Below, piece by piece: positions 1 through 32,827 of a stretch of DNA of 32,827 nucleotides. Numbering within the stretch: position 1 is the stretch's first letter; every line of letters starts with the position of its first letter. The DNA is from Aureispira sp. (GTDB lineage: Bacteria; Bacteroidota; Bacteroidia; Chitinophagales; Saprospiraceae): the NCBI GenBank assembly GCA_024222455.1, contig JAAEPD010000178.1, forward strand, positions 1 through 32,827, given 5' to 3'. Under the pieces are notes generated by a model, which made no database searches, was not told the origin of the DNA, and saw only the letters and a program-made list of their open reading frames with translations. Made by a program: the position numbers and the translations under genes.

Positions 1-236
1 AGGGGACTTATAGTCCTAATTTTTAACCTACCAGACTTCAGCTGGTAGTATTTCAGTACTTTCTGATTAATCTAGGGCTATATTTAGGACTGTTTGGACT
101 ATAAAAAATTGGAATAAGCTCTTAATCTATACTTTTAGGTAGTTTGTCTAAAAGCATTCTGCATATGATAGCATTATCATAAACTTCTTTATCTTTAGGG
201 GTAAATTTTTTCCTAAAGAAAAACTAGTTTAGCGAT
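1..236. other. Leading intergenic region with two small hairpins
   Basis: No gene is seen. Two perfect inverted repeats are present: CTACCAG/CTGGTAG around 30-50, and an 8-bp stem TCTTTAGG/CCTAAAGA at 192-199 and 212-219. The second lies just before the peptidase start codon at 237 and would sit in its 5' leader. No convincing Bacteroidota promoter was found here; TAGTTTG near 141-147 is only a partial -7 match. Confidence 0.4.
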
Positions 237-1451
237 ATGTTTAATTTAAAGAAACTTGGTGTAGGGCTACTTGCTGTGGCAATGTTTGGGCAAGTAAATG
301 CACAAGACACTGGAAAAGTAACCAATAAAGAAGGTAGTAAGTATGAGTTGGAAGTAGTGAAGAGCTTAGATGCTACTGCTGTTCAGAACCAAAATAGAAC
401 AGGTACTTGTTGGAGCTTTTCATCTCTTTCCTTTTTAGAGTCAGAGTTGTTGCGCATGGGCAAAAAAGATGCAGGCAATCTTTCTGAGATGTTTATTGCA
501 CGTCATGCTTATATGGATAAGGCAATTAACTATGTACGTATGCATGGTAAATTCAACTTTAGTGCTGGTGGTGCTTTTCATGACATTCCTTATGTGATAG
601 CTAAGCATGGTATTGTGCCAGAAGAGGTGTATAAAGGTATAAAATATGGTGGAGAGGTGCACAACCACTCTGAGCTAGACAAAATCTTGAAAGCTACTGT
701 AGATATTATAGTGGAGAACCCACAAAAGACACTAACTCCTGCATGGAAAGATGCTGTGAATGGCATTTTGGATGCTTACTTTGGAGAGTTGCCAGAGAAA
801 TTTACTTATAAAGGCAAGGAATATACTGCACAGTCTTATGCTAAAGAGTTGGGCTTAGACATGGATGATTATGTGATCATTAGCTCTTTTACACACCATC
901 CTTTTTACGAAAAGTTTGTATTTGAAGTACCTGACAACTGGGCTTTTGGTTTAGCTTATAATGTGCCTTTAGAAGAGTTGGTAGAAATCTCTAACGAAGC
1001 AATTATGAATGGTTATTCTTTTGCTTGGGCTAGTGATGTATCTGAGAAAGGATTCTCTTTCCGTGATGGTTTGGCTATTGTGCCTAAAGATGATGCGACT
1101 ATTCAGCAAAAGGGTAAAGACAATATGCACTTTAGCGATGCTGGAGCAGAGAAGATCAGTAATGCGTTTATGCAACCTGTAGAGGAGAAAAAAATTACGC
1201 AAGAAATGCGTCAAGAGGCTTTTGATAACTACCAGACTACGGATGATCACGGAATGCACATCACTGGTATAGTAAAAGACCAAAAAGGTACAAACTACTA
1301 TGTAGTGAAAAACTCTTGGGGAACTAAATACAACTCTTGTGATGGTTATTTTTATGCTTCAGAGGCATTTTTCCGTTACAAGACTATGAACATTATGGTT
1401 CATAAAGATGCAATTCCTAAGAAAATTGCTAAAAAAATGGGGATTAAGTAA
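237..1451 (+). CDS. Secreted C1B-family cysteine aminopeptidase (PepC/bleomycin hydrolase-like)
   Basis: Papain-fold cysteine peptidase of the bleomycin hydrolase/PepC group, expected to remove N-terminal residues from peptides. The catalytic set is visible: Gln52 and Cys58 in NQNRTGTCWSF, His338 in DDHGMHITG, and Asn359 in VKNSWG. Unlike cytosolic PepC it begins with a signal peptide (residues 1-22, ending VNAQ), so it should be exported to the periplasm or beyond. At 404 residues it is somewhat shorter than classical PepC (about 440-450). The ATG at 237 is chosen because it opens the signal peptide. It is a single gene followed by ndk 157 bases later. A hairpin directly upstream (192-219) may affect translation. 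Family assignment is firm; substrate is not known. Confidence 0.9.
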   Translation: MFNLKKLGVGLLAVAMFGQVNAQDTGKVTNKEGSKYELEVVKSLDATAVQNQNRTGTCWSFSSLSFLESELLRMGKKDAGNLSEMFIARHAYMDKAINYVRMHGKFNFSAGGAFHDIPYVIAKHGIVPEEVYKGIKYGGEVHNHSELDKILKATVDIIVENPQKTLTPAWKDAVNGILDAYFGELPEKFTYKGKEYTAQSYAKELGLDMDDYVIISSFTHHPFYEKFVFEVPDNWAFGLAYNVPLEELVEISNEAIMNGYSFAWASDVSEKGFSFRDGLAIVPKDDATIQQKGKDNMHFSDAGAEKISNAFMQPVEEKKITQEMRQEAFDNYQTTDDHGMHITGIVKDQKGTNYYVVKNSWGTKYNSCDGYFYASEAFFRYKTMNIMVHKDAIPKKIAKKMGIK

Positions 1452-1527
1452 ATCTTACTGAACTGATAGTGGGCAATGAATAGTTGATAGTTTTTTTAAT
1501 GACCTTATTATTAATAGTTAATTGATT

Positions 1528-1557
1528 TTTGATTATTGCGGACTTTGTTTAGCTTTG
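1528..1557 (+). promoter_or_regulatory. Probable Bacteroidota sigma-A promoter of ndk
   Basis: A -33-like TTTG at 1528-1531 and a -7 box TAGCTTTG at 1550-1557 are separated by 18 bases, fitting the TTTG-N-TAnnTTTG pattern. Transcription would start near 1563, about 46 bases before the ndk ATG. Confidence 0.6.
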
Positions 1558-1608
1558 CGCTAAATTTTAGAACAAAATTGATTAATTAACATTCAAATAG
1601 AAATAAAA

Positions 1609-2028
1609 ATGGCTACGAATAGAACATTTACGATGATTAAGCCAACGGCTGTTAAGAATGGTCACTCTGGAGCAATTTTAGCACAAATTCAAGCTGCTGG
1701 TTTTCGTATTGTAGCAATGAAAAAAACGCAATTGACTATCGCTGCTGCTGGACAGTTTTATGCTGTACACAAGGAGCGTCCTTTTTATGGAGAGTTAGTT
1801 GAGTTCATGTCTTCAGGTCCTATCATTGCAGCTATCTTAGAAAAAGATAATGCTGTTGCTGATTTCCGTACATTGATCGGTGCTACTAACCCTGCTGATG
1901 CAGCTGAAGGTACTATCCGTGCTAAGTATGCTACTTCAATTGGAGAAAATGCAGTACATGGTTCAGATTCTGATGAGAATGCAACTATCGAAAGTGAATT
2001 TCACTTTGCTGGAACTGAGCAGTTCTAA
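1609..2028 (+). CDS. ndk: Nucleoside-diphosphate kinase
   Basis: Transfers the gamma-phosphate of ATP to nucleoside diphosphates through a phosphohistidine, balancing (d)NTP pools in the cytoplasm. The 139-residue length is standard. Lys11 in TMIKPTAV, the Arg/Thr-containing phosphate site around 87-105, and the active-site His117 in the signature NAVHGSDS are all visible. The ATG at 1609 follows an A-rich leader and the conserved FTMIKP strand begins at residue 7, so the start is secure. Transcribed alone: promoter at 1528-1557 and a strong terminator at 2066-2107. Confidence 0.97.
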
Positions 2029-2065
2029 GAAATGATCTTTGTGCTAGGCACAAAAACAATATATT

Positions 2066-2107
2066 AAAGAGTATATGGCTTTGTATAGCTGTATACTCTT
2101 TTTTTGT
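2066..2107 (+). terminator. Rho-independent terminator of ndk
   Basis: A perfect 10-bp stem AAAGAGTATA (2066-2075) / TATACTCTTT (2092-2101) is followed by a run of T. The 3' arm and T-run are duplicated at 2417-2434. Confidence 0.85.
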
Positions 2108-2434
2108 TATTTTTCTTGTATGAGAACATATCCATAAATATCCGTTCTTATTTCTTTTTGCCAAGAAGAGTCATATTTAGTTTTCCAATAATCAAAGATT
2201 TGAGAATTATAGAGATCTGGGTTGTCGCATAGGACAAACGCATCTAAAATCATTTTTAATAATTTTAGAGCCATCGCCCCAAATGTTGAAAGTTGATTAG
2301 TAAAGGGGCTCTTAATTATCGACTGAATAAATTAGCATCATTGCAAATATACAAGATTTAACAGATCAATGCCAGTGAGTGTATAGGATCTATATAAAAG
2401 CTTAAAACATAGAGGATGTATACTCTTTTTTTGT
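2090..2434. repeat. 18-bp direct repeats flanking a 327-bp-period segment
   Basis: The 18-mer TGTATACTCTTTTTTTGT occurs exactly at 2090-2107 and again at 2417-2434. The left copy is the 3' arm plus T-tract of the ndk terminator; the right copy has no matching 5' arm. The enclosed DNA carries the remnant-like minus-strand ORF and otherwise nothing recognised. Confidence 0.7.
2107..2274 (-). CDS. Small ORF, possible gene remnant (55 aa)
   Basis: A 55-codon frame starts at ATG 2274 and ends at TAA 2107-2109. It reads MALKLLKMILDAF..., with an amphipathic N-terminus and a Trp/Tyr/Asp-rich C-terminal half. The frame stays open upstream for 19 more codons (to 2331) without another ATG, which suggests the C-terminal remnant of a longer protein rather than an intact small gene. 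It lies inside the 327-bp segment bounded by an 18-bp direct repeat (2090-2107 and 2417-2434), and its stop codon sits on the left repeat. Family not recognised. It could be chance, but the composition looks protein-like. Confidence 0.35.
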   Translation of the reverse strand: MALKLLKMILDAFVLCDNPDLYNSQIFDYWKTKYDSSWQKEIRTDIYGYVLIQEK

Positions 2435-2562
2435 CAAAAAAACTCCTAAAGAGGTCTTCCTTTAAAGTTAAATTAATATTGAGGGTAAAAAAGTGCTTAA
2501 AATTTAGTATTTTGCGCTGAATTTAAAACATATTTTAAACCTTCAAATTTGCAGATTTACTT
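2435..2562 (+). promoter_or_regulatory. Leader region of first PhoD gene, weak promoter candidate
   Basis: The only promoter-like element is TATTTTG at 2508-2514, one base short of TAnnTTTG, with a TTG at 2479-2481 at rather long spacing. No other structure is seen. Confidence 0.3.
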
Positions 2563-4401
2563 ATGAAGCAGATCTATCTAATCTTACTTTTCTTGTTGTC
2601 TATTTCAATGCTAAAGGCACAAGACCCTCATGCTCCTGAACGTTCTTTTGCACGTGCAAGTTTGGCTCCTTTTTATCATGGGGTTGCTTCTGGCGATCCT
2701 ATGGATGATCGAGTTATTATTTGGACACGTGTAACTACTACAGACCCTTCTGAATCTGTAAAATGGCGAGTGGCTACGGACACAGCTATGACAAATATGA
2801 TTGATTCAGGAATAGTAGTGACCAATGCAGCTAAAGATTATACCGTAAAGGTTGATGTTACAGGCTTACAAGCTAATACTTTTTACTATTATGAGTTTGA
2901 ATCGGATGGATTGTTGTCTATAAGAGGACGCACCAAAACAGCTCCTAAAGGTGATGTAGATAGTTTGCGTTTTGCAATAGTTTCGTGCTCTAGTTATGAT
3001 CATGGTTATTTTAATGCATACAATCGTATTACTTCTCGCAACGATATTTCTGCAGTTATTCACTTAGGTGATTATTACTATGAGTATGCTAATGGAAGTT
3101 ATGGAAATGCTCGTACACCAATGCCAGCCAACGAGATCACTACATTAAGTGATTATCGTATGCGTCATTCTCATTATAAGTTAGATCAAGATTTGATGCG
3201 TGTACATCAGCAATACCCATTTATCTGTGTATGGGATGATCATGAAACAGCCAATGATTCTTATACAACAGGTGCGGATAACCATACTCCAGGTACAGAA
3301 GGAAACTGGATAGATCGTAAAGGTTGGGCTGTGAAAGCTTATTATGAGTGGATGCCACTACGTATGCCAGACCCTGCTGTAGATACACAACGTATTTATA
3401 GAAGATTGCGTTTTGGCGATTTAGTGGAGTTGCACATGTTGGATACTCGCTTGCAAGAGCGTGATGAGCCTGATTTTGCTAATGCTACAGACCCTAATCA
3501 TAAATTGCTCGGAAATGCGCAAATGGATTGGTTGACAACAGGGATGGATACTTCTACTGCTCAGTGGCAAATACTTGGCCAGCAAGTAATGATGGCTCCA
3601 TTAGATATTAACCCTTTACCTTTTGGACAACAATATGCCAATAGCGATCAGTGGGATGGTTATCAGGCAGAGCGTGACAAATTATATGATTCTGTTACAA
3701 CCAATAACATTAATAATATGGTTGTCCTGACAGGAGATATTCATACAGCTTGGGCCAATGATTTGGAAGATGGGAGTACAGATATAGGAGTTGAGTTTGT
3801 TGTGAATAGTGTAACTTCTCCAGGCTTTCCTCTACCAATAGGAGCTGGTGTTATACAGTCTTTGAATTCTCACATGAAATATGTTGATTTGACCAATCAT
3901 GGTTATTACATTTTGGACATAAACAAGACTAGAGCACAAGCAGACTACTATTTTATAGGAACTATTGATAATCCTAGCACTACAGAATCATGGGCTACTT
4001 CTTGGCAAACTCTTAATAATGCGAATCATTTGACCTCATCGGCTGGTGCTTCTATCGCACATCCTCATCAAATTGGTGTTCCTGCGCCATTAGATCCTAG
4101 ATTCTGCCCAATCTTGCCAGTAGAGGTTACTCAAGATGCTACAGAATCTGTATTGTTGGGTGTTTACCCTAATCCTTTCAAAGAGGAATTGAGTATTCAA
4201 TATTCAATAGATAAAGCTACAGATATTCAATTGAGTGTTTCGGATATGATGGGACGTCGTTTGTTGACCAAAGATTTGGGAGAGATAGATGCGGGATTAC
4301 AGCGTTCAATCGTTGATTTGAGTTCATTAGCAGCGGGAACTTATGTAGTGACTTTGCACATGAATGATAAGTTGCAAAATAGAGTAGTCGTTAAACAATA
4401 A
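2563..4401 (+). CDS. PhoD-like alkaline phosphatase/phosphodiesterase with T9SS sorting domain (copy 1)
   Basis: Secreted metallophosphoesterase of the PhoD family that releases phosphate from phosphomono- or diesters. Domains: signal peptide 1-19 (ends KAQ), PhoD N-terminal domain from about 36 (GVASGDP at 40-46, VIIWTR), catalytic domain 130-460, T9SS type A sorting domain about 531-612 (GVYPNPF, then AAGTYVV, ending in VVVKQ). Metal-site motifs are visible: HLGDYYYEY (167-175), WDDHETAND (224-232), GDIHTAWAND (391-400). Classical PhoD uses a Tat signal, but no twin arginine is present here; a Sec signal plus T9SS tail points to the cell surface or release. It is followed 136 bases later by a close paralogue, with a terminator between them, so the two are probably separate transcripts. 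Confidence 0.92.
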   Translation: MKQIYLILLFLLSISMLKAQDPHAPERSFARASLAPFYHGVASGDPMDDRVIIWTRVTTTDPSESVKWRVATDTAMTNMIDSGIVVTNAAKDYTVKVDVTGLQANTFYYYEFESDGLLSIRGRTKTAPKGDVDSLRFAIVSCSSYDHGYFNAYNRITSRNDISAVIHLGDYYYEYANGSYGNARTPMPANEITTLSDYRMRHSHYKLDQDLMRVHQQYPFICVWDDHETANDSYTTGADNHTPGTEGNWIDRKGWAVKAYYEWMPLRMPDPAVDTQRIYRRLRFGDLVELHMLDTRLQERDEPDFANATDPNHKLLGNAQMDWLTTGMDTSTAQWQILGQQVMMAPLDINPLPFGQQYANSDQWDGYQAERDKLYDSVTTNNINNMVVLTGDIHTAWANDLEDGSTDIGVEFVVNSVTSPGFPLPIGAGVIQSLNSHMKYVDLTNHGYYILDINKTRAQADYYFIGTIDNPSTTESWATSWQTLNNANHLTSSAGASIAHPHQIGVPAPLDPRFCPILPVEVTQDATESVLLGVYPNPFKEELSIQYSIDKATDIQLSVSDMMGRRLLTKDLGEIDAGLQRSIVDLSSLAAGTYVVTLHMNDKLQNRVVVKQ

Positions 4402-4458
4402 TAAGTTATTAATACATAGGACTTTTTCTAAAGTTCATAGATCATTTTAGATCTTAAG

Positions 4459-4512
4459 ATCAATGCTTTTTGTATTTTCATAGGGAAATATATAAAAGCA
4501 TTGATTTTTTTG
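4459..4512 (+). terminator. Terminator between the two PhoD genes
   Basis: Perfect 12-bp stem ATCAATGCTTTT (4459-4470) / AAAAGCATTGAT (4494-4505), followed by TTTTTTG. It ends only ~25 bases before the next start codon, leaving little room for a separate promoter, so it may instead attenuate readthrough into copy 2. Confidence 0.75.
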
Positions 4513-4537
4513 TTTATCACCATTAATCATAATACCA

Positions 4538-6385
4538 ATGAAACAGTTTAGTTTACTTATTTGCTTTATGCTGATCTCTATGGGGGTGTTTGCCCAAGGG
4601 GCAGATCCTCATGCTCCTGAACGTTCTTTTGCACGTGCAAGCTTGGCTCCTTTTTATCATGGAGTAGCTTCTGGTGATCCTTTGCAGGATCGAGTTATTA
4701 TTTGGACTCGTGTGACAACTACAGACCCTACAGAGTCTGTAAAATGGCGAGTAGCTACAGATACAGGAATGGTAAATGCTATTGATTCAGGAATAGTAGT
4801 GACTGATGCAACTAAAGATTATACTGTAAAGGTGGATGTAATGAATTTACAGCCCAATACTTTTTATTATTATGAGTTTGAAGCTGATGGGATGTTATCG
4901 GTACGTGGACGTACTAAGACCGCCCCTAAAGGAGATGTGGATAGTTTACGTTTTGCAGTAGTTTCCTGTTCTAACTATGCCGGAGGTTATTTTAATGCTT
5001 ATAACAGAATAACAGCTCGTAATGATTTGTCAGCGGTTATTCATTTAGGAGATTATTATTATGAATATGGAACTGGGGGCTTGGGTAATGCTCGTTCTAT
5101 TCAGCCTACTACAGAGATCACTACTTTGAGTGATTATCGTATGCGTCATTCGCACTATAAGTTAGATCAGGATTTGATGCGTGTACATCAGCAGTATCCT
5201 TTTATTTGCGTGTGGGATGACCACGAAACAGCTAACAATTCTTATACTGATGGTGCAGAAAACCATACTCCTGGTACAGAGGGCAATTGGATAGACCGAA
5301 AGGGCTGGGCTGTGCAAGCTTATTTTGAGTGGATGCCACTACGCATGCCAGACCCTGCTGTAGATACACAGCGTATCTATAGACGATTTAGATTTGGTGA
5401 TTTGCTAGAGTTACACATGTTGGATACTCGCTTGCAGGAGCGTGATGAGCCTGATTTTGCTAATGCTACAGATCCTAACCATACTATATTGGGAAATGCT
5501 CAGATGGATTGGCTGACAACGGGAATGGACACTTCTACTGCTCAATGGCAAATCGTTGGGCAGCAGGTAATGATGGCTACTTTAGATGCTAATATTTTAC
5601 CTTTTGGTAATCCTATTTATGTTAATAATGACCAGTGGGATGGATATAGAGCAGAGCGCCAGAAGCTTTATGATTCTCTTTCTACCAATAATATAGATAA
5701 TATGGTGGTCTTGACAGGAGATATTCATACTGCTTGGGCCAACAACTTGGAAGATGGTAACAATAAGGCAGGAGTTGAGTTTGTGGTGAATAGTGTGACT
5801 ACACAGAGTTCGCCCTTACCTATAGGTGTAGGGCTTATTCAAACTGCAAACCCACATATGAAGTATATTGATTTGACGAATCATGGTTATTATATTTTGG
5901 ATGTGAATAAAACGAGAACGCAAGCCGATTTTTATTTTGTAGGCACTATTTCGAATCCAAGTACAGTAGAAAATTGGGAAACTTCTTGGTACACCAATAA
6001 TAATGCAAATGAGCTGTCGCAGTCTATAGCAGCGTCTATCGCACATCCTCATCAGATTGGTGTTCCTGCTCCCTTAGACCCTAGGTTTTGTCCCATCTTG
6101 CCAGTAGAGATGACTCAAGATATTACAGAGTCTGTATTGTTGGGAGTTTATCCAAATCCATTCAAAGAGGAGTTGAGTATTCAATATACTCTGGATGAGC
6201 CTACTAATATTCAGTTGATGGTATCTGATATGGTTGGACGAAAATTGTTGGCAAAGGATATGGGGGAGGTAACACCTGGTTTGCAGCGCTCTATTGTCGA
6301 CTTGAGTTCATTAGCAGCAGGAACTTATGTAGTGACTTTGCATATGGATGATAAAATGCAACATCGTGTAGTTGTGAAGCAATAG
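4538..6385 (+). CDS. PhoD-like alkaline phosphatase/phosphodiesterase with T9SS sorting domain (copy 2)
   Basis: Tandem paralogue of the 2563 gene with the same architecture: Sec signal peptide (1-19, ending FAQ), PhoD N-domain, metallophosphoesterase core with HLGDYYYEY, WDDHETANN and GDIHTAWANN, and a T9SS sorting domain ending VVVKQ. Length is 615 against 612 residues. Most of the mature protein is identical, but copy 2 differs in loops near the active site (after HLGDYYYEY and around the GDIHTAW motif) and in the ND to NN changes following two motifs, so substrate range could differ. Third-position differences are numerous, so this is not a very recent duplication. A terminator follows at 6420-6458. 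Confidence 0.92.
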   Translation: MKQFSLLICFMLISMGVFAQGADPHAPERSFARASLAPFYHGVASGDPLQDRVIIWTRVTTTDPTESVKWRVATDTGMVNAIDSGIVVTDATKDYTVKVDVMNLQPNTFYYYEFEADGMLSVRGRTKTAPKGDVDSLRFAVVSCSNYAGGYFNAYNRITARNDLSAVIHLGDYYYEYGTGGLGNARSIQPTTEITTLSDYRMRHSHYKLDQDLMRVHQQYPFICVWDDHETANNSYTDGAENHTPGTEGNWIDRKGWAVQAYFEWMPLRMPDPAVDTQRIYRRFRFGDLLELHMLDTRLQERDEPDFANATDPNHTILGNAQMDWLTTGMDTSTAQWQIVGQQVMMATLDANILPFGNPIYVNNDQWDGYRAERQKLYDSLSTNNIDNMVVLTGDIHTAWANNLEDGNNKAGVEFVVNSVTTQSSPLPIGVGLIQTANPHMKYIDLTNHGYYILDVNKTRTQADFYFVGTISNPSTVENWETSWYTNNNANELSQSIAASIAHPHQIGVPAPLDPRFCPILPVEMTQDITESVLLGVYPNPFKEELSIQYTLDEPTNIQLMVSDMVGRKLLAKDMGEVTPGLQRSIVDLSSLAAGTYVVTLHMDDKMQHRVVVKQ

Positions 6386-6419
6386 GAGAGTGACTATTAA
6401 GAATTAGTTTATTTATAAT

Positions 6420-6458
6420 AAAACAGAGTTTTGGGGCACTTACCCAAAGCTCTGTTTT
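6420..6458 (+). terminator. Terminator after the second PhoD gene
   Basis: Inverted repeat AAAACAGAGTTTTGGG (6420-6435) / CCCAAAGCTCTGTTTT (6443-6458) with one internal mismatch. It has A- and T-rich flanks, so it could act in both directions. Confidence 0.75.
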
Positions 6459-6481
6459 GTATTGTAGGAGGGTAGGTGCAT

Positions 6482-6516
6482 AAAAAAAGATCATTGAATT
6501 AATTCAATGATCTTTT
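6482..6516 (-). terminator. Terminator of the initiator tRNA gene
   Basis: A 32-base perfect palindrome (6485-6516; arms AAAAGATCATTGAATT / AATTCAATGATCTTTT) lies just downstream of the tRNA on the minus strand and is extended by seven T in that direction. Confidence 0.85.
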
Positions 6517-6522
6517 ACTTTG

Positions 6523-6594
<72 letters not shown>

Positions 6595-6605
6595 TTATTG
6601 TGACA

Positions 6606-6636
6606 CAAATATATGGCGAATTATTGAAGGATGCAA
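6606..6636 (-). promoter_or_regulatory. Promoter of the initiator tRNA
   Basis: Read on the minus strand: TTG (6636-6634), 20 bases, then TATATTTG (6613-6606), a full match to the Bacteroidota TTG-N-TAnnTTTG promoter. Initiation would be near 6600, about 6 bases before the mature tRNA 5' end. Confidence 0.8.
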
Positions 6637-6646
6637 GTTTGCTCCT

Positions 6647-6694
6647 AAAAAAAACTAAAAGTATTTTTTAGAGACAGAGTTGTGGAGTACTTTT
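6647..6694 (-). terminator. Possible terminator after the kinase-like gene
   Basis: On the minus strand a 7-bp AT-rich stem (AAAAGTA at 6694-6688, TACTTTT at 6663-6657) with a long loop is followed by a run of eight T (6654-6647). It lies between the kinase-like stop codon and the tRNA promoter. The stem is weak. Confidence 0.4.
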
Positions 6695-6743
6695 TAAGCT
6701 GATTTTTAGCTTGTTGTGTGTTGAAAAAAAATATTAAAAAAAA

Positions 6744-7382
6744 TTAATTTCCTAATCCCATTTTAATAATAAGTTCTTGTGCTGTAGTTTCTGGACTACT
6801 CATGCCATAGGCTTGTTTTTGTACAATGAGTTGGCAGTTGTTTTGGGCACAATAGGTTTCGGCAGCTTTTCGGTAGAGTGGTTGTGTCTTGAAGGTTTCT
6901 AAAAAGGCTGCTTCACTGTCTAAGGTCTTGCGATTTCGTTTTTCGAGGTTGCGCAACCAAATTTCTTTATCCAATTCAAAGTAGATTAGATAATCCAAGT
7001 CGGGGAGTAGTTCGTAGTCTCTTATTGCAATCTGCTTGACAATATCGTAGTAAGGTTCATCTTTCTTGATCAGCCATTCAAAACCAGGTTCATCCATAAG
7101 ATGTATAAACAGTTTGTCATAATAGGAATCTATGATACCAATGCCACCTTGGTCTGCAATATGCTTGGCCTTGTACAAAATAGCTGCACGCATAGCTCTA
7201 AACCACATAATAGAGGAGAATTGTCCAGAAATATGTCGTTCAGTCACTGCCCAAGGCCAATATTCTTCTTCTGGTTCTTGAAAAGTTTCAGCACCTAAGA
7301 TTTGTCCAATAGCTTTAGTCACAGATGTTTTACCACATCCAGGCATTCCGTAGCCGCCAATAGTTATTCCTTTTTTTTGCAT
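6744..7382 (-). CDS. P-loop kinase of the deoxynucleoside-kinase type
   Basis: A 212-residue P-loop protein. The Walker A motif is GMPGCGKT (12-19); IIDSYYDK at mid-protein sits where deoxynucleoside kinases carry their DRS motif; and an Arg/Lys-rich LID-like stretch (LRNLEKRNRKT) follows. This layout fits deoxynucleoside or thymidylate-type kinases that phosphorylate a small nucleoside or nucleotide in the cytoplasm, but the canonical DRS and ExEP motifs are altered, so the substrate is uncertain. The ATG at 7382 precedes the P-loop strand directly. It is last in a minus-strand cluster, 15 bases after the glucosaminidase gene, so probably co-transcribed. Confidence 0.7.
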   Translation of the reverse strand: MQKKGITIGGYGMPGCGKTSVTKAIGQILGAETFQEPEEEYWPWAVTERHISGQFSSIMWFRAMRAAILYKAKHIADQGGIGIIDSYYDKLFIHLMDEPGFEWLIKKDEPYYDIVKQIAIRDYELLPDLDYLIYFELDKEIWLRNLEKRNRKTLDSEAAFLETFKTQPLYRKAAETYCAQNNCQLIVQKQAYGMSSPETTAQELIIKMGLGN

Positions 7383-7397
7383 GAGAAAGCGATAATA

Positions 7398-8015
7398 TTA
7401 GTTAACAAGTTGATGGTCTTGCTCAAGGAGAGCTACATCATATTGATTAAGCTCATAGCGTTCTATTAAAGATATTAATTTTTTGGCATATTTAGGGTCT
7501 GTAGCATAACCTGCTTTTTGAAGGCCTTCAGCCCATGATTTGTAGTTAGTGGTACTAAACTCAAAAAGGGGGGCATAACGATCACTAGCTCTTAAAAAAT
7601 CAGAATGATCTTTGAAGCTTTCGTTGAGTGAATTGTATGAGCGGAAACAGCCCAATCGCTTGACCATACCATTTTTTTTAGAGTCCCATTCGTTAGAATG
7701 AATGCAGTATCGATCTCCAATCCACGATTTGCCACATTTTATACCAAAATGATTATTGGCTTTGGTGGCCAGTTCACTTTGGCCATATTTAGATTCTAAT
7801 ATAGCTTGAGCTAAGGTAATACTAGCGGGTACTCCTGTGCGAAACATTTCTTGGACAGCGGCATTTTTTCGGGCAAGACTATATTCTTTTATGTAATATT
7901 GAGCATTGAGCTCTTGAACATAGGTGCTTTTAGGCTCTTCAGGGCCTTTGTTGTATTCATAAATAAGTGCAAATAGGATGTAGAGTACTACAGGAATGCC
8001 TATTATTTTTTTCAT
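7398..8015 (-). CDS. Membrane-anchored glucosaminidase (FlgJ/endo-beta-N-acetylglucosaminidase family)
   Basis: Peptidoglycan hydrolase of 205 residues. An N-terminal uncleaved-looking signal or anchor (about 4-19) precedes a glucosaminidase domain from about 55 to 195. The family motif ITLAQAILESKYGQSELA contains the likely catalytic Glu74; NNHFGIKCG and the later SFKDHSDFL and YATDPKYA segments are also typical of the fold. No LysM or SPOR binding domain is seen. It probably trims glycan strands at the inner-membrane side of the periplasm during growth. Spacing is 21 bases from the lipoprotein gene upstream and 15 to the kinase-like gene downstream, suggesting one transcript. Confidence 0.88.
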   Translation of the reverse strand: MKKIIGIPVVLYILFALIYEYNKGPEEPKSTYVQELNAQYYIKEYSLARKNAAVQEMFRTGVPASITLAQAILESKYGQSELATKANNHFGIKCGKSWIGDRYCIHSNEWDSKKNGMVKRLGCFRSYNSLNESFKDHSDFLRASDRYAPLFEFSTTNYKSWAEGLQKAGYATDPKYAKKLISLIERYELNQYDVALLEQDHQLVN

Positions 8016-8036
8016 GTAAGCAAGGGTGAGCTAAAA

Positions 8037-8459
8037 TTACTGTTGAATATGGTTTTCTTCTATTACAAATGTACAAACTTGCTCATTAATATCACCAACA
8101 TATTCCCAATCTTCATCCTTGGTTAGATCTTTTGTTAAGGTTCCTCCTCCTTCAATTTCTATTTTGATAGGATCTCCATCATACACACCACAAAATTGTT
8201 TAATAGGTGTGTTACTTTCTTTATCAAAATATAAAAGAATTTCCTTGACTTGGAAGGGAGGAATAACAACAGTATCGCCATACAAGGAGGCTGTATTGTT
8301 AAATCCAGGAAGAAAAAGAATAGTTATTGATTTGTCTGTACGATTATCTACGTTTTGGATATAAGTAGTTCCTGTTTCGGTTTCGCAGGCGGCAAAGAAG
8401 AGCATAACTAAAAGTAGAGTGCTTAAAAGTAGACAACGAGAAAGATTGTTAGTAAGCAT
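8037..8459 (-). CDS. Hypothetical lipoprotein
   Basis: A 140-residue protein with a lipoprotein signal: hydrophobic core LLLSTLLLVMLFF followed by lipobox FFAAC with Cys25 as the predicted lipidated residue. The mature part is rich in beta-strand-like sequence and acidic residues and contains two further cysteines (in FCGVYDGDP and VCTFVIEE). Family not recognised. It is the first gene of a probable operon with the glucosaminidase and kinase-like genes; no clear promoter is visible in the 120 bases upstream, which are mostly taken by the terminator of the HtrA gene. Confidence 0.75.
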   Translation of the reverse strand: MLTNNLSRCLLLSTLLLVMLFFAACETETGTTYIQNVDNRTDKSITILFLPGFNNTASLYGDTVVIPPFQVKEILLYFDKESNTPIKQFCGVYDGDPIKIEIEGGGTLTKDLTKDEDWEYVGDINEQVCTFVIEENHIQQ

Positions 8460-8483
8460 AGTCTGTTTGTAGTTATCTGTGAA

Positions 8484-8531
8484 TAAAAAAATCCATTGCC
8501 CTAGTATAGTCCATAAAAGAGCAATGGATTT
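8484..8531 (-). terminator. Terminator of the HtrA gene
   Basis: Perfect 11-bp arms AAATCCATTGC (8489-8499) / GCAATGGATTT (8521-8531). Read on the minus strand the stem ends in a run of seven T, placing it directly after the protease gene. Confidence 0.8.
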
Positions 8532-8582
8532 CTAATTACAGTGGCAATGCACTATAAAAATAGAGTTTTATTTATTAAAATA

Positions 8583-10052
8583 TTACTCTTTATCAAAAAT
8601 ATAGCTGTATTCGCCAGGATATTCCTCATAAAAGCCGTCTAATACCACTTCTCCTTTAGCTTCATAGATAGCCGTAATCATCTCTTCTACATTTTCTACC
8701 TTTGTGCTATTGATGGCTGTGATAATAAATTCTTTTTCCATATTGGTATCATCTATAAGACTACCTTTCTTGATTTTAGTAATAAGAATACCTTGCGTTT
8801 TGAATTTCTTAATTTCCTTTTCAGTTAATTTTCTGGCATCAATTCCCATATCAGCAAGCACCGCATCTTTGGTGTTGAATGATTTTTGTTTGCGTTTCTC
8901 ACCAAGATCAGTTGTGTTTGATCTGTTTTTTAAAGTAATTTCAGTTGTTTTAGTTTGTCCATCACGAATGAAATCTACAGAAATCTTATTACCTGGGCGG
9001 AATAGAGCAATTTGTTCTTGCAACTCAGGAGACGTTTTAACTTTAACATCGTTGACATGTGTGATTACATCACCTTCTTCTAGACCACCATCTTCGGCAG
9101 CGCTACCTTCGTTTACTTGTTTTACATATATACCATCTAACGTACCTAAATCGTATTTTTTAGCAACTTCACTAGAGATATCTTCAATAGTTACACCTAA
9201 GAATCCACGTTGTACTTCACCAAATTCGATAAGATCTTTCATGACCTTTCTAACTAGGTTGGATGGTATTGCAAAAGAATAACCTTCGTAGCGTCCAGAA
9301 CGTGTAATAATGGCTGTATTGATACCTACTAATTTGCCTTCTGGATCAATTAAAGCACCTCCACTATTTCCTGGATTAACAGCTGCATCTGTTTGAATAA
9401 AGGATTCTATAGAGTAGTTATCTTCCAAGATATCTATATTTCTACCTTTGGCACTAACTATTCCTGCCGTGACTGTAGAGGTAAGGTTGAAGGGGTTTCC
9501 TACTGCTAGCACCCATTCGCCAACTTGCACTTCTTCAGAATTGCCAAACTCTAGCACAGGAATTTCTTGATCTTTAAGTTCTTTACTCTTTATCTTAATA
9601 ACAGCTAAGTCTGTAGATGGATCTGTACCTACTACTTTTGCTGTGAATTTGCGCTTGTCATTCAAGGTAACTTTTATTTCGGTAGCATTGTCTATAACAT
9701 GGTTGTTGGTTACTATATAGCCTTCTAGGCTTACAATAACTCCAGACCCAGAAGATGTTCCTCCAAGCATATCCTCGTAGCGACTACCTGTCCCTCCTTG
9801 TATGTGTACTACTGCTGGTCGAGCAACATTGGCTGCTTGCGTGAAATCGGAAACATTGGTAATGTTGGTAACATTAGGAATGTCATAAGGACTCTGATTA
9901 TGTGGGTTGGCTACTTGTCTTGCTTGAGAACGGTCTTTTATAACTACATCTTTGACAGGAGAGACCTGTTGATCGATATAATATTTGTACCCTGCTAAGG
10001 TGATTGCCGAACTAAGAATAGAAATAAGGATAGCTCCAAGAATATTTTTCAT
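8583..10052 (-). CDS. HtrA/DegQ-type periplasmic serine protease with two PDZ domains
   Basis: S1C-family protease/chaperone for misfolded envelope proteins. An N-terminal hydrophobic segment (4-20) anchors or exports the protein. The trypsin-like domain runs about 75-265 with catalytic His118 (IVTNNHVID), Asp148 (STDLAVIKI) and Ser230 (AAVNPGNSGGAL). PDZ1 follows at about 275-370 (GFLGVTIEDI onward) and a shorter, more divergent PDZ2 at about 395-480. Length of 489 residues matches DegP/DegQ. It has its own terminator at 8484-8531. The upstream region shared with the divergent small-protein gene has overlapping -7-like boxes meeting at TTTGCAAA (10106-10113). Family is certain; DegP versus DegQ role is not. 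Confidence 0.95.
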   Translation of the reverse strand: MKNILGAILISILSSAITLAGYKYYIDQQVSPVKDVVIKDRSQARQVANPHNQSPYDIPNVTNITNVSDFTQAANVARPAVVHIQGGTGSRYEDMLGGTSSGSGVIVSLEGYIVTNNHVIDNATEIKVTLNDKRKFTAKVVGTDPSTDLAVIKIKSKELKDQEIPVLEFGNSEEVQVGEWVLAVGNPFNLTSTVTAGIVSAKGRNIDILEDNYSIESFIQTDAAVNPGNSGGALIDPEGKLVGINTAIITRSGRYEGYSFAIPSNLVRKVMKDLIEFGEVQRGFLGVTIEDISSEVAKKYDLGTLDGIYVKQVNEGSAAEDGGLEEGDVITHVNDVKVKTSPELQEQIALFRPGNKISVDFIRDGQTKTTEITLKNRSNTTDLGEKRKQKSFNTKDAVLADMGIDARKLTEKEIKKFKTQGILITKIKKGSLIDDTNMEKEFIITAINSTKVENVEEMITAIYEAKGEVVLDGFYEEYPGEYSYIFDKE

Positions 10053-10101
10053 AATATGTGTATTTTTTCTACTTAAACTTTATATTCAATAGTTATGTTC
10101 A

Positions 10102-10117
10102 TAACTTTGCAAAATAA
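10102..10117. promoter_or_regulatory. Abutting divergent -7 boxes between htrA-type gene and small membrane protein gene
   Basis: On the plus strand TAACTTTG (10102-10109) is a full -7 match with a weak TTTA about 20 bases upstream. On the minus strand TTATTTTG (10117-10110) matches 7 of 8 positions. They meet at the palindrome TTTGCAAA, so polymerase could probably use only one direction at a time. Confidence 0.45.
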
Positions 10118-10193
10118 AAGGCACTTTAACCTTAACAGGCTATTGCATGCATAATTGTATTCCTTATACGAAAAAACTAAACTTTGGTTAGGT

Positions 10194-10490
10194 ATGAACA
10201 AGAAGAAGTCTCAAGAAGAGCAAAATAAAATTAGCAAAAAAGAGCGGAAAGAGAAAGCTCTAGACGAGATTTTTGGACCTAATAGAGATGAGTATATGGG
10301 TAATATTTGGGGATGGAAGTTTTCATTTATCTCCCTATTCGGATTGTTGTTGGTAGGTGGATTAGCCATATATGGGAAGGTTAGTGGCAAAATTGATTTT
10401 GAGGAGCAACTGATGCATCGCCCCTCTGAACAGATCCAAAAAAATAGTCCACACATGAATAAACCTGTTGTTAAAGATACGTTAAAGTAA
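10194..10490 (+). CDS. Small single-pass membrane protein, unknown function
   Basis: A 98-residue protein starting at ATG 10194 (MNKKKSQEEQ). The frame is open back to a TTG at 10155, but the ATG is preferred because the added residues are not conserved-looking and the charged start fits a cytoplasmic N-terminus. Visible parts: a strongly charged Lys/Glu-rich N-terminal region (1-38), one transmembrane helix at about 48-67 (SFISLFGLLLVGGLAIY), then a polar C-terminal tail. The Lys-rich inner end predicts a cytoplasmic N-terminus. It lies 70 bases before dapF on the same strand and may be co-transcribed. Function not recognised. Confidence 0.65.
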   Translation: MNKKKSQEEQNKISKKERKEKALDEIFGPNRDEYMGNIWGWKFSFISLFGLLLVGGLAIYGKVSGKIDFEEQLMHRPSEQIQKNSPHMNKPVVKDTLK

Positions 10491-10560
10491 CTATCCTACT
10501 AGCAGAAAGGCCCAAAATTAGAATCTTTACTTATATAACAAGGTGAATTTATAAGCCAAA

Positions 10561-11346
10561 ATGGAATATACTTTTTATAAATATCAAGGAACTGGAAATG
10601 ACTTTATCTTGATTGATAACAGAGATGAATCGTTTAAGCAAACAGATTCTGGCACTATAGCAAAACTATGTGATCGAAAGTTTGGGATTGGTGCAGATGG
10701 ATTGATGCTCTTGCAGCAAAAAGATGGCTATGATTTCGAAATGATTTACTTCAACTCCGATGGAAATACAAGTAGTATGTGTGGTAATGGAGGAAGATGT
10801 ATAGTTGCTTTTGCATATTTTTTGGGGGCAATAGGGGAGCAGGCACATTTTTTGGCTATAGATGGTGACCACGATGCTGTTCTAACGTCTCCAGATTATG
10901 TAGAGTTGAAAATGGGAAATGTAGGTGATGTAGAAGTGCAACCTGATTTTTATTATTTGAATACTGGATCACCACATTATATACAGTATGTTGAGGATTT
11001 GGATGATATAAATATAGTAGAGGAAGGGCGAAACGTCCGATATAATGAGAGGTTTAGAGAGGAAGGAACTAATGTGAATTTTGTAGTAGATCAGAGTGAT
11101 GACTCAATAGAGGTGGCAACTTATGAACGAGGAGTAGAGAATGAGACATTGTCTTGTGGAACAGGTGTAACAGCTGCGGCACTGACACATTATTTGAGAA
11201 AAAAGAAACAGACTAAGATAAATATAAAAGCAAAAGGAGGTAATTTGATTGTCAAATTTAAACCTAATACGAATACCTCCTTTGAAGATATTTGGTTATG
11301 TGGAAAGGCTCAACAGGTATTTAAGGGGAAGATCGAACTTTTTTGA
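10561..11346 (+). CDS. dapF: Diaminopimelate epimerase
   Basis: Converts LL- to meso-diaminopimelate for lysine and peptidoglycan synthesis without a cofactor, using two cysteines as acid and base. Both are present: Cys74 in MCGNGGRC and Cys199 in LSCGTGVTAAA. Also visible are the N-terminal YQGTGNDF signature (8-15), FGIGADGLM (41-49) and NTGSPH (134-139). The 261-residue length is normal. The ATG at 10561 places the TGNDF motif at the usual distance from the start. Presence of dapF predicts mDAP-type peptidoglycan, in keeping with a Gram-negative envelope and the glucosaminidase nearby. Confidence 0.97.
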   Translation: MEYTFYKYQGTGNDFILIDNRDESFKQTDSGTIAKLCDRKFGIGADGLMLLQQKDGYDFEMIYFNSDGNTSSMCGNGGRCIVAFAYFLGAIGEQAHFLAIDGDHDAVLTSPDYVELKMGNVGDVEVQPDFYYLNTGSPHYIQYVEDLDDINIVEEGRNVRYNERFREEGTNVNFVVDQSDDSIEVATYERGVENETLSCGTGVTAAALTHYLRKKKQTKINIKAKGGNLIVKFKPNTNTSFEDIWLCGKAQQVFKGKIELF

Positions 11347-11471
11347 GCATGTTTTTTGATGGTTGGTAGATAGTATAACCAAATTTATCGAGTTTTAGAT
11401 TTTTTAAAAATTACACTTTGTATATTTGAACTGATTTTTCGTTTAACCCCAATGGCAACACAAATTATAAT

Positions 11472-12674
11472 ATGAGCAAACAAATTTTATTACTTCTCTT
11501 TTTGGCCTGTTCAGCGTTTTGGGCGCAAGGACAAACAACAAAAACAGAAATTATATACCTAGAAAATCCATCTTTTGAGGATATGCCTAGAGCAGGACGC
11601 AGCCCATCTGGATGGGAGGATTGTGGCCAAGCTGGAGAAACACCTCCAGATGTTCAACCTTATGGTGGGTTTAATGTAACTAAAACAGCACAAGATGGGT
11701 CAACCTATTTAGGATTGGTTACGCGCGACAATAAAACATGGGAAGCTGTAGGGCAGCGCCTTTCTAAACCTTTGAAAAAAGGAGGATGTTATAACTTCTC
11801 TTTGCAGCTGTGCAAATCAGGTTCTTATATTAGCCCAACTAAAAGAGACCAAAATAAGTTGACTAACTTTGAACGAGGAGTTACTATTCGAGTTTGGGCT
11901 GGTAATAGCTATTGTGATCGTGCAGAGTTGTTAGATCAGACCGATATTGTAGATAATACCTATTGGAAGGGATACAACATGAAGTTTAATCCTAAGGATA
12001 ATAACTATTCATTTATTATTATAGAGGCTTATTACAAGACACCTACTTTGTTTTTTTATAATGGTAATATCTTAATTGATAATGCTTCTGAAATTTCGTC
12101 TTGTAATATCCCATTAGACACAGATCCTTTGGCTAGTAATGATCCTAAAAAGATAAATAAAAGTCCTGGAGATAATACAATTGATGATCCTTTGGCTACA
12201 AAAGATCCAGACCCAGAAACGGACCCTAATAATACAGATAATAATAATACAACAGCCAACAACGAGAATCTAGAAGATAAAGGGAATTTTGACCCAGATA
12301 AAATTAAGAAAGAGGATATAAAAGTAGGACAGACCTATCGTCTAGAAAACCTATATTTTCCAGCAGATTCTTCTAATATTACACGTAATGCAGAGAAGGT
12401 CTTGATGAAATTATATACTTTCTTAGAGAAAAACCCTGGTGTGGCAATTGAAGTTGGTGGGCACACTAATGGCTTGCCTCCAGATGATTATTGTGATAAC
12501 TTATCTACAAATAGAGCTAAAAATGTAGAGGCTTACTTGACGCGTCATGGCATCTCTAGCAAACGTATTACACACAAAGGTTATGGCAAACGTAAGCCTA
12601 TTGATAGTAATGAGTCTAAACTTGGTCGACAGCGAAACCAACGAGTCGAAATAAAGATAACGGAGGTCAATTGA
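11472..12674 (+). CDS. OmpA-family outer-membrane/peptidoglycan-associated protein with N-terminal sandwich domain
   Basis: Signal peptide 1-20 (ending AQGQ) leads into a beta-rich domain from about 27 to 220 that begins LENPSFEDMP and looks like a carbohydrate-binding or galactose-binding-type sandwich. A low-complexity Asp/Asn/Pro/Thr linker follows (about 222-270, with repeated DPLA.. units), then an OmpA C-terminal domain (about 290-400): YFPADSSNITRNAEKVL, GGHTNG, LSTNRAKNV, GYGKRKP. The usual Asp of GHTD, one of the diaminopimelate-binding residues, is Asn here, whereas the Arg of LSTNRA is kept. It probably tethers the outer membrane to peptidoglycan. A TATATTTG element at 11421-11428 may be its -7 box although no good -33 box is seen. 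A strong terminator follows. Confidence 0.88.
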   Translation: MSKQILLLLFLACSAFWAQGQTTKTEIIYLENPSFEDMPRAGRSPSGWEDCGQAGETPPDVQPYGGFNVTKTAQDGSTYLGLVTRDNKTWEAVGQRLSKPLKKGGCYNFSLQLCKSGSYISPTKRDQNKLTNFERGVTIRVWAGNSYCDRAELLDQTDIVDNTYWKGYNMKFNPKDNNYSFIIIEAYYKTPTLFFYNGNILIDNASEISSCNIPLDTDPLASNDPKKINKSPGDNTIDDPLATKDPDPETDPNNTDNNNTTANNENLEDKGNFDPDKIKKEDIKVGQTYRLENLYFPADSSNITRNAEKVLMKLYTFLEKNPGVAIEVGGHTNGLPPDDYCDNLSTNRAKNVEAYLTRHGISSKRITHKGYGKRKPIDSNESKLGRQRNQRVEIKITEVN

Positions 12675-12694
12675 TGATCTCCTCAATAAAAAAT

Positions 12695-12734
12695 AAAAAA
12701 GGCCAAATCTTTTCGAAAAGATTTGGCCTTTTTA
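12695..12734 (+). terminator. Terminator of the OmpA-family gene
   Basis: The perfect stem GGCCAAATCTTTT / AAAAGATTTGGCC (within 12701-12728) is flanked by A-run and T-run, a classic bidirectional-looking intrinsic terminator. Confidence 0.9.
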
Positions 12735-12799
12735 TTTGATTATGAGTTGGTTATGCTGTGTTTTTCTTTTTGGATTTTTAATGTTTAAGCTTTTCTTGG

Positions 12800-12831
12800 T
12801 TTGAAGCTAGTTGCATAAGAGATTATATTTG
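12800..12831 (+). promoter_or_regulatory. Strong promoter in a gene-free region, upstream of candidate small RNA
   Basis: TTTG (12800-12803), 20 bases, then TATATTTG (12824-12831) matches the Bacteroidota consensus exactly and has the same form as the tRNA promoter in this window. No ORF follows on this strand, only the structured segment 12837-13004. Confidence 0.7.
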
Positions 12832-12836
12832 TAATA

Positions 12837-13004
12837 GATAGTGAGGTAGTATTGGGAAGTGCAAGGCACTATCTAAAATTTATCGTCTCATGATAAAAAA
12901 TATTTCCAAACATGAGAGTGTTTGGAAAGGGTTAATTTGGGTTTCAATTGTAGTGTTTTAAGTTTAAGAAGATCATTCTCTTTAGAGGATGATCTTTCTT
13001 TTTT
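12837..13004 (+). ncRNA. Candidate structured small RNA (~168 nt), family unknown
   Basis: This segment begins ~6 bases after a consensus -7 box and ends in an intrinsic terminator with its T-tract on the plus strand, yet it encodes no protein. Predicted helices: a 9-bp perfect stem TAGATAGTG/CACTATCTA (12835-12843 with 12867-12875, starting at the expected 5' end); a 6-bp stem TTTATC/GATAAA (12879-12884 with 12892-12897); a 10-bp perfect stem TTTCCAAACA/TGTTTGGAAA (12903-12912 with 12919-12928); and the terminator stem (12969-12996). Loop TCTCA (12886-12890) is fully complementary to loop TGAGA (12913-12917), allowing a kissing interaction. It shows no motifs of SRP RNA, tmRNA, RNase P or 6S RNA. 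Confidence 0.6.
12969..13004 (+). terminator. Terminator of the candidate small RNA
   Basis: Stem AAGATCATTCTC / GAGGATGATCTT (12969-12980 with 12985-12996, one wobble pair), loop TTTA, then TCTTTTTT. The T-run is on the plus strand. Read from the minus strand, where the SUI1 gene ends at 13008, the stem is not followed by T, so it fits the small RNA better. Confidence 0.75.
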
Positions 13005-13007
13005 ATG

Positions 13008-13346
13008 CTAACCACCTGATTTTTTAGTGTTGCTGTAGCCTAAGCCTTTTAGCAGCTCTACTACCTTTAGAACATTATTGCCTTGCACTATAATTTCGCC
13101 ATTTTTAGCACTACCACCCACGCCACATTTGCTTTTTAGTGTTTTTCCTAGATCTTTAAGGTCATCATCAGTACCTACAAAACCTGTAACGAGTGTTACG
13201 TCTTTACCTTTGCGTTGTTTGCGATCGAGTTGAACACGAAGTTTCTGCTGATTAGGGTTTAGTGTTTCTTCTACATCATTATCATCATCCCAAACAAAAT
13301 CAGGATCGGTAGAATAGAAGTTTAGTTTTTTCTTTTTTTTGGCCAC
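13008..13346 (-). CDS. SUI1/eIF1-family translation factor (YciH-like)
   Basis: A 112-residue protein with a Lys-rich start (MAKKKKKL), an acidic stretch (about 14-27), and a SUI1 domain at about 35-108: LRVQLDRKQRKGKDVTLVTG, then KSKCGVGGSAKNGEIIVQGN and a final VVELLKGLGY helix. The Gly-rich CGVGGSAKNGEI loop is the family signature. YciH-type proteins bind the small ribosomal subunit and influence initiation fidelity. The gene lies 24 bases downstream of the thioredoxin-like gene on the same strand and is probably co-transcribed. Confidence 0.9.
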   Translation of the reverse strand: MAKKKKKLNFYSTDPDFVWDDDNDVEETLNPNQQKLRVQLDRKQRKGKDVTLVTGFVGTDDDLKDLGKTLKSKCGVGGSAKNGEIIVQGNNVLKVVELLKGLGYSNTKKSGG

Positions 13347-13370
13347 AACAAGTAGATTGTTAAAAGTTAT

Positions 13371-13655
13371 TTAAGAAAATAATAGATTATAGACACGCTC
13401 AATTTTAGAGTCTATCTCTGACATTGAAAAATGACGTGCAAATCGAAAATACTCTTTTCCTTCGAAAAAAACTAATATGCTAGGCACAATAAAAATTTGG
13501 TGAGAGGCGGCTAATTCTTGTTGAATAGCTGTATTGACTTCTATCAAGTCTAAGTTAGGATACTTGCTATCCAGAAGTTCTTTTATTTTGGAGCGTACGG
13601 AGCCTGCCACGGCGCAGCTATCGCTATGGAAATACAAAACCTTATTAGGATTCAT
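13371..13655 (-). CDS. Thioredoxin-fold protein with a single active-site cysteine
   Basis: A small (94-residue) thioredoxin-like domain: strand VLYFHSD, active-site position CAVAGSV, strand LDLIEVNT, the cis-Pro segment IFIVPSILVFFEGKE, and a C-terminal helix. The usual CxxC is CAVA here: Cys14 is the only cysteine and the second is replaced by Ala. A dithiol disulfide exchange is therefore unlikely; monothiol chemistry or a binding role remains possible. No signal peptide, so cytoplasmic. Upstream of the SUI1 gene with a 24-base gap. Confidence 0.75.
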   Translation of the reverse strand: MNPNKVLYFHSDSCAVAGSVRSKIKELLDSKYPNLDLIEVNTAIQQELAASHQIFIVPSILVFFEGKEYFRFARHFSMSEIDSKIERVYNLLFS

Positions 13656-13756
13656 TGATCTGTGTTAAATAGTCTTGAGTATGTGTGTACTATAGTGTGT
13701 GGGAACTATTGGGTAAAACTTAAAAAAAAGGGTAGGGAAACTGGGGTGAGGGTGAT

Positions 13757-14053
13757 TTAGTTCAGCGATGCAGTGTGGTAAATAGGCTCAGTACTATGTG
13801 CCATCAATGGTGCTATAGAAGGAACCATATAATTGCTTAAAGGGAGTTCAGCAATTAGGCTCATTACATCAAACTCAGAAAGAGCTTGTACAACTAACCA
13901 AAGTTTCGAACGGTTTAGCGACATAGAATAACTACTAATAACGCCTTCTTTTAGCCAAGTTTTGATAAGAGCTCGTTGAGCATCTGCGCTATCCTGGTAC
14001 TGACTAGACCAAGCTGATGGTAGTTCAAAAGCTACCATGTAAAATTGTTTCAT
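13757..14053 (-). CDS. Muconolactone-isomerase-like small protein (dimeric alpha/beta barrel)
   Basis: A 98-residue protein with the ferredoxin-like layout of muconolactone delta-isomerase and YCII-type proteins: an initial strand KQFYMVAFELP, a helix, strand YSMSLNRSKLWLVVQA, helix ALSEFDVMSLIAELPL, and terminal strand MVPSIAPL. The segment LWLVVQA...LIAELPLSNYMVPSIAPL is the recognisable part. Aromatic degradation is not otherwise represented nearby, so enzymatic activity is doubtful. It is separated from the thioredoxin-like gene by 101 bases in which nothing was recognised. Confidence 0.6.
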   Translation of the reverse strand: MKQFYMVAFELPSAWSSQYQDSADAQRALIKTWLKEGVISSYSMSLNRSKLWLVVQALSEFDVMSLIAELPLSNYMVPSIAPLMAHSTEPIYHTASLN

Positions 14054-14184
14054 GATTTTACTTTTGTGAAAAAATTAATTGAATAAACATTACACTAAAA
14101 ATACGCAAATAAATTGGAAAAGTCACAATCAGTTATAAATCAGCCTAAAACGATTTATGTTCAAATTGTATAATTCAAGTTTTT

Positions 14185-14215
14185 TTTGATTTTTTTTAAT
14201 ATAAATCTATATTTG
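14185..14215 (+). promoter_or_regulatory. Promoter of the 14328 lipoprotein gene
   Basis: TTTG (14185-14188), 19 bases, TATATTTG (14208-14215): full consensus. Predicted start ~14221 gives a leader of about 107 bases that is extremely AT-rich. The rest of 14054-14327 shows nothing recognised. Confidence 0.65.
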
Positions 14216-14327
14216 ATTGAATAAATATGAAAAAAGCATATTAAATTTTTTTTATCATTTTTTTTGCCAATAAAGCTTTTGTTATCTATTTTTTTGAACA
14301 ACTTCAATATATTCAATCCAAAATTCA

Positions 14328-14975
14328 ATGAAAACTTATACTTTAATTGTACTATTCATAGCTTGCTTTGGTTTATTAGCTTGCAATCCTAGCAGCTCAA
14401 ATTCTACAAATTCTACAGAGACAGTAGCGGACACCAGTTCAAATTCTAGAGAAGTAGTTGATCCCAACAAACAAGTTGACCCCAGACCAGCCGTTTCTGA
14501 TATAGTGAAGTTAGGAGCAAAACTAAGAACTGAATTAGCTAAGCTAGATAAATCTGAAGCTAAATGGTTGGAAGAACAACCTTTGCATACTTTTTGTGGA
14601 AGGGATATAGAAATGGGGAGTTTGACTATTTTTCAGACAACTCTAGAGGGGGGAACAGTGACAGAGGTGCTTGCCGAGTATTTTGATGGTGCTCCAATGG
14701 GCAATAAACGGTTTATAGCCTACAACCAAAAGCTCTTGTTGGTTGACATTGTTAAGCTAGAAGAGGTGGAAGAAGATGGGAAAACGGCAATACAAGAAAC
14801 TATTAGCCACTCCTTTTATTATGAAGAGGGCAATTTACAAGAGGTACAAGATGGCAATGCTGAAGAGTTAGATAAAGGAGTAGTTGAGGGACTTACTTGG
14901 CTCGATGAAAATATGGAACAATGGAATACTGTAATTAAAAAGGCTACTCAAACAGTTGAATCTGCATCCAAATAA
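14328..14975 (+). CDS. Hypothetical lipoprotein
   Basis: A 215-residue protein. The signal ends in lipobox LLAC with Cys19 as the lipid site, then a Ser/Asn/Thr-rich tether (about 21-45) as expected for a surface- or outer-membrane-attached lipoprotein. The rest is acidic and mostly helical plus strand mixture, with one more cysteine (HTFCGRDIEM). No family recognised. Its last 32 bases overlap the 3' end of the convergent EEP gene. The promoter at 14185-14215 is good. Confidence 0.75.
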   Translation: MKTYTLIVLFIACFGLLACNPSSSNSTNSTETVADTSSNSREVVDPNKQVDPRPAVSDIVKLGAKLRTELAKLDKSEAKWLEEQPLHTFCGRDIEMGSLTIFQTTLEGGTVTEVLAEYFDGAPMGNKRFIAYNQKLLLVDIVKLEEVEEDGKTAIQETISHSFYYEEGNLQEVQDGNAEELDKGVVEGLTWLDENMEQWNTVIKKATQTVESASK

Positions 14976-16068
14976 CTCTATGGTCAGAAAGAATATAGGT
15001 AGAAAAATCTTCTGACTGACGATGGATACTTTCGAGTATCTTTTTATACAACTCATCTTTAGGGAGCTTAGCGGTTTTTATATATTTTTCTAAGCCCTTT
15101 AGATGGCGCTTTTCCCAGTATCTTGTACGCTTTTTCATATCCATATTTAGATCATAGGCATAAATGCCACAATCTTCTAGAAAAATGCCGCCTTCAGCCA
15201 TTTCTGAGGCTATAGCAGGGCTTGTTAAAAACTGATCATAAAAGTAACCACCTTTTCGAAAACCCATATTGGTGCGCAGTTGTCCCTCTTTAGCCTTGCC
15301 TAGATAAGATAAATGATAAAAGGGTTGGAATATTTTACCACTTTGATGTAGACTCCGAAGATAGTTTTCGCCTACATAATTCTCTACTCCAGAACTACGC
15401 TGATAGCCCCAGTTGAAATCCCCCATAACAACAACAGGACGTTCTTGATTTTCGAGCATCCAGTTGGCAATATTTTGCATTTGAGCGCCTCGCATAGGGT
15501 CTTTTGGGGTAAGATGAACAGAGCCTAAATACAAGGAATAAGTACTGTCTATTGTTATACGAAATAGCGCCATGTCCCGTTCTATACTTATATCTACATA
15601 CTCGAGCCATTCTGTAGATGTGATCCTAAAACCTTTACATTGTACACGATGAGCCAACATAACACTTTCTCTTGCACTACCTGTGCCTGAAGCTTGATTG
15701 GCTAACATAACCTTCCAGTTTGATCCCAAATAGGCTTGAAATATTCCTTTTATGGCCTCTAGCCGTTTTAGATCGTGAATATCATCACCCTTTTTCCCAA
15801 AAAGCCCTAAGCCAACCTCCTGAAATAGAACAATATCAGCCTCATCAATTAAGCCCACAATTGTTTCAAAATCTTTTAGAGAACGTTGCGTATTACCTAA
15901 GTTTCGGATATTGAAACTAGCCAAAGTTAGCTCTCCATGTTGAGAGGTGTCAATGCCTTTTCTAAGATTTTTTTTTACTTGTTCAGTTATTTCTGGGTTG
16001 ATTATAGGGAATTGAGCAAGAGTTTCTTTTGCAAAAAAGAGTAAAAAGAAATATAACAGAGTACGCAT
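14944..16068 (-). CDS. Secreted endonuclease/exonuclease/phosphatase (EEP) family protein
   Basis: DNase I-like fold. Motifs in order: LTLASFNIRNLG (first strand, Asn), IVLFQEVG (metal-binding Glu), the GSVHLTP segment (catalytic His), VVMGDFNWG (Asp/Asn pair) and C-terminal LSDHRVIW (Asp-His). A signal peptide (MRTLLYFFLLFFAKETLAQ) exports it. The frame could begin at GTG 16074, but ATG 16068 is preferred as it starts the signal peptide directly, giving 374 residues. The substrate could be DNA, RNA or a phosphodiester; the family does not tell. Third gene of a run after a TonB receptor and a hypothetical protein. The 3' end overlaps the plus-strand lipoprotein gene by 32 bases. Confidence 0.85.
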   Translation of the reverse strand: MRTLLYFFLLFFAKETLAQFPIINPEITEQVKKNLRKGIDTSQHGELTLASFNIRNLGNTQRSLKDFETIVGLIDEADIVLFQEVGLGLFGKKGDDIHDLKRLEAIKGIFQAYLGSNWKVMLANQASGTGSARESVMLAHRVQCKGFRITSTEWLEYVDISIERDMALFRITIDSTYSLYLGSVHLTPKDPMRGAQMQNIANWMLENQERPVVVMGDFNWGYQRSSGVENYVGENYLRSLHQSGKIFQPFYHLSYLGKAKEGQLRTNMGFRKGGYFYDQFLTSPAIASEMAEGGIFLEDCGIYAYDLNMDMKKRTRYWEKRHLKGLEKYIKTAKLPKDELYKKILESIHRQSEDFSTYILSDHRVIWMQIQLFE

Positions 16069-16074
16069 GAGCAC

Positions 16075-16659
16075 TTATATAAATTGTTGCTGTAAGTTAA
16101 GAGATACATTATTATTTTTCTCCTCTAAAACCAATGTTATACTTAAGGTTTTGTTAGGTTCTGGAATAATAGGAAATTCTCCATTAATTTTTTGCATTCC
16201 TGAGGGTGTTTTTGCCACAAAAAGAAAACTGAGTTGGTGCTCCTCCTTTGAGATGCTACCTTCATAAATTGATTGCTCTTCTTTAGTTTTTATATCCAAG
16301 TTATTAGATATAAGGAGTGGTTTATCATTCATGTTGACAAAAGCTTGTTGCAATACAACATTGTCTGCTTGGTTGTCTAACACCAATCGAAGTGAACTCC
16401 CATTTGTGCCACGATGTTTTTGGATATAGCTTAAAATTTCCTCTTGAATATCTTTGGGCATTCTCTGAATGCCTCCAATTTCTATGAATTTCTCATAAGT
16501 TTGAAAACCTCCTGAATATTCGCCTCCAGATAAGGAAGTCCAATCTGTGCCGATATATTGCAAACCATTTTTAGTAAGCTCTACAGTCATATAATCATCT
16601 TCACAAGATAAGTCCCAAAACCATCCTTTGGGAGGAATAATGGAATAATTATAATTCAT
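16075..16659 (-). CDS. Hypothetical protein between TonB receptor and EEP genes
   Basis: A 194-residue protein without signal peptide or transmembrane helix. It reads as a beta-rich cytoplasmic protein: an aromatic N-terminus (PPKGWFWDLSCEDDYMTVEL), a central helix (MPKDIQEEILSYIQKH), and a C-terminal series of strands. Family not recognised. The gap to the TonB receptor gene is 7 bases and to the EEP start 6 bases, so all three are almost certainly one transcript, and a shared role is likely although its nature is unknown. Confidence 0.65.
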   Translation of the reverse strand: MNYNYSIIPPKGWFWDLSCEDDYMTVELTKNGLQYIGTDWTSLSGGEYSGGFQTYEKFIEIGGIQRMPKDIQEEILSYIQKHRGTNGSSLRLVLDNQADNVVLQQAFVNMNDKPLLISNNLDIKTKEEQSIYEGSISKEEHQLSFLFVAKTPSGMQKINGEFPIIPEPNKTLSITLVLEEKNNNVSLNLQQQFI

Positions 16660-16666
16660 GCTTGTT

Positions 16667-19048
16667 TTAGAATTGCAATTGATAAAAGACCATAGGAGTA
16701 ATACCCATTTGATATTTAGTTACAATAGCATCTTGATCTGGATTGTATACCTTTTCTAGTTCATTTTTCATCATAATTGGATTCACCGCATCTACAAAGA
16801 AATAGTGTGATATTTTCCCTTTAGGCCCATTCACGCGAGCACCAACCTTAAAGTCTAAGCGAAAGTAAGGTTTGAGTTGGGCAGTGTAAGCATTGTCATA
16901 ATCAAGTACTTCTGTGTTGGCTAAGATAGATTCAGCTTCCATTATAGGAATATAACGTCTACCTGGGTGATGTCGAACACGCAAGTCAAGTGTAATTGCA
17001 TTCCGTTTTTGTTTACCAATTTTAAACTCCTTACCTGCAACTAGCTGTACGGTGTATAGTATATCATGTGAGGTGCTGCGCCAAATACCATCACTGCCTT
17101 GATACTTTGAGCTAAACACACTTCCCGTAAAACCTCCATAATATCCTTTACTAAAGAATTTTTCTACAGTAAGATCTAGGCCATAGTTTAAACCAACACC
17201 TTCACTTTTGAGATTAGTTACTTTAGGATATAAAGTAAATGTACCATAATTGATAAGAGAGAAAGAGCTTGAAGTTTGTTCTATAGGAATATTGGTTAGG
17301 TAATGAGCATAAATATCGGATTTAGCACGCCAATCTTTGCCCAATTGCCACTCATAAGCAAGCTCTCCATGATGACTTCGCACAAAACCCAAATCTCGAT
17401 TAGAACTGTTGTACTCTCCGTTTGGCTTTAGCTCTTTATAAAACTGCATAATCATAGGAACACGCTTGCTATGCCAGCCGTAGCCCAAGCTTAACTTATG
17501 CCTAGGGTGCACTTGCCAATTTAGAGCAAATCGAGGTTCTATACCATAAGTGTTTTTGTTGAGGTGCATATAGTGCCCTGAAACCCCTAAACTTAAGGCT
17601 AGTTTTGAGTTGAATTTATATTGCATTTCTGCAAAGGCATGAGCATCTATAACATAGTCATCAGATTCATATTCGATCTTTTCTCGATCTAGATATTGGT
17701 CTAAAATATCTAACATGTATAAAGAGCCCTTGATACCCGAACGAAACAATAGCTTAGAACTAAGCTTAGAGTTAATAAAAGAAGATATTCCGGGAATATG
17801 GCGAATCTCATGAACACCATAGTAAGGATCTAGACTTCCATTTGTTTTTATAGAATCTCTATGCGATTCATAGAAAACATAAGTGTCATGTAATGTTGTT
17901 TGAATAAAAGTGCGACCACTCAAGAATTTTTTATGTTTTAGCCCCAGCATACCTTGATGAGCTGTGACATAGAGGTTTATATTACGCTCTGCAAAAGGGT
18001 CATCATCAGCAATTTCTTCATTTAGTAAACCAATATTAGATAAGCCTCCTATTCCAAACAAAGAAAAGGTTCCAGCCTTACTTGTCTTGAAATTTAGCTT
18101 CATGCTAAAATCTTGATATTTAGGGATAGAGCCTGTAATCAAATCAAGTCCTATAAGTTTGAAAAGGCCAAAAACAGAATAGCGATAAGTAATCAAGAAA
18201 GAAGAGCGCCCTTTTTTGAATGGCCCTTCAGCTACTAGAGCCGCTCCAAAAATACTAAACTGTACATTAAATTGGTATTTTTGATCATTACCATTGCGCA
18301 AGTGAATATCAAAAATCCCTGAGAATGCACCACTATACTCTGCAGGAAAAGCACCTGTAAGAAAATCTGAATTCCCTAAAGCATTGGTATTCAAAATAGG
18401 CAAGGCGGACCCTGTGTTTCCTAAAGTAGCAAAGTGATTAGGGTTATTCATTTGTACACCTTCTATATACCAAGTATTGCCAAAAGGTGTATTTCCTCTA
18501 GAGGATACAAAGTTTTGAGCGTCATCAGTATTGGCCATTCCTGCAAAATTGGAAGCAATACGGGCAGGATCATTTAAGCAACCAGCATATCTATTTACCT
18601 CCTCAAGTGTAAATGATCGAGTCCCAATTGTGGCCATCTGATTCACTGTTTGCATACGGTCATTTCGTAGTATAGCTATGGTATTTATTTCTTTTTTTGG
18701 TGTAACTTTTTTGCTAGTTTCTTTAATGACTTCAGTCAACTCAGCGTTAACTGTTATATCCTTACCTGCAGCAACAACAATATTAGACAGTACCAAGTCC
18801 TCATAGCCTTCAGCTATAACCAATATTCTTTGTCGACCAAGAGGTATGCCTTCTAACGCAAAAGAGCCTACATCATCAGAGTAGGTAGCAATTCTATTAC
18901 TTAGGTTAAGAACTTCTAATGTTGCATTCATTATAGGTGCATTAGAAGATTTATCAATGACAAGCCCTCGAACAGTTTGCCCATAGCTTAATATAGGGAA
19001 AAGTAAAACTGTGCAAAATCCTAAGATTTGGAGTAAAAGTCGTTTCAT
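16667..19048 (-). CDS. TonB-dependent outer-membrane receptor with carboxypeptidase-like N-domain
   Basis: A 793-residue outer-membrane transporter. Signal peptide 1-23 (ending SYGQ), carboxypeptidase-regulatory-like beta-sandwich about 24-108 (TVRGLVIDKSSNAPI...), plug domain about 150-245 (FVSSRGNTPFGNTWYIEGV, GAFPAEYSGAFSG), then a beta-barrel of alternating aromatic strands ending in the terminal Phe of YQLQF. It lacks an obvious SusC-type signature and there is no SusD gene beside it, so a polysaccharide-utilization system is not indicated. First gene of an operon with a hypothetical protein and a secreted EEP enzyme, which makes a phosphate- or nucleic-acid-derived ligand conceivable but unproven. 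Confidence 0.9.
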   Translation of the reverse strand: MKRLLLQILGFCTVLLFPILSYGQTVRGLVIDKSSNAPIMNATLEVLNLSNRIATYSDDVGSFALEGIPLGRQRILVIAEGYEDLVLSNIVVAAGKDITVNAELTEVIKETSKKVTPKKEINTIAILRNDRMQTVNQMATIGTRSFTLEEVNRYAGCLNDPARIASNFAGMANTDDAQNFVSSRGNTPFGNTWYIEGVQMNNPNHFATLGNTGSALPILNTNALGNSDFLTGAFPAEYSGAFSGIFDIHLRNGNDQKYQFNVQFSIFGAALVAEGPFKKGRSSFLITYRYSVFGLFKLIGLDLITGSIPKYQDFSMKLNFKTSKAGTFSLFGIGGLSNIGLLNEEIADDDPFAERNINLYVTAHQGMLGLKHKKFLSGRTFIQTTLHDTYVFYESHRDSIKTNGSLDPYYGVHEIRHIPGISSFINSKLSSKLLFRSGIKGSLYMLDILDQYLDREKIEYESDDYVIDAHAFAEMQYKFNSKLALSLGVSGHYMHLNKNTYGIEPRFALNWQVHPRHKLSLGYGWHSKRVPMIMQFYKELKPNGEYNSSNRDLGFVRSHHGELAYEWQLGKDWRAKSDIYAHYLTNIPIEQTSSSFSLINYGTFTLYPKVTNLKSEGVGLNYGLDLTVEKFFSKGYYGGFTGSVFSSKYQGSDGIWRSTSHDILYTVQLVAGKEFKIGKQKRNAITLDLRVRHHPGRRYIPIMEAESILANTEVLDYDNAYTAQLKPYFRLDFKVGARVNGPKGKISHYFFVDAVNPIMMKNELEKVYNPDQDAIVTKYQMGITPMVFYQLQF

Positions 19049-19220
19049 AGCGGACCAATTTTAGTGTTGTAATAATCTAGGTCAGGGATGTTAATTGCTT
19101 GATAAACTTATATATTTATAGGGAGGGTATCTTTCTTAGATTAATATAGTTTTATTTTGGAATAAACAGAAAGGAATGAACATATTTTTATCTTTTCTTA
19201 AAAAAAGTAGAAAAGGAATG
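19049..19220. other. Gene-free stretch upstream of the TonB receptor
   Basis: It must contain the receptor promoter but no consensus TAnnTTTG was found on the minus strand. A weak inverted repeat (TTTTCT/AGAAAA near 19193-19216) is the only structure seen. Confidence 0.3.
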
Positions 19221-19721
19221 CTAGTTAGCAGGAAAGCGGCTAGTATCACCACTAGTAACTACAATATTGGTGTCTGGACTCAAAGGAATTTCTGTTTGAG
19301 GATTGATTTCATTAACTATGTCAATAACTCCAAAGATTGAAATAAAACCTATCCATAAGAGACTTCAACCCAAAGTTTTCCAAATTTTAAATTGTTTTTT
19401 TAAAAATAATTTAAATGCTGCTGGTTCTTTTGTTTGAAGATAATTATTGATATAACGATAATGGAACAAAAAACGAATGTTAGATAAACTGAAGATAATT
19501 AGAATTATTAATGTGAATATTAAATTTTCATCATTCTCGTTTTTAGGCGGAAGTGTCATGTTCAGCTTAATTGCATACCAAATCCAGTAAAACCAAAAGC
19601 CGAGCATAAAAATTAACAAAATAATTCCAAAACTTAAAATCCAAGGTTTTGATTTTTGGAGGTATTCATCAGCCAAGCGTTCTCCTTGTGCTAATCGAGC
19701 TTCATTGTCATCTAGTAACAT
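19221..19721 (-). pseudogene. Small three-helix membrane protein interrupted by an in-frame TGA
   Basis: The first 118 codons (19721 down to the TGA at 19365-19367) encode two transmembrane helices: about 29-52 (WILSFGIILLIFMLGFWFYW) and about 67-85 (LIFTLIILIIFSLSNI). After the TGA the same frame stays open for 47 more codons to a TAG at 19221-19223 and encodes a third hydrophobic segment (LLWIGFISIFGVIDIV) plus a polar tail. Reading the TGA as a mutated TGG (Trp) gives a smooth 166-residue protein. It starts 5 bases after the PLP-enzyme gene, so is co-transcribed. It could be a broken gene, a genuine 118-residue protein, a sequencing error or a recoded stop. Confidence 0.6.
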
Positions 19722-19726
19722 AAGAG

Positions 19727-20893
19727 TTAGAGTAGTTTGAGTGCTTTGTCAATTCGATCAATCAAAAAATCGGCATCTTCTAAACCTATATAATATCGAA
19801 CAAAAGTAAATGGGAGAGGAGGCGTTTCATCAGGATGAAGGTTATAAAACACACAAGTTGGGATCTGTAAAGATTCATAACCGCCCCAAGATACTGCCAT
19901 CAAGAAAATATCTGCTAAAGCATCTGAATAACGTTCCATTTGCTCAATGCTATCTGCCTTGAAGTTAACAGAAAACAGACCGCCAGCCCCTCGCATTTGC
20001 TCTTGACCAAGCTCATATTGCGGAAAACTTTTGGCCCAAGGATAAAGCACATAATCTACCTTAGGGTGCTGTTCAAAATAGTCAACTAGCTTTAGGGTAG
20101 TTTCTTGACTACGCTCTAGGCGTAAGGGCAATGTACGTAGCCCCCGAATTACTAAAGATGCATCATTGGGTGATATAATAGCTCCTAAAGTCATGTATTC
20201 AGAGTGGAAAATTTTCTGAATCATGGATGTGCTGCCACAAAGCGCTCCAAAAATAACATCACTATGTCCATTTAGGTACTTAGAGCCAGAGTGTACTACA
20301 ATGTCGATACCAAAGTCAACGGGATTTTGATAGAGAGGACTGCAATAACTATTGTCAATTATACTAACAATATTATGTCTTTTAGCAAGTTGAGCGCAAG
20401 CTTTTAGGTCTTGTAGTTCAAATGTCAAGGAATTAGGACTTTCGAGCATCAAAACAGTTGTATTAGGCTGTATGGCTTCCTCTATATTACTAATATCAGT
20501 ACCATCTATAAAGGTATAGCTAACCCCAAAACGAACAAGAAACTTAGAAATCAGTTTAAATGTCCAACCATAAGGCTTTTGAACACATATAATATGGTCC
20601 CCAGTTTTTACATTGCCAATAATTGCTGCTGCTATGGCTGCACTTCCACTCGAAAAGACTAAAGCATCTTCTGTTTTCTCTAATGCGGCTAATTTTTTTC
20701 TTAGAATATCCACTGTTGGATTATTGCCCCTTGTATATAGGTTGCTGCCCAATTCATTTTTGAATGCTTGTCTGAAATTAGAGACAGTATCAAAGGCAAA
20801 ATTGGAAGATTGTATGATAGGAGGAGCAATTGCTCCAAAATAATTATCCCTAGATTCGCCCAAATGTGTAAGTATATCCGACCAGTTGCTCAT
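19727..20893 (-). CDS. Cys/Met-metabolism PLP-dependent enzyme (cystathionine lyase/synthase family)
   Basis: Fold-type I PLP enzyme of the trans-sulfuration group, acting on cystathionine, homoserine esters or methionine. Visible residues: YTRGNNPT (53-60; Tyr and Arg that contact the neighbour subunit's phosphate), SSGSAAI (81-87), Asp180 in IIDNSY, and the PLP lysine Lys205 in HSGSKYLNGH. The C-terminal domain carries SWGGYESLQIP, which fits cystathionine beta-lyase or gamma-synthase; the exact reaction cannot be settled from sequence. Length 388 is typical. The 92-base region shared with the divergent surface-protein gene shows no clear promoter. Confidence 0.9.
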   Translation of the reverse strand: MSNWSDILTHLGESRDNYFGAIAPPIIQSSNFAFDTVSNFRQAFKNELGSNLYTRGNNPTVDILRKKLAALEKTEDALVFSSGSAAIAAAIIGNVKTGDHIICVQKPYGWTFKLISKFLVRFGVSYTFIDGTDISNIEEAIQPNTTVLMLESPNSLTFELQDLKACAQLAKRHNIVSIIDNSYCSPLYQNPVDFGIDIVVHSGSKYLNGHSDVIFGALCGSTSMIQKIFHSEYMTLGAIISPNDASLVIRGLRTLPLRLERSQETTLKLVDYFEQHPKVDYVLYPWAKSFPQYELGQEQMRGAGGLFSVNFKADSIEQMERYSDALADIFLMAVSWGGYESLQIPTCVFYNLHPDETPPLPFTFVRYYIGLEDADFLIDRIDKALKLL

Positions 20894-20985
20894 AAATTCA
20901 AGATTAAGTTTCTTATTTCAGATAAAAGTTAATATTTTTAGCGCTATTAACAAGCAAGTGACAATATTGATAAAAAACAACTTAA

Positions 20986-22398
20986 ATGTCAAAAATTAGT
21001 AGATACTTTTGGGTATTGGCAATATTAATAATTGGAACTACTATGGGAGAAGCCCAAGTAGGTATTAATATTATGCAGCCTGATACCTGTGCTATATTGC
21101 ACCTAGAGTCCACCGATAAAGGATTCTTACCTCCTCGCATGACTACTCAACAACGAGATAGCATCTATGCTCCTAAAGCAGGCTTAATCGTGTACAACAA
21201 TGAGGATAGCGTACTGCAGTATTATACTGGAGAATGTTGGATGAATGCTTGGCAAAAGACTTGTGATGAGTGTATCCTAGAGTTTGGAGTAGAAAAACAA
21301 ACAGGAACTATTGATAGAATTGTATCTAATGATGATTCTACAAGATTATTTATTAATCAAATAAACGGGACTCAACCTGTTACTGTATTAGTTTTACCAA
21401 CTCTACCTTCTGGTTTGACAGCATCTTTAAATAAGTTGACAGTAAATGGAACAGATACCCTAACCTTGACAGTAACAGCAGATATTTTTACGCCACCAGG
21501 TACATACCCTGTAGTGGTACAAGCTATTTGCGGAAGTTCTACTTACAATCAAGCATTTGTAGTAACTGTAGAACCATGTATAGAAGTAGATATTAATACT
21601 CCTCAACTAAATTATAACTTACAAGTAGCTAACAACTTACCAACTAACCAACCTATTTGTGTTGTGGCAAGAATTGCTCCTGGAGTACAAATGAGCAATG
21701 ATAGTATTTCTCCTGTGTTCAATACTGGTAACCTACACTCACAGTCTAGAGTAGGTATTCTGAACGGTGGAGACATGTTAGGAAAAGGTGGTAATGGTGG
21801 AGCTGGTGCTGGGTTGCAAGGACAATCTGGAGAAGGTGGAGATGGAACGCATGCAATCAATCTTACAGTACATACTCATATCATCAACAACGGTCGCATC
21901 TTTGGTGGCGGTGGTGGTGGTGGTTCTGTTGGTTTCGAAGTTAGTGTACCTATTGTTGGTAACCTTGGTGTAGGTGCTGGTGGTGGTGGTGGTGCTCAAG
22001 GTGGCTTGGGTGGCAATGTCGCTATTGGTATTTTGTACGAGCCAGGAACTGATGCAACTACAGGAGCTGGTGCTGCTAATGGAGTAGGAGGTTTACTAAA
22101 TGTACCTATATCTATACCATTAGGCCCTGCAACAGTTGATATTACGCCTAATGCTTATGGTGGCGATGGTGGTGGATATGGTTTACCTGGCGCTATGGGT
22201 TTTCTTTTTGTAAATCTTAAAGTCTCTGTACCATTTATCGGAACTATCTTTAATCAAGATTTTCCTGACCCTCCTCTAACAGTCTTCCCAGCGGGAGGAG
22301 AGGCTGGTTTTGCAGTCAAACGCAATGGAAATGTATTGATTGGATTAACGAATGGTAATTATCAAACGTCTAATATAAAAGGCCAAATTGGTAATTAA
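20986..22398 (+). CDS. Glycine-rich secreted/surface protein with polyglycine motifs like phage adhesins
   Basis: Signal peptide 1-23 (ending GEAQ) is followed by a motif common in Bacteroidota surface proteins, GFLPPRMTTQQRDSIYAPK with LIVYN and a YYTGECW segment (46-86). A beta-rich middle (100-260) leads to a glycine-dominated C-terminal region with tracts at about 266-287, 303-313 (IINNGRIFGGGGGGG), 328-343, 359-369 and 392-405. The NNG..xGGGGGG pattern resembles the glycine-rich receptor-binding domains of phage tail adhesins, which pack polyglycine-II helices. No T9SS tail is recognised. Likely an adhesin or structural surface protein; no enzyme motifs seen. Confidence 0.75.
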   Translation: MSKISRYFWVLAILIIGTTMGEAQVGINIMQPDTCAILHLESTDKGFLPPRMTTQQRDSIYAPKAGLIVYNNEDSVLQYYTGECWMNAWQKTCDECILEFGVEKQTGTIDRIVSNDDSTRLFINQINGTQPVTVLVLPTLPSGLTASLNKLTVNGTDTLTLTVTADIFTPPGTYPVVVQAICGSSTYNQAFVVTVEPCIEVDINTPQLNYNLQVANNLPTNQPICVVARIAPGVQMSNDSISPVFNTGNLHSQSRVGILNGGDMLGKGGNGGAGAGLQGQSGEGGDGTHAINLTVHTHIINNGRIFGGGGGGGSVGFEVSVPIVGNLGVGAGGGGGAQGGLGGNVAIGILYEPGTDATTGAGAANGVGGLLNVPISIPLGPATVDITPNAYGGDGGGYGLPGAMGFLFVNLKVSVPFIGTIFNQDFPDPPLTVFPAGGEAGFAVKRNGNVLIGLTNGNYQTSNIKGQIGN

Positions 22399-22488
22399 TT
22401 ACAAATCTGTTACAGGTATTTAGTAGAATTGGCAGATTCTTTGTGAAGCTAGTTCTAAGTAAGTTTATTAAATAACTCAACACCTATC

Positions 22489-22506
22489 ATCTTTTTATAA
22501 AAAGAT
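22489..22506 (+). repeat. 18-base perfect palindrome before the DUF4412-like gene
   Basis: ATCTTTTTATAAAAAGAT ends nine bases before the ATG at 22515. It lacks a proper loop and T-tract, so an operator or leader element is as likely as a terminator. Confidence 0.35.
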
Positions 22507-22514
22507 CTTATCTT

Positions 22515-23132
22515 ATGCTGAAGTCAATTTTTGTATATATTATAGCAATGTGTGTCTATGTGGGAGCTACTGCTCAAGATTTTGAGGGGATAATTGAAAT
22601 GACTCAAGAAACGGCAAACGGTTTGAAATATGACCTGAAATGGTTTATAAAAAAAGACCAAATCGCCTACGAGATATCTTCAACATCTGCAAGAAGTGCA
22701 CAAACACAACTTCGTTTTGTTCCTCAACCCAAAAAGAATACAATGCTTATGATTACACATAGTGATCAGGGTGACAACAAATCAGAGATTGCAACAACAG
22801 ATATTACCGCACCTCCTGGATTTAATTTTGATGATGTAACAATCGAAGAAGGAGAGGAATCTAGTTCTGATGACTTTAAAAAGATTCAGCAATTAGTTGT
22901 AAAAAATGAAAAATTAAGCACAGAAGTGGATGTTACTTCTGATATTAATATCAACTTTAAAGAGTATGCTGCTTATTTCAAAGCAGATTATGGTATTTAT
23001 GCCTTAGTTAAATCAGGAAAAAAAGGGTTTCCTCTCAATAGTGTTACTAAAGACGCATTAGGAAACATCCTATCCAAAACAACTCTTAAGAGTGTTAAAC
23101 GCATGAAAGTATCAGATAAATATTTTCAATAA
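22515..23132 (+). CDS. Secreted protein, DUF4412-like
   Basis: A 205-residue exported protein with signal peptide 1-20 (ending ATAQ). The mature sequence opens DFEGIIEMTQETANG.KYDLKWFIKKDQIAYE, the pattern of DUF4412-type Bacteroidota proteins: a beta-clam built of alternating strands that often begins with FEG.I followed by K.D...YE. An acidic patch (EEGEESSSDD, about 114-123) lies mid-protein, and the C-terminal half ends with KSVKRMKVSDKYFQ. Function of the family is not known. It has its own terminator at 23192-23228. Confidence 0.65.
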   Translation: MLKSIFVYIIAMCVYVGATAQDFEGIIEMTQETANGLKYDLKWFIKKDQIAYEISSTSARSAQTQLRFVPQPKKNTMLMITHSDQGDNKSEIATTDITAPPGFNFDDVTIEEGEESSSDDFKKIQQLVVKNEKLSTEVDVTSDININFKEYAAYFKADYGIYALVKSGKKGFPLNSVTKDALGNILSKTTLKSVKRMKVSDKYFQ

Positions 23133-23191
23133 GAAATAGACAATCGGAGTTCATTGCATTTTGATGTTTATGAGCTATAAAAATAAAATCT

Positions 23192-23228
23192 TGCACAATT
23201 CATATACATGGGTTGTGCATATTTTTTT
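23192..23228 (+). terminator. Terminator after the DUF4412-like gene
   Basis: Stem TGCACAA (23192-23198) / TTGTGCA (23213-23219) is followed by TATTTTTTT. It ends about 46 bases before the next gene. TAACTTGC just downstream may be part of that gene's promoter. Confidence 0.7.
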
Positions 23229-23274
23229 AACTTGCAGCCGATAAGAACATTCCTTACTAATCTAATCAAACATT

Positions 23275-24162
23275 ATGAAAAATATTGTAGTAGTAGGAGC
23301 TGGTACTATGGGTAATGGTATTGCTCATGTATTTGCCATGCATAACTACCAAGTAACACTTGTAGATATAGCAGAAGCTGCTTTAGAACGTGCTTTAGCT
23401 ACCATTAATAAGAATTTGGATAGGATGATCAAAAAGGGAAAACTGAGCGAGGAAGGCAAAAGTAATACCCTTAGCAACATAAAAACTTCTACAGATATAA
23501 AAATAGCTGCGGCTAATGCTGATTTGGTTGTGGAAGCTGCTACCGAAAATATAGACTTGAAACTTAAGATTTTTAAGCAAATTGATGAGGCTGCGCCTGC
23601 CAATGCAATTTTAGCTAGTAACACTTCTTCTATATCTATTACTAAGATAGCAGCAGTGACACAACGTCCAGCACAAGTTATTGGGATGCATTTTATGAAC
23701 CCTGTACCTGTGATGAAGCTAGTAGAGGTGATTAGAGGTTATGCTACTTCTGATGAGGTGACACAAACAATCATGGAGTTGTCTAAGAACTTGAGCAAAG
23801 CTCCTGTAGAGGTTAATGACTATCCTGGTTTTGTAGCCAATAAGATATTGATGCCAATGATTAATGAAGCAATCATTACCTTATATGAAGGGGTTGCTGG
23901 AGTAGAAGAGATTGATACTGTGATGAAGTTAGGAATGGCTCATCCTATGGGACCATTGCATTTAGCAGATTTTATTGGGTTGGATGTATGTTTGTCGATT
24001 ATGAATGTACTTTACAAAGGTTTTGGTAACCCAAAATATGCTCCTTGTCCGTTATTAGTTAATATGGTAACTGCAGGTTATCTTGGTGCTAAAACGGGAG
24101 AAGGATTTTATAAATATACAAAAGGAAGTAAGGACTTAGTTGTTTCTGATAGATTCAAATAA
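23275..24162 (+). CDS. hbd: 3-hydroxybutyryl-CoA (3-hydroxyacyl-CoA) dehydrogenase
   Basis: NAD(P)-dependent oxidation of 3-hydroxyacyl-CoA to 3-ketoacyl-CoA, or its reverse, in fatty-acid or butyrate/PHB-type metabolism. The N-terminal Rossmann domain carries GAGTMGNGIA (8-17) and the end-of-strand-two Asp (VTLVDIAE). The catalytic His is in GMHFMNPVPVMKLVEVI together with the downstream Glu, and the family signature NDYPGFVANKILMPMINEA follows. The C-terminal domain ends KTGEGFYKY. At 295 residues it is the stand-alone enzyme, not the large FadB fusion; no hydratase or thiolase gene is adjacent. Preceded by a terminator and followed by a bidirectional one. Confidence 0.94.
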   Translation: MKNIVVVGAGTMGNGIAHVFAMHNYQVTLVDIAEAALERALATINKNLDRMIKKGKLSEEGKSNTLSNIKTSTDIKIAAANADLVVEAATENIDLKLKIFKQIDEAAPANAILASNTSSISITKIAAVTQRPAQVIGMHFMNPVPVMKLVEVIRGYATSDEVTQTIMELSKNLSKAPVEVNDYPGFVANKILMPMINEAIITLYEGVAGVEEIDTVMKLGMAHPMGPLHLADFIGLDVCLSIMNVLYKGFGNPKYAPCPLLVNMVTAGYLGAKTGEGFYKYTKGSKDLVVSDRFK

Positions 24163-24181
24163 GAAATCTTATATCTCTAAT

Positions 24182-24216
24182 AAAAAGCCAAATTGATTCG
24201 TTCAATTTGGCTTTTT
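24182..24216. terminator. Bidirectional terminator between dehydrogenase and histidine kinase genes
   Basis: Perfect 15-bp arms AAAAAGCCAAATTGA (24182-24196) and TCAATTTGGCTTTTT (24202-24216) lie between two convergent genes, with A- and T-runs suited to both directions. Confidence 0.9.
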
Positions 24217-24219
24217 GTA

Positions 24220-26211
24220 TTATTGTTCTATAATTAAGTATTCTTGAATTTTTTCAATTAATATAGATGGGTCTATTGGTTTGGAAATATAGTCATTGCA
24301 ACCAACATCTAAACATCGTTCCATATCTTCTTTTGTAGCATGTGCTGTGAATGCTAAAATAGGAGTAGGAGTTAATTTTTGAGTTTTTTCATATGCCCGA
24401 ATAGTTTTAGTAGCCGATAAACCATCAAGCACTGGCATTTGAATATCCATAATAACAAGATCAATGTTTTGCTCGTTAGGTTGCTTAAATTTATCAATAG
24501 CATCTTGGCCATTATCAGCTAGCACTACTTCAAAACCAGCTTTCTTTAAGATATGTTTTGTTACTTTTTGATTGATAAGGTTATCTTCTACCAATAGGAT
24601 TAACGCCTTATAATTGCTCTGCTTGCAGACTTTAGGTGGCTGTGCAGGAACACTAACCATACTGTTATTATCTTTATAAGGAATCTGTATATAAAAAGTG
24701 CTGCCTTCTCCTTCGTGTGATAACAACGAAATTTTACCTCCCAAAAGTTGGATTAGTTTTTTAGTGATTGTCAGCCCCAAACCTGTACCTCCAAATTCTC
24801 TTGTAGAGGAGCTATCTACTTGCCCAAAACTATTAAAAACATGATGGTGTAAGTGTGAAGGGATACCAATACCTGTATCTTCAATCTGGATATGTAACTG
24901 TTGTTCTTTTGTCTGTACACTACAGTGTACATATCCTTTATTCGTGAATTTAACAGCATTGGATAATACATTATACAATATTTGTTTTAACCTTGTCTGA
25001 TCAAGTAAAACAACAGGCGGAACATCAGGTTCAATATAAATCTTAAAATCAATGGGTTTTTGCCAATGACTAATCATGCCTTTGGCAACAGAAGCACTAT
25101 CATGCAATAGTTCTAATAGGTTGCAAGGTGCATTGCTGATGTGTAGTTGATGGGCCTCTATTTTGGATAAATCCAAGACATCATTAATAATATTTGATAA
25201 GTGTTTGCTGCTTCTTTGTATAGTGTTAAGTTGATCTAGTTGTTCTTGATTTAGGTTAGATTTATCTATGATACTGATATAACCAATAATTGCGTTGAGT
25301 GGAGTTCGCATTTCATGAGACATATTAGCCAAAAAATTTGATTTAGCTTGTTCAGACTCTTCTGCTTTTTCTTTGGCTTCTCGCATACCCTCTTCTATCT
25401 TTTTTCGCTCAAAAAAGGTAGGTATATGATGTTTTAGATCTTTGGAGTTACTGGCATTTTTAGCTGTATATTCTTTTAGAATATCCTCGATTTTATCAGG
25501 GGGAGCCATGATGAAGGTACAATGATCATCGCCACAAGCTCTACAAGATGTTTCTACAGCAGTGAGTTCCATTCCAAAGCTAGCCTCACACCATCCTGAT
25601 GAATATCCTGAATTCATTATGCATACAGGGCCAGGAGCTATTTGGCCTGATTCTATCCAAGAAGCAGCCTCAAACGAATATGGGTGATTATACTTTAGAA
25701 AAAAATCTTGATTGGGACTTGGGTGACTATCTTCGTGTATATCTACATATGCCCATCCTGAATAGGCAAAATGAATAGGTCCTGCAGATAGTTTTGCTAT
25801 TGGATCTGTTACCCCCATTTTTTTGTGAAAAACCTTGGCATCTTCTATCCCAATAACATGAGCGATGTCAAATAAGAAATTTCGACCAATATTGAATGCT
25901 GCATCTTCACCTTTATCAGCATATAGTTTTTGCATGGTGTTCATGAAATCTACTGAAAGGGAGGATGCTCTCAATAATAAATAACGTTGGTCATTGATTT
26001 TGATCGTTGCTTGTGATGGATCTATTTCTGTTTTTGCAAAGTATTCATGTACTACTTTTTGAGCGTCGTCAAAAAGAGGCTGCATTGGAGTTGGGACACT
26101 TATAGTTTGCCCTGAAGGGACAAATATATTTTTTTTTCGGAATGAAGCTAACTCTGCTTCCAGTTCTCGAATACGTTGTTCTAGTTCCTGTTCTCGATCA
26201 GATTTTGACAT
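24220..26211 (-). CDS. Hybrid sensor histidine kinase with V4R sensory domain and receiver
   Basis: A soluble 663-residue hybrid kinase. Order: a short N-terminal coiled coil (SDREQELEQRIRELEAELAS), a sensory region with V4R domain about 140-240 carrying Cys223, Cys226 and Cys231 (SCRACGDDHCTF), HisKA with phospho-acceptor His299 (NMSHEMRTPLNAI), HATPase with N-box LSNAVKF and G-boxes EDTGIGI and GGTGLGL, and a C-terminal receiver with Asp589 (VIMDIQMPVLDG) and the Lys of YISKPID. No transmembrane helix, so it senses a cytoplasmic signal. V4R domains bind small hydrophobic ligands or metal through such cysteines in related regulators. ATG 26211 is chosen over an in-frame TTG at 26220. No cognate response regulator with an output domain is adjacent. 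Confidence 0.9.
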   Translation of the reverse strand: MSKSDREQELEQRIRELEAELASFRKKNIFVPSGQTISVPTPMQPLFDDAQKVVHEYFAKTEIDPSQATIKINDQRYLLLRASSLSVDFMNTMQKLYADKGEDAAFNIGRNFLFDIAHVIGIEDAKVFHKKMGVTDPIAKLSAGPIHFAYSGWAYVDIHEDSHPSPNQDFFLKYNHPYSFEAASWIESGQIAPGPVCIMNSGYSSGWCEASFGMELTAVETSCRACGDDHCTFIMAPPDKIEDILKEYTAKNASNSKDLKHHIPTFFERKKIEEGMREAKEKAEESEQAKSNFLANMSHEMRTPLNAIIGYISIIDKSNLNQEQLDQLNTIQRSSKHLSNIINDVLDLSKIEAHQLHISNAPCNLLELLHDSASVAKGMISHWQKPIDFKIYIEPDVPPVVLLDQTRLKQILYNVLSNAVKFTNKGYVHCSVQTKEQQLHIQIEDTGIGIPSHLHHHVFNSFGQVDSSSTREFGGTGLGLTITKKLIQLLGGKISLLSHEGEGSTFYIQIPYKDNNSMVSVPAQPPKVCKQSNYKALILLVEDNLINQKVTKHILKKAGFEVVLADNGQDAIDKFKQPNEQNIDLVIMDIQMPVLDGLSATKTIRAYEKTQKLTPTPILAFTAHATKEDMERCLDVGCNDYISKPIDPSILIEKIQEYLIIEQ

Positions 26212-26220
26212 AAAAAGCAA

Positions 26221-26376
26221 ATTGGGGAATCAATAATATAATTCAATAACATAAATATACTATTTTAATATTATATTTCGGATTTTTCGTAAGTGATTGA
26301 TATTTAGTTGTATATGAACTTGTCTGTTGCTGTAAGGCGTTGACTTATAGTAAACTGTATCATGTTTAACTTGGTT
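26221..26376. other. Short AT-rich region upstream of the histidine kinase
   Basis: No promoter matching TAnnTTTG was found on the minus strand and no terminator for the ClpB-like gene ending at 26377 is obvious, so co-transcription across this 165-base gap is possible. Confidence 0.3.
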
Positions 26377-29300
26377 TTAAATTAAAATTTCATCCAATTT
26401 TTTAGAAAAAATCTTATCTAAAACATCTATTATGAAAGGTGCATAGTTTTTAGGTTCAACTTCTCTTTTAGGAAATTTAAGTTCAGTATCTTCTATGTTA
26501 TGAAGTTTGTAAGAACGTCTAGCACGTTTAGCTTTTTTAAAGAATGTTTTGCGATGGACATCTTCAGGAGTCTGGAACTCTTGCTCGCTACTTATCAACC
26601 AATACTGTTGAGCTTCATTTTCACTGATGTAGACATGATGAGCACCACCTTCATTACCTAGATATAAATTGGCTCCAATGCCTTTTATTTTTAATTCAAT
26701 ACCAACTAGTTTGTCTTGAGGTTCATCAGGCTTCCAGCGTTTGCTGTCCTTTTCAAAAAAGTCTTTATGATGATATTTTTTGGCTAATCTTCTGATTTTT
26801 CCTGGTTTATCAGGGCCATTTTCATCGTCTTCATCTACAGGAATTATTTCTTCTATCAGTTCATTATAGAGTTCTTCTCTGTACCAAACTGTTTGGATTT
26901 TATATTTAAAATTTTGGTGGTTACAAATTTCTAAATAAATATTAAGTAGAGTTTTAGGCACCTGAGCTCCATAAATTCCTATAAAAGTTTCATCACCTTG
27001 AGGCTCTAATAAAGAGTAGAGTTGAAGTTTAGTTTTAAAATAGTTCTCATCCCATTCCTTTATCTGATCATATAAATTGGTATTAAGCGTTTGCAACCCC
27101 ATAGAAATTAGTGCCATTTCTTGTTCATAGTTGCTGATAATATCACGTTGTTTTTTGATCTCCTCTTTCATTGCAAGGTAGTTCGAGTAATTCTCTGCAT
27201 TTTCTTTTTTACTCCAAAACTTTTTCTCCTGCTTCTTTTTCTGTCTATCCATTATATCCAACTCACTAGAAAGGCGAATATAGAAATGCCCTTCGCAGAG
27301 TTTATAGATTTTATAGCGCAATTCACTAGCATAATCCATGAACTCATTCTGAGTCAATTCCTCTAGCATTAATTCCAACTTAAAAGGATCAGATTCTATT
27401 TCTATAAGCAACTCCTCATCTTCTATATCAACAGATACAACCAATTGTTCTTCAAAGTTGAACTGATTGAGGTAATAAGATAGGGGGGTAATCAAATCCT
27501 CTCTTAATGTACGTTGGAGTGCACGAGCACCATATTTTTGGTTATAGCCTCTGTTACAAAGAAATTCATAGAGAGCTTCTGATAGGTGGAATTCAATATT
27601 GCGATGAAGAATACCCTCTCTCTTTTTGAATAGTTCTAACTCTCGTTCTACCACAAAACGCACAACGTTTTGGTGTAAAGGATAGAAAGGTAAAACTTGA
27701 TCAATACGATTAAATATTTCAGGACGGAAATACTTTCTTACCTCATTTTCAAAATGATTTGCTACATCCTGATTGCTACGTTCTGTATTCCAACCAATGC
27801 TCTGGTTAGTCAGCTTTTGGGCGCCAATATTAGAAGTCATTATAATAATAGTACTACAAAAATTGACCACTTTACCTTGGCTGTCAGTAAGGCGACCTTC
27901 CCCCAACATTTGAAGCAATAAATCATTGAATAGTGGATGCGCCTTTTCTAGCTCATCAAAAAGCAACACACAAAATGGCTCTCTCCGAACAGCAGAGGTC
28001 AATAAACCATCCGAAAAATAACTTTCTCCAGTCAATCTAGCTACAGCATAAGGGGTAGAGTATTCACTCATATCAAAGCGAATCATTTTTTCTCTACTCC
28101 CAAACATGAATTCAGCTAAAACCTTGGCCATTTCTGTCTTTCCAACTCCAGTAGGGCCTATGAAAAGCATCGATGCAATTGGTTTCCCTTGTCGAGCCAA
28201 GGCAGCCTTGACAGAAGCTAAAATATCTACTAAAATATGGATAGTATGGTCTTGACCAAATACATTCTTTTTGAAAAATTGAGACACCTGCTCCAAGTTC
28301 ATCGCTATTGCAGGGTCAACCATAAAAGGAGGCATTCCAGTTTCTTCGCAAAAAGCTTTAATAATTTCAGAACGATCAATTACTGGTTGAGTATTATTAA
28401 TCAAGACACTTTCCAAAAAGCGAATAGGCTTGCCCGGAAACCCAGAATATGGTGTATATCTACGGTTGAGTCTAATCGTTTCACGAATAGCTTCATTGTC
28501 TATTTCTTTTTTCTCAGAAAGGGCAATTTGACGGACCTTTTGTAAAATTATATCTTCTAAATCATCTAAAGGTTCTTCTAGTTGAATCGTTTGGAAGAGT
28601 GATAAGTAATTGGGGCTACGAGCCTCAATTCGGGCAAATTCTTCTTGTGTACATTCTGATATAATACTGACTTCACCTCTAGCAATATATTCACGTAAGT
28701 AACCCGCTACACTCACACTATTTCCTTCATATTGACCCACCTCAAATAATTCTAATAAATTGCGAATGAACAAAGTGTCGCCCTTGTGAGTCAGTTCTTT
28801 ACACAAGATGGCTAAGTTTTCTTGCCAACCCATATCGCCAGTCAACTCCTTGATTAAGGTAGAAGCCGTTGTTTCCCAAATTTGTTGTTTTATGTTTAGC
28901 TTGCTTCGTTGATTAACCAATTCCCAAACTAATGTACTTTTACCAACTCCTGACTTTCCAACAATTAGGACATTTTTATTGAAACGACCATTAAGAATCT
29001 CAGTCAATTGTTTGATCTCCTTATGGTTGCCATACATTACTTTTTTATCAATGTACAATTTTTCTGCAACACGAGGCAGTACCTGCTTTTGCTGCTCCTC
29101 TTTTAGTGTTTCTAGTTCAGAAGGTGTATGGCAAATAAAATCTAAAATCTCTGTTTTGAGGATAGGTTCTTGATACCAGATTGTAGGAATAATATCTTGT
29201 AGCAAATTCAGGCGCTGGTTTCTAATAAACTCTAACCGGATGGCCTCTCTTAGGTTTTCCTCTATTAATTCTTCGGTAGGGGCAAAACTTTCGATTCCTA

Positions 29301-29640
29301 ATACTGGCACACTAGACCAATAGCCTTGAGGGTGTTCTTGTAAGAAATAATCAAATCTAAGCACCATCTTTTTAAAAGCAATATTTTTCTTAGTAGCCTT
29401 AAATTCTACAGATATATTATGCTGCTCATAATCTCCTTTGGTATAGTGATTTAGAATAGATTTGTAACGTCCTTTATCTAAACGTTTTTGCTGATAGGAG
29501 TTAGCAAATTTGCCTGCGAGCATATAGTGAGGTACATTAACTCGAAGAACCTGAGTGTCTAGCAATGGGAGTGTGACAATATTTTCACTATTGTTAATAT
29601 TTAACTCAATAATATGATAAGGAAGCTTTATCTTTTGCAT
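26377..29640 (-). CDS. ClpA/B-like double AAA+ ATPase fused to a release-factor-2-like PCRF domain
   Basis: A 1087-residue protein. Residues 1-190 form an unrecognised N-terminal domain, not Clp_N. AAA+ domain 1 (about 195-420) has Walker A GKSGVGKS (228-235), but the Walker B acidic pair is Arg293-Asn294 in TLFIRNLLEL. AAA+ domain 2 (about 455-740) is intact: GPTGVGKT (495-502), LLFDELEKAHP with Asp562-Glu563, sensor Asn604, Arg645 in FNRID, sensor-2 GAR (704-706). The ClpB pore loop GYVG is shortened to a GESYFSDG segment. Residues ~790-1010 resemble RF2: a KFWS.KENAENYSNYLAMKEEI helix (RF2 FWND..A), then an IYGAQVPKTLLNIYLEI segment, and ELKIKGIGANLYLGNEGGAHHVYIS (RF2 EIKG..AYGYLKSEAGVHRLVRIS). 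No GGQ motif follows. Likely acts on ribosomes or nascent chains. Confidence 0.8.
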   Translation of the reverse strand: MQKIKLPYHIIELNINNSENIVTLPLLDTQVLRVNVPHYMLAGKFANSYQQKRLDKGRYKSILNHYTKGDYEQHNISVEFKATKKNIAFKKMVLRFDYFLQEHPQGYWSSVPVLGIESFAPTEELIEENLREAIRLEFIRNQRLNLLQDIIPTIWYQEPILKTEILDFICHTPSELETLKEEQQKQVLPRVAEKLYIDKKVMYGNHKEIKQLTEILNGRFNKNVLIVGKSGVGKSTLVWELVNQRSKLNIKQQIWETTASTLIKELTGDMGWQENLAILCKELTHKGDTLFIRNLLELFEVGQYEGNSVSVAGYLREYIARGEVSIISECTQEEFARIEARSPNYLSLFQTIQLEEPLDDLEDIILQKVRQIALSEKKEIDNEAIRETIRLNRRYTPYSGFPGKPIRFLESVLINNTQPVIDRSEIIKAFCEETGMPPFMVDPAIAMNLEQVSQFFKKNVFGQDHTIHILVDILASVKAALARQGKPIASMLFIGPTGVGKTEMAKVLAEFMFGSREKMIRFDMSEYSTPYAVARLTGESYFSDGLLTSAVRREPFCVLLFDELEKAHPLFNDLLLQMLGEGRLTDSQGKVVNFCSTIIIMTSNIGAQKLTNQSIGWNTERSNQDVANHFENEVRKYFRPEIFNRIDQVLPFYPLHQNVVRFVVERELELFKKREGILHRNIEFHLSEALYEFLCNRGYNQKYGARALQRTLREDLITPLSYYLNQFNFEEQLVVSVDIEDEELLIEIESDPFKLELMLEELTQNEFMDYASELRYKIYKLCEGHFYIRLSSELDIMDRQKKKQEKKFWSKKENAENYSNYLAMKEEIKKQRDIISNYEQEMALISMGLQTLNTNLYDQIKEWDENYFKTKLQLYSLLEPQGDETFIGIYGAQVPKTLLNIYLEICNHQNFKYKIQTVWYREELYNELIEEIIPVDEDDENGPDKPGKIRRLAKKYHHKDFFEKDSKRWKPDEPQDKLVGIELKIKGIGANLYLGNEGGAHHVYISENEAQQYWLISSEQEFQTPEDVHRKTFFKKAKRARRSYKLHNIEDTELKFPKREVEPKNYAPFIIDVLDKIFSKKLDEILI

Positions 29641-30119
29641 GAAATACTAAGGACTAATAAAAAAATGTTGAACTACTTTCTTGAGCAGAACAAGTTAGCA
29701 AAAAAATCCATAAGTCCTGTTTTTGTCAAGGTTTCAATTCTTTGGAGCTAAACAAAAAAAAAGATGGAATGAAACGTAGTTATTGGTAGAGCCCTTTTTT
29801 TTAGTCCGTTAGACTCCTAATTTTTACAGATTTTTAGATTGTAAATTCAATAAATATTTTTGTATATTACTATGTAATTAAAAATTATAACTTCAACTTG
29901 AATCGAACAGATTCAAGGATGCTGTATTGTTTTATACTTGCACTAGATGAATATTTTTTAAATATTTGTGAAGTCAAACAATAATTTACTCAAAAAAAGA
30001 AATGCAGTAAATAGATTTTGATTTAGAGGATTTGACAAAAGAAAAAATTACACGAAGAGAAATATCTCTTTACTTTACACAACTTCAAATTTATTCCAAA
30101 CAAACAAAGTATTAATCCT
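29641..30119. other. 479-base intergenic region between divergent ClpB-like and M43 protease genes
   Basis: Very AT-rich. Seen: a spaced inverted repeat AGGACT/AGTCCT near the ClpB-like start (about 29650 and 29713), a TATTTTTG box at 29855-29862 on the plus strand without a well-placed -33 element, and a short hairpin AGAGAAATATCTCT near 30055-30070. No ORF longer than about 20 codons with support. The promoters of both flanking genes must lie here but cannot be assigned with confidence. Confidence 0.35.
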
Positions 30120-32827
30120 ATGAGAAAAACATTGTACCTACTTTGGGTCTGTGTGATGGTTTCGTTGACGGTGAATGCACAACATACTCCTTCGACTCAC
30201 AATCATAACCAGAACACGCCAATCCCTCATGGCCAACCAGGACATGAATGTGGAACAGAATTTACGCCTGCTGATATCCAAAACTTGCGTAATTTTATAA
30301 AAGACTATCATCATATAGAGCAAAACTTTTTGCAAAACCGGGCTCTATTACCAATAGAGTATATTCCTATAAAAGCACATATAGTACGAACTAGTGGAGG
30401 AACTGGAGGTTTAACTGTGACACAATTGAATGATGCAATTGATAATATGAATAATTATTATATCAATGCAAATATGCAGTTTTACTTATGTAATGGAATC
30501 AACTATATAGATGATAACACCTACTATGATTTTGATGCAGCAGATGAGACTGCAATGCATACTGCTCATGGTGTTACAAATTTAGTAAATATCTATTTTT
30601 GTAATTCTGTAACAAGTGGTGGTAGTAGCCTTTGTGGATATGCCTATTCTAGTACTAAAGATATTATCTTAATGGCTAACAGCTGTGCTATAAACGGAAG
30701 TACACTACCTCATGAAGTAGGCCATTTCTTTTCATTGCCTCATACACATGGTGGAACCAATGGAACATTAACAGGAGAATTAGTTAATGGATCTAATTGT
30801 TCTAGTGAAGGAGATTTTATTTGTGATACACCTGCTGATCCTCAATTAGGAAGTGCTAATGTAAATTCTTCTTGTGTATATAATGGAACAGCGCCATACA
30901 CAAGTGGTGGCGGATTAGACGCAAATGGAGATCCATTTGCACCTAACCCACGTAATATCATGTCTTATTCACGTAAGGCTTGTCGTGATTTCTTTTCTCC
31001 AGGGCAATATGCTCGTATGTATACTTATGCGACAACAACGCGTAATTATTTTACTTGTCCACAGTTTAATGTAGATTATACAGGAACACCAAACGGAAGT
31101 TGCCAAAATAGTCTAACAGCTGTATTTACTTCTACAACTGCAGGTGCTAACTCTTACATGTGGGATGTAGATGGAAACGGAACAACAGATTATACTACAG
31201 CCAACTGTACACATCTATATTCTACACCAGGTAGCTATGATGTTCGATTGACTATTGTAAATGCAAGTTCAGATACCATTGCGAAAACTAAAGTAGGTTA
31301 CATTAATGTAGGATCAGCATTGAACCTTCCTTTTACAGAAGACTTTGAAACTTTTTCGAGTGGCTTGCAAAATGGATGGACCAATAATGATGATGATGAT
31401 TATGTATGGAGCGCCAATTCTGGAACTACTCCATCTGGAGGCGGGGGGAATACTGGTCCAGCGGTAGATTATACGCTTGGAAATGCTTCAGGGACATATA
31501 TGTATACAGAAGCATCCAATGTTACTGCTGGAGATGAAGCTATTCTAATCACACCATGTATCACACTCAATCAGAGTAGTCCTACCTTATCTTTTGCTTA
31601 CCATATGTGGGGTGTCAATAGTAGTCAAATGGGAGATCTGCATGTTGATATTAATAGTGGAGGAACATGGACAAATGACATAACTCCAGTTTTATCAGGC
31701 AATCAACAAGCCAATCAAGCAGCTGCTTATCTAATAAAAAATGTAGATTTATCAGCCTATACTGGTCAAGCAATCCAGATTAGATTTAGAGCAGTAAGAG
31801 GTTCTGGGTTTACAGGAGATATAGCTATTGATGACGTTTCTATTACAGGTTCAGGAACAACGCCAGAGATGGATGTAACAGGAAATGGAACCTCTATCAC
31901 AGATGGCGATGCAACACCAGCTGTAGCAGACGATACGGACTTTGGTAATGCAGATGTAACGACAGGAATGGTGAATCATACCTTCACAATTACAAATAGT
32001 GGAACAGGCGATTTAGCCTTGACAGGTGGAACGGTAGTCGTAATAGGTGGTACACATGCATCTGACTTTACGGTTACACAACAAGCGACAAGTCCAGTAA
32101 CATCAGGAGGAGGAACAACAACCTTTATTATACAATTCGATCCAAGTGCAGCAGGTTTACGCAGTGCAACAGTAAGCATAGCGAATGATGATGCAGATGA
32201 GAATCCATACAACTTCTCTATCCAAGGAAATGGAACAGTTGTAACAACACCAGAGATAGATGTAGCAGGAAATGGAACATCGATTACAGATGGCGATGCA
32301 ACACCAGCAGTGAGTGATGATACAGACTTTGGCAATGCAGATGTAACCACAGGAATGGTAAATCATACCTTCACAATTACCAATAGTGGAACAGGCGATT
32401 TAGCCTTGACAGGAGGCACTGTAGTAGTAATCGGAGGTACACATGCATCTGACTTTACGGTAACACAACAAGCAACAAGTCCAGTAACATCTGGAGGCGG
32501 TACAACAACCTTTATTATACAATTTGATCCAAGTGCAGCAGGTTTACGCAGTGCAACAGTAAGCATAGCGAATGATGATGCAGATGAGAATCCATACAAT
32601 TTCTCTATCCAAGGAAATGGAACAGTACCAGCAACTCCAGAGATGGATGTAGCAGGAAATGGAACATCTATAGCAGATAATGATGCAACACCATCATTAA
32701 CAGATGATACGGACTTTGGTAATGCAGATGTAACGACAGGAATGGTGAATCATACCTTCACAATTACCAATAGTGGAACAGGCGATTTAGCCTTGACAGG
32801 AGGCACAGTTGTAGTAATCGGAGGCAC
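30120..32827 (+). CDS. Secreted M43 (pappalysin-type) metalloprotease with PKD, MAM-like and choice-of-anchor-D repeats (3' end outside window)
   Basis: The frame from ATG 30120 is open to the window edge (902 codons), so it is partial. Order: signal peptide 1-21 (ending VNAQ); His-rich propeptide; M43 catalytic domain about 70-305 with zinc motif [11 protein letters not shown] (His198, Glu199, His202, His208) and Met-turn Met281 in [21 protein letters not shown] domain about 330-398 ([25 protein letters not shown]); MAM/laminin-G-like sandwich about 400-578 (FTEDFETF...[10 protein letters not shown]); then near-identical 129-residue choice-of-anchor-D repeats ([30 protein letters not shown]) from about residue 582. 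A T9SS tail is expected beyond the window, as usual for such proteins. Confidence 0.9.
31863..32827 (+). repeat. Tandem 387-bp coding repeats (2.5 units in window)
   Basis: Unit starts are at 31863, 32250 and 32637, each exactly 387 bp (129 codons) apart; the third is cut by the window end. Between units 1 and 2 a stretch of 74 bases is identical (32139-32212 and 32526-32599). Each unit encodes one choice-of-anchor-D/HYDIN-like immunoglobulin-type domain. Confidence 0.92.

Follow-up and report, generated by a model that had tools for sequence, protein, structure and literature searches.

A candidate intergenic small RNA gene of Aureispira sp. and its possible relation to a box-plus-hairpin RNA element of Saprospiraceae

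The gap between two convergent genes of Aureispira sp. raises the question of whether it holds a small RNA (sRNA) gene of its own or only the ends of two converging transcripts. The locus is on contig C178 of the 7.76 Mb draft genome of the host, and the whole stretch of DNA analysed (32,827 nt) is referred to as the window. Upstream lies the gene for an OmpA-family protein (11472-12674, plus strand; PF00691, E 4.8e-19), which has relatives in four of the named genomes (Aureispira sp. CCB-QB1 at 60% in the best segment, an Aureispira MAG at 56% and two Saprospira grandis strains at 52%); on these relatives the host is placed with Bacteroidota of the Saprospiraceae type. Downstream, the convergent gene for a SUI1-family translation factor occupies 13008-13346 on the minus strand (PF01253, E 9.4e-18). 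A terminator-like hairpin at 12696-12733, detected on both strands by the terminator scan, is located 3' of the OmpA-family gene and separates it from the candidate sRNA. The distance from the end of this hairpin (12733) to the SUI1 gene is 274 nt; the first-pass annotation gave a gap of 270 bases. Measured between the OmpA stop (12674) and 13008, where the SUI1 gene ends, the gap is 333 nt. Elsewhere in the window, two adjacent PhoD-type phosphatases (2563-4401 and 4538-6385) each carry a Por secretion tail, and a long frame at 30120-32825, which runs off the contig end, contains at least three copies of a domain of about 114 aa and a motif suggestive of a secreted metalloprotease.

The gap is poor in reading frames. 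There is no plus-strand frame of at least 60 aa between 12674 and 14328 and no frame longer than 29 aa overlapping 12740-13007, which upholds the earlier claim that the region lacks coding potential. Short frames in the gap include a 23-aa ATG frame (12890-12961) and a 29-aa TTG frame (12922-13011). A small-protein gene could use one of these, but the first crosses hairpin 3 and the second crosses the terminator (both described below), and frames so short are common by chance; such a gene is hardly credible here.

A promoter-like pair of the Bacteroidota primary-sigma type, TTTG-N20-TATATTTG, is found on the plus strand at 12800-12831, with TTTG at 12800-12803 followed by N20 and by TATATTTG at 12824-12831, as the first-pass annotation had it. 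For the primary sigma factor of Bacteroides fragilis, the consensus cited is TAnnTTTG (-7) with TTTG at about -33 (PMC7366714). With a spacer of 19-21, the pattern matches three times in the window against 0.90 expected (7 of 100 shuffles reach three), and by arithmetic about 0.004 matches would be expected on the plus strand of the gap. Across the host genome there are 429 matches against 219 for the reversed control, about a twofold excess, so about half of single matches may be due to chance. A scan for sigma70-type promoters was at chance level (3 found, 3.0 expected). The earlier description of an 'exact promoter' is fair as far as the consensus match goes, and has to be weighed against how often the reversed pattern occurs; as a sequence match, the candidate sRNA has a putative promoter of its own.

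The proposed transcript, of about 170 nt, would extend from 12834 to 13004 on the plus strand, the start site being placed by the -7 box. Three hairpins are predicted in it. Hairpin 1 (12835-12875) has a perfect outer stem of 9 bp (12835-12843 with 12867-12875) and an inner hairpin of 5 bp with the loop GGGA; it was noted previously, and only its distance from the -7 box needs correction, as it begins 3 bases past the box and not about 6. Hairpins 2 and 3 were found as first described. Hairpin 2 (12879-12897) has 6 bp (12879-12884 with 12892-12897) and a GUCUCAU loop; the minimum-energy fold lengthens the stem to 8 bp and reduces the loop to CUC. Hairpin 3 (12903-12928) has 10 bp (12903-12912 with 12919-12928), extended to 11 bp in the minimum-energy fold. 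The linker that follows (12929-12965) is unpaired in the minimum-energy fold; its unpaired probability in the ensemble ranges from 0.35 to 0.84 (in 5-nt steps), being highest at 12942-12956 (0.76-0.84) and lowest at 12932-12941 (0.35-0.46). An intrinsic terminator (12968-13003), with a stem at 12968-12997 followed by CTTTTTT, closes the structure, and its T-run is on the plus strand as claimed.

The plus strand between 12832 and 13004 has a folding energy of -47.0 kcal/mol compared with -30.9 ± 3.4 for shuffled sequences (z -4.75; none of 200 shuffles as good). With the terminator removed (12832-12966), z is -3.4 and 1 of 300 shuffles is as good. When 243 consecutive plus-strand tiles of 135 nt were ranked (20 shuffles each), the tile 12826-12960 came seventh; the tiles above it include those of a tRNA gene and of the OmpA terminator. 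For 12832-13004 the advantage over shuffles is even larger on the minus strand (z -6.29), and the strand must therefore be set by the promoter and terminator signals.

The terminator scan of 1001 nt on both strands gave five sites against 0.5 expected: 12968-12997 (plus), 12696-12733 (both strands) and hairpin 3 (both strands). Hairpin 3 has a weak tail on the plus strand. The better T-run is on the minus strand, where TATTTTTTAT follows the stem (12928-12903), so that it resembles an intrinsic terminator of the converging SUI1 gene. In all probability SUI1 transcription ends there on the opposite strand, and the 3' half of the candidate sRNA would therefore be antisense to the 3' end of SUI1. 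The better fold of the minus strand and the second role of hairpin 3, as a terminator on that strand, can account for part of the structure with no need of an sRNA. The locus might then consist only of two converging transcription ends, with hairpin 3 ending SUI1, 12968-12997 stopping plus-strand read-through and the promoter-like pair arising by chance. The TATTTTTTAT tract and the minus-strand z score fit this arrangement, as do the reversed promoter control, with about half as many genome matches, and the failure to find conservation (below). It leaves hairpins 1 and 2 without explanation, however; a strong terminator (12696-12733) is already in place for the OmpA-family gene, and hairpin 1 comes directly after the promoter-like pair. 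We consider this reading unlikely. The same minus-strand fold and terminator-like site (12928-12903) could belong to an RNA derived from the 3' UTR of the SUI1 gene and ending at hairpin 3. The promoter-like pair, hairpins 1 and 2 and the plus-strand T-run would all be unexplained by such an RNA, which has a slim chance of being the product of the locus.

An independent sRNA gene is the simplest reading, because two plus-strand terminators enclose the promoter-like pair and the three hairpins with no plus-strand frame of at least 60 aa. We regard 12834-13004 (plus) as a candidate of this kind, about 170 nt long, with a proposed housekeeping-sigma start and a putatively functional open linker, and hold this to be reasonably probable. 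The gene is well formed, of an ordinary kind and probably real. A housekeeping sigma factor would start transcription at about 12834-12838, and transcription would end at the intrinsic terminator 12968-13003. Hairpins 1-3 would stabilise the RNA and the linker (12929-12965, most open at 12942-12956) would be the functional surface. Most likely it would pair with target mRNAs or be a binding site for an RNA-binding protein of the RRM type, the GibS and FopS sRNAs of Bacteroides being the model. RbpB is an RRM protein, and the host genome encodes two RRM_1 proteins. Hfq was not detected in the host genome by a search whose control was positive in 5 of 14 known genomes. In a test of pairing between the linker and the start regions of 26 genes of the window, 184 of 300 shuffled linkers did as well, so that no signal emerged.

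A kissing or pseudoknot fold had been proposed for the loops of hairpins 2 and 3. UCUCA (12886-12890) and UGAGA (12913-12917) are indeed exact complements, and the complementarity extends to 7 nt (UCUCAUG/CAUGAGA); the chance of at least 5 nt of complementarity between one 7-nt and one 6-nt loop is about 0.0075. The minimum-energy fold shrinks the loops to CUC (hairpin 2) and GAGA (hairpin 3), and the ensemble unpaired values are 0.65 (12887-12891) and 0.61 (12912-12916). The loop duplex contributes -5.3 kcal/mol, against about 3.4 kcal/mol needed to open both loops. Forcing the 7-bp helix between the hairpins gives -38.9 compared with -47.0 kcal/mol, a penalty of about 8 kcal/mol. A co-linear kissing helix in cis would be unlikely on geometric grounds, since only 5 nt (12898-12902) join the two hairpins. 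The complementarity stands, whereas the fold built on it is weakly supported; loop-loop pairing in trans could still occur.

The first-pass annotation had seen no signature of SRP, 6S, tmRNA or RNase P RNA. This agrees with Rfam, where no family reached its gathering threshold on the candidate and a tRNA was the sole match in the whole window; at E <= 5, six sub-threshold matches to the candidate were obtained, all with E >= 0.45. ARAGORN found no tmRNA in the window. With blastn, the candidate sRNA gave one match in its own genome and no second one, none among plasmids and phages, and in 59 other genomes (E <= 0.01) only fragments of 21-34 nt in 6 of them.

Two covariance models were built from the window RNA. 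The first, R1, was made from the single sequence of the whole candidate sRNA and run with the stricter filters of the large-search setting. Matches at E <= 10 were obtained for 40 of the 150 genomes, its own being one of them, with a best non-self E of 3.1e-4. As orthologs these matches are weak. Four of the five non-self alignments listed (L069 twice, L073 and L074) rest mainly on the terminator hairpin, and the fifth (L082) on hairpin 1 and the linker. The second, R3, was also made from the window RNA alone and covers 12834-12965, leaving out the terminator. In 34 genomes including its own, it showed no more than a partial resemblance, with 32 non-self rows at E <= 3 (7 genomes, its own among them) and 26 at E <= 1 in 4 genomes. 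Twenty-four of the latter fall in units of the box-plus-hairpin element described below (G149; G189, which is Aureispira sp. CCB-QB1; G191, the Aureispira MAG; and G021; best E 0.0107), and the remaining two (G149 and G189) have equal scores and probably represent a single place shared by two close genomes.

The best matches to the OmpA and SUI1 proteins in G080 (Saprospira) and G021 are about 2 Mb apart or on different contigs, so these genomes offer no syntenic gap for comparison. The OmpA flanks at L098-L101 gave no R1 match above 12.1 bits, and a second genome of genus g1 was not among the matches listed. The search for conservation gave no ortholog by blastn in 59 other genomes, and the covariance models, run against 149 and 33 others, gave no convincing one. 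The earlier proposal of a structured sRNA gene is thus supported in part, by the intergenic fold with promoter-like and terminator signals on the plus strand.

The element that attracts most of the R3 matches consists of a box, AUUUGGGUUUUAAUUGGGGUGAUUU, followed by a hairpin, mostly with a GGGAA loop. In Aureispira-type genomes it forms tandem arrays of up to 11 units. Twelve loci were examined: L211-L217 (G149), L223 (G191), L224 (G021), L218 (G172), L222 (the Saprospira genome G080) and L221, the one clear copy in the host's own genome (C679:19863-19933, minus strand). The seven loci of G149 contain 7, 5, 3, 1, 1, 3 and 11 units. Their spacings, 89-145 nt, are not consistently multiples of three, which makes a coding element unlikely. 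Counts of GGGAA motifs and of units agree in 11 of the 12 loci; only the Saprospira copy, which lacks GGGAA, differs. A T-run follows the last unit in 11 of the 12 loci, the longest array being the exception. Six loci (L212, L213, L214, L216, L217 and L218) each contain one or two units in which a palindrome-like insert of about 24 nt splits the box after AATT. The single copies in the host genome and in Saprospira are located 3' of a DUF3078 gene (PF11276 in C679), and one G149 array is also 3' of a DUF3078 gene (57-60% identity to it).

Covariation of the element hairpin was analysed by aligning 6 units, some of them near-copies, taken from 3 loci. In this alignment 98.5% of cells are paired (reached by 0 of 500 shuffles), and the covariation score was likewise reached by 0 of 500. 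Changes on both sides were seen for 5 of 11 pairs (9 of 500 shuffles reach this), and the number of pair types was reached by all 500. Upstream, within 130 nt, 8 of the 12 loci have a GG-N10-GC motif, which resembles sigma54 -24/-12 promoters. Letter shuffles of eleven 130-nt upstream stretches contain the motif in 3 to 119 of 1000. Five of the eight loci (L212-L216) share a common upstream sequence and are not independent, and L218, one of the four loci without the motif, has only 23 nt of upstream sequence. In the copy of the host genome (C679) the motif is at -126, not at about -60.

A covariance model of the element built without the window RNA, R2, was run against 199 genomes of the family and matched at E <= 0.01 in 8, two of which (G150 and G148) have no box at <= 2 mismatches. 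Searched by pattern, the box fails as a family-wide feature, since it occurs at 26 places (21 of 100 genomes) and its reversed control at 34. In the host genome the pattern gave 10 matches at <= 2 mismatches and its reversed control 11. No Rfam family reached gathering on five element loci; below threshold, assorted families gave seven matches at E <= 1 on three of the five, the best at 41 bits against a gathering threshold of 90. A literature search found no report of the Aureispira arrays, an absence that is weakly supported, as the search returned mostly unrelated work. Covarying, amplified in tandem and unmatched in Rfam at gathering, this RNA element is in our view a more valuable lead than the window sRNA.

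Does the window RNA belong to this element family? In the linker, 25 of 29 letters at 12934-12962 match the box AUUUGGGUUUUAAUUGGGGUGAUUU, which stands ahead of the terminator as in the family. The score of this match against 11 element loci was reached by 0 of 400 shuffles of 12929-12965 and 1 of 400 shuffles of 12740-12965. It is a selected match, since the family was found through its resemblance to the window. With R2, the window site scores 27.0 bits, corresponding to E 0.076 in the host genome, and the next-best site in the window 15.1 bits. Sites other than clear copies reach 27.5 bits (G121) and 27.2 bits (G015) in two other genomes. Elsewhere in the host genome, at G000:C370:9682-9747 (L167), a weak box-like site precedes a hairpin whose loop contains GGGA; its R2 score of 26.8 bits is as strong as the window match.

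The other regions compared with the element loci do not go beyond shuffles (promoter, 40 of 400; hairpin 1, 388 of 400; hairpins 2-3, 319 of 400; terminator, 310 of 400). The hairpin after the window box has the loop UUUA and not GGGAA, a GGGA loop being located in hairpin 1 instead, and the window RNA has no tandem units. GG-N10-GC is absent from the region before the window RNA (12735-12835). The window RNA could be a diverged member of the Saprospiraceae box-plus-hairpin family, or a borrower of its module, working through the box. This is compatible with an independent sRNA and not exclusive of it. The box letters and their shuffles, the 24 of 26 R3 rows in element units, the clear copy in the host's own genome and the R2 score at the window site argue for membership. 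The selected nature of the match, the R2 E value with equally high scores in two other genomes, the absence of likeness in the promoter, hairpin and terminator regions, the missing GG-N10-GC and the fact that R3 at E <= 3 matches neither the C679 copy nor the Saprospira copies argue against it, and we regard membership as doubtful though worth entertaining. A fuller version would place the window RNA at the margin of a hitherto undescribed RNA family of Saprospiraceae in which the box is a protein- or RNA-binding module. The arrays, with their sigma54-like motifs, could then act as multivalent sponges, and the window RNA, under a housekeeping promoter, as a single-site partner or competitor. 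We think this rather unlikely.

Read as an independent sRNA, the window RNA can be set beside known sRNAs of Bacteroidota; a non-exhaustive literature search found no sRNA studies in Saprospiraceae. Rfp18 of Flavobacterium psychrophilum is an independent sRNA with strong predicted structure and a pairing region predicted in the third stem-loop (PMC9723704). Like the window RNA as proposed here, it is independent and structured and has a Bacteroidota host. The likeness is one of description; Rfp18 is conserved in its genus and was tested by deletion.

The FopS sRNAs (Rfam RF04319) have canonical sigma-ABfr promoters and a single-stranded stretch followed by a terminator hairpin, and are bound by RbpB (PMC11697453). 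The 3' part of the window RNA shares this layout of open stretch and terminator. For FopS, the published consensus is given without 5' hairpins and with 14 members in its host, whereas the window RNA has one match in its own genome. As a member of RF04319 the window RNA was rejected (21.4 bits against a gathering threshold of 56; E 0.45).

GibS of Bacteroides thetaiotaomicron is an intergenic, trans-encoded sRNA of 145 nt with a single-stranded seed, from a host with no obvious Hfq (PMC7366714). It comes from the same phylum as the window RNA, and both are intergenic. The seed of GibS is in its 5' portion, whereas the 5' part of the window RNA is a hairpin and its open segment is 3', a comparison of layouts. 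In the model drawn from GibS and FopS/RbpB in Bacteroides, the open segment pairs near start codons (PMC7366714, PMC11697453). The window sRNA is a candidate with clear boundaries in a genome without detectable Hfq, the situation reported for Bacteroides (PMC7366714).
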